A stretch of DNA of 64,000 nt, taken from contig NZ_SOBG01000005.1 of NCBI RefSeq assembly GCF_004365575.1, forward strand, positions 1-64,000, written 5' to 3'. Shown one piece after another: positions 1 through 64,000 of this stretch (its first letter is position 1; each line of letters begins with the position of its first letter). Both the position numbers and the translations under genes were made by a program. Below the pieces are notes generated by a model. That model made no database searches and was not told the origin of the DNA. It saw only the letters and a list, made by a program, of their open reading frames with translations. Origin of the DNA: Hypnocyclicus thermotrophus (GTDB taxonomy: Bacteria > Fusobacteriota > Fusobacteriia > Fusobacteriales > Fusobacteriaceae).

Positions 1-97
1 TAACTTATGGAATTGATATGTATTAATATCAGTTTCCCGCTTCTTTCTCTATTCAATTTGTAATGTCCTTTTCGTCAATTCCCTTGACGCGAGATTA
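1..97 (-). other. Probable rRNA operon leader (transcribed leftwards)
   Basis: This is the transcribed region downstream of the strong minus-strand promoter at 98-126. It is clearly richer in G and C than the surrounding intergenic DNA and holds no open reading frame with a ribosome site. Read on the minus strand it has the look of a 16S rRNA leader, including a short GTCAAGGGAATTGAC inverted repeat near 75-89. The 16S gene itself would lie beyond the left edge, so the identity is an inference. Confidence 0.55.
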
Positions 98-126
98 ATT
101 CTAACATATCTTTTGTTCCTAGTCAA
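98..126 (-). promoter_or_regulatory. Strong minus-strand promoter, rRNA-type
   Basis: On the minus strand there is TTGACT at 121-126, a 17-base spacer and TAGAAT at 98-103. A/T-rich DNA upstream (127-180) could act as an UP element. A second TATAAT-like box lies at 169-174 without a clear -35. The promoter fires leftwards out of the window, away from the ABC transporter genes. Confidence 0.7.
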
Positions 127-252
127 CACTTTTTTAATTATTTATTTTATTTGTCATCCTAATACTCTATTATACTATTTAAAATCAGTGTTTCTATAGA
201 AAAAAAATTAAAAGTTTTAAAATTAAATAAAAATTTCAGCATATATTCTTCT

Positions 253-290
253 TAATTAGTTTAGATAAAAACTTTTATCTAAACTAATTA
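253..290. repeat. Perfect 18-bp palindrome upstream of ABC operon
   Basis: The arm TAATTAGTTTAGATAAAA (253-270) is repeated in exact inverse at 273-290 with only two bases between. It lies in the divergent gap between the leftward rRNA-type promoter and the rightward transporter operon, where no terminator is needed on either strand. An operator or DNA-bound regulatory site is the more likely role. Confidence 0.6.
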
Positions 291-305
291 TATAATTTTA
301 TGTTT

Positions 306-336
306 ATTTTTGATATAATTTAATTATATCAAAAAT
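306..336 (+). promoter_or_regulatory. Extended -10 promoter inside a perfect 15-bp palindrome
   Basis: ATTTTTGATATAATT (306-320) is mirrored exactly at 322-336 around one central base. The left arm contains TGATATAAT, an extended -10 box with TATAAT at 314-319. A transcript would start about 25 bases before the ribosome site at 344-348. A protein bound to the palindrome would block the promoter, so this is a likely operator. No good -35 hexamer is visible. Confidence 0.6.
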
Positions 337-357
337 AATAAATGGAGGTTAAGAATT

Positions 358-1287
358 ATGAAAAAATATTTTTTGATTACACTTTTTGCTATTTTAATAA
401 CTACTCCATCTTTTGCAGAGAATATAAAAAAACTTAAAATTGCTACTTTAAAAGGTCCTACAGGTATGGGGATGGCTAAGTTAATGGAAGATTATTCTAA
501 TGATTATAATTTTGATATATATTCTGCACCTGATCAATTAATTGCTAAAATAATAAAAAAGGAAGTTGATATTGCTGCAGTCCCTGCAAATTTAGCATCT
601 ATCTTATATAATAAAACTAAGGGAAATATTAAAGTAGCGGCCATAAATACATTGGGAATTTTATATATTGCTGAAAACGGAAATAATATAAGTTCAATAT
701 CTAATTTAGAAAATAAAACTATATATGCTAGTGGAAAAGGAGCTACTCCTGAATTTATTTTAAATTATTTTTTAAAGAAAAATAATTTAAAAAATGTAAA
801 TGTAGTTTATTTATTAAATCATAGTGATATAGCGTCATCTCTAGTAGCTAATAAAATTGATATTGCTCTTATTCCTGAACCATTTCTAACAATTGCTCAA
901 ACTAAAAATTCTAATATAAGAGTTGCTCTAGATTTAAATAAAGAATGGGAAAAAATAACAAATAATAATAAACTAACTATGGGGGTAATTATTATTAATA
1001 AATCTATTAATAATAATAAAATTGATGAATTTTTAATTAGATATAAAAATTCTATTAATTTCGTAAATAATAATCCTGATTTAGCAGCTAATTTAATAGA
1101 AAAACACAATATATTTACAAATAAAAAAATTATAAAAAACTCTATTCCAAACAGTAATATTGTATTTATTGATATGAATGAAGGCGAAAAATATTTAAAT
1201 GATTTTTATAAAATTTTATTTGATTTTAATCCAAAATTAATTGGGGGAAAAATTCCTAATGAAAACTTTTATTACAAAAATAATTAA
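358..1287 (+). CDS. ABC transporter periplasmic substrate-binding protein (NMT1/SsuA-ThiY-like)
   Basis: This 309-residue protein begins with a typical Sec signal peptide (residues 1-20, cut after TPSFA). The mature part opens with KKLKIATLKGPTGMGMAKLM and continues with the VDIAAVPANLAS and DIALIPEPF segments expected of the NMT1/SsuA/TauA/ThiY fold of periplasmic binding proteins. It should capture a small solute and deliver it to the permease encoded just downstream, whose start overlaps this gene. The start is supported by GGAGG at 344-348. The ligand cannot be read from sequence: relatives bind sulfonates, nitrate, taurine or thiamine precursors. I see no thiamine riboswitch upstream, which weakens but does not exclude a thiamine-related role. 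Confidence 0.8.
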   Translation: MKKYFLITLFAILITTPSFAENIKKLKIATLKGPTGMGMAKLMEDYSNDYNFDIYSAPDQLIAKIIKKEVDIAAVPANLASILYNKTKGNIKVAAINTLGILYIAENGNNISSISNLENKTIYASGKGATPEFILNYFLKKNNLKNVNVVYLLNHSDIASSLVANKIDIALIPEPFLTIAQTKNSNIRVALDLNKEWEKITNNNKLTMGVIIINKSINNNKIDEFLIRYKNSINFVNNNPDLAANLIEKHNIFTNKKIIKNSIPNSNIVFIDMNEGEKYLNDFYKILFDFNPKLIGGKIPNENFYYKNN

Positions 1288-2017
1288 AAAAAAAATTATT
1301 ATTTTATCATGGATATTAATATGGGGATTAATCGCCAAAATAGTAAATAATTCCATATTAATACCTTCTCCAATAGAAACTTTTAAAACTCTATTATCCC
1401 TTGTAAATAAGGCTAACTTTTGGTATACAATTTTTTTTACTGTATATAGAGTATTAATTGGTGTTTTATTATCTATATTTTTAGGAACTTTTTTAAGTAT
1501 ATTTGCAATTTATTCAAAAATATTAAAAGATTTTTTTGAGCCAATTATTACTGCTATAAAATCAACTCCTGTTATGTCTTTTATTGTAATTGCATTAGTA
1601 TGGTTTAAGTCTGGGATTGTTCCTATATTTATAAATGTATTAGTATGTTTTCCAATAATTTATACAAATATTTTAGAAGGAATAAACTCTATTGATAAAA
1701 AAATACTTAATATGGCAAAATTATATAAAGTGAAAAACATTTATATTATAAAAGATATTTATATTCCAGCAACTAAAAATTTTCTTGCTTCTGGGATCAT
1801 TATGTCTTTAGGACTTGGATTTAAAGTGACTATTGCATCTGAAATTTTAAGTGTCCCAAGATATTCTATAGGTCTTAATTTGCTAGAAAGTAAAACATTG
1901 CTTGAAACTCAAGAACTTTTTGCATGGACAATAATTATTGTATTTTTAAGTCTACTATTTGAAGGTTTATTTAAATTTTATCTAAAATATAAGCGAGGGA
2001 ATTTTAAAAATGAATAA
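1259..2017 (+). CDS. ABC transporter permease (SsuC/TauC-like)
   Basis: This integral membrane protein of about 252 residues has roughly six hydrophobic segments. It carries the binding-protein-dependent permease (BPD_transp_1) features: ESTPV-like AIKSTPVMSFIVIALVWFKSGIVPIF and a cytoplasmic loop for the ATPase (MAKLYKVKNIYIIKDIYIPA). It belongs to the SsuC/TauC/ThiX group. I place the start at ATG 1259, because GGGGG at 1243-1247 is well spaced for it; an upstream in-frame TTG at 1241 lies on top of that ribosome site. The gene overlaps the binding-protein gene by 29 bases and the ATPase gene by 8, so the three proteins are probably translationally coupled. Confidence 0.82.
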   Translation: MKTFITKIIKKKIIILSWILIWGLIAKIVNNSILIPSPIETFKTLLSLVNKANFWYTIFFTVYRVLIGVLLSIFLGTFLSIFAIYSKILKDFFEPIITAIKSTPVMSFIVIALVWFKSGIVPIFINVLVCFPIIYTNILEGINSIDKKILNMAKLYKVKNIYIIKDIYIPATKNFLASGIIMSLGLGFKVTIASEILSVPRYSIGLNLLESKTLLETQELFAWTIIIVFLSLLFEGLFKFYLKYKRGNFKNE

Positions 2018-2627
2018 CTCTATAAAATTAATTAGTATTGATAAAAAATATAATAATGAAATAATTTTTAAAAACTTTTCTATTGAATTTGAAGAAAATA
2101 AAATACATATAATTTTTGGTCCTTCTGGAATCGGTAAAACTACTTTATTAAATATAATTGCTCAAATTGAAGATTTTGATAAAGGTAAAATTATAAATAA
2201 TCACACTGTCTCATACGTATTCCAAGAAGATAGGTTACTTCCTTGGTTAAATGTATATGAAAATATTGAATTTGTATTAAAATCAATAATAAATAAAAAA
2301 AATCGAGAAAAAATTATTAAAAATAATTTAAAATTAGTAAAGCTTGAAAATCATTTATATAAATTTCCTAATGAACTTAGTGGAGGAATGCAACGAAGAG
2401 TAGCTTTAGCAAGAGCTTTTTCTTATCCTAGTAGTCTACTTTTGATGGATGAACCTTTTAAAGGTCTTGATTTGAAATTAAAAAAAGAAATCATTTCTGA
2501 TTTTTTAAATTTATATAAATCATCTAATAAAACTATTATTTTAGTAACACATGATATTAAAGAAGCTAAACTTTTGAATGGAATAATTTATGATATTAGT
2601 AAATTAAAAAAAATTTCAACTCTTTAA
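2010..2627 (+). CDS. ABC transporter ATP-binding protein (SsuB/TauB-like)
   Basis: This 205-residue ATPase has a Walker A motif GPSGIGKTT (residues 37-45), a Q-loop near FQEDRLLPW, the signature LSGGMQRR, Walker B LLLMDEP and the switch THD. It powers the importer formed with the two upstream genes. FQEDRLLPWLNVYENI is typical of nitrate/sulfonate/taurine-type ATPases. It is shorter than the usual 240-260 residues because the C-terminal tail is reduced, but all catalytic motifs are present. A terminator follows at once, closing the operon. Confidence 0.88.
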   Translation: MNNSIKLISIDKKYNNEIIFKNFSIEFEENKIHIIFGPSGIGKTTLLNIIAQIEDFDKGKIINNHTVSYVFQEDRLLPWLNVYENIEFVLKSIINKKNREKIIKNNLKLVKLENHLYKFPNELSGGMQRRVALARAFSYPSSLLLMDEPFKGLDLKLKKEIISDFLNLYKSSNKTIILVTHDIKEAKLLNGIIYDISKLKKISTL

Positions 2628-2646
2628 TAAATTTTATATTTTAAAG

Positions 2647-2677
2647 CTTAAATTTTTAATAAATTTAAGTCTTTTTT
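2647..2677 (+). terminator. Rho-independent terminator of ABC operon
   Basis: A 9-bp stem CTTAAATTT/AAATTTAAG (2647-2655 and 2661-2669) with a 5-base loop is followed by a T-rich run to 2677. It sits 20 bases past the ATPase stop codon. Confidence 0.7.
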
Positions 2678-2701
2678 ATTTTATTTAATATTTTTATGTG
2701 C

Positions 2702-2707
2702 TATAAT
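2702..2707 (+). promoter_or_regulatory. -10 box for the diguanylate cyclase operon
   Basis: TATAAT at 2702-2707 lies 33 bases before the ATG at 2741. The in-frame ATG at 2696 is upstream of this box, so it should not be in the transcript. The -35 region is weak. Confidence 0.5.
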
Positions 2708-2740
2708 TATAAAAACAAACTATTTAAGAGGTATATAATT

Positions 2741-4180
2741 ATGGAAAATATTTATGAAGCTTTAAAAAAAGAAATTAATAATCTAAAAAATTCTACATCT
2801 ACCTTAAATAGTGATAAAGTGACTATCTCTATTAAGAATATTGAAAATTCTATTGATTTTTTATTTGAAAAAGCTATGAAAGAAAAACTTAATTCAGAAA
2901 AGATAGTTAAAAATTTTTTTGAAAAAAAAGAAGTTTTTGAGATTATTTTTGATAATATTGATATTGGATTATTTATTATTAATGTTGTTAATAATGAATT
3001 TTATGTGGAGTCTATAAACAGAGCTTATGAAAAGGCTACTGGTTTTAAAAAAGATGATGTAAAAAATAAAAATATTAAAGAAATAGTAGATACAAAGTTA
3101 TACTCCGCTTTTACTTCTAATTACCAAGAATGTATAAATAAAAAAGAACCTTTAGAATATGAAGAAATTTTATTTGTTAATTCAAAACGAACATATTGGT
3201 TTACTAAACTTATACCTCTTATAGAAAATGAAAAAGTTATTAAAATTATAGGTACTTCTGTTCCTATCACTGAATATAAAGCCTCTGAAAAAGAAGCTAA
3301 AAAAAGAGAATCCTTTTTAAAAACTCTTTTAGACACAATTCCAAATCCTATATTCTATAAAGATGAAAATTTAAGATATTTAGGTTGCAATAAAGCCTTT
3401 GAAGATATATTAAGGCTTAGACTTGAAGATATTATTGGTAAAAATGTATTTGAGTTATCTTCTAGAGAATTAGCTGAAGAATATCATAAAAAAGATATTG
3501 AACTTTTAAAAAATCCATACAAACAGCAATATGAAGCTCAGATTAAAAACGCAAATGATCAATATAGAGATGTATTATTTTATAAAGCAGTTTATGAAAT
3601 TGACGGTGAGATAGCTGGTATTATAGGTACAATTCTTGATATTACAGAAATTAAAAATTATCAAAGAATACTAAAAGAATTATCATTACAAGATGAGTTA
3701 ACTCAAATATATAATAAACGTGGTATCAAAGAACTTAGCCAATCTATGTATAGAGAATTAATTAGAAATAAAGGAACTCTTGGAATACTTATGATAGATA
3801 TAGATAATTTTAAAAAATATAATGATACTTATGGACATCCAGAAGGTGATGTCTGTTTAAGTAAGATAGCTCAAACCATAAAAGAATCTTGTAATAGACC
3901 TCGAGATCTAGTTGGAAGATATGGTGGTGAAGAATTTATTGTGTTTTTACCTAATACTGATATTAAAGGGACTATTGTAGTTGCAGAAAGAATTCTTAAA
4001 AAGATTAGAAACTTAAAAATCCCTCATAAAACTTCACCTACTGCAGACGTTGTTACTGTAAGTATTGGTGTTCTAAATGTTCTTTGTGATAAAAACATTG
4101 ATTTAGATACACATATATTTATGGTAGATAATTTACTTTATAAAGCTAAAAAAAATGGAAGAAATAGATACGAGGTGTAA
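2741..4180 (+). CDS. PAS-PAS-GGDEF diguanylate cyclase
   Basis: This cytoplasmic protein of 479 residues has no membrane segment. It has a helical N-terminus, a PAS domain from about residue 60 (FDNIDIGLFIINV), a second PAS from about 190 (LLDTIPNPIFYKDENLRYLG), and a C-terminal GGDEF domain. The active-site motif is GGEEF (395-399), an accepted catalytic form, so it should make cyclic di-GMP from two GTP. RPRD (386-389) lies five residues before the motif and matches the inhibitory I-site, predicting product feedback. The start at 2741 is chosen because AAGAGG precedes it and the TATAAT box lies between it and the next ATG upstream. What the PAS domains sense is unknown. Confidence 0.88.
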   Translation: MENIYEALKKEINNLKNSTSTLNSDKVTISIKNIENSIDFLFEKAMKEKLNSEKIVKNFFEKKEVFEIIFDNIDIGLFIINVVNNEFYVESINRAYEKATGFKKDDVKNKNIKEIVDTKLYSAFTSNYQECINKKEPLEYEEILFVNSKRTYWFTKLIPLIENEKVIKIIGTSVPITEYKASEKEAKKRESFLKTLLDTIPNPIFYKDENLRYLGCNKAFEDILRLRLEDIIGKNVFELSSRELAEEYHKKDIELLKNPYKQQYEAQIKNANDQYRDVLFYKAVYEIDGEIAGIIGTILDITEIKNYQRILKELSLQDELTQIYNKRGIKELSQSMYRELIRNKGTLGILMIDIDNFKKYNDTYGHPEGDVCLSKIAQTIKESCNRPRDLVGRYGGEEFIVFLPNTDIKGTIVVAERILKKIRNLKIPHKTSPTADVVTVSIGVLNVLCDKNIDLDTHIFMVDNLLYKAKKNGRNRYEV

Positions 4181-4182
4181 TA

Positions 4183-4758
4183 ATGGCAAAATTAATCGGG
4201 TATATCAAAGATAATTCTATAAATATTTATATAAAAAACAGATTACTTGGAACAATAGATATAACTAATATTAAATCTATACCAAATATCCCTAAAATTT
4301 TTAATTTAACTAAAGAACATTTAAAAACTGAATGGGATAAAATAAAGCATAATCTAACTATTGCTGATAGACTTTTAAATTATGTTTTTAATAGTGAGTT
4401 AAAACTTTTTATTGAAAGTGATTTTTCAAGTGCAGAAGGTTTCGGATTAATGTCAATATTTATTGAAGTATTAAAAGTCTCTAAAATAGAACTTTTGCAT
4501 AAATCTGATTATTTTTTTACTAATGGAAATAAAAATAATTTCTGTTTTGTAGAATCAAATAATAGAAATTTTATATATTTAGATTTTAATTCTGGTAATA
4601 AAATAATTATCTCTAAAGATAACATTGACCATTTAAAACAATATATTAATCTAGAAAGAGTTGATATAATATCTGATAAATATATAAATGAATTAAAAGA
4701 ATTTGAACAAATCACATTAAAAGATTATTTAATAGTTGAACATTATTTAAGTAAATAG
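4183..4758 (+). CDS. Hypothetical protein in diguanylate cyclase operon
   Basis: I do not recognise this 191-residue protein. It starts two bases after the cyclase stop codon with its own GAGGTG ribosome site, so the two are cotranscribed and probably coupled. It has no signal peptide or clear membrane segment, and looks like a soluble mixed alpha/beta protein with a helical C-terminus (LKEFEQITLKDYLIVEHYLSK). There is no PilZ RxxxR...DxSxxG motif, so it is not an obvious cyclic di-GMP receptor of that type. A partner of the cyclase or its sensory input is possible, but only from position. Confidence 0.7.
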   Translation: MAKLIGYIKDNSINIYIKNRLLGTIDITNIKSIPNIPKIFNLTKEHLKTEWDKIKHNLTIADRLLNYVFNSELKLFIESDFSSAEGFGLMSIFIEVLKVSKIELLHKSDYFFTNGNKNNFCFVESNNRNFIYLDFNSGNKIIISKDNIDHLKQYINLERVDIISDKYINELKEFEQITLKDYLIVEHYLSK

Positions 4759-4765
4759 GAGTATT

Positions 4766-5296
4766 ATGTATAAAGAAATAATCTGTAAAGAAAATCTAAA
4801 TTTAAATGGTATAGTTTTATTTCAAAAAGCAGTAAGAGGAATTATTTATAAAAACAATAAATTGTTACTTATTTATTCAAAAATTAATAAAGATTATAAA
4901 TTTCCTGGTGGCGGAATGGAAATAAATGAAACAGAAATTGATACTTTAAAAAGAGAAATTTTAGAAGAAACTGGCTATAATGTAACTAATTATAAAAAAT
5001 TTGGAGAAATTATAGAGATTGATGAACCATTAGATAAATCTAATTATGATATTTTTAAGATGCATTCAGTTTATTATTTATGTAATGTAACTAATACTAT
5101 TTCAAATCTATCGCTTGATGAGTATGAAAAAGAATTACAATTTACTCCTAAATGGATAGATATAAACAATGCACTAAAAAAGAATAAAATTATTCTTAAT
5201 AACAATTTTAATATACCTAAATGGTGTAAAAGAGAAACCTATGTTTTAGAGTACTTATCAAATAACATTAAAGATTTAGAGAATTTTAGTCGATGA
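4766..5296 (+). CDS. Nudix hydrolase
   Basis: This 176-residue protein carries a full Nudix box: GGGMEINE, then TLKREILEETGYNV, matching Gx5Ex7REUxEExGU. Such enzymes cut nucleoside diphosphates linked to another group, using Mg2+ bound by the glutamates. The substrate (damaged nucleotide, sugar nucleotide, dinucleotide) cannot be told. An N-terminal stretch of about 30 residues precedes the core strand RGIIYKNNKLLLIYSK. AGGAG at 4757-4761 overlaps the previous stop codon, so it is the last gene of the cyclase operon. Confidence 0.88.
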   Translation: MYKEIICKENLNLNGIVLFQKAVRGIIYKNNKLLLIYSKINKDYKFPGGGMEINETEIDTLKREILEETGYNVTNYKKFGEIIEIDEPLDKSNYDIFKMHSVYYLCNVTNTISNLSLDEYEKELQFTPKWIDINNALKKNKIILNNNFNIPKWCKRETYVLEYLSNNIKDLENFSR

Positions 5297-5320
5297 TATT
5301 AATGTTATTAATTATCATCG
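5291..5320 (+). repeat. Hairpin over the Nudix stop codon
   Basis: CGATGATATTAAT pairs with ATTAATTATCATCG around a GTT loop, with one bulged base. It includes the stop codon and lies just upstream of the operon terminator, so it may protect the 3' end of the messenger RNA. Confidence 0.5.
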
Positions 5321-5341
5321 ATAAATCTTCCAAATAATAAA

Positions 5342-5366
5342 GAGTATCTATAGGGATACTCTTTTT
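5342..5366 (+). terminator. Rho-independent terminator
   Basis: A GAGTATC/GATACTC stem (5342-5348, 5355-5361) with a 6-base loop is followed by TTTTT. It ends the cyclase-Nudix operon and insulates the lacI-type gene. Confidence 0.8.
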
Positions 5367-5376
5367 ATTTTTCTTA

Positions 5377-5405
5377 TTGACATTTAATTTTTTATATAGT
5401 AAAAT
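5377..5405 (+). promoter_or_regulatory. Promoter of LacI-type regulator
   Basis: TTGACA at 5377-5382, a 17-base spacer and TAAAAT at 5400-5405 form a near-consensus promoter. The predicted start site is at the edge of the operator at 5411-5426. Confidence 0.8.
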
Positions 5406-5410
5406 CATTT

Positions 5411-5426
5411 ATGCAATCGTATGCAT
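5411..5426. promoter_or_regulatory. LacI-family operator, copy 1
   Basis: ATGCAATCGTATGCAT is an imperfect 16-bp palindrome with the central CG step typical of LacI/GalR operators. It lies right behind the -10 box of the regulator gene and fits the form ATGCAWNCGNWTGCAT shared with the copy at 6536-6551. Autorepression is the simple reading. Confidence 0.75.
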
Positions 5427-5473
5427 GATTTTATGAAATAAAGTACTAATATATTATTAAAAAGAGGTCTCTT

Positions 5474-6517
5474 ATGAAAAAATTTACAATTAAAGATATC
5501 GCCAAAATAGCAGGAGTACACCCCTCTACAGTATCAAGGAGTCTTAACAATAATCCTGTAATTCCAGAAAAAACTAGAAAAAAAATTCAAGATATTGCTA
5601 AAAAATTAAATTTTGAATTTAATAGCAGTGCTAGAAATCTTAGTCTTAATAAAACTGATAATATCGGACTTATTATTTCAAATGGCTTTGACAATGATAG
5701 CACCATGCCTTTTGTAAATATTATTCTTGAGAAAACTAGAAAAATACTTTCTAAAAACTCTCTTGATACAATAGTCGAATTTTCTAAAAACATCTATACT
5801 AATGAGAGTAATATCCAAAAAATGGTGGCTTCTAAAAAAGTCGACGGTTTTTTAATACTTGATTCAAATTTTTCTAAAAAAGAGTTTAATTTATTAAAAA
5901 AAAATAAAATTCCTTTTGAAATAATGCATTTCAAACCAAATTTTGAAGATAGCGAAAATTATGGATACACTGCTACCGATCATTTTGAAGGTGGACTAAT
6001 GGCAACAAATTTTCTTATAGAAAATGGTTTTACAAACATCTTTACTATTACCGCTATTCAAAATGACACATCTTTTAACGAGTTTACACTTAGAACAGCT
6101 GGGTATAGATATGCTCTTAGTAAAAATCAAATTGAAATTAATGAAAATAATATTCTATATTCTAATATATCTTATGAAGATACCTATAAAATAATAAAAA
6201 ATAATATCCACATTTTTAAAAAAGGCGATGCTATATTTGCACAAACAGATATCATTGCTTTTGCTGTAATAAATGCATTTCGTAATCATAATATAGATGT
6301 CCCTAATGATATCTCGGTAGTTGGTTATGATGATATCGATATGGCTAGATATTTTTATCCTGCACTTACTACTATAATGCAACCTTTGGATGAATTAATA
6401 GAAAAATCGTGCTATAACTTAGTGAAAAAAATAAAAAATGTAACTTTTAAAGATAATTATAAAATATTAATTAAGCCAAAATTAATAATAAGAGATAGTG
6501 TACTAATAAAGCATTAG
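5474..6517 (+). CDS. LacI/GalR-family transcriptional regulator
   Basis: This 347-residue repressor has an N-terminal LacI-type helix-turn-helix with FTIKDIAKIAGVHPSTVSRSLN (residues 4-25), followed by the hinge helix around FNSSARNLS. A periplasmic-binding-protein-like sugar-sensing domain follows, ending in ISVVGYDDIDMARYFYPALTTI, a hallmark of the family. It probably binds the 16-bp sites before itself and before the downstream oligo-glucosidase gene, and is released by an alpha-glucoside. AGAGG precedes the ATG. The inducer is not visible from sequence, but the target gene points to isomaltose or maltose-type sugars. Confidence 0.9.
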   Translation: MKKFTIKDIAKIAGVHPSTVSRSLNNNPVIPEKTRKKIQDIAKKLNFEFNSSARNLSLNKTDNIGLIISNGFDNDSTMPFVNIILEKTRKILSKNSLDTIVEFSKNIYTNESNIQKMVASKKVDGFLILDSNFSKKEFNLLKKNKIPFEIMHFKPNFEDSENYGYTATDHFEGGLMATNFLIENGFTNIFTITAIQNDTSFNEFTLRTAGYRYALSKNQIEINENNILYSNISYEDTYKIIKNNIHIFKKGDAIFAQTDIIAFAVINAFRNHNIDVPNDISVVGYDDIDMARYFYPALTTIMQPLDELIEKSCYNLVKKIKNVTFKDNYKILIKPKLIIRDSVLIKH

Positions 6518-6535
6518 TAATTATTTCATAATTTT

Positions 6536-6551
6536 ATGCATTCGGTTGCAT
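6536..6551. promoter_or_regulatory. LacI-family operator, copy 2
   Basis: ATGCATTCGGTTGCAT lies in the short gap before the glucosidase gene and shares the palindromic frame and central CG with the site at 5411-5426. A CATAAT box at 6527-6532 touches the site, so bound repressor would block a promoter there. Confidence 0.75.
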
Positions 6552-6592
6552 AATTTAGGAAATGAAAAAAAGAAATGATTAGGAGGTACCAA

Positions 6593-8260
6593 ATGGAAAG
6601 AAAATGGTGGAAAGAAAGTATTGTATATCAGATTTACCCTAGAAGTTTTAAAGATACTACTGGAAATGGCATAGGTGACTTAAAGGGAATTATAGAAAAA
6701 GTTGATTATTTAAAAGAACTTGGCGTAGATATAATTTGGCTAAATCCTGTATATAAATCACCTAATGATGATAATGGTTATGATATTAGCGATTATTATA
6801 GTATTATGGATGAGTTTGGAACTATGGAAGATTGGGAAAAATTATTAAATGAACTACATAAAAGGGATATGAAATTAATTATGGATCTTGTTGTAAATCA
6901 TACCTCTGATGAACATATCTGGTTTTTAGAGTCAAAAAAATCAAAAGACAACCAATATAGAGATTATTACTTTTGGAAAAAAGGAAAAGATGGAAAAGAA
7001 CCAAATAATTGGGTTTCTGTATTTGGTGGTTCTGCATGGCAATATGATGAAACTACTGATGAATATTATTTACATATATTTAGTAAAAAACAACCTGATT
7101 TAAATTGGGAAAATCCAAAAGTAAGAAAAGATATTTATAAAATGATGAAATGGTGGCTCGATAAAGGTATAGATGGTTTTAGAATGGATGTAATTAATTT
7201 TATCTCAAAAAACACAGACTTTCCAAGTGTATCTACTAATGAAAAATACGGTTGGGGTGGTGAATATTTTATGAATGGCCCTAGAGTAAATGAATTTTTT
7301 AAAGAAATGAATAAAGAAGTCCTTTCAAATTATAACATAATGACAGTAGGAGAATGTCCAGGAGCTACTCCAGAACATGCTAGTAGCTATGCTAACATCG
7401 ATGGTAGTAAATTAAATATGATATTCACCTTTGAACATGTAAGTCTTGATCATGGCCCATATGGAAAATTTGATATAAAACCTTTAAAACTAAAAGATCT
7501 TAAAGAAAATATAAATAAATGGCAAATAGAATTGTATAATAAAGCATGGAATAGTCTATATTTAATGAATCACGACCAACCAAGAGCAGTGTCAAGATTT
7601 GGAGATGATAAAAAATATAGAGTCGAATCAGCTAAAATGCTAATAACTTTTACTATGACTCTTTGTGGTACCCCTTATATTTATCAAGGAGAAGAAATAG
7701 GAATGACAAATATTAGTTTTGATTCTATTGAAAAATATAGAGATCTAGAAACATTAAATTATTATAATGAAGCATTAAATAATGGTGCCGATAAAAATAA
7801 ACTTATGAAAGCTATTCATTATATGAGTAGAGATAATAGTCGTACGCCTATGCAATGGGATAATACAAAAAATGCTGGTTTTTCAAATGCTGATACTACT
7901 TGGATTAATGTAAATCCAAATTATACAAAAATAAATGTAAAAGAAGCATTGAATGATGAAAATTCAATTTTAAATTATTATAAAAAAATGATAAAAATAA
8001 GAAAGTCTAATTTAACTCTTATATATGGCGAACATATTCCTTTTATGAATGATAATGAAAATATTTTTGCTTATATAAAAAAATACGAAAATCAATTATA
8101 TATAGTATATTTAAATTTTTCTAAAAATAAACAATCTATAATTTTACCTGAGAATATTACTAAAGAAAATCTTACTTTAATAATTTCAAATTATAAAAAT
8201 AATGATTTCTTTAATTTAAAACCTTATGAAGCAAGGGTTTATAAAGTATCTCAAAACTAG
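6593..8260 (+). CDS. malL: GH13 oligo-1,6-glucosidase / alpha-glucosidase
   Basis: This 555-residue cytoplasmic enzyme has all four GH13 regions: DLVVNH (98-103), GFRMDV (195-200), the acid/base glutamate E254 in VGECPG, and NHDQ (326-329). The catalytic triad reads D199, E254, D328. Valine follows the nucleophile, the residue linked in the family to alpha-1,6 cleavage (isomaltase type) rather than maltase type, so isomaltose and panose-like substrates are likely. Trehalose-6-phosphate hydrolase is the main alternative. The start at 6593 is set by AGGAGG at 6581-6586. LacI-type control is suggested by the operator upstream. No sugar transporter is encoded next to it. Confidence 0.85.
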   Translation: MERKWWKESIVYQIYPRSFKDTTGNGIGDLKGIIEKVDYLKELGVDIIWLNPVYKSPNDDNGYDISDYYSIMDEFGTMEDWEKLLNELHKRDMKLIMDLVVNHTSDEHIWFLESKKSKDNQYRDYYFWKKGKDGKEPNNWVSVFGGSAWQYDETTDEYYLHIFSKKQPDLNWENPKVRKDIYKMMKWWLDKGIDGFRMDVINFISKNTDFPSVSTNEKYGWGGEYFMNGPRVNEFFKEMNKEVLSNYNIMTVGECPGATPEHASSYANIDGSKLNMIFTFEHVSLDHGPYGKFDIKPLKLKDLKENINKWQIELYNKAWNSLYLMNHDQPRAVSRFGDDKKYRVESAKMLITFTMTLCGTPYIYQGEEIGMTNISFDSIEKYRDLETLNYYNEALNNGADKNKLMKAIHYMSRDNSRTPMQWDNTKNAGFSNADTTWINVNPNYTKINVKEALNDENSILNYYKKMIKIRKSNLTLIYGEHIPFMNDNENIFAYIKKYENQLYIVYLNFSKNKQSIILPENITKENLTLIISNYKNNDFFNLKPYEARVYKVSQN

Positions 8261-8286
8261 AGTATTTATCTACTCTAGTTTTTTAT
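8253..8286 (+). terminator. Terminator overlapping the glucosidase stop codon
   Basis: A perfect 12-bp stem AAAACTAGAGTA/TACTCTAGTTTT (8253-8264, 8271-8282) with a 6-base loop runs into T's. The left arm includes the TAG stop codon. Confidence 0.85.
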
Positions 8287-8350
8287 TTATTAAAAAAAAT
8301 TAATGTATTTATTACATAATTCATTTTTTTCTCTTAAATTAAATTTTATG

Positions 8351-8376
8351 AATTTTTAATTTGAATTTTTAATTTG
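8351..8376. repeat. Tandem 13-bp direct repeat
   Basis: AATTTTTAATTTG occurs twice in direct contact (8351-8363 and 8364-8376). The second copy ends within a TTGACA hexamer (8374-8379) upstream of ligA, so the duplication reaches into the promoter region. Confidence 0.6.
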
Positions 8377-8416
8377 ACATTACAATATAAATCTTATAGT
8401 TACATATAATATTTTA

Positions 8417-8425
8417 TGATATAAT
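8417..8425 (+). promoter_or_regulatory. Extended -10 promoter of ligA
   Basis: TGATATAAT at 8417-8425 is an extended -10 box about 35 bases before the ligA start. A TTGACA at 8374-8379 paired with TATAGT at 8395-8400 is a weaker alternative because its spacer is 15. Confidence 0.55.
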
Positions 8426-8459
8426 ATAGTGTAAAATTAAGAATTAAGGAGTGCTGATA

Positions 8460-10514
8460 ATGTCTGAAAAAGATAAAATTTTAAAACTTCGAAAAGAGAT
8501 TAAAAGGTATAATTATTATTATTATATAAAAAATGAACCTTTAATTTCAGATACTGAATTTGATAAATTATTAAAAGAATTAGAAGTTTTAGAAAAAAAA
8601 TATCCAGAATTAAAAGATGAAAATTCACCTACAAACAAAGTGGGATCTAGCATTGAAAATAATAAATTTAAAAAAGTTGAACATAAAAAGCCTATGCTAA
8701 GTTTATCAAACACATATAATACTCAAGATATTTTAGATTTTCACAATAGAATTGTCAAATTTATTGAAAGTAATAATATCGAATATACTATTGAAATGAA
8801 ATTAGATGGACTTAGTATTACCTTAATATACGAGAACGGTGAATTAATTCAAGCTCTTACAAGAGGAGATGGAATAATTGGTGAAGACGTTACAGAAAAT
8901 ATTTTACAAATAAAATCTATTCCTAAATATTTAAAAGAAAATATATCAGTTGAAGTAAGAGGTGAGGTTGTTTTACCAATATCTGAATTTAAAAAATTAA
9001 ATGAAATCAGAATAAATAACGGCGAAGAACCATTTGCAAATCCACGTAATGCTGCAAGTGGTACTCTTCGTCAATTGGATAAAGAAATAGTAAAATCAAG
9101 AAATCTTGATGCTTATTTTTACTTTTTAGTTGATTCTGATAAATATAATATTAATTCACATTTTGAATCATTAAAAGTAATAGAAAAACTTGGATTGAAA
9201 ACTACCAAAATTTATAAAAAATTTAAAATAAATGAAGTAGAAAAATATATAAAAAAATTTGATGAAATACGAAAAAACCTTGATTATGAAACTGACGGAC
9301 TTGTAATTAAAGTTGATAATATTAATTTATACAATATTCTTGGAAATACTACAAAAAGTCCTAGATGGGCAATAGCATATAAATTCCCTGCAAAACAAGC
9401 TACTACAAAAATAAATAATGTCACTTTACAAGTAGGAAGAACAGGTGTTATTACTCCTGTAGCTGAACTTGAAGAAATAGAATTATCTGGAAGTCTTATT
9501 AAAAGAGCTTCTTTACATAATTTTGAAGAGATAAAAAGAAAAGATATAAAAATAGGAGATACAGTGTTTATTGAAAAAGCAGCTGAAATTATTCCTCAAG
9601 TTGTAAAAGTAATAAAAGAGTTGCGTACAGGTAATGAAAAAAATATCGAAATCCCTAAAACTTGCCCCGCCTGTGGAAGTAAGCTTATAAAAGAAAATGG
9701 TTTAGTCGCATTAAAATGTACAAATAATAATTGTAGCGCAAAGTTACAAAGAAAAATAGAATATTTTGTGTCAAGAGACGCTATGAATATTGATGGTCTT
9801 GGAGGAAAGATTATTGAAAAATTTATTGAAATAGGAAAATTAAAAAATATCGATGATATCTATACTCTTCATAATTACAAAACAGAATTAATTTCTTTAG
9901 AAAAAATGGGGGAAAAAAGTGTAGAAAACTTATTAACTTCTATTGAAAATAGTAAAAATCAAAAATATGAAAAAGTTATTTATGCTTTAGGTATTCCTTT
10001 TGTTGGAAAATTTACTGCAAATATTTTAGCAAAACATAGCAAAAATATTGATAGTTTAATAAGAATGTCAAAAGAAGAACTTCTTGAAATTGAAAATATC
10101 GGAGAAAAAATAGCTGATTCTATTGTACATTTTTTTAAAAATCCTGAAAACATTAAATTAATAGATAGATTAAAAAAATATGGTATAAATTTTACTATTT
10201 CAAGTAAAAATAATAGCAATAATATTTTTGAAGGAAAAACATTTTTAGCTACTGGTTCATTAAAAAAATATAAAAGAAGTGAAATAAGAGATATTATTGA
10301 AAATAACGGCGGAAAATATTTGTCAACTGTTAGTAAAAATTTGAATTATCTTATAGCTGGTGAAAAAGCTGGAAGTAAATTAAAAAAAGCAAAAGAAATG
10401 AATATAACTATATTATCTGAAAAAGAATTTGAAAACTTATTAAACTCAAATACTAATATCAATAAAGAAAATGATTCTATTCAAAAAAATACAGGACAAA
10501 AAACTTTATTTTAA
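8460..10514 (+). CDS. ligA: NAD-dependent DNA ligase LigA
   Basis: LigA seals nicks in replication and repair using NAD+. This 684-residue protein has the usual length and domain order: NAD-binding Ia part, adenylation domain with the active lysine K114 in MKLDG, OB fold (QVGRTGVITPVAELE), a four-cysteine zinc finger (CPACG...CTNNNCSAK), helix-hairpin-helix repeats, and a C-terminal BRCT domain (EGKTFLATGSLKKYKRSEI). AAGGAG at 8446-8451 selects ATG 8460 over an in-frame GTG at 8451 that lies inside the ribosome site. murE follows after a short gap. Confidence 0.97.
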   Translation: MSEKDKILKLRKEIKRYNYYYYIKNEPLISDTEFDKLLKELEVLEKKYPELKDENSPTNKVGSSIENNKFKKVEHKKPMLSLSNTYNTQDILDFHNRIVKFIESNNIEYTIEMKLDGLSITLIYENGELIQALTRGDGIIGEDVTENILQIKSIPKYLKENISVEVRGEVVLPISEFKKLNEIRINNGEEPFANPRNAASGTLRQLDKEIVKSRNLDAYFYFLVDSDKYNINSHFESLKVIEKLGLKTTKIYKKFKINEVEKYIKKFDEIRKNLDYETDGLVIKVDNINLYNILGNTTKSPRWAIAYKFPAKQATTKINNVTLQVGRTGVITPVAELEEIELSGSLIKRASLHNFEEIKRKDIKIGDTVFIEKAAEIIPQVVKVIKELRTGNEKNIEIPKTCPACGSKLIKENGLVALKCTNNNCSAKLQRKIEYFVSRDAMNIDGLGGKIIEKFIEIGKLKNIDDIYTLHNYKTELISLEKMGEKSVENLLTSIENSKNQKYEKVIYALGIPFVGKFTANILAKHSKNIDSLIRMSKEELLEIENIGEKIADSIVHFFKNPENIKLIDRLKKYGINFTISSKNNSNNIFEGKTFLATGSLKKYKRSEIRDIIENNGGKYLSTVSKNLNYLIAGEKAGSKLKKAKEMNITILSEKEFENLLNSNTNINKENDSIQKNTGQKTLF

Positions 10515-10571
10515 TAAGTTTTAGGATTTCACTTAAATAAATCAATTACGACTAATAAAAAGGGGTATTAT

Positions 10572-12014
10572 ATGATTAAATTTATTGATTTTTTAAATGA
10601 TTTAGATTATGAAATTTTAAATCAAGGAGAAGAATTTCCTTTAAATAATATGCAATATGATTCTAGAAAAATAAAAGAAAATGATATTTTTATAGCACTT
10701 GAAGGATATACTGTAGATGGACATAATTATATTAATAAAAGTATTGAAAATGGTGCAAAACTTATTTTATGTAGTAAAAAATTAAAAAAATATAATAAAA
10801 ATATCACATATATTTTAATAAAAAATCTTCGGAAAAATTTAGGATTTATTGCTAGTAGATATTATAATTTTCCAGAAAAAAAGTTAAAAATAATTGGAAT
10901 TACTGGTACAAATGGAAAAACTACTATTACGTATATTTTAGAAAACATTCTAAAAAATATAGCTAGAATAGGAACTATCGAATATAAAATCGGAGATGAA
11001 ATATTAGAAGCTCCAAATACAACTCCTGAATCATTAGATATAATAAAAATATGTAAAAAAGCAGTAGAAAAAAATATAAAATATCTTGTTATGGAAGTAA
11101 GCTCTCATGCATTAGAATTAAATAGAGTAAATATGTTAAACTTTGAAGTTGCTGGATTTAGTAATTTAACTCAAGATCATTTAGATTATCATAAAACAAT
11201 GGAAAATTATTTTAATGCTAAAAGAAAATTATTTTTACAAACAACTAAAAATAATTTTGTATTTAATATTGATGATAAATATGGAAAAAGATTATATAAT
11301 GAGTTTGGTGGCATTAGTTATGGGAAAAATGGTGATATTTCAGGAAAAATTTTAGAATACAAGTTATCTTCTATGCTTTTAAAGTTAAATATTTTAAATA
11401 AAGAGTATATTATTGAAACAAAATTACTAGGGAAATTTAATCTATATAATATTCTTTGTGCAATTGGTATTTCCTTAAAATTAAATATTCCTATTGATTT
11501 AATTATTGATTCAATAAAAAAGATGAATGTAGTTCCTGGTAGATGTGAATCTATTGACATTGGTCAAAATTTTTCTATAATATTAGATTATGCTCATACT
11601 CCTGATGGATTGATAAATATTTTAGATACTTTACATGATATGAAAAAAAATAGAATTATTACATTATTTGGAGCTGGTGGCGATAGAGATAAAACTAAAA
11701 GACCTCTTATGGCAAAAGCTGCTACAAAATATAGTGATTATATAATAATTACTTCTGATAATCCTCGTACAGAAGAACCCGATTTAATAATTGATGATAT
11801 AGAAACTGGATTAAAAGAAATAAATTTTAAAAATTATACAAAAATAACAGATAGAAGAGATGCTATTAAATATGCTATTGATATAGCAAAAGAAAATGAT
11901 ATAATATTACTTGCAGGAAAAGGACACGAAACTTATCAAATAATTGGAAGAAAAAAAATTAATTTTAATGAAAAAAATATAGTAATAAAATATTTAAATG
12001 ATTTAAAAAAATAA
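10572..12014 (+). CDS. murE: UDP-N-acetylmuramyl-tripeptide synthetase MurE
   Basis: MurE adds the third amino acid to the peptidoglycan stem peptide in the cytoplasm. The 480-residue protein has the Mur ligase P-loop TGTNGKTT (111-118), the HxxLDYH segment DHLDYH, and the C-terminal DNPR motif (396-399). DNPR is the form found in enzymes that add meso-diaminopimelate or a close analogue; lysine-adding enzymes carry a different motif. In fusobacteria the analogue meso-lanthionine is known to be used, so the actual amino acid should be checked. AAAGGGG precedes the ATG. Confidence 0.95.
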   Translation: MIKFIDFLNDLDYEILNQGEEFPLNNMQYDSRKIKENDIFIALEGYTVDGHNYINKSIENGAKLILCSKKLKKYNKNITYILIKNLRKNLGFIASRYYNFPEKKLKIIGITGTNGKTTITYILENILKNIARIGTIEYKIGDEILEAPNTTPESLDIIKICKKAVEKNIKYLVMEVSSHALELNRVNMLNFEVAGFSNLTQDHLDYHKTMENYFNAKRKLFLQTTKNNFVFNIDDKYGKRLYNEFGGISYGKNGDISGKILEYKLSSMLLKLNILNKEYIIETKLLGKFNLYNILCAIGISLKLNIPIDLIIDSIKKMNVVPGRCESIDIGQNFSIILDYAHTPDGLINILDTLHDMKKNRIITLFGAGGDRDKTKRPLMAKAATKYSDYIIITSDNPRTEEPDLIIDDIETGLKEINFKNYTKITDRRDAIKYAIDIAKENDIILLAGKGHETYQIIGRKKINFNEKNIVIKYLNDLKK

Positions 12015-12117
12015 TATAAATATATAAATTTTCATAGCATTTTAAATCTAATATAAAGTTAAAAATAATTATAATATTATTATCACTAAACTATTTAAAA
12101 TACAAAAGGAGAAATTT

Positions 12118-12876
12118 ATGGGATTAATTTTACAAAAAATAATCGCTAATATATTTTTATCACCATTTTTAATAATTCTCTTAATTATTCCATTGTTTTT
12201 TATAAAAAAATATAAAAAACATTATATCTTTATATTATCTATATTTATCTATATTTTTTCAATAGAGCCTACAAAAGATTTTGTTATAAAACCTTTAGAA
12301 TCAAAGTATCCTACAATAACTAAAAAAACAGAGTTAGATAACATCGATATTTATGTAGTTCTTGGAAGCGGGATAAATGATTATGCTCCTCTTAATTTTA
12401 ATACTAATGGTACACCAACTAGAGCTGCTCTTGCTAGAATTGTTGAAAGTATTAGACTTTACAATATTTCAAAAAAGAAAATAATTTTTTCTGGCGGAAT
12501 AGTATTTAACGGAAAAATTTCAGAAGCTGAAATTTATAAAAAAATTGCTATCGATTTAGGGGTAAATACAAATGATATTTTAATTGAAACTAAAAGTAAA
12601 ACAACTTATGAAAATTTGAAAAATATAAAAGAAATTTTAAATAATTATAACTATAAAAAAATAGGTCTTATTACCTCTGCTATACACATGAATAGAGCTA
12701 TTAATAGTGCAAAAAAATTAAAATTAGATATACTTGCATTCCCTTGTGATTATCATTCAAGATATACCTCTTATAATATTTCATCATTTATCCCTAGTTA
12801 TGATAATATGAAATATATTCGAGACGCTATATGGGAATATATCGGGGTAATATACTATAATTTAAAATCATATTAA
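12118..12876 (+). CDS. DUF218/YdcF-ElyC-like envelope protein
   Basis: This 252-residue protein has two N-terminal membrane helices (about residues 10-28 and 37-50) and a DUF218 domain outside or at the membrane: VVLGSGIN, TRAALARIVESIRLY, KIIFSGG, and a conserved SAIHMNRA stretch. The family includes ElyC and SanA, linked in other bacteria to peptidoglycan and lipid-carrier balance, though no reaction is firmly known. Its position between murE and kdsA fits an envelope role. A GGAG ribosome site precedes the ATG. Confidence 0.8.
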   Translation: MGLILQKIIANIFLSPFLIILLIIPLFFIKKYKKHYIFILSIFIYIFSIEPTKDFVIKPLESKYPTITKKTELDNIDIYVVLGSGINDYAPLNFNTNGTPTRAALARIVESIRLYNISKKKIIFSGGIVFNGKISEAEIYKKIAIDLGVNTNDILIETKSKTTYENLKNIKEILNNYNYKKIGLITSAIHMNRAINSAKKLKLDILAFPCDYHSRYTSYNISSFIPSYDNMKYIRDAIWEYIGVIYYNLKSY

Positions 12877-12892
12877 AAAAGGAGATGAATAA

Positions 12893-13729
12893 ATGTTAGT
12901 AAAAGATGTTAAAAAAATAAATATAGGTGGAAAATTTAATATAGGAGAAAAAAATAAACTAACTTTATTAGCTGGTCCATGTGTAATTGAATCAGAAGAA
13001 TTGGTTATGGAAGTTGCTGGAAAAATAAAAGAAATTTGTGATAGATTAAATATAAATTATGTGTTCAAATCATCTTTTGATAAAGCAAATAGAAGTTCAA
13101 TCTACTCATATAGAGGACCTGGTATAGAAAAAGGTCTTCAAATACTTCAAAAAGTAAAAGATACGTATAATATACCAGTAGTAACTGATATTCATGAAGT
13201 CTGGCATGCTGAAAAAGCTGCAGAAGTAGTTGATATTCTTCAAATTCCTGCATTTTTATGTAGACAAACAGATTTATTAATTGCAGCTGCGAAAACTGGA
13301 AAAGCTGTAAATATAAAAAAAGGTCAATTTTTAGCTCCTTGGGATATGAAAAATGTGGTTAAAAAATTTGAAGAATGTGGAAATGAAAATATTATGCTTT
13401 GTGAAAGAGGAAGCAGTTTCGGATACAATACATTAGTTGTTGATATGAGAAGCTTACTTGAGATGAGAGAATTTGGTTATCCAGTAGTATTTGATGCTAC
13501 TCATTCTGTACAAAAACCAGGAGGTAAAGGAGATACAACCGGTGGAGATAGACAATATGTATCACCTCTTATGAGAGCAGCTTTAGCTATTGGAGTAGAT
13601 GCAATATTTGCAGAAGTTCATCCAGATCCTGATAATGCAAAATCAGATGGTCCTAATATGTTAAAATTAGATGAATTAGAAGAGATATTAAAAATTGCTA
13701 TAGAAATAAATAATGTAGTTAAGAAATAA
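12893..13729 (+). CDS. kdsA: 3-deoxy-8-phosphooctulonate synthase KdsA
   Basis: KdsA condenses phosphoenolpyruvate with arabinose 5-phosphate to Kdo 8-phosphate, the first step to the Kdo of lipopolysaccharide. The 278-residue protein has [10 protein letters not shown] near the N-terminus, [11 protein letters not shown], and [10 protein letters not shown]. Cysteine C30 sits in the place that separates metal-dependent enzymes (Cys) from the E. coli-like metal-free class (Asn), so a metal-dependent class II enzyme is predicted. Its presence shows an outer membrane with lipopolysaccharide. KdsC is encoded far away at 31006-31524. Confidence 0.96.
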
Positions 13730-13744
13730 AAATTTTAATATAAA

Positions 13745-13828
13745 AAAAAGAAAAAGAACCACATAAGAGAAATTTTAAAACTATAAATTTAAAGTTTTTA
13801 ATCTATTGTGGTTCTAAAAATTTTCTTT
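13745..13828. repeat. Nested inverted repeat between kdsA and the ligase-like gene
   Basis: AGAACCACA (13755-13763) pairs with TGTGGTTCT (13807-13815). The arms extend outward through AAAGAAAA/TTTTCTTT-like flanks, and a second A/T stem (AAAACT...AGTTTT) lies in the loop. No clean T-run follows the GC part, so it is a poor terminator on the plus strand. It could be a structured 5' leader of the next gene or a small RNA. Confidence 0.45.
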
Positions 13829-13890
13829 GTATACTTTATATAAGTTCTTTATATATTCAAAAATTTTTAAAATTACAAGAGGGGGATTAA

Positions 13891-15618
13891 ATGAATAAAG
13901 AAAATAGGGTACAAATTATACTTATCTCTATACTTATATCTTTTTTATCATTAGTAGTATTTTTAAAAAAAATACCTTTAAAACCTGGTACTATAGAATA
14001 TTTAGCATGGCCTGTAAGTAATATAAATTATGATTTTTTTTCATTTTATAAATCAAGAATTTTAATTTTATTTGTAGCTTTTGCACTTCCAATTACAGCT
14101 ATAAATAAATGGGGTAAAATAGATTGGAAAAATCATTATTTATTTTTGTTTATATACATATTATTTGCTATTTTATCTGCTGTTTTTTCTCCTTTTCCAC
14201 AATTAGCATATAATGGAGTTGCTGATAGATATGAAAGCTTATCTGTTCTTATTGCTTATATTATGCTATTTTTTATAATTAATAATTCTATTTCAAATGA
14301 AAAAGATTTAAAGTCTATTTTAATTGGGGTGACTATTGTATCAATCGGAGTTGCTTTAATAGGTATTTTCCAATATTATGGATATGATATTTTTTCTTCT
14401 AATTTTGGAAGAAAATTAATTTTACCTAAAGATTTAGAATATTTAGCAAAAAATTTAAGATTTAAATTTCAAAAATATCAAATTTATTCTACTTTATATA
14501 ATCCAAATTATGTAGGTTCTTTTATGACTCTTACTATATTTTTGGGTATAGGGATGTATTTATATCATACAAACATAAAAAAAATATTTTGGTATTTTTA
14601 TACTTTACTTATGTTTGCAAATTTAGTTGGATGTCGTTCTAGAGGAGGATTTACTGGATTTATTTTTTCTCTTTTGATTTTTTCTATATTTTATTTTAAA
14701 TTTATTCTAAAAAATTTTAAACAATTATTATTTTTGTTTTTATCTATTATTTTAGTATTTTATTTAATGAATGTATCTGACAAAGCGGATAAAGTTCTTA
14801 TAAAAAAATATAGTACATATTTTGATAATTTTGATACTGGACTTCGAGATCTTTATATAGAAGGAAATACTGCGATTATTAGAGATAAAAACACTACTTT
14901 AAAAATAGAAAATATTGATAATACCAAAGTTGTGTTTTTAGATATTAATAATAATCAAATAAAAACTAAAATAAAAACTAATACTATTTATCTTTTAGAT
15001 GATAATTATAAAAATTTTAGATTTGAGTTGAAAAAAAATGCTTTAAATTTCAAATATGGAGATACTCATTTCGAATATTTATTAATATTAATGGATAATA
15101 CTTTTAAAACTGTTGATAATCATAATAAAATAATGCCTATTTTAACTGTACCTCATGTAAAACTTCTTGAAGGATATGAAAAAATGGGTTCTTTTAGAAT
15201 ATATAATTGGTCAAGAACAATTCCAATAATAAAAGATACATTAATTTTAGGTTATGGCCCAGACACTTTTTCAATAGTTTTCCCTCAAAAAGATTATTTT
15301 GGAAAGCTTATATCTTATGGCACAAAATCAATTCTTATAGATAAGCCACATAATATGTATTTACAAATAGCTGTAAATACTGGAGTTATCTCACTAATTG
15401 CTTTAATTGGATTATTTTTACATTTTTTTATAAAATTTATAAAAAATAGAGTATCCATACAAAGTAATTCTTTTCCTATATTTATCAGTCATTTTATAGG
15501 ATTAGGAATAATAGCCTATTTAATAACAGCAACTTTTAACGATAGTGTAGTATCCGTTGCACCTTTATTTTGGACATTTTTTGGTAGTTGGTATGGAATA
15601 TTAGAACTAAAAAAATAG
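13891..15618 (+). CDS. O-antigen ligase / polymerase-like membrane protein (Wzy_C family)
   Basis: This 575-residue inner-membrane protein has about ten to twelve hydrophobic helices with a large hydrophilic loop (about residues 305-455). It carries the GRSRGGFTGF-like segment (CRSRGGFTGFIFS) and the PHNMYLQIAVNTG motif typical of the O-antigen ligase family. Members either transfer polymer to lipid A core (WaaL) or polymerise it (Wzy). It may also be a general glycosyl-lipid ligase. Placement after kdsA supports lipopolysaccharide assembly. GAGGGGG precedes the ATG. The family is secure; the exact reaction is not. Confidence 0.82.
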   Translation: MNKENRVQIILISILISFLSLVVFLKKIPLKPGTIEYLAWPVSNINYDFFSFYKSRILILFVAFALPITAINKWGKIDWKNHYLFLFIYILFAILSAVFSPFPQLAYNGVADRYESLSVLIAYIMLFFIINNSISNEKDLKSILIGVTIVSIGVALIGIFQYYGYDIFSSNFGRKLILPKDLEYLAKNLRFKFQKYQIYSTLYNPNYVGSFMTLTIFLGIGMYLYHTNIKKIFWYFYTLLMFANLVGCRSRGGFTGFIFSLLIFSIFYFKFILKNFKQLLFLFLSIILVFYLMNVSDKADKVLIKKYSTYFDNFDTGLRDLYIEGNTAIIRDKNTTLKIENIDNTKVVFLDINNNQIKTKIKTNTIYLLDDNYKNFRFELKKNALNFKYGDTHFEYLLILMDNTFKTVDNHNKIMPILTVPHVKLLEGYEKMGSFRIYNWSRTIPIIKDTLILGYGPDTFSIVFPQKDYFGKLISYGTKSILIDKPHNMYLQIAVNTGVISLIALIGLFLHFFIKFIKNRVSIQSNSFPIFISHFIGLGIIAYLITATFNDSVVSVAPLFWTFFGSWYGILELKK

Positions 15619-15636
15619 GAGTAAAACTCCTATTTT
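15612..15636. terminator. Bidirectional terminator
   Basis: AAAATAGGAGT (15612-15622) and ACTCCTATTTT (15626-15636) form a perfect 11-bp stem with an AAA loop and A/T tails on both sides. It serves the plus-strand ligase-like gene and the minus-strand ACT gene, whose 3' ends meet here. Confidence 0.85.
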
Positions 15637-15989
15637 ATTTTATATATTTTTTCTAATATTTCTATTGCTTTATTAAAATTTTTTTCTTTTATTAAAATAT
15701 AATCTTTTGATACTGCCGAAACTATGTTAAAATCAATATCTTCATTAGCTAACTCAGTAGTAATATTTGCTACTACTTGAATGAGTTCATCCTCATTTCT
15801 ATCCTCTATTTTTAAAACTCTCCAATTTTCATTATTACTACTACTTTGTTTTTTACAAATAATAGATATATTATCTCTTATTTTAAGAATAGAATAAAAT
15901 TCACTTTTTTCTATATGTTTTTTTAAATTTTCATATTTTTCTATATTATATATACTATAAATTTCATCTAATATTTTTATTATGTACAC
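15630..15989 (-). CDS. ACT domain protein (ACT_7 type)
   Basis: This small protein of about 119 residues ends in an ACT-like fold with WRVLKIED...IQVVANITTELANEDIDFNIVSAVSKDYILIKEKNFNKAIEIL. That pattern matches the stand-alone ACT_7 proteins of Firmicutes. ACT domains bind small ligands, usually amino acids, but the role of this group is unknown. I choose the GTG at 15989 because GGAGGG (15995-16000) lies just before it and the TATAAT box at 16024-16029 would place the transcript start after the upstream ATG at 16022. It is a single-gene unit between two terminators. Confidence 0.75.
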   Translation of the reverse strand: MYIIKILDEIYSIYNIEKYENLKKHIEKSEFYSILKIRDNISIICKKQSSSNNENWRVLKIEDRNEDELIQVVANITTELANEDIDFNIVSAVSKDYILIKEKNFNKAIEILEKIYKIK

Positions 15990-16023
15990 TTTATCCCTCC
16001 AAAAAAGAAATATCTCAGTCATT

Positions 16024-16029
16024 ATTATA
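16024..16029 (-). promoter_or_regulatory. Extended -10 box of the ACT gene
   Basis: On the minus strand TGCTATAAT forms an extended -10 box (TATAAT at 16024-16029). A TTGTTA-like -35 lies about 15-17 bases upstream. It supports the downstream GTG start. Confidence 0.6.
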
Positions 16030-16059
16030 GCATATTATTAATTTATAACAAATAAAAAT

Positions 16060-16090
16060 AAAAAGGTCTTTTGTTTTAAAAGACCTTTTT
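16060..16090 (-). terminator. Terminator of the galactose operon
   Basis: AAAAAGGTCTTTT (16060-16072) and AAAAGACCTTTTT (16078-16090) form a 13-bp stem with a 5-base loop, five bases past the galT stop codon. A/T tails on both sides make it usable in either direction. Confidence 0.85.
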
Positions 16091-16094
16091 ATTT

Positions 16095-17609
16095 TTATTT
16101 AATACTCTGTATAAATCTAATAATTCCTTCTAATCCTTCTTTATCTCTTTTATAAACCCCGGCATGTTCTAATACTTTAGAAAATACTATTCCTACTTCT
16201 TCTTTTAATATTTCTTTTGCATTTTCAAAAGTTATATTATTATATTTTGATTTTACTTCTTTTACCCAATCAAGATGTTTTATTACATCTTGATTTTTTT
16301 CTATTTCTTCTATATAGTTATCTTTTATAATTAATTTTTCTAATATTCTTAATTCGTGTTTCAATCTACCAGGAAGTACCGCAAGCCCCATTACTTCTAT
16401 AAGACCAATATTTTCTTTTTTTATATTATGTACTTCATTATGTGGATGAAATATTCCTAAAGGATGCTCTTTACTCGTTCTATTATTTCTAAGAACTAAA
16501 TCAATCTCATAATTTAAACCTCTTCTTCTAGCAATTGGAGTTATTGTATTATGAGGTTCATCTTTGCTATATGCATAAATTCCTAGTGATTCATCACTAT
16601 ATTCTCTCCAATTTCTAAGAATTTTATCAGCTAATTTTGATAATCTTTCTCTATTTTTTCCATTTATTCTTATTACACTCATTGGCCATTTTACTATCCC
16701 TATTTCTATATCTTCATAATCTTTTATTTCAACAAATGTTTCTATATGTGCTTTTTCCATCGGAAAAATATGTCTTCCACCTTGAAAATGATCATGACTA
16801 AGAATACTTCCTCCAACTATCGGAAGATCCGCATTTGAACCAATAAAATAGTGTGGAAATTTTTCTACAAATTCAAGTAATCTATCAAATGAACCTTTAT
16901 CTATTTTCATTGGTCTATGATTACTACTAAATATTATAGAGTGCTCGTTATAATATACATATGGTGAATATTGTAAATTCCAAGGCTCATTAGTAAGAGT
17001 AATTGGTATTACTCTATGATTTTGTCTTGCTGGATGATTTAATCTTCCGGCATATCCTTCATTTTCTACACAAAGTAAACATTTTGGATATGAACTTTGA
17101 GGCATATTTTTAGCTGCTGCTATAGCTTTTGGATCTTTTTCTGGTTTTGATAAATTAATTGTTATTTCTAAATCTCCATACTCAGTTTTACTATACCAAT
17201 GCTCATTTTTAGCTATTCTATCTGTTCTTATATAATTAGATTTTTTTGACATTGCGTAATAATTATCTGTAGCTTTTTCTATTCCTTTTTTTTCTACAAT
17301 ATCATAAAAATTTCTAATTACTTCACTAGGTCTCGGCATAAGTTTTGCCATTATTTTTGTATCAAATAAATCTCGATATGTCACACTATTCTCTTTTAAT
17401 CTTCCATTTTCATAGGCCCAATCCAATATTTTTTCTAAAATTTCTGTTGGATATTCTAATTTTTCATTTACTTTACATTCTTTGTACTCATCTAATTCCA
17501 ATACTTCTAGTAATGCATTTATAGTAAAAATTTTATCTTCTTTTTCTATAAGTCCTTTATCTAATGCATAATTTATAAGTCTTGTTATCTCTTTATTAAT
17601 ATCTATCAT
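16095..17609 (-). CDS. galT: Galactose-1-phosphate uridylyltransferase, type 2 (GalT)
   Basis: GalT exchanges UMP between UDP-glucose and galactose 1-phosphate in the Leloir pathway. At 504 residues this is the long Firmicutes-type form, recognisable from the N-terminal helical part, FYDIVEKKGIEKATDNYYAMSKKSNYIRTDRIAKNEHW, and the SHDHFQGG and FHPHNEVHNIKKENIGLIEVMG stretches. It is the last gene of the minus-strand galactose operon, nine bases after galE, with an AGGAGA ribosome site. A strong terminator follows. Confidence 0.93.
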   Translation of the reverse strand: MIDINKEITRLINYALDKGLIEKEDKIFTINALLEVLELDEYKECKVNEKLEYPTEILEKILDWAYENGRLKENSVTYRDLFDTKIMAKLMPRPSEVIRNFYDIVEKKGIEKATDNYYAMSKKSNYIRTDRIAKNEHWYSKTEYGDLEITINLSKPEKDPKAIAAAKNMPQSSYPKCLLCVENEGYAGRLNHPARQNHRVIPITLTNEPWNLQYSPYVYYNEHSIIFSSNHRPMKIDKGSFDRLLEFVEKFPHYFIGSNADLPIVGGSILSHDHFQGGRHIFPMEKAHIETFVEIKDYEDIEIGIVKWPMSVIRINGKNRERLSKLADKILRNWREYSDESLGIYAYSKDEPHNTITPIARRRGLNYEIDLVLRNNRTSKEHPLGIFHPHNEVHNIKKENIGLIEVMGLAVLPGRLKHELRILEKLIIKDNYIEEIEKNQDVIKHLDWVKEVKSKYNNITFENAKEILKEEVGIVFSKVLEHAGVYKRDKEGLEGIIRFIQSIK

Positions 17610-17618
17610 AAGTTTCTC

Positions 17619-18608
17619 CTATTCTTTAAATCCATTTTGATTATTTTTATGCCAATTCCAAGCACTTTCAATAATTTTTTCTAAATTAGAATATTTTGGT
17701 TTCCATCCAAGTTCTTTTATAGCTTTATTTGAACTTGCTATAAGTTTTGCAGGATCTCCAGCTCTCCTATCTGTTATTTCTACTGGTATTTCATGTCCTG
17801 TTACTTTTCTCGCTACATTTATTACCTCTTTTACAGTAAATCCATTTCCATTACCTAAATTATATATCCCACTTTTTTCTGTCTTAAATAATTTTTCTAC
17901 TGCTAAAATATGTGCATCTACCAGGTCCATTACATGTATATAATCTCTTATACACGTTCCATCTTTTGTATTATAATCCTCTCCATAAATAAATATTTTC
18001 TCTCTTTTCCCAAGAGCAACTTGTAAAATTATTGGTATTAAATGCGTTTCTGGCTCATGATCTTCTCCAATTTTTCCACTTTCATGTGCTCCAGCAACAT
18101 TAAAATATCTCAAAATTACATATTTTATTTCATAAGCCCCTTCAGCCCATTTTAGCATTTTTTCTACTGCTAATTTTGTTTCTCCATATGGATTTGTAGG
18201 AAAAGTTTTATCTGTTTCTAATATTGGTACATTTTCAGGCTCCCCATATGTAGCTGCTGTTGATGAAAATACTATTTTTTTTACATTATTTTCTTTCATT
18301 ACTTCTATTAAACACATTGTACCGTAAACATTATTATTATAGTATTTAATAGGTTCTTGTACACTTTCTCCTACAAGTGAATCAGCAGCAAAATGTATAA
18401 CAGCCTCTATTTTATTTTCTTTAAATACTTTATCTAAAAATATTTTATCTCTAAGATCTCCAATATAAAGTTTAGCACCTTCCCATACAGCATCTTTATG
18501 ACCTTTTTGAAGATTATCAACTACTATTACATTTTCTCCTCTTTGAATAAGTTCTGCTACAGCATGACTTCCGATATACCCTGCGCCTCCACATACTAGT
18601 ATATTCAT
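17619..18608 (-). CDS. galE: UDP-glucose 4-epimerase GalE
   Basis: GalE interconverts UDP-galactose and UDP-glucose with bound NAD+. The 329-residue short-chain dehydrogenase has the N-terminal Rossmann motif GGAGYIGSH (8-16), the serine segment FSSTAATYGEP and the catalytic tyrosine/lysine pair in NPYGETK. It can also supply UDP-galactose for surface polysaccharide. AGGAGG precedes the ATG. It lies between galK and galT in the same operon. Confidence 0.96.
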   Translation of the reverse strand: MNILVCGGAGYIGSHAVAELIQRGENVIVVDNLQKGHKDAVWEGAKLYIGDLRDKIFLDKVFKENKIEAVIHFAADSLVGESVQEPIKYYNNNVYGTMCLIEVMKENNVKKIVFSSTAATYGEPENVPILETDKTFPTNPYGETKLAVEKMLKWAEGAYEIKYVILRYFNVAGAHESGKIGEDHEPETHLIPIILQVALGKREKIFIYGEDYNTKDGTCIRDYIHVMDLVDAHILAVEKLFKTEKSGIYNLGNGNGFTVKEVINVARKVTGHEIPVEITDRRAGDPAKLIASSNKAIKELGWKPKYSNLEKIIESAWNWHKNNQNGFKE

Positions 18609-18681
18609 CTATTTCCTCCTACACTAAAGTTATTTCTCAAACTATTTTCTAAAAATTATAAAAAAATAAAATTTTATATAA

Positions 18682-19857
18682 TTAATCTTTTATCTCTCTA
18701 GCTCCATCACCAATTTCAGCTATATAAAAATCCGCCTTTAATCCTGTTTTTTCAAAATATTTTTCTCCAACATTTTTTATAAAATCATCAATTTTATCAT
18801 TTTTTACAATTGCTACAATACATCCTCCAAATCCTGCTCCAGTCATTCTTGCTCCCATAGTTCCTTCTTGCTCCCAAGCTGCTTCCACTAAAGAATCTAG
18901 CTCTTTGCCTGTTACTTCATAATCATCTCTAAGTGAAATATGCGACTTATTCATTAGTTTCCCAAATCCTTCTATATCTCCAGAATTTAATTTTTCTACT
19001 GCCTTTAGTGTTCTTTGATTTTCATATACTGCATGTTTTGCTCTTTTTCTATTAATTTCATTTTTTATTAACTCTTTATTTTTTTCAAATTCTTCTTCTG
19101 TGAGTTCACCAAGTGATTTTATATTTAATTTTGTTTGGAGATCTACTAGTGCTCTTTCACATTCAATTCTTCTTTCATTATATTTAGAATCTGCTAATCC
19201 TCTTCTTTTATTTGTATTAGCAATAATAATTTTTGCATTTTTAAGTTTAACAGGTGCGTATTTATATTCTAATGTATCACAATTAAGTAAAATTGCATTA
19301 TCTTTTTTTCCCATTCCTATAGCAAATTGATCCATTATTCCACAATTCACTCCAACAAATTGATTTTCTGCCATTTGACTTACTTTTACCATATTTACCA
19401 TGTCAATATTTAAATTAAATAATCCTTTTAATACTACTGATGTTGCAAGTTCAATAGATGCTGATGAAGATAATCCAGCACCATTTGGTATATTTCCAAA
19501 AAATAATATTTCAAAACCTTTTTCTATACTATATCCTTTTTCTTTTAAAATACTAAGTATCCCTTTTGGATAATTTGCCCAATCATGTTCTTTTGTATTT
19601 TTTAACTCATCTATATTAAACTCTATTATTCCTAAATCTTTAAAATTTTTTGAATATAATCTAACTTTTTTATCATCTCTTAATCTTGCAATAGCATATG
19701 TTCCAAAACTAAGTGCACATGGAAATACATTCCCGCCATTATAATCTGTATGTTCCCCTATTAAGTTTACTCTTCCCGGAGAAAAAAAAGTTCTAACCTC
19801 TCCATTTCCAAATATTTCTCTAAAGTCTTTTTTTAATTCATTTACAATTTCTTTCAT
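18682..19857 (-). CDS. galK: Galactokinase GalK
   Basis: GalK phosphorylates galactose at C1 using ATP. The 391-residue GHMP kinase has the galactokinase signature [15 protein letters not shown], the phosphate loop [10 protein letters not shown] and the C-terminal MTGAGFGGC motif. AAGGAGG precedes the ATG. About 195 bases separate it from the beta-galactosidase gene upstream; I see no convincing terminator there, so one operon is likely but an extra promoter is possible. Confidence 0.96.
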
Positions 19858-20051
19858 AACTCCTCCTTCATTTCACTATAATTCTACTTCCATTTTCTTA
19901 TTTTATATAAATCTTACTCGTCTAGAATTTCCTTTTCTATAAAGTAGGATAATTCTATTTTATATTTCCAAAATAAAAATCTTAAAATTCATATATTGAA
20001 GCTGGAGTTGGAACTATTTTTAATAAATTTAAAAACATTTTTCTTAATTTG

Positions 20052-21998
20052 TTATTTTCTTTTTATAATTTTACTTCCATAAGGTTCTATTTCTATATTT
20101 TCAAATATTTTTACTTGATCAGTATGATTTGTAATAAATAAATATTCTTCGTCATCTATTTCTCTTGGATACACTTCAAGTCCATATTCAGATATATAAT
20201 GTTTTATATTATTTTCATCTATTATATTTTTAAAAATTTTAACTATAACTTCTATATCTACTCCACCACCAATATAATAAACTTTCCCTTTTTTATAATT
20301 ATTAACTGTTATACAAACTTTATCATTATAAAATTTATCAATATACTTATAAATTGGAGTAGCTGTTACTGGTATTATAAGATCTCGCCATACTCCGCAT
20401 TTTCCTATATTATTATCCAATAATGATTTGATTTCTACTTCTTGTCCTGCTTGTAATGCTTCTACTTCTTCTATTTTTATCCCACACATCTCTCTTACTT
20501 TACAAGGTAAAGTTTCTTCAAAATGAATATTATTATTTTTATCCTTTATTCCTGCTCTAAATGAAAATATAATAGTTCCTCCATTTTCAGAAAATTTATC
20601 CAATTTTTCTTTTAATTCATCATCTATAATTTGCATAACAGGTAAAACTAAAACTTTATATCGGTCAAAATCTTTAGTTGTAGGTATAACATCTATTTTT
20701 GTATTAAATATATAAAACGGAGTATATAGTCTCATTATTTCATTGTTAAAATCAAATTCTAAACTTTGTTGTTGTATTTTCCACGACCATATATTATCAA
20801 AATCATAAACTACAGCAATATCAGCATTTATCTTTGATTGTATTACTTTTTCATATTTTGATACATCTTCTATTACTTCTTTAACCTCTTTATATTTTCT
20901 ACCATCTTTATTATCATGATCTATTATTCCAAAACAAAATTGTTCTGCTCCTCTTGTCATTCCTCGCCATCTAAACCAAAGCATATTTTCACACCCATGT
21001 GCAAATGCTTGATATGACCACATTTTAGCTTGATTAGGTCGAGGTAAATATCCTATTATATTATGACCTTGCGCACCCATTAGTTCTTCTACTATCCAAA
21101 AGTTTTTATCTTTTAAACCTCTAACAAAATCATGTGCAGCTGCAATTGCTGCTGGCGATAATGGTTCTTTTAATCCTCCCCATACAGGATAATTATCATA
21201 TGAAGCAAAATCTAAATTTTTTACATTTTCTTCATGATCATAATATTTTGTAAAAAATCCACCTGATAAATTTGTAGTCACTGTTTGATGTTTTCCTTTT
21301 AATTTTTTAACTAATTCAATTTGAGCATTTGCATATCCATTTAATGAATAAGATCTAAATCTACTCCAATCAAGTAAAAGGCTTGGATTATGAACTGTTA
21401 TTGTTTTCAACGGAGTTGGTATTTCATCAAAACTATTATATGTTTGCCCCCAAAATATTGTTCCATATATTTCATTTAAATTTTCTGGTGTTTTATATTT
21501 TTCTTTTAAATATTTTTTAAATTTAATTTGACAATTTTCACAATAGCACATATCACTACCTTCATGACCAAATTCATTATCTATTTGCCATGAAATAATA
21601 GCCTCTTCATTTTTATAATGTTCTACAAGTTTTGTCACTATTTTATTACTATATTCTAAATATATATCAGAATTATAACAATATTGTCGTCTCCCACCAA
21701 ATACTCTTTCTTGCATATTTTCATCCTTTGATAAAATACTCGGATATTTTTTAGCAAGCCAAGCTGGAAATGTAGCAGTTGGTGTCCCAAACATTATTTT
21801 TATATTAGCTCTTTTTAATTTTTCTATTACCATATCAAAAAAATTAAAATCATATTTCCCTTCTTCTTTTTCCATAAGATGCCAGGCAAATTCACCTATT
21901 CTAACTATATTTACTCCCATCTCTTTCATTCTTTTTATATCACTATCAATTAATTCTATCTCCCAATGTTCTGGATAATAATCTACACCAAAATACAT
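20052..21998 (-). CDS. GH42 beta-galactosidase
   Basis: This 648-residue enzyme hydrolyses terminal beta-galactosides. It starts with GVDYYPEHW and shows the GH42 acid/base glutamate E142 in WQIDNE, the likely nucleophile E304 or E305 in WIVEEL, and the four cysteines of the structural zinc cluster (C107, C151, C153, C156). No signal peptide is present, so it acts in the cytoplasm on imported sugar. AGGAGGG precedes the ATG. It shares an operon with mutarotase, GalK, GalE and GalT, which would take lactose-type sugars to glucose 1-phosphate. No dedicated transporter is encoded in the operon. Confidence 0.94.
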   Translation of the reverse strand: MYFGVDYYPEHWEIELIDSDIKRMKEMGVNIVRIGEFAWHLMEKEEGKYDFNFFDMVIEKLKRANIKIMFGTPTATFPAWLAKKYPSILSKDENMQERVFGGRRQYCYNSDIYLEYSNKIVTKLVEHYKNEEAIISWQIDNEFGHEGSDMCYCENCQIKFKKYLKEKYKTPENLNEIYGTIFWGQTYNSFDEIPTPLKTITVHNPSLLLDWSRFRSYSLNGYANAQIELVKKLKGKHQTVTTNLSGGFFTKYYDHEENVKNLDFASYDNYPVWGGLKEPLSPAAIAAAHDFVRGLKDKNFWIVEELMGAQGHNIIGYLPRPNQAKMWSYQAFAHGCENMLWFRWRGMTRGAEQFCFGIIDHDNKDGRKYKEVKEVIEDVSKYEKVIQSKINADIAVVYDFDNIWSWKIQQQSLEFDFNNEIMRLYTPFYIFNTKIDVIPTTKDFDRYKVLVLPVMQIIDDELKEKLDKFSENGGTIIFSFRAGIKDKNNNIHFEETLPCKVREMCGIKIEEVEALQAGQEVEIKSLLDNNIGKCGVWRDLIIPVTATPIYKYIDKFYNDKVCITVNNYKKGKVYYIGGGVDIEVIVKIFKNIIDENNIKHYISEYGLEVYPREIDDEEYLFITNHTDQVKIFENIEIEPYGSKIIKRK

Positions 21999-22036
21999 TT
22001 TTCCCTCCTAAATTTTTATTAATTCAAAATATTCTT

Positions 22037-22987
22037 TTAATTATTAATTAACTCAATTATAAAATCCCAACTAACACTACTTTTTGCATCTACTTTAGCT
22101 ACTTTTTTTATTTTATTTGCTAAATATAAGTCATCATATATTCCTGTACAAGGTTCTAATGCTATATTATAATCTCCTCTATATCCTCCTTGTGTTTTCC
22201 ATACTCCTAAATAAGGTATTTTTTCAACATCATATCTATAAATAATTTTTTCTTTTGTTTTTGTATATTCTATTCCACAAATATCATTTTTTTCTAATTT
22301 ATCTAAAAAATAAAATTTCTCACAATTATTTTTTTCTACTGCTTCTACTAATGACATATCTATTTCTTTATTTGTTTTTTTAGATATTGTTATTGGATAA
22401 TTATGAATATCTCCCCACTTTCCTAAATGCTCTGAACTATGCTCTACTGTTATTATTTTCTTTAATCTTTCTGGTACTATTATTTTAGCATCATCATATG
22501 GATTAATGAGAGCATGTGGTGTCCATATATATTTAAATTCTTCATCATTTAAATTTTTTACAATATATCTAAATTCTAATTTATTGTTATTTAATCTTAC
22601 TTTTTTAGTAAAAATATAATCAAATACAGGACTTTTTACACTAAATAATACATAATCTAATTTTATTTCGTATTCCCAAGGAAGTGTCCATACTTCTCCA
22701 TGATCAGGAATCATTTTATTTTTATGTTTTCCCTCTGGATATGGTGCTTCATCTATACTCGGAAAAACTTCGTCAAATCCACTTGAATCATATTTACTAA
22801 ATTTAGATCCATATTTTGGTATCTCTATTTGTTTTTCTTTCGCTTGAAAAAATATTTCTCTATTTGTTTTTTTATTAATTAATGAAGCTAATTTAGATCC
22901 ATATTTTGGTAAAAATGTTGCTTTTATATAATCATTTTCTAATATTAAACTTTCTATTCCTTTGAAAACATCTTTTTTTATCTCCAT
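22037..22987 (-). CDS. Aldose 1-epimerase-like protein (mutarotase superfamily)
   Basis: This 316-residue cytoplasmic protein resembles the galactose mutarotase fold: LENDYIKATFLPKYGSKLASLINKKTNREIFFQ at the start, then PDHGEVWTLPWEYEI with the histidine of the GDHG-type region, and a C-terminal LEPCTGIYDDL acidic stretch. It would speed up beta-to-alpha conversion of galactose before GalK. It is divergent from classic GalM, so another sugar or an unusual anomer is possible. GGAGG precedes the ATG; the ROK gene ends ten bases upstream. Confidence 0.78.
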   Translation of the reverse strand: MEIKKDVFKGIESLILENDYIKATFLPKYGSKLASLINKKTNREIFFQAKEKQIEIPKYGSKFSKYDSSGFDEVFPSIDEAPYPEGKHKNKMIPDHGEVWTLPWEYEIKLDYVLFSVKSPVFDYIFTKKVRLNNNKLEFRYIVKNLNDEEFKYIWTPHALINPYDDAKIIVPERLKKIITVEHSSEHLGKWGDIHNYPITISKKTNKEIDMSLVEAVEKNNCEKFYFLDKLEKNDICGIEYTKTKEKIIYRYDVEKIPYLGVWKTQGGYRGDYNIALEPCTGIYDDLYLANKIKKVAKVDAKSSVSWDFIIELINN

Positions 22988-22997
22988 TTTTCCTCCA

Positions 22998-24197
22998 TTA
23001 TACTTTATGACTTAAAATTCTTTTTCCCTTAAATAAATTTTCTAATATTAGTGTAACAGCACCTATTGTTGCTGATTTTTCTTGTAGTATAGATGGTTTT
23101 ATTTCTAAATTTTTCAATGTAGTTGTTAATCCATATCTTTTTATTGTTGTTTCTACATTTTTATAAAATAATCCTTCTATTTTATTTATCTCTCCTATTA
23201 TTACTATAAGGTTAGGATTCACTATATTTATTACTGTTGCAAGTGCTTTGCCTAAATATTTTGCGTTTTCTATTATTAAATCTCTTGCTAATCTATCTCC
23301 TTTTTTAGCCGCTTTAATTATTTTATCTAAATCTATATTTTCATATTTTAAATATTTACTTTGTTCTCCTATCATTAATTTATATTTTATATTTTCAATC
23401 ATTGCTTTTGTCGATGCAAGCGCTTCAAGACATCCATAATTTCCACAGCTACATCTTTTAGTACTATGTTCTTCTACTGTTATATGTCCTATCTCTCCAG
23501 CACTATAGTTTCCACCTGTATAAATTTCTCCATTTAAAATTAATGCAGACCCTATCCCTTCACTTATATTTACTACTAAAAAATTTTTACTTTCTTTTGC
23601 AACACCAAATTTCCCTTCCCCTCTCGCCATCGCTCTTACATCATTGTCTACTATTACAGATAATTTTAATTCTTTTTCTAATATTTTTTCTAATTCTATA
23701 TTTTTCCATTCATAATGTGGTGAAAATACTGATATTCCTTTACTTATATCAACAATTCCATTCATTGCAATACCTATTCCAAATATTTCTTCTTCAGTAT
23801 TATTAATTATTTCTTTTAAATTTAATATTAAATTACGTAATATATAATCTTTAGTATGATTTTTAAGTTTAAAACTTTTTTCTGTTATTACTACACCATC
23901 AAGGTCAGCTAAAATAAAATCTAATGAATTAGGCCCCATATAGACACCTATTATATAAGCTGCTTTTGATTTTAGTTTAAGCATTATTGGTGGTCTACCA
24001 CCTGTTGTTTGACCTATTCCAATCTCTTCTAAAATTCCTATTTTAATAAGTTTTTTAGTTGTTTTAGAAATACTAGCTGGAGTAAGAGATGTTAGTTTTG
24101 CTATATCTGCTCTTGATATAGGTCCTTTTGCTCTAATTATCTCTAATATCCCATTTATATTTATACTTTTTATTAAATTAAAATTTCCTTTTTCCAT
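22998..24197 (-). CDS. ROK-family transcriptional regulator
   Basis: This regulator of about 399 residues has an N-terminal winged helix (GPISRADIAKLTSLTPASISKTTKKLIKIGILEEI) followed by a ROK sugar-kinase-like domain with a zinc site in EIGHITVEE...CSCGNYGCLEAL. Such proteins (XylR/NagC type) repress sugar operons and are released by a sugar. As first gene of the beta-galactosidase-Leloir operon it is the likely regulator of that operon and of itself. I start it at ATG 24197, preceded by AAGGAAG; longer versions would extend into the untranslated leader. The inverted repeat over its promoter is a good candidate operator. Confidence 0.88.
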   Translation of the reverse strand: MEKGNFNLIKSININGILEIIRAKGPISRADIAKLTSLTPASISKTTKKLIKIGILEEIGIGQTTGGRPPIMLKLKSKAAYIIGVYMGPNSLDFILADLDGVVITEKSFKLKNHTKDYILRNLILNLKEIINNTEEEIFGIGIAMNGIVDISKGISVFSPHYEWKNIELEKILEKELKLSVIVDNDVRAMARGEGKFGVAKESKNFLVVNISEGIGSALILNGEIYTGGNYSAGEIGHITVEEHSTKRCSCGNYGCLEALASTKAMIENIKYKLMIGEQSKYLKYENIDLDKIIKAAKKGDRLARDLIIENAKYLGKALATVINIVNPNLIVIIGEINKIEGLFYKNVETTIKRYGLTTTLKNLEIKPSILQEKSATIGAVTLILENLFKGKRILSHKV

Positions 24198-24270
24198 TTT
24201 TATTACTTCCTTATATATTATTTTAATACTTTTTATTCTATTAAATAACATTCTTTCTATTTTTAATTGA

Positions 24271-24299
24271 ATTATACTTTGTTATTTTCTTATAGTCAA
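24271..24299 (-). promoter_or_regulatory. Promoter of the ROK-galactose operon
   Basis: On the minus strand TTGACT at 24294-24299, a 17-base spacer and TATAAT at 24271-24276 give a strong promoter about 70 bases before the ROK start codon. It drives the operon down to galT. Confidence 0.85.
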
Positions 24300-24311
24300 A
24301 GAAATAACAAC
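24279..24311. promoter_or_regulatory. Candidate ROK operator (inverted repeat over -35 and spacer)
   Basis: TTGTTATTTTCTT is mirrored by AAAGAAATAACAA, with GTTATTT (24281-24287) and AAATAAC (24303-24309) exact. The repeat spans the spacer and -35 of the ROK operon promoter, so a bound protein would exclude RNA polymerase. Autoregulation by the ROK protein is the natural inference. Confidence 0.65.
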
Positions 24312-24319
24312 AAAAAAAA

Positions 24320-24350
24320 TACACTTTATTAATTTATTTAATAAAGTGTA
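24320..24350 (-). terminator. Terminator of the EIIA-CBS gene
   Basis: TACACTTTATTAA (24320-24332) and TTAATAAAGTGTA (24338-24350) form a perfect 13-bp stem with a 5-base loop. On the minus strand it is followed by eight T's (24312-24319). Confidence 0.85.
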
Positions 24351-24410
24351 AAAAAATCCTTTTTTTATTATTTTTTTATAATTATACTTTGTTAACTAAG
24401 TTAATTATTT

Positions 24411-25331
24411 TTAGATATGAAGTACCTTTTTAATTATATCTTTTCTAAGTATCATACCATAAAACTTATTATCTTCTACTACATAAAGTCTTGTAGCACT
24501 TTTAGTCACCATTAAATAACTAAGTTCCATAATAGGTGTTTTTCTAGTTACAGTAAGTACGCTCTTTCTATATAATTCATTTACTTTTACAGTGTTTTCA
24601 TTTTTAAAATAATCTTCAAATGGTTCTCCTGTAGCTAAAAAACTCATATCACCAAGTAATGACATGTATTTAGGAAGTCCATATTCTATAAGCTCTCTTG
24701 GTGTTATCTCTCCTATAAAATTATCAAACATATCAAATACTGGAAGTCCAGGAAGATCACTTATTACAAGTTTACTTGCTACATCTTCAAGAGTTTCATT
24801 CTCATATACTCTCTCAACATCTTTTATCATTATATCTTCAGCTGTAATTGTATCTTTTACATCTTTTTCATACTTTTTAATATATTTTAATATCTTATTT
24901 TTATCTATTTCTATATCTATTTTATCTAAAAACTCTTTTTGATTTACAAGTTTACTTATAGCTGACATCAATTTTAAAACAAGTTTATTTTTATTTTTTG
25001 ATGCAAGTATCAAAAACATATATTTTATATCATCTTCTTTATGAATAGCTGCTATTTCATATTTTATTGGTTTTTTTACTCTTACTAAAGCTACTAATAT
25101 ATCATCATAACCACCTAATCTTCCATGAGGAATCATTACCCCATTTCCTATCGCTGTAGATATTTCGTGTTCTCTTTTTAAGACTGTTTCTGTAACTTCC
25201 TTTTCTATTGATACTAACTTTTTATCAACTTTAGCTAATTCATCTATAGATTTTTTTATTAAACTGTCTATATCATTTGAATCTATATCTAAAAATATAA
25301 ATTCTTCTGTCATATAAGTAGATAATTTCAT
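24411..25331 (-). CDS. EIIA(fructose-type)-CBS fusion protein
   Basis: This 306-residue cytoplasmic protein joins a PTS EIIA-like domain (about 1-150) to a CBS domain pair (about 155-306). The EIIA part has the conserved STAIGNGVMIPHGR stretch with H69 in the place of the phosphorylated histidine. The CBS part shows ITAEDIMIKDVERVYENETLEDVASKLVISDLPGLPVFD and a second motif ending YVVEDNKFYGMILRKDII. CBS pairs usually bind adenine nucleotides. No other PTS component is encoded nearby, so a regulatory rather than sugar-transport role is likely, perhaps on the two permeases upstream. GGGGG precedes the ATG and a strong terminator follows. Confidence 0.8.
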   Translation of the reverse strand: MKLSTYMTEEFIFLDIDSNDIDSLIKKSIDELAKVDKKLVSIEKEVTETVLKREHEISTAIGNGVMIPHGRLGGYDDILVALVRVKKPIKYEIAAIHKEDDIKYMFLILASKNKNKLVLKLMSAISKLVNQKEFLDKIDIEIDKNKILKYIKKYEKDVKDTITAEDIMIKDVERVYENETLEDVASKLVISDLPGLPVFDMFDNFIGEITPRELIEYGLPKYMSLLGDMSFLATGEPFEDYFKNENTVKVNELYRKSVLTVTRKTPIMELSYLMVTKSATRLYVVEDNKFYGMILRKDIIKKVLHI

Positions 25332-25479
25332 TACGTAACCCCCTTTATTTTATTATTATTTTTTTAATTACATATTTTACCAATTCAAATTATTACTGTC
25401 TTTTTATTCAATATAAAAACTAAATATTATTCTCTTTAAATATAAGCTATCTTTTCTCTTATTATATTTTTTTATTCTT

Positions 25480-26778
25480 TTATAAATATCTCCAATAAAT
25501 ATAAATATTAGATACTATTACTGTTAATATAGTAATCAATACTCCATATTTTAAAAATTCAAAAAAACTTATTTTTCTTCCACTTTTTGCTGCTATTCCA
25601 GTAGCTACAACATTTGCAGATGCTCCTACTATTGTTGCATTTCCTCCAAAACATGCCCCTACTGATAATGCCCACCACAATGCATATTCTATTGTTTTTT
25701 TTGTTAATTCTGGATGTAATTTCATTATATTTGGTATAAGTTCATTTTTTATTAAGGGAATAATTGTTGTTGTATACGGTATGTTATTTACAATAGCAGA
25801 AACAAATGTAGATATCCAAAGAATGAGTGCAGATGTTATTTTTAAATTTCCATGTGTTACTTTTATCATTTTTTGTCCTAGTATTTTAAGTACTCCTATT
25901 TCTACTACTCCTTGTACTAAAATAAATAATCCTATAAAGAAAAACAATGTTTTCCATTCAACAGTTTTAAAAATTTCTTCTGGATCTTGTTTTGCTATTA
26001 TCATCAATACTACTGCACCAGACATTGCTGTAGCTGCAATTCCAAAATTTGTAATAGAATTAGTTAAAAATCCTAATATTACTAATCCCATAACTATACC
26101 AGATTTCATTAATATTTTATTATCTCTAAGTGCTCTATTCGGATCTATTTCCATAATACGAGCTTTTAGATCTCTGGATACTTTCATTTTTCTTCCAAAT
26201 AAAAACCAACTGATTATTATTAAAAATAACATATCTATTAGTACAAGTGGTCCCATATTAAACATAAATTCATTAAATGATATTTCTCCAGCTGTTGCTA
26301 TAAGTATATTAGGTGGATCTCCAATAAGTGTTGCTGCTCCCCCTATATTTGATGCAAATACTTCCATTAATAAAAATGGTATTGGATCAAGTTTTAATTG
26401 CTCAGTAAGTATTATAGATACTGGTACTATAAGCATTATTGTCGTTACATTATCTAAAAATGCTGAAAATAAAGCTGTAGCTAACATAAGTAATATTAAT
26501 AAAAGAAATGGTTCACCTCTAACAAATTGTGCTAATCTTATTGCTACCCATTGAAAAACTCCTGTTTCTGACATAATATGTACTATTATCATCATTCCAA
26601 TAAGTAAAAATATTACTTCCATGTCAATTGATTCAAAAGCTTTTTCTTCTGATATTATTCCTACTGCTATCATTAAAAAACCACCCAGTAGTGCCGAAAG
26701 AGTATCTGGAATTTTTTCTGATACAATTAATGCAAAAGTTAAAATAAATATAATTACTCCAATTAAAAATTGTGTCAT
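25480..26778 (-). CDS. ArsB/NhaD-family permease, copy 1
   Basis: This 432-residue protein has about eleven to twelve membrane helices and the ion-transporter superfamily signature ASNIGGAATLIGDPPNI plus GACFGGNATIVGASANVVATG near the C-terminus. Members export arsenite, exchange Na+/H+ or move dicarboxylates; the ArsB/NhaD (P-protein-like) group is the best match. No ArsA, ArsC or ArsR gene is near, so arsenite export is not favoured. AAGGAGG precedes the ATG. It is a close paralog of the next upstream gene and lies next to the EIIA-CBS gene. Confidence 0.85.
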   Translation of the reverse strand: MTQFLIGVIIFILTFALIVSEKIPDTLSALLGGFLMIAVGIISEEKAFESIDMEVIFLLIGMMIIVHIMSETGVFQWVAIRLAQFVRGEPFLLLILLMLATALFSAFLDNVTTIMLIVPVSIILTEQLKLDPIPFLLMEVFASNIGGAATLIGDPPNILIATAGEISFNEFMFNMGPLVLIDMLFLIIISWFLFGRKMKVSRDLKARIMEIDPNRALRDNKILMKSGIVMGLVILGFLTNSITNFGIAATAMSGAVVLMIIAKQDPEEIFKTVEWKTLFFFIGLFILVQGVVEIGVLKILGQKMIKVTHGNLKITSALILWISTFVSAIVNNIPYTTTIIPLIKNELIPNIMKLHPELTKKTIEYALWWALSVGACFGGNATIVGASANVVATGIAAKSGRKISFFEFLKYGVLITILTVIVSNIYIYWRYL

Positions 26779-26905
26779 TTTGTTGCCTCCTTAATTATCT
26801 ATATAAATTTTTTGTGAACATTTTTAATACTTATTTTTTTATAAAAAAATTTTAATTATATAATTATACTACTCTAGAATATGATTTTTTTCAAATAAAA
26901 TGTTT

Positions 26906-28204
26906 TTATAAATATCTAACATATATATATATTGTTGAAACAATTATTGTAATTAATGTTATTAAAATTCCGTATTTTAAAAATTCAAAAAAATTTATTT
27001 TTCTTCCACTTTTTGCTGCTATTCCAGTAGCTACAACATTTGCAGATGCTCCTACTATTGTTGCATTTCCTCCAAAACATGCTCCAGTTGATAAAGCCCA
27101 CCATAATGCATACTCTATTGTTTTTTTTGTTAATTCTGGATGCGATTTCATTATAGAAGGTATCATTTCTTTTTGTATCATTGGAATCAATGTCGTTGTA
27201 TAGGGTATATTATCAATTACTCCAGAAACTATACCTGATAACCATAAAATTAAAATAGAGGTTATTTTTACGTCATTTTTTGTCATTTCTAATAATTTTT
27301 CTGCTAAAATTTTAATAATACCAATTTCAACTACTCCTTCTACTAACATAAATAACCCTATAAAGAAAAATAATGTTTTCCATTCTACTGTTTTAAATAC
27401 TTCTTCCGGTTCTTTATTTATAAGTATCATAAGAATTACTGCACCAGCTAATGCTATTACTGCTATTCCTATATGAGTAAATGTATGTGTTACAAATCCT
27501 AATATAACAAAAAACATAACTAATGCTGATTTCCATAAAATATTCTTATCTTTAAGAGCTTTATTTGGATCTATATCCATTATTTTAGCTTTTAAATCTC
27601 TTGATACTTTCATTTTTTTTCCAAATAAAAACCAACTAATAATAATAAGTAATATTATATTAATTATTACTAATGGACCCATATTAAACATAAATTCATT
27701 AAAATTAAGTTTTGCTGCTGTTCCTATTAAAATATTAGGAGGGTCCCCTATTAAAGTAGCTGCTCCTCCTATATTTGATGCGAATATCTCCATTAATAAA
27801 AATGGTATTGGATCAACTTTTAACTGTTCAGTAAGAATTATTGATACCGGCACTATAAGTAAAATAGTTGTAACATTATCTAAAAATGCTGAAAATATAG
27901 CGGTTATCCAGATTAATAACACTAATAATAAAAATGGTTCTCCCTTTATAAATTGAGCTAATTTTATCGCTATCCACTGAAAAACTCCTGTTTCAGACAT
28001 AATATGTACTATTACCATCATTCCAATAAGTAAAAATATCACTTCTAAATCAATTGCTTCAAAAGCCTTTTCCTCTGATAATATTCCAACTAATACCATT
28101 AATATACCACCAAGTAGTGCCGATAACGTATTTGGTATTCTTTCAGTAATAATCAATACAAAAGTTATCACAAAAATTAATGCCCCTATGATTACTTGAT
28201 CCAT
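26906..28204 (-). CDS. ArsB/NhaD-family permease, copy 2
   Basis: This paralog has the same length (432 residues) and helix layout as copy 1 and is mostly identical in protein sequence, with the same ASNIGGAATLIGDPPNI and GGNATIVGASANVVATG motifs. Differences cluster in membrane helices around residues 140-330, so the transported ion or its affinity may differ. It has its own leader of about 100 bases with a 9-bp inverted repeat (28249-28270) and a good ribosome site (AAGGAGGG). Substrate unknown, as for copy 1. Confidence 0.85.
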   Translation of the reverse strand: MDQVIIGALIFVITFVLIITERIPNTLSALLGGILMVLVGILSEEKAFEAIDLEVIFLLIGMMVIVHIMSETGVFQWIAIKLAQFIKGEPFLLLVLLIWITAIFSAFLDNVTTILLIVPVSIILTEQLKVDPIPFLLMEIFASNIGGAATLIGDPPNILIGTAAKLNFNEFMFNMGPLVIINIILLIIISWFLFGKKMKVSRDLKAKIMDIDPNKALKDKNILWKSALVMFFVILGFVTHTFTHIGIAVIALAGAVILMILINKEPEEVFKTVEWKTLFFFIGLFMLVEGVVEIGIIKILAEKLLEMTKNDVKITSILILWLSGIVSGVIDNIPYTTTLIPMIQKEMIPSIMKSHPELTKKTIEYALWWALSTGACFGGNATIVGASANVVATGIAAKSGRKINFFEFLKYGILITLITIIVSTIYIYVRYL

Positions 28205-28248
28205 TTTCCCTCCTTAATTTTTATATAAATTTTACTTAATACATCTCT

Positions 28249-28270
28249 AAATTTAAAATAATTTAAATTT
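28249..28270. repeat. 9-bp inverted repeat in permease copy 2 leader
   Basis: AAATTTAAA and TTTAAATTT flank a 4-base centre, about 45 bases before the start codon. It could be an operator or a weak mRNA hairpin. Confidence 0.4.
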
Positions 28271-28379
28271 TCATTATATTATATATTACTATGAACTTAT
28301 TATGTTTTTCAAATAAAATATTTATATAATGACTTAAATCCATTTGAAAATTTCATATAACTTTCATATTCTAAAAATA

Positions 28380-28441
28380 AAAAACACTCCTTCTCATAGT
28401 ATACAGTTTTATTATTTTAACTATCTACTACAAGAAGGAGT
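28380..28441 (-). terminator. Long terminator hairpin after the fatty-acid kinase gene
   Basis: ACTCCTTCT (28386-28394) pairs with AGAAGGAGT (28433-28441), and an inner stem of TAGTA/TACTA type fills part of the loop. On the minus strand GTTTTTTATT follows. It ends the long minus-strand operon at the kinase gene. Confidence 0.75.
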
Positions 28442-28469
28442 TATTATATTAATTTACTAATTTTAACTT

Positions 28470-30971
28470 TTATGAAAGTTTTGGAAACATTACTACTCCA
28501 TAAATAGGTCCAGAATGTGAACCAACTACAGGTCCTATATTTATTTTTCCTCTACAATCTACTTTAGCCTGTTTCTCTAAAAATACTCTTATTTTTTCAG
28601 CATTTTCAAACTCTTCTGTTGCTCCACCCCATATAGGATATGCAATTATTGAATTATTTTTCAATTGTTCTTTTATAAGTCTTTCTATTTTTTTCAATGC
28701 TGCTATTTCTCCTAGTACTTTACCGTAAGAACTTACTTCTCCATCATCTATTTTTAAAATAGGCTTTAATTTTAGTACTCCACCTATTGCTGCAGAAGCT
28801 TTTCCTATTCTTCCACCTTTTTCTAGATATTTTAAATCATTTACTATAAAATAAACTGATGATTTTTCTCTAGCTATTTCTAGCCAACTTACTATATTTT
28901 CAAAGCTCTCTCCTTGTTTTGCTCTTTTAGCTGCTTCTATTACTAAATGTCCTTGAAGTATAGTTACAGCTTTACTATCTACTATTTGTATATCTTTTTC
29001 TCTTCCTGTCATTGTTCTAGCTAATTTTGCTGATTGTTGTAATCCACTCATTTTACTAGACATATGTATAGAAATTATTTTTTTATAACCTTTTGCAAAA
29101 AGCTTATTATACATATCTCTCATTTCAGCTGTTGAAGGATGAGCTGTTTTTGACATTTCTCCATTTAATATTTTTTCCCAAAATTCTTCTGATTTTAATT
29201 CAAAAAAATCTTTATAACTTTCTTTTCCAAAGTTTACTATAATTGGAAGAAGATTTATATTATATTGATCTATGAGATCTTTTGTTATATCTCCAGCAGA
29301 ATCTGTAACAATTGCTATTTCTGGTAAATTTGGATCTCTATTTTCTATATATATATAATAATTATAGTTTTCTTGCTGTCCTTCATATACTTCTATATCT
29401 ATTTCAGGAGATAAAAGCATATCATTTCCTTCTTTTGTAGTGTGTTTACCTTTTACCGCAAAAATTCTAAGAGTATCTTTTGTTATATTTTCTCTATAAA
29501 TATCACTTATAATCTCTTCTAATCTTTCATTTGTATATTTTAATTTCCCATCTACAAGAGCTATATAACTTCCTTTTTTAATAGTAAGTCCATCAGCTTT
29601 TGTATCTCTTACTGCTATCGTTATCTCTATAGATTTATTTCTATGTGTATTAGCTACTATCTCTTTTAAATCTTCTTTTCTATTTTTAAGTACATAATAT
29701 CCTTCTAACATAGTTCTTGTTTCAAATAATATTACATTTTTTTTAGATCTTTCACACACAAGATTAGCTGTTGATATTATATTTTTATTGTTTGGTAAAA
29801 TTATAATTTCTTCAGCTTCAATTTGAGAAATCATTTCTTCTATATCTGATACACTTGGGTTTTTACTTTGTCCCCCAAGAAGAACTCCTGCCGCTCCTAT
29901 TTTTAAAAATAGTTGTGCCATTTCTATAGTATCCGCAATTGCAACAAATGCTTTATTGTTAATAATATTTAAATTCTCTATTAATATATGTTGATCTACT
30001 GTAAATCCTTTTTCATTTTCTCCTACTACAAGACTTCTGTGTTGTTGTGCCATATTATCTATTTTTATATTTGTAAGTTCTCCATACTCTCCGGCTATTT
30101 CTAGGGCTTGTCCTGGATTATTTGTATGTATATGTGTTTTTGTTTTTTTACTAGTTTTAGCCACAATCATAGAATTACCAAGTTTTGCAATTCTTTCTTT
30201 GTATTCTTCTATATCAAATTCTCCAGCCATTATTATATATTCTGTACAATACTTATACTCTAGATCTTCTTCTACAAATCCAACTTTAGTTTTTCTTTTT
30301 GCTTGATTACTTACTATTCTTTCAAGATCTTTTAACATTTCTTCATCTGTAATAGATTTTTCAAATCCTTCCATTAAATAAAAAAGACCTTTTGCTCCAG
30401 CATCTACAACTCCAGCTTCTTTTAATTTTGGTAACATATCTATTGTTTTTTCAGTGCTTTCATAAGCTACATTTTTTATAAATGATAAAAAATCTACAAA
30501 ATTATCTTTATCTTCAGGCCAAGTTTTAGCTGCTTCTGCTATTTCTCTAATAACTGTAAGTATAGTCCCTTCTACAGGTTCAGTTACAGAATTATATGCA
30601 TATTCTCTAGCTCTATCAAAAGCATGTACTACATCTTTTATATCTAGCTCAGTTTTTCCTATCGCAGCATTTAAAAATCCTTGTAATATTTGAGATAATA
30701 TTGTACCAGAATTTCCTCTAGCTCCTAAAAGAACAGCTTCTGAAACAGTCTCTATTAGTCCTTCCATTGTCATTTCATCATTTAATTTTATAAGATCATT
30801 TTCTATTGCTTGAAGAGTCATTGACATATTTGTCCCTGTATCACCATCTGGTACCGGGTATACATTTAAATCATTTAAGACATCAGCATATTTGGATACC
30901 CATCTACTTCCTGCTATAAACAATTTTGCAAGTCTAATTGCTGTTAACACTTTTATATCTAATTTTTCCAT
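28470..30971 (-). CDS. Fused fatty acid kinase: FakA (DAK2/DhaL) + FakB (DegV)
   Basis: This 833-residue protein joins two partners that are usually separate. The N-terminal DhaL/DAK2 kinase domain has NVYPVPDGDTGTNMSMTL and GARGNSGTILSQ for ATP and Mg2+ binding. A FakA-type middle and C-terminal part follows (IVANTHRNKSIEITIAV, then DTLRIFAVKG). From about residue 550 there is a DegV fatty-acid-binding domain: IAIVTDSAGDI, TAHPSTAEM, SSKMSGLQQSAKLA and YLEKGGRIGKAS. In Gram-positives FakA phosphorylates a fatty acid held by FakB, feeding it to phospholipid synthesis. Here both would act in one chain. GGAGG precedes the ATG. Confidence 0.88.
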   Translation of the reverse strand: MEKLDIKVLTAIRLAKLFIAGSRWVSKYADVLNDLNVYPVPDGDTGTNMSMTLQAIENDLIKLNDEMTMEGLIETVSEAVLLGARGNSGTILSQILQGFLNAAIGKTELDIKDVVHAFDRAREYAYNSVTEPVEGTILTVIREIAEAAKTWPEDKDNFVDFLSFIKNVAYESTEKTIDMLPKLKEAGVVDAGAKGLFYLMEGFEKSITDEEMLKDLERIVSNQAKRKTKVGFVEEDLEYKYCTEYIIMAGEFDIEEYKERIAKLGNSMIVAKTSKKTKTHIHTNNPGQALEIAGEYGELTNIKIDNMAQQHRSLVVGENEKGFTVDQHILIENLNIINNKAFVAIADTIEMAQLFLKIGAAGVLLGGQSKNPSVSDIEEMISQIEAEEIIILPNNKNIISTANLVCERSKKNVILFETRTMLEGYYVLKNRKEDLKEIVANTHRNKSIEITIAVRDTKADGLTIKKGSYIALVDGKLKYTNERLEEIISDIYRENITKDTLRIFAVKGKHTTKEGNDMLLSPEIDIEVYEGQQENYNYYIYIENRDPNLPEIAIVTDSAGDITKDLIDQYNINLLPIIVNFGKESYKDFFELKSEEFWEKILNGEMSKTAHPSTAEMRDMYNKLFAKGYKKIISIHMSSKMSGLQQSAKLARTMTGREKDIQIVDSKAVTILQGHLVIEAAKRAKQGESFENIVSWLEIAREKSSVYFIVNDLKYLEKGGRIGKASAAIGGVLKLKPILKIDDGEVSSYGKVLGEIAALKKIERLIKEQLKNNSIIAYPIWGGATEEFENAEKIRVFLEKQAKVDCRGKINIGPVVGSHSGPIYGVVMFPKLS

Positions 30972-31005
30972 AAATATCCTCCAACTCTAACTTATTTAAA
31001 TAATT

Positions 31006-31524
31006 TTACTTATTTAAATATTTTTCTATTATATTTTTCCAAAGATTTTTTTCCTTTAAAATATGCTCTATAAATTCTCTTACTGCCCCATCTCCACCAT
31101 TTTTTGTAGATACAAAATCTACTTGTTCTTTTATAAAATTATCTGCATCATTTGGAGCAGCAGTAAATCCTACTTTTTTTATTGCAGGAATATCATTTAT
31201 ATCATCACCCATATATGCTATTTCTTCATACTTAATATTATATATATTACATATTTCATCAATTTTTTCAAGTTTATTTTTTATCCCTTGATAAATAATT
31301 TCAAATTTCAATTCTTTTGCTCTTTTTTCTACAATTTTTGATTCTCTTCCTGTTATTATACCAAACTTAAATCCAAGTTCTCTGGCTTCGACAATAGCAA
31401 ATCCATCTTTTACACTAAAACTTTTAGTTTCTATTCCATTATTATCATAATATAATTTACCATCTGTTAATGTTCCATCTACATCAAGTATTATAAATTT
31501 TATATTCTCTACATTTCTTGACAT
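31006..31524 (-). CDS. kdsC: Kdo-8-phosphate phosphatase KdsC
   Basis: KdsC removes phosphate from Kdo 8-phosphate, the step after KdsA. The 172-residue HAD enzyme lacks a cap domain, as expected, and has the nucleophile motif DVDGTLTDG, the FSVKDGFAI segment, ITGRES and the Mg2+ motif GDDINDIPAI. AAGGAG precedes the ATG. It sits between an XRE-cupin regulator and the fatty acid kinase, apart from kdsA. Confidence 0.93.
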   Translation of the reverse strand: MSRNVENIKFIILDVDGTLTDGKLYYDNNGIETKSFSVKDGFAIVEARELGFKFGIITGRESKIVEKRAKELKFEIIYQGIKNKLEKIDEICNIYNIKYEEIAYMGDDINDIPAIKKVGFTAAPNDADNFIKEQVDFVSTKNGGDGAVREFIEHILKEKNLWKNIIEKYLNK

Positions 31525-31539
31525 AAGCTCTCCTTATTT

Positions 31540-32085
31540 TTAAAATGTTGGTGGTGTTACTACCCACATTACTTTACATGTTTTATTTGTTTCATTTTTA
31601 AATTTATGTTTTTGATTTGATTTAAAGTATAGACTATCTCCTTCTTCTAGTGAATAGCATTTTTCATTTATATATACATCTAACTTACCTTCAAGTACAA
31701 ATACAAATTCTTCTCCTGGATGTTGGTACGATTCTCTTCCACTTTCTCCATATGGTCCTATTTCATAAAGTATTGGCTCCATATCTTTATCTATATTTCC
31801 TGATGCTAGTAATGATATTTTAGTATTAGAATCCATGCTTTCCACTGTATCTCTATCTTTTTTTCTTGTAACTATAGCGTCTTTTTTTACTTCTTCGTCT
31901 TCTATTAAATAACTTACTCTTACATCTAAACTATTTGCTATTTTTTTTAAGTTTTCAATAGATGGAGATGCTTTTCCTTGTTCTATTTGCGATAAAAAAC
32001 TAGCTGATAAATCCACTTGCGATGCTAAATCTCTTAATGAAAATCCTTTTTCATTTCTTATTTTTTTTATTTTCTCACCTAACAT
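31540..32085 (-). CDS. XRE-family regulator with cupin domain
   Basis: This 181-residue protein pairs an N-terminal XRE helix-turn-helix (KGFSLRDLASQVDLSASFLSQIEQGKASPSIENL) with a C-terminal cupin (GEEFVFVLEGKLDVYINEKCYSLEEGDSLYFKSNQKHKFKN). Such proteins often control amine, amino-acid or fatty-acid genes by sensing a small molecule in the cupin. The target is not clear; neighbours are kdsC, cinA and fatty acid kinase. AGAGG lies before the ATG and the gene follows cinA's stop by 15 bases on the other side, so it is cotranscribed. Confidence 0.9.
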   Translation of the reverse strand: MLGEKIKKIRNEKGFSLRDLASQVDLSASFLSQIEQGKASPSIENLKKIANSLDVRVSYLIEDEEVKKDAIVTRKKDRDTVESMDSNTKISLLASGNIDKDMEPILYEIGPYGESGRESYQHPGEEFVFVLEGKLDVYINEKCYSLEEGDSLYFKSNQKHKFKNETNKTCKVMWVVTPPTF

Positions 32086-32100
32086 AACCTTACCTCTTTC

Positions 32101-33297
32101 TTAAAGTAATTTTAACAGTTCAAAAAGTGCAGTTAACGAAGCTCTTTCTCTAATTTTTTCTCTATTTCCATTAAAATGATGTTTTTTTATATTATAAATA
32201 TCATCTTTTTTTATGCCTATATATACTGTCCCTACTGGCTTTTCTTTTGTTCCACCATTAGGACCTGCTATCCCTGATACTGCTATTCCAATTTCTGTTT
32301 TTAATCCTTTTAACATTTCATACACAGTTTCTTTACTTACTGCTCCATATTTTTTTATTGTCTCTTTTTTTACATTAAGTCTCTCGTGTTTTGCTTCATT
32401 TGAGTATACTACTATTCCTTCTGTAAATACTTTAGACGCTCCAGAAACTGATACAAGCTTTGAGGCTATTAATCCTCCTGTACATGATTCTCCCAAAGAT
32501 ATCCTTTTATTTTGTTTTATTAATTTATTTATAACATTTGTCTCTATTCTTTCATTATCTTCACCAATAATATATCCACTTAATTTATTATCTATTTTAT
32601 TTTTTATTTCATTAACTAAATCAATTTTATGTTTTTCTGTCTGCATCCTAAATATTATACCATAATCTTTTACCAAAAATTCAAAAATAATTTCATTTTC
32701 ATAATTTTTTATAATATCTAAAATCTCATTTTCTAAAATAGATTCAGCTATTCCCCAAAATAAAATATCTTTTATATATACCTCTTTATTTAAAGAATAT
32801 TTTTCTTTTAAAAAACTTAAAAATTTAGGAAATAAATTTTTGAGCTCTATTGGTACTCCTGGAAACGCCGCAATTTTATTTATATAAAATCCAGGTGCAA
32901 TTCCTGGCTCATTATAAAAAACTTCACTTCCTGTTGGTACCATTACTTCTTTTTTATTTTTTTCAAAAATTTTAATATTTCTTAATTTAAACTTTTCTAT
33001 CATCTTATCATAATGAAATCCATCTATTTCATTTTTAATATTTAAAAATTTTGATATTGCATCTCTAGTAACATCATCAATCGTAGGCCCTAATCCACCT
33101 GAAAATATTACTATGTCTGATTTATTATATACATATTTTAATAAATCTATTATCTCATCTATATCATCACTTACTACTGATTTTCCAATTATTGTAATCC
33201 CTATTTTATTCAATTCTTCTGCTATATAGATACTATTTGTATCAATCATCATTCCACTTAAAAGTTCAGTTCCTACTAAAATAATATATGCTCTCAT
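32101..33297 (-). CDS. cinA: CinA-like protein (MoCF-type + NMN deamidase domain)
   Basis: This protein of about 398 residues has the CinA layout: an N-terminal molybdopterin-binding-like domain (MRAYIILVGTELLSG, VIFSGGLGPTIDDVT) and a C-terminal PncC-type domain (SLGESCTGGLIASKLVSVSGAS, VSGIAGPNGGTKEKPVG). CinA proteins hydrolyse NMN or ADP-ribose derivatives in pyridine nucleotide recycling. I start at ATG 33297 with AGGTG six bases upstream; an in-frame GTG at 33306 lies inside that ribosome site. It begins one base after the response regulator stop codon. Confidence 0.92.
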   Translation of the reverse strand: MRAYIILVGTELLSGMMIDTNSIYIAEELNKIGITIIGKSVVSDDIDEIIDLLKYVYNKSDIVIFSGGLGPTIDDVTRDAISKFLNIKNEIDGFHYDKMIEKFKLRNIKIFEKNKKEVMVPTGSEVFYNEPGIAPGFYINKIAAFPGVPIELKNLFPKFLSFLKEKYSLNKEVYIKDILFWGIAESILENEILDIIKNYENEIIFEFLVKDYGIIFRMQTEKHKIDLVNEIKNKIDNKLSGYIIGEDNERIETNVINKLIKQNKRISLGESCTGGLIASKLVSVSGASKVFTEGIVVYSNEAKHERLNVKKETIKKYGAVSKETVYEMLKGLKTEIGIAVSGIAGPNGGTKEKPVGTVYIGIKKDDIYNIKKHHFNGNREKIRERASLTALFELLKLL

Positions 33298-33298
33298 T

Positions 33299-33670
33299 TT
33301 ATTCACCTAATATTTCTCTTACTTTCAATAAAAGCTCTCTTGGACTAAATGGTTTTGTTAAAAAATCTGTTACATCATATTTTTTCCCTTCTTCAATATA
33401 ATTATCTTGCCCCTTAGCTGTTAATATTATAAGTGGTATACTTTTCACTTCATCATTTTCTCTAATAAGTTTACACATTTCAAGTCCTGTTAATCTAGGC
33501 ATCATAATATCAGATATAATTAAATCCGGTTTTTCTTTTATGGATACTTCATACCCTTCTTGTCCATCATTTGCTGATACAACTTCATATTTTCCTTTTT
33601 TTTCAAGGTTAAATTTTACTATTTGTAATATATGTTTTTCGTCATCTACTATCAATATTTTTTTGCCCAT
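33299..33670 (-). CDS. Response regulator, single receiver domain
   Basis: This 123-residue protein is a lone receiver: KILIVDDE with the acidic pair, the phospho-acceptor aspartate in PDLIISDIMMP, the switch threonine in ILTAKG and the lysine in TKPFS. There is no DNA-binding output domain, so it works by protein contact or phosphotransfer. The start at ATG 33670 follows GAGGTG and gives a normal receiver; a longer version would run into the kinase gene. It overlaps nothing and directly follows the kinase, its likely partner. Confidence 0.9.
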   Translation of the reverse strand: MGKKILIVDDEKHILQIVKFNLEKKGKYEVVSANDGQEGYEVSIKEKPDLIISDIMMPRLTGLEMCKLIRENDEVKSIPLIILTAKGQDNYIEEGKKYDVTDFLTKPFSPRELLLKVREILGE

Positions 33671-33683
33671 TTTTTCACCTCTT

Positions 33684-35270
33684 TTATATTTTAGGTATCG
33701 TAAATAAAAACGTCGCACCTTTTCCTATTTCTGATTCTACCCAAATTCTTCCACCATGATACTCTATTATATTTTTACATATAGGTAAACCAAGCCCTGT
33801 TCCTCCTACATTTCTTTTTAATATATTATCCGTTTGTTTAAACTTTTCAAAAACCGTTTCAAAATGTTCTTTTGCTATTCCTACTCCATTATCTTTTACC
33901 CCTATTAATATATGTTTATCACTATAGTGTTTACAAAATACCTTTATTTCAGTATTTTCATTTGAAAATTTTATTGCATTATTTATTAAATTTAATAAAA
34001 CTTGTAATATTCTATCTTTATCAAAAGGTATCTCACATTTTTCATCCTGAAATTCTGTTTGTATTATAATATCTTTTTTAGCTGCAAAACTTTCCATATT
34101 TTTTACTGCTCTTTTTATAATAGCGTTTATATCATTTATTTTTATTCTAAATTCCATTTTCCCTGCTTCAATTTTAGAAAGATCTAATATATCATTAATA
34201 AGTATATTTAATCTATCTGTTTCTTCATTAATAATGGATAAAAACTCTTTCTCTATACTATCTTCTTGAGCCATATCAATAAGTGTTTCAGCATAAGCTT
34301 TTATTGAAGTAAGCGGAGTCCTAAGTTCATGCGATACCATAGATAAAAATTCATCTTTTAGTTTATCTATTCTTTTTAGCTCTTTTAGCTCTTTACTTTC
34401 CCGTAAGTCTCTTAAAACTATAAGTTTTCCTGCATTTTCTTCTTCAAGTTTAAGAGGTTTTACCCCTACTCCAAATAATATTTTTGTATCTTCATCTATT
34501 TTGTATTCTATTTCTTCAGTAATATAACTTTTAATTTCCTTTTTTACTATTCTATTAAGCTTTGTTATAAATTCTATATCAAACTTTGTATTAATTAATT
34601 TTTTTCCAAATACGTCTTTTCTTTTTATATTAATTAATTCTTCCATTTTTTTATTGTATACTCTTATTTTTTCTTCGCTATCAAGTACTATTATACCATC
34701 ATTCATATTTTGAACTACATTATCCATATAATTTTTTAAGGCTTTTAAATTTTGATTTCTTCTTTCTAAATCTTTATACAAAATAACATTTTCAAAAGCT
34801 ATTGATATTCTACTTGTTACAATTTCTAACACTTTTAATTTATTCTTAGTAAAGTATTCCTCTACATAAATAGTATTTAATATAAACGCTCCTATTATTT
34901 TTTCTTGGATTACAATAGGAACAATTACTGAGGTTTTTATTTCTTCAACTTCTTCTTTTAATACAAAGGCTTTTCTCATTTTTCCTGCCCATAATAAAAA
35001 GTTTTCACGGAGAATTTTTAATAAATTTTTCTTTAATACATTATTATAATTTTTTTGTTTAGTAATTATATATAAATTTTTTTCTTCGTTGAATTTTACA
35101 AATGCTACAGAATGATAATCAATAATTCTCTTAAGCTCCTTTATATAAAGCTCAATAAGTTCATCTTCATTCATATCCATATTAAGATCGTTCTGTATCT
35201 CTAAAAATAAATTTATTGTATCTTCATAGGTCTTTTTTATATTTAATTCTAATTCTATATCCCTAGCCAT
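33684..35270 (-). CDS. Soluble sensor histidine kinase (GAF-PAS-HisKA-HATPase)
   Basis: This 528-residue kinase has no membrane helix. A GAF domain spans about 20-165, a PAS domain about 190-295 (VQNMNDGIIVLDSEEKIRVYNKKM), then the phospho-histidine box FLSMVSHELRTPLTSIKAYAETL and an HATPase domain with N-box LLNLINNAIKFS, DNGVGIAKEHFE and GGTGLGLPI. It should sense a cytoplasmic signal and phosphorylate the receiver protein encoded 13 bases downstream. AGGAG precedes the ATG, which lies within the last codons of pgpA (16-base overlap). Confidence 0.93.
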   Translation of the reverse strand: MARDIELELNIKKTYEDTINLFLEIQNDLNMDMNEDELIELYIKELKRIIDYHSVAFVKFNEEKNLYIITKQKNYNNVLKKNLLKILRENFLLWAGKMRKAFVLKEEVEEIKTSVIVPIVIQEKIIGAFILNTIYVEEYFTKNKLKVLEIVTSRISIAFENVILYKDLERRNQNLKALKNYMDNVVQNMNDGIIVLDSEEKIRVYNKKMEELINIKRKDVFGKKLINTKFDIEFITKLNRIVKKEIKSYITEEIEYKIDEDTKILFGVGVKPLKLEEENAGKLIVLRDLRESKELKELKRIDKLKDEFLSMVSHELRTPLTSIKAYAETLIDMAQEDSIEKEFLSIINEETDRLNILINDILDLSKIEAGKMEFRIKINDINAIIKRAVKNMESFAAKKDIIIQTEFQDEKCEIPFDKDRILQVLLNLINNAIKFSNENTEIKVFCKHYSDKHILIGVKDNGVGIAKEHFETVFEKFKQTDNILKRNVGGTGLGLPICKNIIEYHGGRIWVESEIGKGATFLFTIPKI

Positions 35271-35761
35271 AAATTAACTCCTATTAATATTATATTAGCC
35301 ACTATTCCTGCTAAAAAATCATCAGCCACTACCCCTACACCATTTTTCATATCTTGTACTTTATCTATAAACAAAGGTTTTGTTATATCAAATAATCTAA
35401 ATAATATAAATGCTAATACTATATTGATAATAAGTGATAAAATAGTTGTAGGATTTACCATAAATAATGTTGTCATATAACCAAGCACTTCATCAAGAAC
35501 TACTTGTTGTGGATCTTTTTTATAATAAATTTTTTTTTCTGCAAAATCACACATATATATTGAAATAAAAAATAAAAATATTAAAAATACAAAATATATC
35601 ATATTATAAATTTTTTCATTCTTTATTATACCACTAAAATACAAAGAATGAAAAATAATATATAACGGAATCGCCCCTAATGTCCCTATTGTCCCTGGTG
35701 CTTTTTTACTTCTTCCTGTACCAAACCATTCTAAAAAAAATTGTACTATATTTTTATTCAT
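35255..35761 (-). CDS. pgpA: Phosphatidylglycerophosphatase A
   Basis: PgpA makes phosphatidylglycerol by removing phosphate from phosphatidylglycerophosphate at the inner membrane. The 168-residue protein begins with WFGTGRSKKAPGTIGTLGAIPLY and has the DEVLGYM and DxxKPLFIDK.. NGVGVVADDFLAGI motifs of the family, with about four membrane helices. AAAGGGAG precedes the ATG. It is the first gene of the operon running through the two-component pair, cinA, XRE-cupin, kdsC and the fatty acid kinase. Confidence 0.93.
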   Translation of the reverse strand: MNKNIVQFFLEWFGTGRSKKAPGTIGTLGAIPLYIIFHSLYFSGIIKNEKIYNMIYFVFLIFLFFISIYMCDFAEKKIYYKKDPQQVVLDEVLGYMTTLFMVNPTTILSLIINIVLAFILFRLFDITKPLFIDKVQDMKNGVGVVADDFLAGIVANIILIGVNLWLGI

Positions 35762-35966
35762 ATTTCATCTCCCTTTATATTTTTATCAACAATTTTATTG
35801 AATTTTTTTATATTTTATTTTTCATCATTATAATAAATAAAATTTTAAAATATTATCTTTCTCAAATAATTCTCAATTTTTTATTTCTTTTAAAAATAAA
35901 CTCTATATTTTATAAAAAAAACTTTTAATATTTTTTATAATTAATTTTAAATTTTAAAATATAATT

Positions 35967-38129
35967 CTATAATACTCCTGTGTCAAAATTATATCCTCTA
36001 TATTCTCCATTCATTCTTTCTAAACTTTCAAGTATTTTAATCATTTCATCTTCTGTTTCAAATATAAAATCTAATCTTATCTCATCTAAATTCAAAACTT
36101 TTATTTCATTTAGTTTTGGTATAAGATTTAAAGGTTCTTTTAAATAAATTTCTACATTTCCAATTTTATTTTTTATTCCAATAAATTCATCGCCATTTTT
36201 ATTTTTAAACTCTATTTTATTATTATCAAATATTGAATACTCTATATACATTCCCTTAAGATATCCATATACTACAAGTGCTTTATTAATTTTTTCTGAT
36301 TTTATATTTTTTATCGTTTCTTTATCTAACTCTTGAGATAAATAAACAGTTTCTACTTTATCTATTTTTTCTAATTCTTTTATTGCATAAGAATTCGTTA
36401 TATTAAAATTTTTATCTAAAGTTATTTTATTATTCTTATTATTTATTACTTGATAAAAATTTGTACACAACTTACTTTCCAAATCTATTTTATCCAAATT
36501 TTTTTCATTTGCAACTTCTACCTGTTTAAAGTATATTTCATCTATTTTTTTATTTTCTAAATATTTCTTTGCAATATTATATTGTTTTTCATTTGACACC
36601 AATACTGAGATTCTTAATTTTTTATGTTCTTTTTCTCTAAATTTTTCTATTTTTTTTATATTTACTACTCTTTTTTTGCTTTTTAATATTTCATTTTCTA
36701 GTTCTTTTATGATTTCTCTTCGAATATTTTTCAATTCACTAAGCGGTAGAAAAATATTTTCATCATTCTCTATTTTTATATTTTTAATAAAGAATGAAGT
36801 ATCTCCTAATTCACTAAATTTTTCTATAATTTTTTCTTTTGTCGTAGCTCTTTTTTTTGCTTCTTTTATAACAAAATATTCTTTTTCAATATTTATATTT
36901 TCATAATAAATTTTTATTTTCAATTTATTATTTAACGTTGCTATAACTTCTATATTTATTCCAATTTTTTTTTCTGAATTTTTTATTTTTTGATTTATAT
37001 TATCTAAAATCGATTTATTATAATTTTTATAGATATATTCTGTTTTATTTAAATTTTCAAATAAATTTTTTCTAAATATAATTATATCATCTTTTTTAGC
37101 TTCTTTTCTATTTTTACTAGATTTTATATCTATTTTATTTATGTTATATCCATATAATATATTTAAATTTTTATCTACAAAAGTTATTCCATCTCCTAAT
37201 ACAACACTATCTAATAGTTTAAATTTATTATCTGATATTTTTTCCCCTATTTTATATCCAAAATGTGATGCATATTTTTTATTCATCAAGTTTTTATCAT
37301 TATAAAAATACCCTTTACTATATCCTCTATTAAATATTTTTTCTATATTACTTTCTCTATCTAAATCATCTATAAGATTTCTATAATAATTTACTACTTC
37401 ATATACATATTCTTCGCTTTTCATTCTACCTTCTATTTTTATAGAATTAATACCTATTTCTTTTAATTTTTTTATCTCATCTATTCTAAATAATTGATCC
37501 TTTGGACTAAGTATATATTCTTTATTAGTGTCTAATATATATTCTTTTCTACAAGGTTGTGCACACATTCCTCTATTTCCACTACGTCCACCTATAAAGC
37601 TACTCATATAGCAATTCCCTGAATAAGATATACATAAAGCACCTGATACAAACATTTCTAATTCTACATCAGTTTTTTCTCTAATTTTTTTTATACTATT
37701 ATAATCCAATTCCCTAGCTGGCACTACTCTAGTTATTCCAAATTTTTTAAAAAAATTTATCTCATCTGCATTCGATATTGTCATTTGTGTACTTGCATGG
37801 ATTTCTATATCAGAAAAATTTTTTCTAATAAATCTTAATAATCCAAAATCTTGTACTATTATTGCATCTACTCCGTATTCATATACTTTCTTTATGTTCT
37901 CATATAAACTTTCTAGCTCTATATCTTTTATTACAGTATTAAGTGTTAAGTATATTTTCACTCCTCTAAGATGCGCATAATCTAGTGCTGTTCTTAATTC
38001 CTCAAAAGTAAAATTTTTAGCTCTTCTTCTAGCTCCAAATCCTTTTATCCCTAAATATACCGCATCTGCTCCAGCTTTAACTGCAGCTAAAAATTTATTA
38101 TAATCACCAGCTGGTGCTACTATTTCCAT
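35967..38129 (-). CDS. Peptidase U32 family protein (RlhA/TrhP-like)
   Basis: This 720-residue protein has a U32 domain opening with EIVAPAGDYNKFLAAVKAGADAVYLG and a four-cysteine stretch GALCISYSGNCYMSSFIGGRSGNRGMCAQPC that in relatives holds an iron-sulfur cluster. Despite the peptidase name, E. coli relatives RlhA and TrhP hydroxylate cytidine in 23S rRNA or uridine in tRNA. The long C-terminal half (DUF3656-like and very charged) fits the RlhA-like group. Which RNA is the target cannot be decided here. AAAGAGG precedes the ATG. About 205 bases downstream hold only A/T-rich DNA. Confidence 0.88.
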   Translation of the reverse strand: MEIVAPAGDYNKFLAAVKAGADAVYLGIKGFGARRRAKNFTFEELRTALDYAHLRGVKIYLTLNTVIKDIELESLYENIKKVYEYGVDAIIVQDFGLLRFIRKNFSDIEIHASTQMTISNADEINFFKKFGITRVVPARELDYNSIKKIREKTDVELEMFVSGALCISYSGNCYMSSFIGGRSGNRGMCAQPCRKEYILDTNKEYILSPKDQLFRIDEIKKLKEIGINSIKIEGRMKSEEYVYEVVNYYRNLIDDLDRESNIEKIFNRGYSKGYFYNDKNLMNKKYASHFGYKIGEKISDNKFKLLDSVVLGDGITFVDKNLNILYGYNINKIDIKSSKNRKEAKKDDIIIFRKNLFENLNKTEYIYKNYNKSILDNINQKIKNSEKKIGINIEVIATLNNKLKIKIYYENINIEKEYFVIKEAKKRATTKEKIIEKFSELGDTSFFIKNIKIENDENIFLPLSELKNIRREIIKELENEILKSKKRVVNIKKIEKFREKEHKKLRISVLVSNEKQYNIAKKYLENKKIDEIYFKQVEVANEKNLDKIDLESKLCTNFYQVINNKNNKITLDKNFNITNSYAIKELEKIDKVETVYLSQELDKETIKNIKSEKINKALVVYGYLKGMYIEYSIFDNNKIEFKNKNGDEFIGIKNKIGNVEIYLKEPLNLIPKLNEIKVLNLDEIRLDFIFETEDEMIKILESLERMNGEYRGYNFDTGVL

Positions 38130-38243
38130 AATCTACCTCTTTTTTTATACTTCTTTTTATTTTTCAACCATAATTTAATATAAATAATTAGTTTTAATAT
38201 TACAAATCTAAAACTATAATTTAGTTTTTTATAAATGAATAAT

Positions 38244-39335
38244 TTATTTTATATAATATTTACTACATAATTCTTCTGCTTCTAATATAGCATTTTTTAT
38301 CATTTCAAAATCTACTTTATAAGGTGAATTCCATATTGTATCACCCTTATACATAGCTTTATTTATAACTCTTTTCAATTTATCATCATCCAAATCATAT
38401 CCAAGTCCTTTTATTCCAATAGGTGCATTTATACTATGATAAAATTCTAATATCTCATCAAGCATATCATATTCTTTATCTAATACTAATTGTACAATAT
38501 TTCCAAATCCTACTACTTCTCCATGAAGATTATTTTCTCTATATTCTGGGAAAATAGTAAATCCATTATTTATAGCATGTGCTGCAACCGCTCTACAAGC
38601 TTCTCCGCCGATTCCTCCTATCAATCCAGCCGTTAAAATAATATGTTCTATTATTCTATCAACTTCTTCTGAATAATTTTTATTTTCTATATCTTTAATT
38701 ACTTTTTTTCCATATTTTAATATCTCGTTATATGCTTTTTTGGCTAAATATATAGCTATTTCAAGTTCTACATTTTTATTTTTTATATTTTTTGTATATG
38801 CATTTGTTTCTATCCATTTTGCTAATGTGTCTTGTATTCCAGAGATAATATATCTTTTAGGTGCTTCAAATATTATCTTTTTATCCATATAAAGTATATC
38901 TGGATTCTTATAAATATTAAAATATTCATAAGAAGCTCCTGTATCAGAGTATACCGCACTATGACTTGCCCATGATGCACAAGTAGCAGCTATCGTTGGC
39001 ACTGTAACTATTTTTACATCTGCTTTATATCCAGCAGCTTTTACTGTATCCATAGTTTTTCCACCACCAAACCCTATTATACAATCACTTTTATTTTCTT
39101 TTATTACTTTTACAACTCTGTCTATTTCTTTATGAGTGCAATCTCCGTTAAAATATTCTATTTTTATATTCAATTTATTTTTTAATGAATTAATTCCAAA
39201 TACTATTATATCTTCAATATTTTTATCATATAATACAGTAGCTTCTCTTGAAATTTTAGATATTTCATTACCAATATTTTTTAAAATATCATATCCACTT
39301 ATATAATTTCTTGGTGCAATAAAAAGATTAAGCAT
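38244..39335 (-). CDS. gldA: Glycerol dehydrogenase-like (iron-containing ADH family, GldA)
   Basis: This 363-residue enzyme has the NAD-binding GFGGGKTMDTVKAAG segment, TVPTIAATCASWASHSAVYSDTG and a metal site around GGIGGEACRAVAAHAINNGF and NLHGEVVGFG. It most resembles GldA, which oxidises glycerol to dihydroxyacetone with NAD+, but lineage-specific relatives act on other polyols. AAAAGGGG precedes the ATG. An extended -10 box lies about 150 bases upstream. No dihydroxyacetone kinase operon is beside it. Confidence 0.82.
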   Translation of the reverse strand: MLNLFIAPRNYISGYDILKNIGNEISKISREATVLYDKNIEDIIVFGINSLKNKLNIKIEYFNGDCTHKEIDRVVKVIKENKSDCIIGFGGGKTMDTVKAAGYKADVKIVTVPTIAATCASWASHSAVYSDTGASYEYFNIYKNPDILYMDKKIIFEAPKRYIISGIQDTLAKWIETNAYTKNIKNKNVELEIAIYLAKKAYNEILKYGKKVIKDIENKNYSEEVDRIIEHIILTAGLIGGIGGEACRAVAAHAINNGFTIFPEYRENNLHGEVVGFGNIVQLVLDKEYDMLDEILEFYHSINAPIGIKGLGYDLDDDKLKRVINKAMYKGDTIWNSPYKVDFEMIKNAILEAEELCSKYYIK

Positions 39336-39486
39336 AATCCACCCCTTTTAAAATACTTTCTTTATATATTTCATTTACTCTTATTCTAATTTTCTTTATT
39401 TTTACTTTTAGAACTAATTAATCAATTTTTATATTTTTACTTTTTAATCTATTTCTTCATACTAAATCTTTACATTTTTTCACTCT

Positions 39487-39495
39487 ATTATAGCA
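39487..39495 (-). promoter_or_regulatory. Extended -10 promoter of gldA-like gene
   Basis: On the minus strand TGCTATAAT (TATAAT at 39487-39492) gives an extended -10 box, 16 bases spaced from a weak -35. It lies just past the terminator of the outer-membrane protein gene and would give a leader of about 145 bases. Confidence 0.55.
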
Positions 39496-39558
39496 CAATA
39501 ATATTGATTTTAAAAGACTTTGTCTAGTGTCACTATACATATTTTTATGTATAAAAAA

Positions 39559-39582
39559 AGAGAAGTGGATATCCACTTCTCT
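39559..39582 (-). terminator. Terminator of the beta-barrel gene
   Basis: AGAGAAGTGGAT followed directly by its inverse ATCCACTTCTCT is a perfect 24-base palindrome, with a run of T's beyond it on the minus strand (39552-39558). Confidence 0.85.
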
Positions 39583-39601
39583 AAAATTTATTTTATATTA
39601 A

Positions 39602-40609
39602 TTATAATCCATAAGTAAATTCTACGCCAGCAACTGTTTTAGTTTTTGACATATCAGTAGAATCTTCTTTTGCATAAACTTTATTTTCAGAAGAAGTTAT
39701 GATTAATTTTGGAGTAATTGTAAAGTGTCCTTTAGACATTCCTACTCCAGTTTCTAACTCAGTAGTAGCTCCATTTGTAGTATTTACTTCTTTATTTAAT
39801 AATTTTACTGAAGCATATGCAGTTGATGCATATCCATTTATTTCTTCTAAGCTATATGATCCTTTTGCAAAAACTCCTGTTTGTGCATCTGCATTTTTAT
39901 TATCTTTTTCCATGAAGAACTCTCCATTTACTGATACTGCATCAGTTAAATTCATTGAAGCAGTAGCTCCTGTATACATAGCTTTAGTTCCAGTTGTATA
40001 AGATACTGCAGTTCCTAATGTAACTCCTGCTACAGTAGTATTGAATTCACCTTTTACTTGATATTTATTTTTTGTATTAGTATTATCCATAACTGCTAAT
40101 TTAGCTGCTACACTACTAGCGTCATCTAATTTAACTGCTAATTTAAATCCTGGAGCTGAAATGTTTGAATCTGAAGCAAATGTATCATTATCCCAATCCA
40201 TTCCATCTACTTCCCATGGATATAATGTAAATGAAGTCATTTCGCTTCCCATTACAGCCCATTTAATATAAGCTCCTGAATCTTTATCAGTATCTAAATC
40301 AAATTCACTACCAGCACTTATTAAAGTTGCTCCAAATCCTATTTCAAAATCTCCTTCAGTTTTAGAATAAGATGCTGATAAGTTATTATCATCTCCTACA
40401 CTAATATCAAATGATAAATCTCCAAAATCTCCTGTTTTACTAGTTGATAATGTAAAATTTAAATCTCCACCCTCAATATTCATACCATTAACAGTATCTA
40501 ATACGTTTACTGTACCTCCTATATTAGCTCCTGTAACATTCCATTCTGTTGCAAACACTGTACCAGTTACTAGTAATAATCCAGCTAATAAAGTTGCTGT
40601 TTTTTTCAT
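39602..40609 (-). CDS. Outer-membrane beta-barrel protein (porin-like)
   Basis: This 335-residue protein begins with a clear signal peptide (MKKTATLLAGLLLVTGTVFA). The mature part alternates polar and hydrophobic residues in short strands separated by Asn/Asp/Thr-rich turns, has no cysteine, and ends TVAGVEFTYGL. That pattern fits a beta-barrel of roughly 14-18 strands. The final residue is Leu, not the usual Phe, although the -3 Tyr is kept. I do not recognise a named family; it is likely an abundant porin, judged by its strong terminator and unusual A-tract promoter region. AGGAG precedes the ATG. Confidence 0.75.
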   Translation of the reverse strand: MKKTATLLAGLLLVTGTVFATEWNVTGANIGGTVNVLDTVNGMNIEGGDLNFTLSTSKTGDFGDLSFDISVGDDNNLSASYSKTEGDFEIGFGATLISAGSEFDLDTDKDSGAYIKWAVMGSEMTSFTLYPWEVDGMDWDNDTFASDSNISAPGFKLAVKLDDASSVAAKLAVMDNTNTKNKYQVKGEFNTTVAGVTLGTAVSYTTGTKAMYTGATASMNLTDAVSVNGEFFMEKDNKNADAQTGVFAKGSYSLEEINGYASTAYASVKLLNKEVNTTNGATTELETGVGMSKGHFTITPKLIITSSENKVYAKEDSTDMSKTKTVAGVEFTYGL

Positions 40610-40993
40610 GTGAACATCATCTCCTCTTTTAGTCTTTTTTATAATAAAAAGTTAAATACTACATATAATATAGTATTCAATTAAAAAAAATAATTTTCTA
40701 AAATATAATTTTTAATACTCTAGTTTTAATTTACCATTTTTTAATTTTTTTTTCAAGCTTTTTTTGATATTTTTTGAGTTTTTTTACCATTTTTTTTACA
40801 CTTTTTTTACATTTTATCTTATTTTTGTTATTTTCTCGATTTTAATACACTTTTAGTACAGTTAATATTTTTTAAATATAAACAATATATATATTATTAA
40901 GACCTTACATTTATAAGAATAACTTATTTTATTCAAAAAGTCAATACCTCTTGAGAATTTTTTTACATTCTTGTACTTTGTATTCTATACATT
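40610..40993 (-). promoter_or_regulatory. Long promoter region with phased A-tracts
   Basis: This 384-base gap has no gene. From 40745 to 40826 there are eight T-runs on the plus strand (A-tracts on the transcribed strand's complement) with centres about 9-13 bases apart, near one helical turn, which predicts strongly curved DNA. A possible distal minus-strand promoter is TTGACT at 40939-40944, a 17-base spacer and TATTCT at 40916-40921. Closer to the gene only weak -10-like sequences are visible (40660-40680). Confidence 0.55.
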
Positions 40994-41965
40994 TTATTTA
41001 TCTGAAAAGATTTCTTCACTAAAATGACAAGCTGCATAATGACCTGGTTCTATTTCTCTCATTACAGGTCTTTCTTGTCTACATTTATCCTTTGCATATT
41101 TACATCTAGTTGAAAATTTACAACCTTTTGGTGGATTTATTGGGCTTGGTAAATCACCTTCTAATTTTATTCTATTTTTACTAGCTTCTATATCTGGATC
41201 TGCTATAGGTACAGCTGATAATAATGCTTCTGTATATGGATGTAATGGTTTTTCATATAATTTATTACTTTCTGTTAACTCTACCATATCTCCTAAATAC
41301 ATTACAGCTACTCTATCAGATATATATTTTACCATACTAAGATCATGTGCAATAAATATATATGTAAGTCCTCTTTCTTTTTGTAATTCTCTTAATAAGT
41401 TTGTTACTTGTGCTTGGATAGATACATCTAAAGCTGAAATAGGTTCATCACATACTATAAATTCTGGATCTACAGCCAATGCTCTTGCTATTCCTATTCT
41501 TTGTCTTTGGCCTCCTGAAAATTCATGAGGAAATCTATTTGCATGTTCTCTATTTAATCCCACTTTTTCAAGTAGATTATATACTATTTCTAATCTTTCT
41601 TCTTTTGTTTTATACATTTTATGCACATCTAATCCTTCTGCTATAATATCAGCTACCGTCATTCTAGGATTTAATGATGCTTGTGGATCTTGAAATATCA
41701 TTTGAGCTTTTTTTGCAAATTCTTTTGTAGGTATATTATTTACATTTGTTCCATTATATATTACATCTCCACCTGATTTTGGATAAAGAACTGTAAGCGT
41801 TCTTCCTAATGTTGTTTTTCCACAACCAGATTCTCCAACAAGTCCTAATGTTTCTCCTTTATATACATCAAAACTAACTCCATCAACAGCTTTTAATATT
41901 TGTTTGTGTCCTACATGGAAATATTTCTTTAGATTTTTTACTTCTAATAATTTCTCTTTTGCCAT
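40994..41965 (-). CDS. oppF: Oligopeptide ABC transporter ATP-binding protein OppF
   Basis: This 323-residue ATPase has Walker A GESGCGKTT, the Q-loop in FQDPQASLNPRMT, signature SGGQRQR, Walker B FIVCDEP and the C-terminal oligopeptide-type cysteine region CKFSTRCKYAKDKCRQERP that in relatives can bind an iron-sulfur cluster. It pairs with OppD to drive peptide uptake. Its start codon overlaps the oppD stop codon by one base; AGGAGG precedes it. It is the last gene of the operon. Confidence 0.95.
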   Translation of the reverse strand: MAKEKLLEVKNLKKYFHVGHKQILKAVDGVSFDVYKGETLGLVGESGCGKTTLGRTLTVLYPKSGGDVIYNGTNVNNIPTKEFAKKAQMIFQDPQASLNPRMTVADIIAEGLDVHKMYKTKEERLEIVYNLLEKVGLNREHANRFPHEFSGGQRQRIGIARALAVDPEFIVCDEPISALDVSIQAQVTNLLRELQKERGLTYIFIAHDLSMVKYISDRVAVMYLGDMVELTESNKLYEKPLHPYTEALLSAVPIADPDIEASKNRIKLEGDLPSPINPPKGCKFSTRCKYAKDKCRQERPVMREIEPGHYAACHFSEEIFSDK

Positions 41966-42996
41966 TATTTTAGTTCCTCCTTTTGCTTAACAATAGGATT
42001 CTCAACTTTTGGCGCATCTTCATGATGTAACCAACAAGCTACTTTATGAGTATCACTTATTCTAAAGAATCCTGGTTTTTTCTCTTTACATACTTTCATA
42101 GCATATTCACATCTAGGAGCAAAAGGACATCCTACAGGAGGTGCTAATAAATCTGGTGGTGTTCCATCTATTGACTCTAAATTTTCTTTTTCTCTATCAA
42201 TATCAAGTCGCGGCATAGATCTCAACAATCCCCATGTATATGGATGTTCTGGATTATGAAATATATCTCTTACTAAAGCTTCTTCCATCACTTCTCCACC
42301 ATACATAACGATTACTCTCTCCGCTATATCAGCAACGACTCCAAGATCATGAGTTATCATTATTATTGCTGTGTTTAATTTATGTTTTAATTCATTCATA
42401 AGGTCTAATATTTGTGCTTGTATTGTAACGTCAAGGGCTGTTGTTGGTTCATCAGCTATTAATAATTTTGGATTACAAGCAAGGGCAATAGCTATTATTA
42501 CCCTTTGTCTCATTCCACCTGAAAATTCATGTGGATATTGATTAAATCTTTTTTCTGGAGTTGGTATCCCTACAAGTCTAAGCATTTCTATAGCTCTTTC
42601 TTTTGCTTCTTGCTTAGTCATATCTTGATGTAAGAGTATACCCTCTACTATTTGATTTCCTATTTTCATAGTAGGATTTAACGAAGATAGTGGATTTTGG
42701 AAAATCATTCCTATTTTTCCACCTCTAATTTTTTGCATTTCTGATTCTGATTTATTTACTAAATCTTCTCCATCAAATATCATTTCACCTTGTTTTATTC
42801 TTCCAGGTGGCATAGGTATAAGCTTCATTACTGTTTGTACTGTAACTGATTTCCCACTACCAGATTCTCCAACTATAGCAAGGCTCTCTCCTTCATTTAC
42901 TGAAAAATTTATTCCTCTTAAAACCTTTACCTCTCCTGCATATGTATCAAAAGAAACATGAAGGTCTTTTACATCTAACAGTTTTTTATTTTCCAT
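41965..42996 (-). CDS. oppD: Oligopeptide ABC transporter ATP-binding protein OppD
   Basis: This 343-residue ATPase has Walker A GESGSGKS, FQNPLSSLNPTMKIG, signature SGGMRQR, Walker B LLIADEP and the cysteine-bearing C-terminal CPFAPRCEYAMKVCKEKKP. It forms the heterodimeric motor with OppF. GGAGAGG precedes the ATG. The gene follows oppC by 38 bases. Confidence 0.95.
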   Translation of the reverse strand: MENKKLLDVKDLHVSFDTYAGEVKVLRGINFSVNEGESLAIVGESGSGKSVTVQTVMKLIPMPPGRIKQGEMIFDGEDLVNKSESEMQKIRGGKIGMIFQNPLSSLNPTMKIGNQIVEGILLHQDMTKQEAKERAIEMLRLVGIPTPEKRFNQYPHEFSGGMRQRVIIAIALACNPKLLIADEPTTALDVTIQAQILDLMNELKHKLNTAIIMITHDLGVVADIAERVIVMYGGEVMEEALVRDIFHNPEHPYTWGLLRSMPRLDIDREKENLESIDGTPPDLLAPPVGCPFAPRCEYAMKVCKEKKPGFFRISDTHKVACWLHHEDAPKVENPIVKQKEELK

Positions 42997-43034
42997 CTTT
43001 ACATTCCTCTCCTAAAATAATATATAAAATAAGA

Positions 43035-43955
43035 TTATTTTCTCAATTTTGGATCTAACGCATCTCTTAATGCATCTCCAACAATATTAAATGCTAAAGT
43101 TGTAAACGATATTAATAATGCTGGTATTACAAAAAGATGTGGTCCTCTTTGTAATAATTGATATCCTTCATTCGCTAAACTTCCCCATGAAGCTAAAGGT
43201 ACTGGAATACCTATTCCAATAAAACTTAAAAATGCTTCACTAAATATAGCTTGAGGTATGTCAAGTGTAAGTCTAACTATTATTTGACCTAATGCATTTG
43301 GAATAAGATGTTTTGTAATTATCCACATCGGATTAGCTCCAAGAGCTATTGAAGCCATAACAAATTCTTGTTCTTTAATCCTTAATACTTCACTTCTTAC
43401 TATCATAGCCATAAACATCCATCTAGTAGCACCCATAGCTATAATTATAGTTTTTAATCCAGGTCCTAATACTACCATTAATAATATAATATATATCATA
43501 CTTGGTACAGACATCATTATTTCTACAAATCTCATCATATAAAAATCTATTTTACCACCAAAAAAACCTGCTATACCACCATATAAAGTTCCTACAACTC
43601 CTTCTATAAATACAACTATTAAAGCAATGGTAAATGATACTCTTGCTCCAGCCCAAATTCTAGTAAAGAAATCTCTACCAAAATTATCAGTACCAAAGTA
43701 ATATCCAGCTTTTAATGATTCCGCATCCCAAAATCTAAAAGTCATATCAGTATTCATTTCTCTATATCCATACTTGTTTAAATATGGTCCAATTATCGCA
43801 AATAAAAACATTACTAGAAGTGACCAAAAGAAAAACATTGCTAATTTATTTTGTTTAAATCTTCTTAACGCATCTTCAAGATATGTCATACTTGGTTTAT
43901 ATATTTTTTCACTTTCAGCTAAATCTTTTCCAACAAACGTAAAATCATGTTTCAT
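43035..43955 (-). CDS. oppC: Oligopeptide ABC transporter permease OppC
   Basis: This 306-residue permease has the OppC N-terminal segment, about six helices and the loop EVLRIKEQEFVMASIALGANPMWIITKHLIPNALGQI that contacts the ATPases. With OppB it forms the membrane channel for peptides. AAAGGAG precedes the ATG, five bases after oppB. Confidence 0.95.
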   Translation of the reverse strand: MKHDFTFVGKDLAESEKIYKPSMTYLEDALRRFKQNKLAMFFFWSLLVMFLFAIIGPYLNKYGYREMNTDMTFRFWDAESLKAGYYFGTDNFGRDFFTRIWAGARVSFTIALIVVFIEGVVGTLYGGIAGFFGGKIDFYMMRFVEIMMSVPSMIYIILLMVVLGPGLKTIIIAMGATRWMFMAMIVRSEVLRIKEQEFVMASIALGANPMWIITKHLIPNALGQIIVRLTLDIPQAIFSEAFLSFIGIGIPVPLASWGSLANEGYQLLQRGPHLFVIPALLISFTTLAFNIVGDALRDALDPKLRK

Positions 43956-43960
43956 AATAA

Positions 43961-44908
43961 CTATTCTCCTTTTCCTTTACTTAGTCTTACTCTAGGATCT
44001 ATAAATACATAAAGTATATCCACTATTAGTAGCATCACTACTAATAAAAAAGCATAAAATATAGTAATTCCTAATACTACTGTATAATCTCTATTATATA
44101 TACTTTCTACATAGTATCTTCCTAGACCAGGAATAGAAAATATTTTTTCTATAACAAACGAACCTGTAGTTATTGCTGCAAGTAATGGTCCCATATATAC
44201 TACTACAGGCATAATAGCATTTCTAATACCATGTCTTGTAACAATTTTAAAAGGTTTTTGACCTTTTGATTTTGCAGTTATAATATAATCTTGGCTAAAT
44301 ACATCTATCATTGATGCTCTCATCATTCTAGCTATTACAGCTACAGGAAAAAGTCCAAGTGCAATAGTAGGTAATACTTTATGTTGCCAAGTATCATATC
44401 CTGCTACAGGAAGTAATGATATTCCAAATTTTCCATTTATAGCAACTATTATCCATTGTAATGTCCCTGCTAATACAAAACTAGGTACCGATACTCCGAT
44501 AACTGCTAGTAGCATTGCTCCAGAATCAAGTTTTTTCCCTCTATTTAATCCCGCTATTATTCCTAAAAATACTCCTACAAAAAATGCAAAAATTGCAGCT
44601 CTTATTCCTAAATCTAGTGAATATGGGAAATGATTTTTAATCATACTTGATACTTTTCTTCCTCTAACTTTCATTGAAAGACCAAAGTCACCTTTTAATA
44701 AATTCCCAACATATTTCACATACTGTATAGGTAATGGTTTATCTAAATCATATTTTTCCATAAGTTTTGCTTTAATTTTAGGTGGAATAGCCTTTTCGCT
44801 AGCAAAAGGATCTCCAGGTAATTGATGAACTAGAAAAAAAGTAATCGTTGTAATTAGTAATAATGTAATAACACTTGATACAATTCTCTTAAAAATGTAA
44901 TTAAACAT
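43961..44908 (-). CDS. oppB: Oligopeptide ABC transporter permease OppB
   Basis: This 315-residue permease starts MFNYIFKRIVSSVITLLLITTITFFLVHQLPGDPFAS, typical of OppB, and carries the conserved ATPase-contact loop around YIITAKSKGQKPFKIVTRHGIRNAI. GGAGAC precedes the ATG. It is separated from oppA by a hairpin that may partly stop transcription. Confidence 0.95.
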   Translation of the reverse strand: MFNYIFKRIVSSVITLLLITTITFFLVHQLPGDPFASEKAIPPKIKAKLMEKYDLDKPLPIQYVKYVGNLLKGDFGLSMKVRGRKVSSMIKNHFPYSLDLGIRAAIFAFFVGVFLGIIAGLNRGKKLDSGAMLLAVIGVSVPSFVLAGTLQWIIVAINGKFGISLLPVAGYDTWQHKVLPTIALGLFPVAVIARMMRASMIDVFSQDYIITAKSKGQKPFKIVTRHGIRNAIMPVVVYMGPLLAAITTGSFVIEKIFSIPGLGRYYVESIYNRDYTVVLGITIFYAFLLVVMLLIVDILYVFIDPRVRLSKGKGE

Positions 44909-45071
44909 AATGTCTCCTCTCTAAAAATATATAATTAATTTTGTTTTTAATGAGAAAATGAAAAACAATTTTCAGCTTCTCATTATAACAAAAAATAAGG
45001 TAAGTATATTATACTATATATTTTAATATTTTCAAATATATTTCCTAAAAAAATCAATAATAAACATTGGA

Positions 45072-45108
45072 AAATGGTCACTATATAAGCGATATATAGC
45101 GACCATTT
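45072..45108 (-). terminator. oppA-oppB intergenic hairpin, attenuating terminator
   Basis: AAATGGTC-A-CTATATA pairs with TATATAG-C-GACCATTT around the loop AGCGA, one mismatch in 16 pairs. On the minus strand only TTTT follows, so readthrough is likely. This would give more OppA messenger than OppBCDF, as is common for binding proteins, and may stabilise the oppA 3' end. Confidence 0.65.
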
Positions 45109-45130
45109 ATGTTATTTTTTAATTTTTTTA

Positions 45131-46741
45131 TTATTTTTGAATATCAGCATAATATAAATCTGTTTCTTGACCAACTGCTCTAAAGTATACATTTTTTAAA
45201 TAAGGTTTTACTAATCTGTTTCTATTTCTATAGAAAGTAACACCTATAGGAAATTCTTTAGCTAATATTTTTTCTGCAGCAGCCATAGCTTCCATTCTCA
45301 CTTTATTATCTGATGAAGTTTGAGCTTTCTCTATTAAAGCATCGTATTCAGCATTTGACCAACCAGTATGATTATTTCCACCATTTGTTACCCATAAATC
45401 CATATAAGTCATAGGGTCGTTATAATCTGGTCCCCATCCTGCTAATACAATTTCAAAGTCTCTCGAAGACATTCTTTGAAGTCTAATTTGGAAAGTAACT
45501 TGTTCTATTTTAACTTCTATTCCAAGTTTTGTTCTTAATTGCTCTTGATAGAATTGAGCTTCTTTTGTTGCTGTATCACTTGTACCAGTTAATAAGCTAA
45601 TTTCTACTGGACCAGTATGTCCAACTTCTTTTAATCCTTCAGCTAGTAATTGTTTAGCTCTTTCTACATCATTATCTTTATATAATTCGCTTCCAAAATC
45701 TTCTCTAAATCCTTTATCAATTCCAGGGAATCCATAAGGTACCATTCCTTGAGCAGCTTTAGATCCATCTTTTTTGATTTTTTCAACTAATTCTTTTCTA
45801 TCAATTGCTATAGTTATAGCTTCTCTTATTTTTCTATTTTTTAATAATTTATGTTTTGTATTAAATTCAAAATACCATACAGAACCATCACTATAACTTA
45901 CTAATTCTGGACTATCTTTAAATTCTGGTAATTGATCTCCGCCTAGTCCAACTATATCTAACTCACCATTTTTATACATATTTAAAGCTGTATTACTATC
46001 ATTTACCATAAGTGCAGTAATTCCATCTAATTTAATTTTTGACGAATTCCAATAATCTGCTCTTTTTTCTAATACTATTTTACTATCATGTTCCCATTTA
46101 ACCATTTTAAATGGCCCATTAAATAAGAAGTTATCTTTTTCTAATGCATAGTCTTCTCCTTTTTCTTTGAAAAATTCTTCATTTAAAGGATAATATGTTG
46201 GGAATGCAGTTACTGATGCAAAGTAAGCAGCTGGTTTTTCTAATTCAAACACAACTGTTTTATCATCTAATGCTTTTACTCCAACTTTAGAAAAATCTTT
46301 AATTTTCCCTTCATTATAAGCTTGAGCATTTTTTATATAATAAGTCATATATGCATACTCTGAAGCTGTTTCAGGCTCTATTGCTCTTCTTATTCCAAAT
46401 ACAAAATCATGAGCTGTCACTGGTTTACCATTTGACCATTTTGTATCTCTTAATTTAAATGTCCATTTATTACCTTCTACCGTCCATGATTCTGCTACAC
46501 CAGGTACTACATCTCCAGTAGCTCCTAATCTAGTTAACCCTTCCATAATAAATGGTAATATTTGCATAGCACTTTGATCTGTTGTTAATTGCGGATCCAT
46601 TGTTCCAGGTTCTTGTCCTAAATTAATTTTCACAACTTTTTTTTCAGCTTTAGTTTTCGCACTTTCTTTTGCGCCACCTCCACCACAAGCTACAAATAAT
46701 ACTAATGTTAATAATGTCAATAGCCACTTTAATCTTTTCAC
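45131..46741 (-). CDS. oppA: Oligopeptide-binding lipoprotein OppA
   Basis: This 536-residue solute-binding protein (SBP_bac_5 family) has a lipoprotein signal ending in LFVAC, so it is lipid-anchored. Recognisable segments are NLGQEPGTMDPQLTTDQSAMQILPFIMEGL, WSNGKPVTAHDFVFGIRRAIEP and the C-terminal WGPDYNDPMTYMDLW. It captures peptides for OppBCDF. The start is a GTG, supported by AGGAGGG. The leader holds an 11-bp inverted repeat. Confidence 0.95.
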   Translation of the reverse strand: MKRLKWLLTLLTLVLFVACGGGGAKESAKTKAEKKVVKINLGQEPGTMDPQLTTDQSAMQILPFIMEGLTRLGATGDVVPGVAESWTVEGNKWTFKLRDTKWSNGKPVTAHDFVFGIRRAIEPETASEYAYMTYYIKNAQAYNEGKIKDFSKVGVKALDDKTVVFELEKPAAYFASVTAFPTYYPLNEEFFKEKGEDYALEKDNFLFNGPFKMVKWEHDSKIVLEKRADYWNSSKIKLDGITALMVNDSNTALNMYKNGELDIVGLGGDQLPEFKDSPELVSYSDGSVWYFEFNTKHKLLKNRKIREAITIAIDRKELVEKIKKDGSKAAQGMVPYGFPGIDKGFREDFGSELYKDNDVERAKQLLAEGLKEVGHTGPVEISLLTGTSDTATKEAQFYQEQLRTKLGIEVKIEQVTFQIRLQRMSSRDFEIVLAGWGPDYNDPMTYMDLWVTNGGNNHTGWSNAEYDALIEKAQTSSDNKVRMEAMAAAEKILAKEFPIGVTFYRNRNRLVKPYLKNVYFRAVGQETDLYYADIQK

Positions 46742-46766
46742 TATTATCTCCCTCCTACATCTTTAT

Positions 46767-46797
46767 TTAGTTTAATATTATAATAGTATTAAACTAA
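46767..46797. repeat. 11-bp inverted repeat in oppA leader
   Basis: TTAGTTTAATA (46767-46777) and TATTAAACTAA (46787-46797) form a perfect stem with a 9-base loop, just before the ribosome site. The outer half TTAGTTTA...TAAACTAA also occurs in the palindrome at 253-290. Confidence 0.6.
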
Positions 46798-46829
46798 TTA
46801 ATAAAAATTTATTATTATAATACTACTCT

Positions 46830-46857
46830 ATTATACACGATTTTTATATTTCTTCAA
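46830..46857 (-). promoter_or_regulatory. Promoter of opp operon
   Basis: On the minus strand TTGAAG at 46852-46857, a 16-base spacer and TATAAT at 46830-46835 fit a promoter, giving a leader of about 80 bases. The rest of 46858-47141 is A/T-rich with several T-runs (46936-46962, 46977-46983) and no gene that I can see. Confidence 0.7.
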
Positions 46858-47141
46858 ATATATGATTTAAATATATCTAATATATTCCATATATATAGTC
46901 TTTGATTTTTAAGGACTTTTAAACTTTAAAAGAACTTTTTTTTATTTTTTTTGAATTTTTTTATGATAATCATCTATTTTTTTAATTTATATCTTTTTAT
47001 GTCAAATATATCACAATTTATATATATGCATTTTTTGTCTTTTTCCTTTTTTATAAATTAAATTTTTTATAAATTAAATTTATAATTTTATTAAATCGTA
47101 TGTAATACATAAAAAACTTAAAATATATTCTCTATAAAAAT

Positions 47142-47170
47142 AAAAAAATAGAGTATCAACTCTATTTTTT
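47142..47170. terminator. Terminator of the tRNA cluster
   Basis: AAAAAATAGAGT (47143-47154) and ACTCTATTTTTT (47159-47170) form a perfect stem with an ATCA loop, four bases after tRNA-Arg on the minus strand. Confidence 0.85.
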
Positions 47171-47173
47171 AAA

Positions 47174-47250
47174 TGGCGCGCCTAGTAGGAGTCGAACCCA
47201 CAACCTACGGATCCGAAGTCCGCCGCTCTATCCAATTGAGCTATAGACGC
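47174..47250 (-). tRNA. tRNA-Arg (anticodon TCG)
   Basis: Cloverleaf reads on the minus strand with acceptor GCGTCTA/TAGGCGC, the loop CTTCGGA in a 5-bp stem (GCGGA/TCCGT), T-arm GGTTCGA region and an encoded CCA end. The anticodon is TCG. It is the last tRNA of the cluster. Confidence 0.93.
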
Positions 47251-47291
47251 ATATTTTTTTATAAAAAAAAAGTCCAAGTGGACTACTTAAA

Positions 47292-47375
47292 TGGTGCGAA
47301 GGGAGGGACTTGAACCCTCACGTCATAGACACTAGATCCTAAGTCTAGCGCGTCTGCCAATTCCGCCACCCTCGC
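47292..47375 (-). tRNA. tRNA-Leu (anticodon TAG)
   Basis: This 84-base class II tRNA has a long variable arm. The anticodon stem CTAGA/TCTAG holds the loop CTTAGGA, giving TAG. Acceptor GCGAGGG and encoded CCA are present. Confidence 0.93.
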
Positions 47376-47383
47376 AAAATGAA

Positions 47384-47459
47384 TGGTGCGTCATACAGGA
47401 ATCGAACCTGTGACAACACGATTAAAAGTCGTGTGCTCTACCAACTGAGCTAATGACGC
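47384..47459 (-). tRNA. tRNA-Lys (anticodon TTT)
   Basis: Acceptor GCGTCAT/ATGACGC, anticodon stem CACGA/TCGTG with loop CTTTTAA and encoded CCA are all visible on the minus strand. Confidence 0.95.
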
Positions 47460-47470
47460 AAATATTTAAT

Positions 47471-47547
47471 TGGGGTGAACGACGGGATTTGAACCCGCGA
47501 CAACCAGTGCCACAAACTGGCGCTCTACCAACTGAACTACGCTCACC
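47471..47547 (-). tRNA. tRNA-His (anticodon GTG)
   Basis: The anticodon stem CCAGT/ACTGG holds TTGTGGC, giving GTG. The extra 5' G (-1) opposite C73, the identity mark of tRNA-His, is encoded. CCA is encoded. Confidence 0.95.
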
Positions 47548-47552
47548 ATATA

Positions 47553-47628
<76 letters not shown>

Positions 47629-47630
47629 AA

Positions 47631-47707
47631 TGGTCGGAATAGCAGGATTCGAACCTGCGGCCCCCTGCTCCCAAGGCAGGTGCGCTACCGGACTGCGCTA
47701 TATTCCG
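47631..47707 (-). tRNA. tRNA-Pro (anticodon TGG)
   Basis: Acceptor CGGAATA, anticodon stem CCTGC/GCAGG with loop CTTGGGA (anticodon TGG) and an encoded CCA. It is the first gene of the cluster, 13 bases from the predicted transcript start. Confidence 0.95.
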
Positions 47708-47727
47708 AACTTTCCAAGGCGAGTATA

Positions 47728-47756
47728 ATAATATCACAACCTTTAAGTTTTGTCAA
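47728..47756 (-). promoter_or_regulatory. Promoter of the tRNA cluster
   Basis: On the minus strand TTGACA at 47751-47756, a 17-base spacer and TATTAT at 47728-47733 fit a strong promoter for all six tRNAs. Confidence 0.85.
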
Positions 47757-47838
47757 ACATTTTTTTTATTTCACTTAATTTTTTGAAAATTTCAAGTTTA
47801 TTTGTACTTATTTTCCCTATGCTAATTTAATAATTTTT

Positions 47839-48402
47839 TTATTTTTCTTTTATTTTTTCTATAAGTTTATTCATTTGATAATGATATGAAGATATATCAT
47901 TAAAAAAACTCAGCCTTTCTTTAAGATTTTCTGATATATTACTTATATGCTTTTCAAGAATATCTATCTCTAATGCTCTTTTACTACAGATATTTTCTGT
48001 ATTTTTTATTATTTTTTTCATTTTATTTATTCTTTTTTCTTCTTTTTTAATAAACTCTAATTCTTCTTTTTTTAATTCATTACAATTGTTATTTCCAAAA
48101 AAAATATCTTTTCTATAATCTATTATAGTTTTTTCTATTTTACTTATTTCTTCTTTTAAAATTTTCATATTTTCTTTAATATATTTTAATTCAATACAAC
48201 AATTTTTTATTATTTCAATATTTTCTTTTAAATCTTCTTCAAGTTCTAATCCATTTTTTGTGTTAACTTTAAGTGTTTCATTAATTATATCCATTAATTC
48301 AAGTTGAGCATTTAAATATATATTGTTCTCTTTTTCTTCTTTTAATTCTTTTGTTTCTTTTATTTCTTTTTTTATAAAAAGTTTTTTTAATATTCCCGTC
48401 AT
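47839..48402 (-). CDS. Coiled-coil protein of unknown function downstream of FIST
   Basis: I do not recognise a family. The protein of about 188 residues is almost wholly charged heptad-like helix (LELEEDLKENIEIIKNCCIELKYIKENMKILKEEISKIEKTI, then KERINKMKKIIKNTENICSKRALEIDILEKHISNISENLKERL), so it is a long coiled coil with no membrane segment. Four cysteines are scattered along it. The start is uncertain: ATG 48402 (GGGGA nine bases upstream) is chosen, but ATG 48411, which overlaps the FIST stop as ATGA, is also possible. Tight coupling suggests it works with the FIST protein, perhaps as output stalk or partner. Confidence 0.7.
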   Translation of the reverse strand: MTGILKKLFIKKEIKETKELKEEKENNIYLNAQLELMDIINETLKVNTKNGLELEEDLKENIEIIKNCCIELKYIKENMKILKEEISKIEKTIIDYRKDIFFGNNNCNELKKEELEFIKKEEKRINKMKKIIKNTENICSKRALEIDILEKHISNISENLKERLSFFNDISSYHYQMNKLIEKIKEK

Positions 48403-48407
48403 ATGCC

Positions 48408-49529
48408 TCATTCCCCTATGCATAATAATATTATTGATTGATTTAAATGTATTCCTTTGTACTGCTCTCCATAAGATAAAAAACCTGAAAAATCTGATAT
48501 ATTTGCTAAATTATTTATAAAATGTTTTTCTATATTATTTTTTCTATAATTAAGCTCTGTAAGAATACATTGAACAGTAAACATCATATTAACTTTTTTA
48601 AAATCTTTTTTAATATTTTCTAATACAATTTTTTGGCTATCTAAAGGATTCTTTTTTTCCAAAATATTTACAGTAATATTTTCTGGAATTTTAGTATACA
48701 TTTTTATACTTTTATCTGCATTTATTGAAAACACTGTTGATATATAAATATCATCTAAAACAGTTCTACCTAATGGGTGTTTTTGCAAATATTTATTTAA
48801 TCTATTTTCATTTATTCCTAAAAGTTCTGCGTATCTTTCACTAGCCTTTTTATTATCTAACTCATATATTATTCTATTATTAAAGTCTGCTTTTGTTATT
48901 CTAGTTTTTATATCTGTTTTTTTATACATTACGTCTTTGTATGTTTTTATTTTAAAATTTGTTTTTTCAAAATTAAGATATAAAAACAATGATGTATTAT
49001 TTAATAATTCACCATTTAAAGATAAAAATGTTTTTTCAAATCTACAATTATCTCCTCCACTTCCTCCTATTATTTCTAATTTATTTTTAAAAATAGAGTT
49101 TATAATTGATAATACATTTTCTTCTGCTCCAGATAATCCTTCATTAAAGAGTATCCCTACTTCTTTATTAGTATATTTTGATTTTAAATAATTTTTTTTA
49201 TTAAATTCATTTATTATTTGTTGTCTAGATAATATTGGTAAATTTTTTACATCTTCTATACGAGAAATTATATACTCTATACTTTCATAAAATGCTATTC
49301 CTGTAACAGATTTTTTTACAATTCCTGCTTTATTATGGACTTCTCCTGCTGTTGTTATACCTATGATTTCACATTCAATATATTTCTTAGATAGCTTTTC
49401 TGAAATTTCTTTAAAATTTTCAATCTTACTTGTAAAAAATAAAATAAGTCTTAATTTTTTTTTTTCTAATTCTATCCCTTCTATAATTTTCTCTATACTA
49501 TTTTCATTAGAAAAAAAGTTTTTTATCAT
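48408..49529 (-). CDS. FIST domain sensor protein
   Basis: This 373-residue cytoplasmic protein has a FIST N domain (from about residue 20, LRLILFFTSKIENFKEISEKL, with IIGITTAGEVHN and GIVKKSVTGIAFY) and a FIST C domain ending GFLSYGEQYKGIHLNQSIILLCIGE, the family's typical tail. FIST domains are thought to bind small ligands, possibly amino acids, and usually accompany chemotaxis or cyclic-nucleotide output domains. Here the protein ends right after FIST, and the coiled-coil gene overlaps its stop. AGGGGGAG precedes the ATG. The antiporter gene ends 13 bases upstream. Confidence 0.87.
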   Translation of the reverse strand: MIKNFFSNENSIEKIIEGIELEKKKLRLILFFTSKIENFKEISEKLSKKYIECEIIGITTAGEVHNKAGIVKKSVTGIAFYESIEYIISRIEDVKNLPILSRQQIINEFNKKNYLKSKYTNKEVGILFNEGLSGAEENVLSIINSIFKNKLEIIGGSGGDNCRFEKTFLSLNGELLNNTSLFLYLNFEKTNFKIKTYKDVMYKKTDIKTRITKADFNNRIIYELDNKKASERYAELLGINENRLNKYLQKHPLGRTVLDDIYISTVFSINADKSIKMYTKIPENITVNILEKKNPLDSQKIVLENIKKDFKKVNMMFTVQCILTELNYRKNNIEKHFINNLANISDFSGFLSYGEQYKGIHLNQSIILLCIGE

Positions 49530-49542
49530 CTCTCCCCCTTAT

Positions 49543-50757
49543 TTAGTTTATTTCTAATAAACTATCTTTTGATAGTCTAATCCCTATTGCGCCTAACGGT
49601 GCTGTAACTACTATTGATAATACTGCTATTGCTAACATAATATCACCATTTGGTACTCCCATAGCATATGGTATACCTCCTATTGCTGCTTGTACTGTTG
49701 CTTTTGGTAAATACGCTATTGCACAAAATAATTTTTCTTTATTGTTTAATTTTGAACCCGCTAATGATATATACACTGCTATTGTTCTACCTATTAACCC
49801 TATTGCTATTACTATTAATCCTAAAAATCCTGATTTAAATATAAGATTTATATTTACTGCTGCTCCTATAAGTACGAATAACAATATTTCCGCTAATACC
49901 CATACTTTATTAAATTTTAAAGCCATTCTTTTAGCTAAATCATCATTTTTTTCTAAAATTATAAACCCTATTGCCATTATTCCCAATAAACTAGCAAGTG
50001 GTATAATTTTTAATTCTTCTATATGATGAAACATAATTGCTACCATCATAAATACTAATACTTTTTTAGTATCTCTCATATGAAATTTTTTAAATAATTT
50101 TAATAATAAATATCCTAGAATAATTCCTATAATAATCCCTAAAATTATACTAATTGGAATATTAAAAATAGATTTTATTACATTTACATTTTTTCCAAGT
50201 GCCATTCCTAAAAAAGAACTAAATAACGTAATTGCAAATACATCATCTATCGATGCTCCAGCTAATATTAATGTAGGTATCTCTTTTTTCTTTCCATATC
50301 CTCCTTCTTTTAAATTAAGCATTTCTGGTACAATAACTGCTGGTGATACTGCTGCTATTATAAATGCTAATACACCTGATAGTATAAAAGAAAATCCCAA
50401 AATATAATGCGCTGCAAATATAATAAATGTTCCTTCTAATATACATGGAATAAATGACATTTTAAGTGCAGGAACACCAATTTTATTGAGTACCTCTCTA
50501 TTTATTCCAAGCCCTGCTCTAATAAGTATAACTATAAGTGCTGCTGTTCGAAGTTCTGATGATATATCCAAAATTTTATCTGATATAAATAAAAATTTTA
50601 AACTTTCAAATCCATTATTCATAAAAAAATCTCTTGAAAAAGGTCCCAATAAAACTCCGGTTAATATCATTCCAAGTAATGGTGGTAATTTAATCTTTTG
50701 AAATAATGATGAAAATAACATAGCTACCAATATTATTACTGATAAATTGAATAACAT
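49543..50757 (-). CDS. Cation:proton antiporter (CPA family)
   Basis: This 404-residue membrane protein has about twelve helices and opens MLFNLSVIILVAMLFSSLFQKIKLPPLLGMILTGVLLGP, the start pattern of Na+/H+ exchanger-family (CPA1/CPA2) proteins. The LILAGASIDDVFAITLF segment has the acidic pair near helix 5 that binds cation and proton, and a conserved basic residue follows (AKATVQAAIGGIPYA region). It lacks a C-terminal RCK/TrkA domain. It probably exchanges Na+ or K+ for H+. AAGGAGG precedes the ATG. It leads the operon with FIST and the coiled-coil protein. Confidence 0.88.
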   Translation of the reverse strand: MLFNLSVIILVAMLFSSLFQKIKLPPLLGMILTGVLLGPFSRDFFMNNGFESLKFLFISDKILDISSELRTAALIVILIRAGLGINREVLNKIGVPALKMSFIPCILEGTFIIFAAHYILGFSFILSGVLAFIIAAVSPAVIVPEMLNLKEGGYGKKKEIPTLILAGASIDDVFAITLFSSFLGMALGKNVNVIKSIFNIPISIILGIIIGIILGYLLLKLFKKFHMRDTKKVLVFMMVAIMFHHIEELKIIPLASLLGIMAIGFIILEKNDDLAKRMALKFNKVWVLAEILLFVLIGAAVNINLIFKSGFLGLIVIAIGLIGRTIAVYISLAGSKLNNKEKLFCAIAYLPKATVQAAIGGIPYAMGVPNGDIMLAIAVLSIVVTAPLGAIGIRLSKDSLLEIN

Positions 50758-50927
50758 ATTTCCTCCTTATATTATAAAAAATTTATGAACTATTATGTCT
50801 AATAAAAAATGTTACGTATATTCTATAATTATTACAATTTTAAATCTATTTTAATATTTTTTTTCACAATAACAATTTTATTTTTAAATCAAATTTTATA
50901 ATTATTATACTACATTTTAAGTATAAT

Positions 50928-50955
50928 TTGAAATATTTTTATTTTATGATATACT
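50928..50955 (+). promoter_or_regulatory. Promoter of LytM-like lipoprotein gene
   Basis: TTGAAA at 50928-50933 and an extended -10 TGATATACT (TATACT at 50950-50955) with a 16-base spacer lie about 40 bases before the ATG. A minus-strand TATAAT at 50904-50909 may serve the divergent antiporter gene. Confidence 0.65.
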
Positions 50956-50992
50956 TAATATAGATTAATTCTACAATAAAAGGGGTTTTAGC

Positions 50993-51625
50993 ATGAAAAA
51001 AGTTTATTTTGTTCTATTTTCATTAATATTTATATCTTGTAGCTCTGTAAATCAATACAATAAAACTTTTGATTTTGGTACTGATAAAGGATATAAAGAT
51101 TTAACTATTCTTTTTGATGATGGAACAGATTATTATATTTTAGATAAAAAAATTAAAAATTCAAATACAAAAATTATAACTTCTAAAAATATAAAAAAAG
51201 AAAAAGAAAATATAAAAAAAGATAATATAAATACTACTTTATCAAAAGATTACACAATAAATAATTCTACTAATTTATTTTATCCGTTATCTAATTTTAA
51301 AATAACTAGAAATTTTGATAAAAACGGTAAAAAATCTATTGAAATTGCTAGTTCAGAAAATAAAATAAGTGCTTCAGCGCCTGGAATGGTTATATATTCT
51401 GGAGAAAATTCTAATCTTGGAAAAGCTATTTTTATTTATCACAACAATGGATATATTTCTATTTATTCTCATCTAACAGAATTAAAATATAAAAAAGGTG
51501 ATTATATTAGAGATGTGAATACTACTATTGCTATATTTAATGATACATTTGAATACGAATTAAGAAAAAGAACTGACAAAGGAGTTATTGCTATAAATCC
51601 TATTGAAATACTTAAAAAGAAATAA
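50993..51625 (+). CDS. Degenerate LytM (M23)-like lipoprotein
   Basis: This 210-residue protein has a lipoprotein signal (MKKVYFVLFSLIFISC, lipobox cysteine C16), a linker of about 80 residues and a C-terminal M23-type fold: FYPLSNFKITRNF, SASAPGMVIYSGENSNLGKAIFIYHNNGYISIYSHL, and KKGDYIRDVNTTIAIF. The zinc ligands of active enzymes are missing: the HxGxD place reads KSIEIAS and the final HxH place reads TFEYELRK. It is thus unlikely to cut peptidoglycan. NlpD and EnvC in E. coli are comparable inactive LytM proteins that switch on amidases during division. AAAAGGGG precedes the ATG. Confidence 0.8.
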   Translation: MKKVYFVLFSLIFISCSSVNQYNKTFDFGTDKGYKDLTILFDDGTDYYILDKKIKNSNTKIITSKNIKKEKENIKKDNINTTLSKDYTINNSTNLFYPLSNFKITRNFDKNGKKSIEIASSENKISASAPGMVIYSGENSNLGKAIFIYHNNGYISIYSHLTELKYKKGDYIRDVNTTIAIFNDTFEYELRKRTDKGVIAINPIEILKKK

Positions 51626-51657
51626 AAAAAGAGGCATTTTAAAATGCCTCTTTTTTT
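51624..51657. terminator. Bidirectional terminator
   Basis: AAAAAAAGAGGCATTTT runs directly into its perfect inverse (51624-51640 and 51641-51657). It lies between the converging LytM-like and flagellin-like genes and has T-runs in both directions. Confidence 0.88.
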
Positions 51658-51663
51658 ATAAAA

Positions 51664-52359
51664 TTAATCTTCTAATACATTCATTACTCTAGCTTGAGAT
51701 ACATTTGCTTGAGCTGAAATTGCTTTTTCATCATTAATTTGTTCTTTTAATTCAGATAATTTTTCATTTAATTCATCTGGATTATCAATTCTAGATGAAG
51801 CAGCTATTGTATTTTCTGATGCTATTTGTAGTTTTTTAATTTCTTTATTAAACTTATTAATATTCTCTTTATTTTCAGAACTTCTAGCTAAAATATCATC
51901 TATCGCTTCATCAATAACTTCTAACTTATTGTCGCTTATCCAAAATTCATCAAGACCTAAAGTTTGTAAATTAATTCCGTTTAATGCTTTCTGACTACTT
52001 CCTTGCAAGGACTTGGCTATTTTTTCTACTTCTATAAGCAATGCATCTGCTTTGTCTTTATAATTTACAGATGGTGTTTGTCCTTCTAGCTTACTAGTTA
52101 ATTTTCTTAACTCTTCTAATTTACTTTGGATTTCAGAAAGTTGTCCACTTCCATTTTGTGCAACAGATATTTCAGTTTGATAATACTTTATTTTTCTCAG
52201 TATTTCATTTGTTTTCATTTCGAAGTTTTTCTCCCCAGCTAAAACTTCATCATTCTTAGTTGCACTAGCTTTTTTCAATAAATCAGATCTTTTTTCATAA
52301 TCATTTTTCAGTTTGATATCTTTATATGCAGCTCCTCCATAAGCTCCTGTTAACTTCAT
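51664..52359 (-). CDS. Flagellin-like protein
   Basis: This 231-residue protein resembles flagellin only in its helical parts. The segment YYQTEISVAQNGSGQLSEIQSKLEELRKL matches the N-terminal D1 helices, and KLQIASENTIAASSRIDN...ISAQANVSQARVMNVLED matches the classic C-terminal end (QxxASENTxAAxSRI, LAQANxxxxxVLxLL). The first 55 residues lack the usual INTNxxAL and RLSSGxRI motifs, and there is no variable D2/D3 domain. It may be a filament protein of a minimal flagellum, a capping subunit, or a flagellin relative with another use. The start follows AAGGAGG. Beside it are FliT-like and FliS genes. Confidence 0.75.
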   Translation of the reverse strand: MKLTGAYGGAAYKDIKLKNDYEKRSDLLKKASATKNDEVLAGEKNFEMKTNEILRKIKYYQTEISVAQNGSGQLSEIQSKLEELRKLTSKLEGQTPSVNYKDKADALLIEVEKIAKSLQGSSQKALNGINLQTLGLDEFWISDNKLEVIDEAIDDILARSSENKENINKFNKEIKKLQIASENTIAASSRIDNPDELNEKLSELKEQINDEKAISAQANVSQARVMNVLED

Positions 52360-52430
52360 GTTGACACCTCCTTTTCTCAAAAACCATGTATCATCTACTA
52401 TTATACTATATCTTTATTTACTATTTCAAG

Positions 52431-52781
52431 TTACTTTTTATTTATCCCTGTTTTCATATATGTATTTTTTAGCTTTTTTTCATGATGTAGAGCAATAATA
52501 TCTTTTTTTATATCTCCTATTTTTTCTTTATAAAGTTTTTGATTTCCATTTTCTATATCTAATATTTCCTCTATCAACTCTTTTAGCTCTATTTTTATTT
52601 CGTTATTTAAATTTTTTAATTCTATTTTTTCTAATTTTTTTTTAATTTCTATTTTCTTTTGTGATAAAAGGCTTATATATTCTTCATCTATTTCTTTTTG
52701 ATTTAACTCTCTATTCTCCTCACTAGACAATCTATAAAGTTTTTTATATTCGTCTATAATATCAAGCTCTTCCAAATCCAC
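52431..52781 (-). CDS. Small helical protein, possible FliT-like chaperone
   Basis: This 116-residue protein is all charged helix (LYRLSSEENRELNQKEIDEEYISLLSQKKIEIKKKLEKI...IEEILDIENGNQKLYKEKIGDIKKDI). Length, helicity and the late I..ID/ENGN.L pattern resemble FliT-type export chaperones, and it sits in the usual FliS-FliT order, overlapping the fliS 3' end by 20 bases. Sequence alone is too simple to prove this. The start is the GTG at 52781; a TTG two codons later is also possible. Confidence 0.6.
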   Translation of the reverse strand: MDLEELDIIDEYKKLYRLSSEENRELNQKEIDEEYISLLSQKKIEIKKKLEKIELKNLNNEIKIELKELIEEILDIENGNQKLYKEKIGDIKKDIIALHHEKKLKNTYMKTGINKK

Positions 52782-53196
52782 CTTTTAATCCACCTTTCAC
52801 TCCACCAGTATTTTTTACTGCTACTTTCCAAGTATCTCTTAATTCTTCTAATAATTTTTGAACTTCATCTATTTTTTCTTTATCTTTTTTTAAATTAGCT
52901 TCTACTAATTGACTTAACATATAATCATAAATACTATATAAATTTTGAGCTATTTCTCCACCACTTTTCATATCCAAAGAAGCCATTAATTCTGTTATTA
53001 TATCTTGTATTTTTATTATATATTTATTAGCATTCATTATATTTTTTTCATCAATGCTTATTTTTGCTAATTTACAAAATTTTACGCCACCTTCATATAA
53101 AAGCAATATCAATTGTCCTGGTGTTGCTGTTTGAATTTGAGTATTTTTATACTGTGCATAAGCATTATTTTTGTTGTATGGATTATTATTATACAT
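52762..53196 (-). CDS. fliS: Flagellar export chaperone FliS
   Basis: FliS binds the C-terminal end of flagellin to prevent early polymerisation. The 144-residue protein has the FliS opening AYAQYKNTQIQTATPGQLILLLYEGGVKF, then IMNANKYIIKIQDIITELMASLDMKSGGEIAQNLYSIYDYMLSQLVEANLKKD, a close match to the family throughout. The C-terminus has an unusual Gly/Lys tail (GGVKGGLKGGFGRA). TAGGAGG precedes the ATG. Its presence shows that the neighbouring flagellin-like protein is probably a real export client. Confidence 0.93.
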   Translation of the reverse strand: MYNNNPYNKNNAYAQYKNTQIQTATPGQLILLLYEGGVKFCKLAKISIDEKNIMNANKYIIKIQDIITELMASLDMKSGGEIAQNLYSIYDYMLSQLVEANLKKDKEKIDEVQKLLEELRDTWKVAVKNTGGVKGGLKGGFGRA

Positions 53197-53213
53197 TATT
53201 TTCCTCCTAAAAA

Positions 53214-53972
53214 TTACATAAAAAATCTACCTAAAGTACTACTATACATTCCATTATAAGTATTTTCATCATAAATTTTTTTGTATTCTCCTGTTGCATT
53301 AACAATGGTATAGTACCAATAATAATTTCTTACTAAAAAAAATAGTATTAAAAAATTTAATATATATTTTAAAATATAGCTACTTAATATATTTTTCGAT
53401 ATAAATATTAAATAACTTAACATTAAAAAAATTAATAATTGTTTTACAAGTGCATTATAGCTTCCTTTTTCTCTTTTTATTATTTCTTTTATTTTTACTA
53501 TTGCATATTTCCCAAATTCTTTTGGAATTATTATACTTGTTATAAAAGAATACACTATTAAGGGTATTCTATAGACCAATACTATTAATAAAAGAAATAT
53601 TATTGCAAAAAATGTAAATATATCATTTTTTAATATTCCTATTCCATACATAGGTAAAATAGTCAATACACTTAATAAAGATATATTTATTACTATAATA
53701 AGTATCGCTTCAATTAAGTTTTGAAATATTTTAGGGTAATATATAAGAGAATAGAGAAATATTCTTTTAATATTAATTTTACTAAGCCTTGTTTCATTTT
53801 TTACAATTGATATAAGACCTATTGAAAACATAAAAAACAAAAAATATCCCATTATAGATAACCTTAAATCTATAACTAAAAAACTTATTATGAAATTAAA
53901 AAATAATGCAGAATATAAAATATTTTTATTTCTATTAAAAAATGCAAAAGCTTCTTCATATTTTGTAAGCAT
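53214..53972 (-). CDS. Hypothetical membrane protein before fliS
   Basis: I do not recognise this 252-residue protein. It has about six membrane helices in three pairs (residues about 18-50, 85-110, 118-150, 180-215) with short Lys-rich loops, and a soluble tail YWYYTIVNATGEYKKIYDENTYNG. It lies 17 bases upstream of fliS on the same strand and is probably cotranscribed. The tail pattern and length recall the many DUF975/glycerophosphoryl-type membrane proteins of Firmicutes, without a specific match. It is not FliP, FliQ, FliR or FlhB by sequence. Confidence 0.65.
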   Translation of the reverse strand: MLTKYEEAFAFFNRNKNILYSALFFNFIISFLVIDLRLSIMGYFLFFMFSIGLISIVKNETRLSKINIKRIFLYSLIYYPKIFQNLIEAILIIVINISLLSVLTILPMYGIGILKNDIFTFFAIIFLLLIVLVYRIPLIVYSFITSIIIPKEFGKYAIVKIKEIIKREKGSYNALVKQLLIFLMLSYLIFISKNILSSYILKYILNFLILFFLVRNYYWYYTIVNATGEYKKIYDENTYNGMYSSTLGRFFM

Positions 53973-54050
53973 TTTAATCCCCCTATAAAAATACTACTTT
54001 ACTTTTTTATTTTTTCTAAACCACTTAATTATTCTTATTTAGTTATAAAA

Positions 54051-54863
54051 CTATACTTTCATTATTGCATCTATCATCTTAGCTACTCTTTTTGTTTCTT
54101 TTACATCATGTACTCTCAAAATATTAGCTCCATTTTGTACAGATAATGCTGCCACTGCTAGACTTCCTTCAAGTCTATCATCAGTCTCTACATCTAAAAT
54201 TTTTCCAATAAACGATTTTCTTGAAGCTCCAATAAGTATCGGCAATTCAAATTCTTTAAATTTATTTAAATATTTTAAAATTTCTAGATTATGCTCTATC
54301 GTCTTACCAAATCCTATTCCTGGATCTAATATTAATCTATTTTTTTCAATCGAATACTTATCTAATTTTAATAAGAGAGTCTTAAATTCATCTTTTATGT
54401 CATTTATTATATTATTATAAGTAGGATTATTTTGCATTGTTTGAGGTGTCCCTTGCATATGCATAGCGATTAAATAGCATTCATACTCTTTAACTACTTC
54501 AAGCATCTTTTCATCTCTAAATCCAGTAATATCATTTATTATATCTACATTATACTTTAGACATTCTTTTGCTACTTCACTTTTATAAGTATCAATAGAC
54601 AATATTACATCAAATTCTTTTTTTATTCTAGAAACAATAGGTATTACTCTATCAAGTTCTTCTTGTAACGGTACTACTTTTGCTCCCGGTCTAGATGATT
54701 CAGCTCCTACATCAATAATATCTGCACCTTCTTTTATCATTTCTTCTACTCTAATTAAAGCTTTATCTATATTATTATATTTTCCACCATCTGAAAATGA
54801 ATCAGGAGTCACATTTAATATTCCCATTATTTTAGTATTTTCAAAAAAATCTATTTTCTTCAT
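54051..54863 (-). CDS. folP: Dihydropteroate synthase FolP
   Basis: FolP joins p-aminobenzoate to 6-hydroxymethyl-dihydropterin diphosphate in folate synthesis. The 270-residue TIM barrel has the two pterin-binding signatures ILNVTPDSFSDGGKY and DIIDVGAESSRPGA, then IIDITGF-like NDITGFRDEKM and LILDPGIGFGKT and GASRKSFIG. GAGGAG precedes the ATG. Other folate genes are not adjacent. Confidence 0.97.
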   Translation of the reverse strand: MKKIDFFENTKIMGILNVTPDSFSDGGKYNNIDKALIRVEEMIKEGADIIDVGAESSRPGAKVVPLQEELDRVIPIVSRIKKEFDVILSIDTYKSEVAKECLKYNVDIINDITGFRDEKMLEVVKEYECYLIAMHMQGTPQTMQNNPTYNNIINDIKDEFKTLLLKLDKYSIEKNRLILDPGIGFGKTIEHNLEILKYLNKFKEFELPILIGASRKSFIGKILDVETDDRLEGSLAVAALSVQNGANILRVHDVKETKRVAKMIDAIMKV

Positions 54864-54920
54864 ATATTTAACTCCTCGTATAACTTTTTTCTTCTATAAT
54901 TTTTTAAATTCATTAATTTT

Positions 54921-55745
54921 CTATATTTCCCAATCTCTAGGATATCTAAAGTCTCTATCTATAGTTCTAGCTGATACTTTTGCTATTACTGGTAATTTTC
55001 TTTTGTATTGAGAAAATTTAATTTTTCTATACAATTTTTCTATAAACGGTCTCTCATATCCTTCATTTAATAACTCTTCATATGTTTTTCTTTCATCTAT
55101 CATTGCATAAAGTAATTTATCGGCTTCATAATATGTAAATCCAAGTTCATTTTCATCACTTTGCCCTTCCCAAAGATCAGCACTTGGTTTTTTCTCTATT
55201 ACTTCTTTTGGAACTCCCATATATTCTGATAATGCCCAAACTTGAGTTTTATATAAATCACCTATTGGATTTAATGCTGACGCCATATCTCCATGTTGAG
55301 TTCCATATCCTAATAATAACTCCGTTTTATTTGATGTTCCTAAAACAAGAGCATTTTCTCTTGCTGACATATCATAAAGAATAGTCATTCTTTCTCTTGC
55401 CATTTTATTTCCTTTTCTCATATTATTCATATCAGAAAATTTATTGAAATATGCATCTACCATATCTGTTATCTCTATTAATTCACTTTTTATTTTTGAT
55501 TTTTCTACTACCAATTTTGCGTGGTCTATACTATTTTGACTAGATGATTTATAAGGCATCATTACTCCTAGTACATTTTCAGGCCCTAATGCTTCTTTTG
55601 CAATAAAAGCTACTAATGCAGAATCTATTCCTCCTGATAGTCCTAATACTGCTTTTTTAAATCCTGATTTATGTACTTCTTCTCTTACAAAGTCTACTAA
55701 TATTTTTTGTGTAAGTTCTAAATTTAAATCAAGTTTATTTTTCAT
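54921..55745 (-). CDS. nadE: NAD+ synthetase NadE
   Basis: NadE makes NAD+ from nicotinate adenine dinucleotide, ATP and ammonia. The 274-residue ATP-pyrophosphatase has the P-loop [11 protein letters not shown], the [18 protein letters not shown] segment and [14 protein letters not shown]. There is no glutaminase domain, so free ammonia or another amide source is used. AGAGAGG precedes the ATG. It lies downstream of rbgA. Confidence 0.96.
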
Positions 55746-55757
55746 AACCTAACCTCT

Positions 55758-56633
55758 CTAATTATTATTTTCTATATCTATTACAAATTTTCCTAAATTA
55801 CAAGCTCTATAATCTCTAAGTATTTTATATGCTGCTTGAAGTGTATCAAGTTTTTCACCTTTTTGCAACATTCCTAAATTTTTTGCTACTTTTTGTAATA
55901 TGATTTCAGGTAATTCATTAATATCACTTTTTTCTAATCTATATTTTTCTATAAATATTCCTTCTTTATTTAATTGTTTAATTCTTTTTATAAATTCTTG
56001 AGCAACTTCTTCTATAGGAAGTATTTCATCTTTTATAGCCCCTGCAATAGCAAGACTATATCCTACAAATTCATTTTCAAATCTAGGCCATAATATCCCT
56101 GGAGTATCAAGTAGTTCCACCCCTTGTTTTATTCTAATCCATTGCTTCCCTTTTGTAAATCCAGGTTTATTTCCTACACCAGCAGAATTTTTCCCAACTA
56201 TTCTATTAATTAATTTTGATTTACCTACATTTGGTATACCTGCTACTATTATTCTTACATTTACATTTCTCAAACCTTTTTTTTTCATTTTTTCTACTTT
56301 TTCTTTTGATAACTCATTTATTAATGAAAAAACTTTTTTTATATTATATCCAGTTTCTGCACTAATCTCAAGTACTTCATTTGCCATATTATTTTCTTTA
56401 AAATATTTTTTCCATCTATTTATCTCTTCTTTTTCTACTAAATCTGATTTATTTAATAAAAGTAATCTTTTTTTATTTTTTGCAAATTTTGGTATATCTG
56501 GATTTTTACTGCTTAATGGTATTCTCGCATCTACTATTTCTAATACAATATCTATTATCTTCATATTTTCATTTATCATATCTTTTGTTTTTTTCATATG
56601 CCCTGGATACCAATTTATTTTTGTCATTGACAC
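55758..56633 (-). CDS. rbgA: Ribosome biogenesis GTPase RbgA (YlqF)
   Basis: RbgA is a circularly permuted GTPase for late 50S subunit assembly. The 291-residue protein begins INWYPGHMKKT and has the motif order G4 (LNKSD), G5 (SAETG), G1 (GIPNVGKSKLINR), G2/G3 (GFTKGKQW, DTPGILWP) expected from the permutation. A C-terminal helical RNA-binding part follows. The start is GTG at 56633 with AGGAAG seven bases upstream; ATG 56627 is also possible. It begins two bases after rsmI. Confidence 0.95.
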   Translation of the reverse strand: MSMTKINWYPGHMKKTKDMINENMKIIDIVLEIVDARIPLSSKNPDIPKFAKNKKRLLLLNKSDLVEKEEINRWKKYFKENNMANEVLEISAETGYNIKKVFSLINELSKEKVEKMKKKGLRNVNVRIIVAGIPNVGKSKLINRIVGKNSAGVGNKPGFTKGKQWIRIKQGVELLDTPGILWPRFENEFVGYSLAIAGAIKDEILPIEEVAQEFIKRIKQLNKEGIFIEKYRLEKSDINELPEIILQKVAKNLGMLQKGEKLDTLQAAYKILRDYRACNLGKFVIDIENNN

Positions 56634-56635
56634 TT

Positions 56636-57331
56636 TTAATCTTCCTCTCTTTTCTTTCTCTCTTTATAATTCTCAAGTCCTTCTACTATTAGTACTATTT
56701 CACCTTTTACTGTCTTACTTTCAAATACATTTAACACTTCTTCTATACTACCTTTTACTATTTCTTCATAAATTTTTGTTATTTCTCTAGCAATAGTAAC
56801 TTGTCTATCTCCTAAATACTCTTTTATTTCTTTTAAAGTTTTTACAATTCTATGTGGCGATTCAAATATCACTATATTTCTTTCTTCTTCTTTTAATTTA
56901 TTCAGTAATGTCTGTCTTCCTTTTTTCTTTGGTAAAAACCCTTCATATGCTATTCTTCTCATATTCATACCACATACTGAACTTGCTGCTGTCAACGAAC
57001 TTGCTCCAGGAATGGGTACTACTTTTATTCCTTTTTCTAATGCTTTTTCTACAACTTCATATCCTGGATCAGATATACATGGAGTCCCTGCATCTGTTAC
57101 AAGTGCTATATCTTTTTCATCAATTAATAAATTCATAATGTTAGCTATTTGATGATGTTTACTGTGTTCATCATATCTATATATTATATTTTCTATTTCA
57201 AAATGATTAAGCAACTTTTTTGTTACTCTTGTATCTTCTGCAAAAATATAATCTACTTTTTTTAAAATTTTTATTGCACGAAATGTCATATCTTCTAAAT
57301 TACCAATTGGTGTCGCTACTATATAAAGCAT
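56636..57331 (-). CDS. rsmI: 16S rRNA 2'-O-methyltransferase RsmI
   Basis: RsmI methylates the 2'-OH of C1402 in 16S rRNA. The 231-residue tetrapyrrole-methylase-type enzyme has LYIVATPIGNLEDMTFRAI, EDTRVTKKLL, LVTDAGTPCISDPGY and PGASSLTAA motifs. It is shorter than E. coli RsmI because the C-terminal domain is absent. GAGAGG precedes the ATG. A terminator lies upstream (from ctpA), so it probably has its own promoter in the 107-base gap. Confidence 0.95.
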   Translation of the reverse strand: MLYIVATPIGNLEDMTFRAIKILKKVDYIFAEDTRVTKKLLNHFEIENIIYRYDEHSKHHQIANIMNLLIDEKDIALVTDAGTPCISDPGYEVVEKALEKGIKVVPIPGASSLTAASSVCGMNMRRIAYEGFLPKKKGRQTLLNKLKEEERNIVIFESPHRIVKTLKEIKEYLGDRQVTIAREITKIYEEIVKGSIEEVLNVFESKTVKGEIVLIVEGLENYKERKKREED

Positions 57332-57386
57332 TTTTATACCTCTCTTAACTTTTCTTTTATATTCATATTTATCCTTCTACAATATT

Positions 57387-57421
57387 AAAATAAGTCCTTT
57401 AAAAATTAAAGGACTTATTTT
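57387..57421 (-). terminator. Terminator of the dxs-to-ctpA operon
   Basis: AAAATAAGTCCTTT (57387-57400) and AAAGGACTTATTTT (57408-57421) form a 14-bp stem with a 7-base A/T loop, 18 bases past the ctpA stop codon on the minus strand. Confidence 0.82.
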
Positions 57422-57438
57422 ATTTTTATCTTTTAAAT

Positions 57439-58728
57439 TTATTTTGTATTGTATAATATTATTCCTTTTAATATTGATTCTGCCATAATAAGTTGTTCAT
57501 CTTTTTTTTCTTCAAGTTCTTTCTTTTTCTCTTCACCTTCTGATTTTCCTATAGCATCTATTATTTCATGTTTTGTTTCTTCTAAACTGCTCTCTTCTAC
57601 ATTTGTTAATGTACCTTCAAAGAATAAAAAATCATCCTTTTCTTTTACTTCAACATCTGGCATTATTCCTTTTTCATGAATACTTTCTCCATTTGGGGTA
57701 AAATATTTTGCAATTGTTAATTTTATTCCATCACCATTTGCTAAATAAAATATATTTTGTACAGAACCTTTACCAAAACTTTTTTCTCCTACTAGTAATC
57801 CTCTTTTATAATCTTTTATTGCACCAGATACTATTTCACTTGCTGAAGCCGATCCTTCATTTATCAATATCACTAATGGAAAATCTCCTAAATAATCTCC
57901 TTCTCTTTTATATACATACTCTTTTCCTTTTGCATCTTTCATACTTACTATCTTACCTTCTTTTATAAATAAAGATGCTACTTTTATTGCTTCAGCTAAT
58001 TGTCCACCAGGATTTGTTCTAAGATCAAATATAAGCCCTTTCATTCCTTGCTTTTTTAAATTTATTATAGATTTTTCTATATCTTTAGATACATTGCTAC
58101 TAAATTGTGTAAGTCTAACATATCCTATTTTATTATCCAACATTTTACTTTTTACATACTTTAATTCTATTATATCTCTTTTAAGAGTAATATCTATTGT
58201 TTTATCTATACTTTCTCTATAAATTTTTATATTAACTGTTGTATCTTTAGCTCCTCTTAATTTTTTTTGACATTCTTCACTTGTAAGAGGTATAGTACTT
58301 TCTCCGTTTATTTCTAATATTCTATCTTTAGGCTTTATTCCAGCTCTAAATGCAGGTGTATCTTCTATTGGTGATACTACTAAAAGTGCTTCATCTTGTT
58401 TTTTATTTATTACCATTCCTACACCAACAAATTCACCTTCCATATCTTCTTCAAAACTTTCTAATTCTTTTTTTTCAAAATATGTAGTGTGTGGATCATC
58501 TAATACTGATATCATTCCTTTTAAAGCCCCTTGTAAAAGTTTCTCTTTTGTTACTTTATCTTGTTTTTCATATGTTAAAACAAAATTTTCATCTATTAAA
58601 TTCATTACAGATTCTATTACTAACTCTACATATCTTTGCTCTACATCTTGTTTATTTTCCGTTTTACTAAAAGTAAAACTATTAATTAAGATTATTAATA
58701 AAATTATTATTCCTTTTTTATTTAGCAT
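57439..58728 (-). CDS. ctpA: C-terminal processing protease CtpA (S41 family)
   Basis: CtpA is a periplasmic protease that trims or degrades envelope proteins. The 429-residue protein has a signal peptide (MLNKKGIIILLIILINSFTFS), a PDZ domain (GEFVGVGMVINKKQDEALLVVSPIEDTPAFRAG), and the S41 core with catalytic Ser in EGSASASEIVSGA and Lys in GEKSFGKGSVQ. The C-terminal tail is a Glu/Lys-rich helix. AAGGAGG precedes the ATG, which lies in the last codons of tlyA. Confidence 0.95.
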   Translation of the reverse strand: MLNKKGIIILLIILINSFTFSKTENKQDVEQRYVELVIESVMNLIDENFVLTYEKQDKVTKEKLLQGALKGMISVLDDPHTTYFEKKELESFEEDMEGEFVGVGMVINKKQDEALLVVSPIEDTPAFRAGIKPKDRILEINGESTIPLTSEECQKKLRGAKDTTVNIKIYRESIDKTIDITLKRDIIELKYVKSKMLDNKIGYVRLTQFSSNVSKDIEKSIINLKKQGMKGLIFDLRTNPGGQLAEAIKVASLFIKEGKIVSMKDAKGKEYVYKREGDYLGDFPLVILINEGSASASEIVSGAIKDYKRGLLVGEKSFGKGSVQNIFYLANGDGIKLTIAKYFTPNGESIHEKGIMPDVEVKEKDDFLFFEGTLTNVEESSLEETKHEIIDAIGKSEGEEKKKELEEKKDEQLIMAESILKGIILYNTK

Positions 58729-59545
58729 TTTTTTCCTCCTTAATTTTTTTTGCCTTTTCTAACAATTCATCAATATTTAAGTTTATATTTCCTTTTTCTT
58801 TATAAATGAATTTTGTTATATATTCTATATTTCCTTTTGTTCCTTTAATAGGAGATACATCTATATTAACTAAATAAAACCCTGTTTCTGTGGCTATTTT
58901 TAATACATTCTCGATAGCTAATTTATGTTTTGATATATCTCTTACTATTCCACCTTTTTCAATATTTTCAGGTCCTACTTCAAATTGTGGTTTAATAAGA
59001 GCCATTAATATGCCTTTTTCTTTAATAAATTTATTTAAATTAGGAATTATTTTAGTAATAGATATAAAAGATACATCCATTACTAAAATATCAACTTTTT
59101 CATTATCTATATCATTTAAAGTTAAATTTTTTATATGCATGTTTTCAATTGATTTTACTCTTTTATTGTCTCTTAATTTCCATGCGAGTTGATTTGTTCC
59201 TACATCTACTGCATATACGTATTTTGCACCATTTTGTAATGAACAATCAGTAAAACCACCTGTAGATGACCCTATATCAAGTACTATTTTATCTTTAAAA
59301 TCTATATTAAACTCTTTTATTGCCTTTTCTAATTTATATCCTCCTCTACTTACATAAGGACAAACATCGCCTTTTATTCTTATTTCAGGTTCTTTCTCTT
59401 CATTATATTTTATAATAGTTCCCGCTTTATCAATTTTTTGATTATTAACTAAAATTAATCCCGCCATAATAGCTCTTTTAGCTTTTTCTCTACTATCAAA
59501 AAAACCTTTTTTTACTAGTAAAATATCTAATCTCTCTTTTATCAT
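58718..59545 (-). CDS. tlyA: TlyA-family rRNA 2'-O-methyltransferase
   Basis: This protein of about 275 residues has an N-terminal S4 RNA-binding domain (ERLDILLVKKGFFDSREKAKRAIMAGLILVN) and an FtsJ-like methyltransferase domain with SAM motif VLDIGSSTGGFTDCSLQNGAK. TlyA proteins methylate 2'-OH of ribosomal RNA cytidines (in Mycobacterium, C1409 and C1920). Here the exact sites are unknown. AGGTGG sets the start at ATG 59545. It overlaps ctpA by 11 bases. Confidence 0.93.
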   Translation of the reverse strand: MIKERLDILLVKKGFFDSREKAKRAIMAGLILVNNQKIDKAGTIIKYNEEKEPEIRIKGDVCPYVSRGGYKLEKAIKEFNIDFKDKIVLDIGSSTGGFTDCSLQNGAKYVYAVDVGTNQLAWKLRDNKRVKSIENMHIKNLTLNDIDNEKVDILVMDVSFISITKIIPNLNKFIKEKGILMALIKPQFEVGPENIEKGGIVRDISKHKLAIENVLKIATETGFYLVNIDVSPIKGTKGNIEYITKFIYKEKGNINLNIDELLEKAKKIKEEKNAK

Positions 59546-59559
59546 TAATTCCACCTAAT

Positions 59560-60378
59560 TTATTTGAAATTTTTCATTTTATAACAATATTCTAATAATT
59601 CATTATCCAAAATAAGATTTTCAAAACCATTTTTTTCTACTTTTTTTAACAATGCTTCTGTTTCTTTTATTCTTCTAGAAAAGCTATAATCTCCATTTGG
59701 AACAGTTTTATTTTGATAATAATACTCTAAAAGTTCTTGATTATTTTTAAGCCCTAAATATATCTTAGCTCTTTTTAATCTATCATTTATTATTCCTTCT
59801 GTCTGACCTGTAATTTTAATGATTTGTTTTTTAGTATGCCCTTTACTCATTAATGCTACTATTTTTTTTGCTCCAATAGGATTTATTCTATGATACGTTG
59901 CTGAATATTTATCTGCTAAATGCACTATATCATCTTCTCTACTATTTGGAACAATTTTTCCCCACCTTCCATGATGAGAAAGAACTATATGTACTATTTT
60001 TTCAAATTTCCCATCCAAAATCTCAACTTTTGTGGCTTTCTCTACTTCTTTTAATATTTTTTCAGCTTCTTTTCTTACTTGTGCTGGATAATTTCTCATT
60101 AAATTACTATGCGAAATTTCATTATTCTTTAATCTTAAAGTAGCCTTTGTAGTATCGTGTATTATTACTCCTACTAAAATAACAAACATATCAATTTCTT
60201 TTGCTGCATTCTCCATTGTTCTATATCTTTTTTTCATCTCTTTAATTGAAGTTTTTAATACATCATAAGTATGCACAGCTACAGAAATCCCTTTGTCATC
60301 CACTAATTTAAGTTGCTGAATTGTAGGGTGAAAAACTAAATTTTGTAAAAATTCATCTACTAATGCTTTACTTTCCAC
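59560..60378 (-). CDS. HD-domain phosphohydrolase with C-terminal HTH-like region
   Basis: This 272-residue protein has an HD metal-binding domain: H36 in AVHTYDV, the HD pair in VIIHDTTKATLRL, histidines in EISHSNL and VLSHHGRWG, and the aspartate in HLADKYSATYHRI. The pattern resembles the HD part of YhaM-type 3'-5' exoribonucleases, without their OB domain. A short helix-turn-helix-like region follows (GHTKKQIIKITGQTEGIINDRLKRAKIYLGL). It may act on nucleotides or RNA. The start is a GTG after GGGAG. It overlaps dxs by 11 bases. Confidence 0.82.
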   Translation of the reverse strand: MESKALVDEFLQNLVFHPTIQQLKLVDDKGISVAVHTYDVLKTSIKEMKKRYRTMENAAKEIDMFVILVGVIIHDTTKATLRLKNNEISHSNLMRNYPAQVRKEAEKILKEVEKATKVEILDGKFEKIVHIVLSHHGRWGKIVPNSREDDIVHLADKYSATYHRINPIGAKKIVALMSKGHTKKQIIKITGQTEGIINDRLKRAKIYLGLKNNQELLEYYYQNKTVPNGDYSFSRRIKETEALLKKVEKNGFENLILDNELLEYCYKMKNFK

Positions 60379-62197
60379 CTTTTCTCCCTTCTAAAATTCT
60401 ATTCAATAAATTTTGACCTCTTAATCCTTGTTCTTTTAATATTTCATCTCTTTTAGCATGCTCAATAAATTCTTGAGGTAGTCCTATTTTATTTATTTTT
60501 TTTAATATATTATTTTCATTTAAATAATTTATTAAATTAGCTCCAAATCCTGTTACTTCAATTCCTTCTTCTAATACGAATATATTTTCATATTTAGATA
60601 TATTTTCTAAAATATATTCTTTATCAAAAGGTCTTATCCAAGCTGCGGATACAATTGTTGGGTTTAAATTATTTTTTATTATTTCATCATAAATATTTAT
60701 TATTTCATAAAACATACTTCCTATAGCTATAATAAGATCTTTTTCTCCTGTTTTTATCTCATTCCATTTTCCTCTACTAACTTTAAAAGAATTTCCTTTA
60801 TAATTAAAAGATTTTTCCCTTGGAATCCTTATGGCAATAGGATTATTAATATTAGTAGAATAATCTAATATATCAACTAATTCTCTACATGTTGTTGGAG
60901 CTACTATATCTATATGTGGTATAGTTAACAAATATGATATATCAAATAATCCATTATGTGTTTTTCCATCTTCTCCTACGATTCCTGCTCTATCTATAAT
61001 AAGTCTTACTGGTGAATTTTGAATAGCTATATCATGAATTAATTGATCATAACCTCTTTGTAAAAATGTAGAATATAATGCTAAATATGGTTTTTTTCCT
61101 TCTAATGCAAGTGCAGAAGAAAAAGTTACCGCATATTCTTCAGCTATTCCTACATCAAATGCTCTTTCAGAAAATTCATTAAAAAATTCTAATAATCCTG
61201 TACCTTTTACCATTGCTGCTGAAATTGCCATAATATCTTTATCTTTTTTAGCTAGTTCTACTAAAGTTTTCCCAAAAACTTCAGAATAAGTTTTTTTATT
61301 ACTTTTTTCAACTTCACCTGTTTTTATATCAAAAGGAGATATCCCATGAAATTTTTCTTTATTTTCTTCAGCATGCAAATATCCTTTTCCTTTTTCCGTT
61401 TTTACATGTAAAAAAACTGGTCCCTCTATTGTTTTTATATATTCAAGTATCTGTAAAAGTTTTTCAAAATTATTCCCATCTATTGGTCCAAAATATTTAA
61501 ATCCTAATTTTTCTATTATACTAATAGGTGACACAAAATATTTTAATGAACCTTCTATTTTTTTTATAAAATCAGCTATTCCTTTTCCCATATAAATTTT
61601 TCTTATTAGGCCCTCTATATCATGTTTTAAATCATTATAAAACTTGGTATCCATTATTCCTTTAAATAATTTAGAAATAGCTCCTACATTTTTTCCTATA
61701 GACATTTCATTATCATTTAATATAATAATAACATTTTTTAAATTTCTTCCCCCTATATTATTGAGTGCTTCAAAATTTTCTCCATTTGCAAAAGAAGCAT
61801 CACCTACAATAGCTATTATTTTATTATTTTTATTTACTTCAGCTATTCCTGCTGCTGCTGCAAGTGAATTTCCAGCATGTCCCGATATAAAATGATCATG
61901 TATGCTTTCTCTTCTATCTGTAAATGGCGTTAACCCATTTTTTTTTCTAATTGTATTTATTTTTTCTTTTCTTCCAGTTAAAATTTTGTGCACATAGCTC
62001 TGATGCCCTACATCAAACAAAAATTTATCTTGCGGAGAATTAAAAATTTTATGAAGAGCTATCGTTAATTCTACAACTCCTAAATTTGGTCCGAGATGTC
62101 CTCCATTAGTACTTACTACATTTATTAGAAGCTCTCTTATTTCTTGTGATGATTTTTCTAGTTCTTCTATATTTTGTGTTTTTATATCTAAATTCAT
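60368..62197 (-). CDS. dxs: 1-deoxy-D-xylulose-5-phosphate synthase Dxs
   Basis: Dxs condenses pyruvate and glyceraldehyde 3-phosphate to DXP, the entry to the MEP isoprenoid pathway. The 609-residue thiamine-diphosphate enzyme has VVSTNGGHLGPNLGVVELTIALH, FDVGHQSYVHKILTGR, GDASFANGENFEALNN (GDG-type motif with Ala in place of the usual Gly after GD), and the transketolase halves EEYAVTFSSALALEG and GEDGKTHNGLFD. The GD(G)A change is within the family's range but worth noting. TGGGG precedes the ATG. Confidence 0.95.
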   Translation of the reverse strand: MNLDIKTQNIEELEKSSQEIRELLINVVSTNGGHLGPNLGVVELTIALHKIFNSPQDKFLFDVGHQSYVHKILTGRKEKINTIRKKNGLTPFTDRRESIHDHFISGHAGNSLAAAAGIAEVNKNNKIIAIVGDASFANGENFEALNNIGGRNLKNVIIILNDNEMSIGKNVGAISKLFKGIMDTKFYNDLKHDIEGLIRKIYMGKGIADFIKKIEGSLKYFVSPISIIEKLGFKYFGPIDGNNFEKLLQILEYIKTIEGPVFLHVKTEKGKGYLHAEENKEKFHGISPFDIKTGEVEKSNKKTYSEVFGKTLVELAKKDKDIMAISAAMVKGTGLLEFFNEFSERAFDVGIAEEYAVTFSSALALEGKKPYLALYSTFLQRGYDQLIHDIAIQNSPVRLIIDRAGIVGEDGKTHNGLFDISYLLTIPHIDIVAPTTCRELVDILDYSTNINNPIAIRIPREKSFNYKGNSFKVSRGKWNEIKTGEKDLIIAIGSMFYEIINIYDEIIKNNLNPTIVSAAWIRPFDKEYILENISKYENIFVLEEGIEVTGFGANLINYLNENNILKKINKIGLPQEFIEHAKRDEILKEQGLRGQNLLNRILEGRKGGK

Positions 62198-62209
62198 TAT
62201 TAAACCCCA

Positions 62210-62674
62210 CTATTTCAATATATATGATTTCATTGCAAATGAAACAGCTATTCCAAGTAATGCTCCTACTAGTACTTCAATAGGCTCATGTCCTAATAAC
62301 TCTTTTAAATCATTTTCCATCTCTTTCATATCAAAGTTATTATTTTTTAAATTTCTAACTATTTTATTTATTACCCCTGCCTGCTTACCAGCTGCTCTTC
62401 TTATTCCTGTAGCATCATACATAACAATAATCCCAAAAACAGTTGCAATAGCAAACTCTATACTATTTGACCCTTTTAAAATAGCTATAGAAGTCGCTAT
62501 CGATGTAACAGTAGAGGAATGTGAACTTGGCATCCCTCCTGTTTCAAATAATCTATGAAATTTTAATCCTTCTTTTTTTAAAAACGGACTAATCACCTTA
62601 TAAAATTGTGCTAAAAAAGCAGCTAAAAATGCTACATCTAATATTTTATTCCCAAAAATTATACCTTGCGTCAT
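62210..62674 (-). CDS. Divergent PAP2-family membrane protein (DUF212/YuiD-like)
   Basis: This 154-residue membrane protein has about four helices and the segments KFHRLFETGGMPSSHSSTVTSIATSIA, FGIIVMYDATGIRRAAGKQAGVIN and LKELLGHEPIEVLVGALLGI. These match the divergent PAP2 (DUF212/YuiD) group, whose SSHS and H motifs resemble acid phosphatases of lipids. The biological substrate is unknown. It lies between yhbY and dxs in the same operon. The ribosome site is weaker than its neighbours'. Confidence 0.85.
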   Translation of the reverse strand: MTQGIIFGNKILDVAFLAAFLAQFYKVISPFLKKEGLKFHRLFETGGMPSSHSSTVTSIATSIAILKGSNSIEFAIATVFGIIVMYDATGIRRAAGKQAGVINKIVRNLKNNNFDMKEMENDLKELLGHEPIEVLVGALLGIAVSFAMKSYILK

Positions 62675-62689
62675 CCCGTTGTACCATCC

Positions 62690-63004
62690 TTATATTTTTT
62701 TTATTTTATCTGAATACACAGGTTTTTTTTCATTTTCTTTAAAGAATATAATTGTTTTTCCTATTATATCTACTATTTCTATTTCTGATTTTTTAGATAT
62801 TTTTTCTGCAATTTCTCTTAATTCTTGTTTTGAAAGTTCTGCATTTTGAAGAGCTTTTACTTTTATTAACTCTTTTACTCTAATAGCATTTTCTATATTT
62901 TCTATTATATTATCTGTCAAACCATCTTTTCCTATTCTTACGACTGCTGTTAGATCATGTGCTTGTTGTTTTAAAAAACTTCTTTGTTTACTGTTTAATT
63001 TCAT
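62690..63004 (-). CDS. yhbY: CRS1/YhbY RNA-binding protein
   Basis: This 104-residue protein has the CRM/YhbY fold: KLNSKQRSFLKQQAHDLTAVVRIGKDGLTDNIIENIENAIRVKELIKVKAL, ending in IVDIIGKTIIFFK. YhbY associates with the 50S ribosome precursor in E. coli. GGAGG precedes the ATG six bases after the RNase J gene. Confidence 0.93.
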   Translation of the reverse strand: MKLNSKQRSFLKQQAHDLTAVVRIGKDGLTDNIIENIENAIRVKELIKVKALQNAELSKQELREIAEKISKKSEIEIVDIIGKTIIFFKENEKKPVYSDKIKKI

Positions 63005-63010
63005 TTATTT

Positions 63011-64000
63011 TTAAACCTCCATTATGATTGGTAAAATTATCGGATTTCTTTTTGTTTCTTCATATAAATATTTACTTGCTGTATCTTTTATTGTTCCTTT
63101 TAAAATATTCCATTCTGTTACACTATTTTTTTCATGTACTTCTAAATTTTGTTTAATAAGTTTTGTTGTTTCATTTATTAAATTTTCTGATTCTCTAGAA
63201 TAAACAAAACCTCTTGTTATTATATCAGGTCCTGATACTATCATACCAGTTTTCTTAGAAATAGTTACAACCACAATTACTATTCCATCTTGTGCTAAAT
63301 GTTGTCTATCTCTAAGTACAATATTTCCTACATCTCCTACTCCAAGTCCATCTATTAATACATCACCTGACGGAACTTTTCCTACTTCCTTTGCGTATTC
63401 TTTTGTTAACTCTATTTTTTTACCATTTTCAGTAATAATAATATTTTCTACTGGTATTCCACACTCTATAGCTAATTGTCTATGTGCTTTCAACATTTTA
63501 TATTCACCATGGACAGGCATAAAATTTTTAGGTTTTATTAAGTTAAGCATTAGTTTTAATTCATCTTGACTTCCATGACCAGATACATGTATTCCAGCTA
63601 CTTTTTTAAAAACTACTTCTGCTTCTTTTTTTAGTAAATTATTTATATTACTATAAACAGCTTTTTCATTTCCTGGAATTGGTGTAGCTGATATTATCAC
63701 AGTATCTTCTTCTCTTATTGTTATATGTCTATGCATATTTTTTGCTATCCTTGAAAGTGCTGCTAATGGCTCTCCTTGTGTCCCTGTACAAAGTATAACT
63801 ACTTCATTATCTTTTCTATTTTCTACATTTTTTAAAGACACCATTAGCCCTTTAGGTACTTCTAAATATCCAAGTCTTGTAGCTATTTCAAAAACTTTTA
63901 CCATACTTCTTCCATCTATGGCTATTTTTCTATTAGTTTCTTTTGCTACATCTACAATTTGTTGCAATCTATGTATATGTGATGCAAATGCCGCTACTAT
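63011..64000 (-). CDS. rnj: Ribonuclease J, 3' part (5' end beyond window)
   Basis: About 329 C-terminal residues of RNase J are visible; the frame is open to the window edge, where AAFASHIHRLQQIVDVAKETNRKIAIDGRSM begins. Recognisable parts are the beta-CASP motifs CTGTQGEP and SGHGSQDELKLMLNL, the PVHGEY metal-ligand motif, and a C-terminal domain. RNase J has 5'-3' exo- and endonuclease activity in mRNA decay. Its N-terminal metallo-beta-lactamase half lies past 64000. It leads yhbY, the PAP2-like gene, dxs, the HD gene, tlyA and ctpA. Confidence 0.93.
   Translation of the reverse strand: MVAAFASHIHRLQQIVDVAKETNRKIAIDGRSMVKVFEIATRLGYLEVPKGLMVSLKNVENRKDNEVVILCTGTQGEPLAALSRIAKNMHRHITIREEDTVIISATPIPGNEKAVYSNINNLLKKEAEVVFKKVAGIHVSGHGSQDELKLMLNLIKPKNFMPVHGEYKMLKAHRQLAIECGIPVENIIITENGKKIELTKEYAKEVGKVPSGDVLIDGLGVGDVGNIVLRDRQHLAQDGIVIVVVTISKKTGMIVSGPDIITRGFVYSRESENLINETTKLIKQNLEVHEKNSVTEWNILKGTIKDTASKYLYEETKRNPIILPIIMEV

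Follow-up and report, generated by a model that had tools for sequence, protein, structure and literature searches.

A conserved, divergent flagellin paralogue beside fliS in Hypnocyclicus thermotrophus and its possible place in FliS-dependent flagellar export

Why should a flagellin-like gene lie next to the gene for the flagellin export chaperone FliS, with no motor, hook or export gene seen around it, in a phylum where flagella are atypical? The question is raised by the minus strand of positions 51664-53972 of the 64,000-nucleotide stretch of Hypnocyclicus thermotrophus DNA analysed here (the window), where four co-directional open reading frames encode a membrane protein, FliS, a FliT-like protein and a flagellin-like protein that we term Fll. 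An initial annotation of this DNA described the genes as isolated and offered two readings: a reduced or repurposed filament system, or a gene island for flagella encoded elsewhere in the genome. We therefore asked which of the two holds, and what Fll might do.

The fliS cluster and the flagellar genes of the genome

The upstream neighbour of the cluster is folP (dihydropteroate synthase; 54051..54863, minus strand), which is non-flagellar and whose linkage is conserved. It is followed by the gene for a 252-residue membrane protein (53214..53972, minus strand), previously called unknown, and indeed no family match was found in Pfam or NCBIfam. The protein has six predicted transmembrane helices, which are common to its distant homologues, and a conserved C-terminal end (Y-x-G-x-Y...G-[RK]-F-x-M); within the phylum, convincing homologues are confined to the flagellated genomes G001, G037 and G038, and we regard it as a candidate new flagella-associated protein. 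The identity of FliS (52762..53196, minus strand) is beyond doubt and bears out the earlier call of a clear FliS: the protein matches PF02561 at 152 bits (E 8.7e-45) and TIGR00208 at 113.3 bits, above the curated cut-off of 53.75. A genome-wide search identified this gene as the sole fliS copy of the genome, so that its product must also serve the eight filament flagellins described below.

The FliT-like protein (116 residues; 52431..52781, minus strand) is encoded by a frame that shares 20 nt with the end of fliS. It matches PF05400 at 22.9 bits, under the gathering score of 29.5, yet its predicted fold (pLDDT 87.5) is matched best by FliT structures: FliT 3a7m is the top Foldseek match, and in VIA-align the first seven places are taken by FliT or related flagellar chaperone entries (Z 9.5-12.1). 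The earlier call of a FliT-like chaperone can thus be kept, and the protein is presumably a chaperone of FliD. The last gene, fll (231 residues; 51664..52359, minus strand), starts at the ATG at 52359, behind AAAGGAGGTGTCAAC and with GGAGG 7 nt upstream, within the Shine-Dalgarno sequence AAAGGAGGT (52366..52374, minus strand), and not at the TTG at 52380. A sequence scan places a strong intrinsic terminator with a 17-pair stem and a T tail at the end of the cluster (51622..51659, minus strand). Elsewhere in the window, six tRNA genes are clustered at 47177-47707 on the minus strand, tRNAs being the only known RNA families detected in the window, and a 373-residue open reading frame at 48408-49529 encodes what we take, by eye, to resemble a FIST-type sensor protein.

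Across the whole genome (2.22 Mb in 17 contigs), FlhA, FliD and a tandem array of eight flagellins, each with its N- and C-terminal domains complete, are encoded on other contigs. One cluster encodes FlgD, FlgE, MotA, MotB, FliM, FliY, FliP, FliR, FlhB, FlhA, FlhF, CheA and FliA, and FlgM, FlgK, FlgL, FliW and CsrA are encoded together. By its genes, then, the genome has an ordinary, near-complete flagellum gene set outside the window, completeness being deduced from the genes found, with fliF, fliG, fliH, fliI, fliE, flgB/C and the ring genes outside the search. A search of the genome for fliC, flhA/B and motA had been proposed as a check, and all are present.

These genes make a stand-alone reduced or repurposed filament system practically untenable. 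It is true that no further flagellar gene had been noticed in the window, and that searching the whole genome for FlhA, FliD and flagellins yields no other match inside it; however, eight normal flagellins, FlhA, FliD, FlgE, FlgK/L, MotAB, FliM/Y, FliA, FlgM, FliW, CsrA and CheA are encoded elsewhere, and the genome has a single FliS. The alternative, a gene island for flagella encoded elsewhere, is correct, and the cluster can be called isolated inside the window only, flagellins, FliD, FlgK/L and hook, motor, export and chemotaxis genes lying on other contigs. It had also been stated that a complete flagellar gene set with several normal flagellins elsewhere would make this an ordinary late-gene cluster. 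In substance this is the case, with FlhA, many further flagellar genes and eight flagellins lying elsewhere, but the description is incomplete: fll, a divergent paralogue that has been conserved, has a sigma-70-type promoter to itself and differs from a normal filament gene.

Among the filament flagellin genes on contig C6 of this genome (G000), two adjacent copies (L085:12789-13682 and 13788-14681) are near-identical, with tree branch lengths <0.005, and evidently represent a recent tandem duplication. In G001, a relative in the same genus, one flagellin copy (C26:10378-10692, L064) carries an in-frame TAG and is a pseudogene or an assembly error.

Fll as a divergent flagellin paralogue across Fusobacteriota

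Fll covers the whole Flagellin_C model (PF00700), at 18.9 bits, below the cut-off of 23, and has no match to Flagellin_N (PF00669) at E<=1. A profile of five Fll sequences finds PDB flagellins at E 3.9e-24, flagellin filament cores rank top in Foldseek searches with the Fll model, and the predicted D1 matches these cores at Z ~14 (2.7 A over 161 residues). Because of the profile E-value and the D1 Z score, we take the likeness to be homology and not chance, and by profile and predicted D1 fold Fll belongs to the flagellin superfamily. The D1 helices (approximately residues 34-195) are modelled confidently, while the ends are of low confidence (pLDDT under 50), as would be expected of free flagellin. 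Fll has D1 and lacks D2-D3; its conserved N-terminal motif MKLTGAYGGAAY stands where the flagellin ND0 would be, and its C-terminal end reads ...QANVSQARVMNVLED. The earlier description, of a flagellin-type C-terminal end with an atypical N-terminus and no variable domain, is upheld by the sub-threshold but model-wide Flagellin_C match, the PDB profile search, the replaced ND0 and the missing D2-D3. The tree of the flagellin-like protein that had also been proposed, here comprising 23 flagellins and two FlgL sequences, unites the five longer Fll proteins in one group with 100/100 support. They sit on long branches and are separate from every filament flagellin that these genomes encode; with five long-branch sequences, the tree places Fll only as a group and not precisely among flagellins.

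Our sample of relatives consisted of 98 Fusobacteriota genomes. FlhA is present in five of them, spanning four genera and three families, in agreement with the earlier remark that flagella are atypical of fusobacteria; a sixth genome, 70% complete, has flagellins and fliS, and we count six genomes as flagellated. Our search of the literature on flagella in Fusobacteriota found a single report, which describes a Psychrilyobacter that lacks them. Profile searches detect Fll in five of the six flagellated genomes (E below 1e-94) and in none of the non-flagellated genomes among the 98. The sixth Fll, from G037, was found by reading the fliS locus: it is a 110-residue protein that keeps the beginning MLVSGAYGGAYFKN and the end ENTKAAT...AQAGKISQSRILEVLQNE, with D1 absent. 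The relatives named in GTDB are the MAGs K_7_4_bin.55, ZodW_maxbin.210 and Go_Inlet_bin_30.

The order fliS-fliT-fll is found in all six flagellated genomes, downstream of folP wherever the contig shows folP, and in four of the six the membrane protein gene separates folP from fliS; it is missing in genus g6. The flanks of the cluster, which had been called unrelated, are so in function, but the folP linkage is kept in all flagellated relatives. In two non-flagellated relatives, ylqF-nadE-folP is kept and is followed by an unrelated gene (gene names assigned by eye). A horizontally acquired island is not favoured, as the order ylqF/(nadE)/folP-fliS-fliT-fll is common to four genera. Because the gene order at the fliS locus is shared across three families, it suggests that the flagella of Fusobacteriota are old and inherited, not a recent gain, and that they were lost in most of the phylum, including its better-known genera.

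Compared across the six genomes, the Fll sequences form a series of graded loss. The G038 protein is near-normal, exceeding the cut-offs for both Flagellin_N (84.8 bits, matched from model position 19 on) and Flagellin_C (57.7 bits); the window copy is sub-threshold, the G006 and G018 proteins are unrecognised by Pfam, and in G037 D1 is gone. The N-terminal motif M-x-x-h-[ST]-GAYGGA is found at the fll locus only, across the 98 genomes, and G5, A6, E162, A180, E182, N183, A186, A187, S221, Q222, R224 and L229 are invariant in all six proteins. In B. subtilis flagellin, Hag V299 and L300 sit in the FliS interface and their mutation blocks filaments (PMC6070490). By our own reading of the alignment, the corresponding Fll positions are V/M or I/L, and thus hydrophobic, in all six proteins; R304 of Hag, which is also part of the FliS interface, is not conserved in Fll.

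Selection was assessed as dN/dS, calculated by the Nei-Gojobori method for the same-genus genome pair and for G006 versus G018. In the same-genus pair, dN/dS is 0.10 for fll and 0.027 for its last 41 residues, compared with 0.044 for fliS, 0.16 for the membrane protein gene and 0.21 for fliT, and fll is under purifying selection. In the G006/G018 pair the value for fll is 0.23 overall and 0.84 in the C-terminal 39 residues, the last dozen excepted, which indicates that constraint on fll differs between lineages; since the C-terminal end evolves fast in this pair, binding of FliS may there be weak or different.

Expression signals of fll and the leaders of filament flagellin genes

A sigma-70-type site, TTGAAA-18-TATAAT, is located at 52400..52429 (minus strand) and is the best-scoring promoter-like site within 51000-55000. 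In all six genomes TTGAAA-17/18-TATA(A/C)T is found at the same place, 53-71 nt before the fll start, with scores of 10 or 11 of 12, levels that random 130-nt stretches of the window reach in ~8% (10) and ~1% (11) of cases. To judge from this conservation, fll has its own sigma-70-type promoter, and because this is of the housekeeping type, fll is possibly expressed before sigma-28 genes. A scan with a simple sigma-28 consensus gave nothing above chance before the membrane protein gene, fliS or fll. The Shine-Dalgarno sequence of fll is conserved as well. Most flagellin leaders have a predicted CsrA-type hairpin (ANGGA loop) just before, and sometimes overlapping, the Shine-Dalgarno sequence, whereas no such hairpin was found near the start of the fll genes of the flagellated genomes; in two of these genes a short stem was scored ~100 nt upstream, inside or beside fliT.

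Outside the window, most filament flagellin genes are preceded by a structured leader element that fll does not have and that combines an anti-Shine-Dalgarno arm, a covarying helix and the CsrA-type ANGGA hairpin. On the minus strand of contig C6 of G000 (L085) it is found, for example, at C6:148011-148173, 149090-149242 and 150307-150440, and it is also present in L088 (G038), L099 (G001), L100 (G006) and L102 (G018). Predicted folding is much better than that of shuffled sequence in all five leaders tested (z -4.6 to -9.0). The anti-Shine-Dalgarno arm, located 100-250 nt upstream, base-pairs over 7 to 17 nt with the Shine-Dalgarno sequence of the same gene; the two sides co-vary between copies, and for most leaders only 0-3 shuffles in 100 reach an equal result. 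A second helix, TTTAGTnACnAT...GTGGTnACTAAA, comprises 20 pairs in eleven leaders, 13 of them with compensatory changes and 90.7% of cells paired, and its covariation score is 0.578 against 0.13-0.18 for slid controls (0/500 shuffles). A covariance model built without the long-range arm gives matches of at least 50 bits only before flagellin genes of flagellated Fusobacteriota, its other matches being weak and probably due to chance. Rfam gave no match in the flagellin leaders and nothing sensible at E up to 5, and we take the element for a probable cis-regulatory RNA of flagellin translation, apparently unrecorded so far.

A second type of leader precedes one flagellin gene per genome (L085:15995-16227(-), L088:11017-11249(-), L101:1160-1392(+) and L103:4001-4233(+)). 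Here a terminator-like hairpin and T run ~60 nt before the start are followed by the predicted CsrA-type hairpin GACAAGGATGTC, an arrangement that suggests attenuation. Several copies have the upstream stem CCTTAAACACGGAGGTTTAAG, and in G000 a sigma-28-like site lies 297 nt upstream.

Proposed role of Fll and comparison with known systems

The known non-structural flagellins come from a few members of the Proteobacteria and Campylobacterota and are mostly secreted and face hosts or biofilms; D0 and D1 together make up the conserved filament core. We think it marginally probable that Fll is likewise a non-structural flagellin paralogue, one with a role in the FliS branch of export through the flagellum. 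In favour of this are its homology to flagellin and separate group in the tree, the fliS-fliT-fll order in all six flagellated genomes with no Fll in the non-flagellated ones, purifying selection, the hydrophobic positions aligned with Hag V299 and L300, the sigma-70-type promoter and the missing CsrA-type hairpin. FliS would bind the C-terminal end of Fll, as it does that of flagellin, and would pass Fll to FlhA; Fll would then exit via the flagellar channel and not be built into the filament, like Campylobacter FlaC and the Vibrio FHPs. The 110-residue Fll of G037, being without D1, makes the role of a filament subunit implausible in that genome.

It is possible, if unlikely, that Fll instead stays inside the cell as a regulator or co-chaperone: mimicking flagellin, it would occupy FliS before any filament flagellin is produced, or keep FliS folded, and so tune when FliS passes flagellin to FlhA. 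This reading is almost as good as that of a secreted client, and the sequences do not discriminate between the two; the sigma-70-type promoter and the missing CsrA site suit either equally well. Linkage of fll to fliS in all flagellated genomes, a housekeeping-type promoter that could have Fll made before the products of sigma-28 genes, the shortest orthologue retaining mainly the two ends, and the precedent of H. pylori HP1076, which has a flagellin-like fold and docks on FliS (PMC7248283), all speak for a regulator. The Pfam matches of Fll up to E 1, however, include no FliS co-chaperone family, and the conserved N-terminal motif would have no obvious job in a decoy.

Less likely again is a minor structural flagellin produced early from the sigma-70 promoter, such as an adaptor that adjoins the hook or begins the filament. 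The predicted D1 has flagellin geometry, the G038 protein scores strongly on both flagellin domains, and hook-proximal minor flagellins exist (H. pylori FlaB); with D1 nearly canonical in G038, a structural role is conceivable there. ND0, however, is replaced in all six genomes, and D1 is deleted in G037, whose copy cannot pack in the filament wall, which makes this reading the weaker one. A decaying flagellin copy without function might also yield a divergence series down to a 110-residue remnant, but is very improbable: the frame is open in six genomes with a dN/dS of 0.10, promoter and Shine-Dalgarno sequence are conserved, residues at both ends are invariant and the neighbourhood is conserved across three families. 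Purifying selection on fll contradicts a pseudogene.

A further reading strikes us as doubtful: within one phylum, a flagellin would have turned into a FliS-handling signal, with only the export and chaperone-binding ends conserved and the filament-building core being lost, completely in one lineage, and, made from a constitutive promoter, it would occupy or monitor the single FliS before the CsrA-controlled flagellins. An independent lineage that strips the filament core stepwise and retains both ends, fixed beside fliS in environmental fusobacteria, would suggest a function within flagellar assembly, unlike that of secreted proteins that face hosts or biofilms. As a natural series, the Fll proteins should help to dissect what FliS and FlhA require of flagellin. 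What is new would be a variant of the non-structural flagellin whose function we infer from its sequence and setting.

Compared with canonical FliC/Hag, Fll is homologous in its D1 fold and C-terminal end, and the G038 copy lies above both Pfam cut-offs, but the start MxINxN...LERLSSGxRINxAxDDAAGLAI is replaced, the window copy is below both cut-offs, and fll has a separate promoter and no CsrA-type hairpin. H. pylori HP1076 is a FliS partner with a flagellin-like fold; it is likened to flagellin by fold only, and no sequence match to Fll was seen. The Vibrio FHPs FlaE and FlaF are extra flagellin homologues that are exported via the flagellar channel and remain outside the filament (PMC6692518), but they bind exopolysaccharide in biofilms, and Fll has moved much further in sequence from the filament flagellins encoded alongside it in the genome. 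The nearest documented kind seems to be FlaC of C. jejuni, with its Campylobacterales orthologues, likened here by description and not by FlaC sequence. FlaC consists of D0-D1 only, is bound by FliS but not by FliW, and is secreted and remains outside the filament (PMC5466977; PMC4863622). Like Fll, it is a short flagellin homologue without D2-D3, encoded apart from the normal flagellins and absent from non-flagellated species, the FliS partnership being shown for FlaC only. FlaC keeps D0, D1 and TLR5-type residues, whereas Fll has lost ND0, adjoins fliS-fliT and, in one genome, is without D1.
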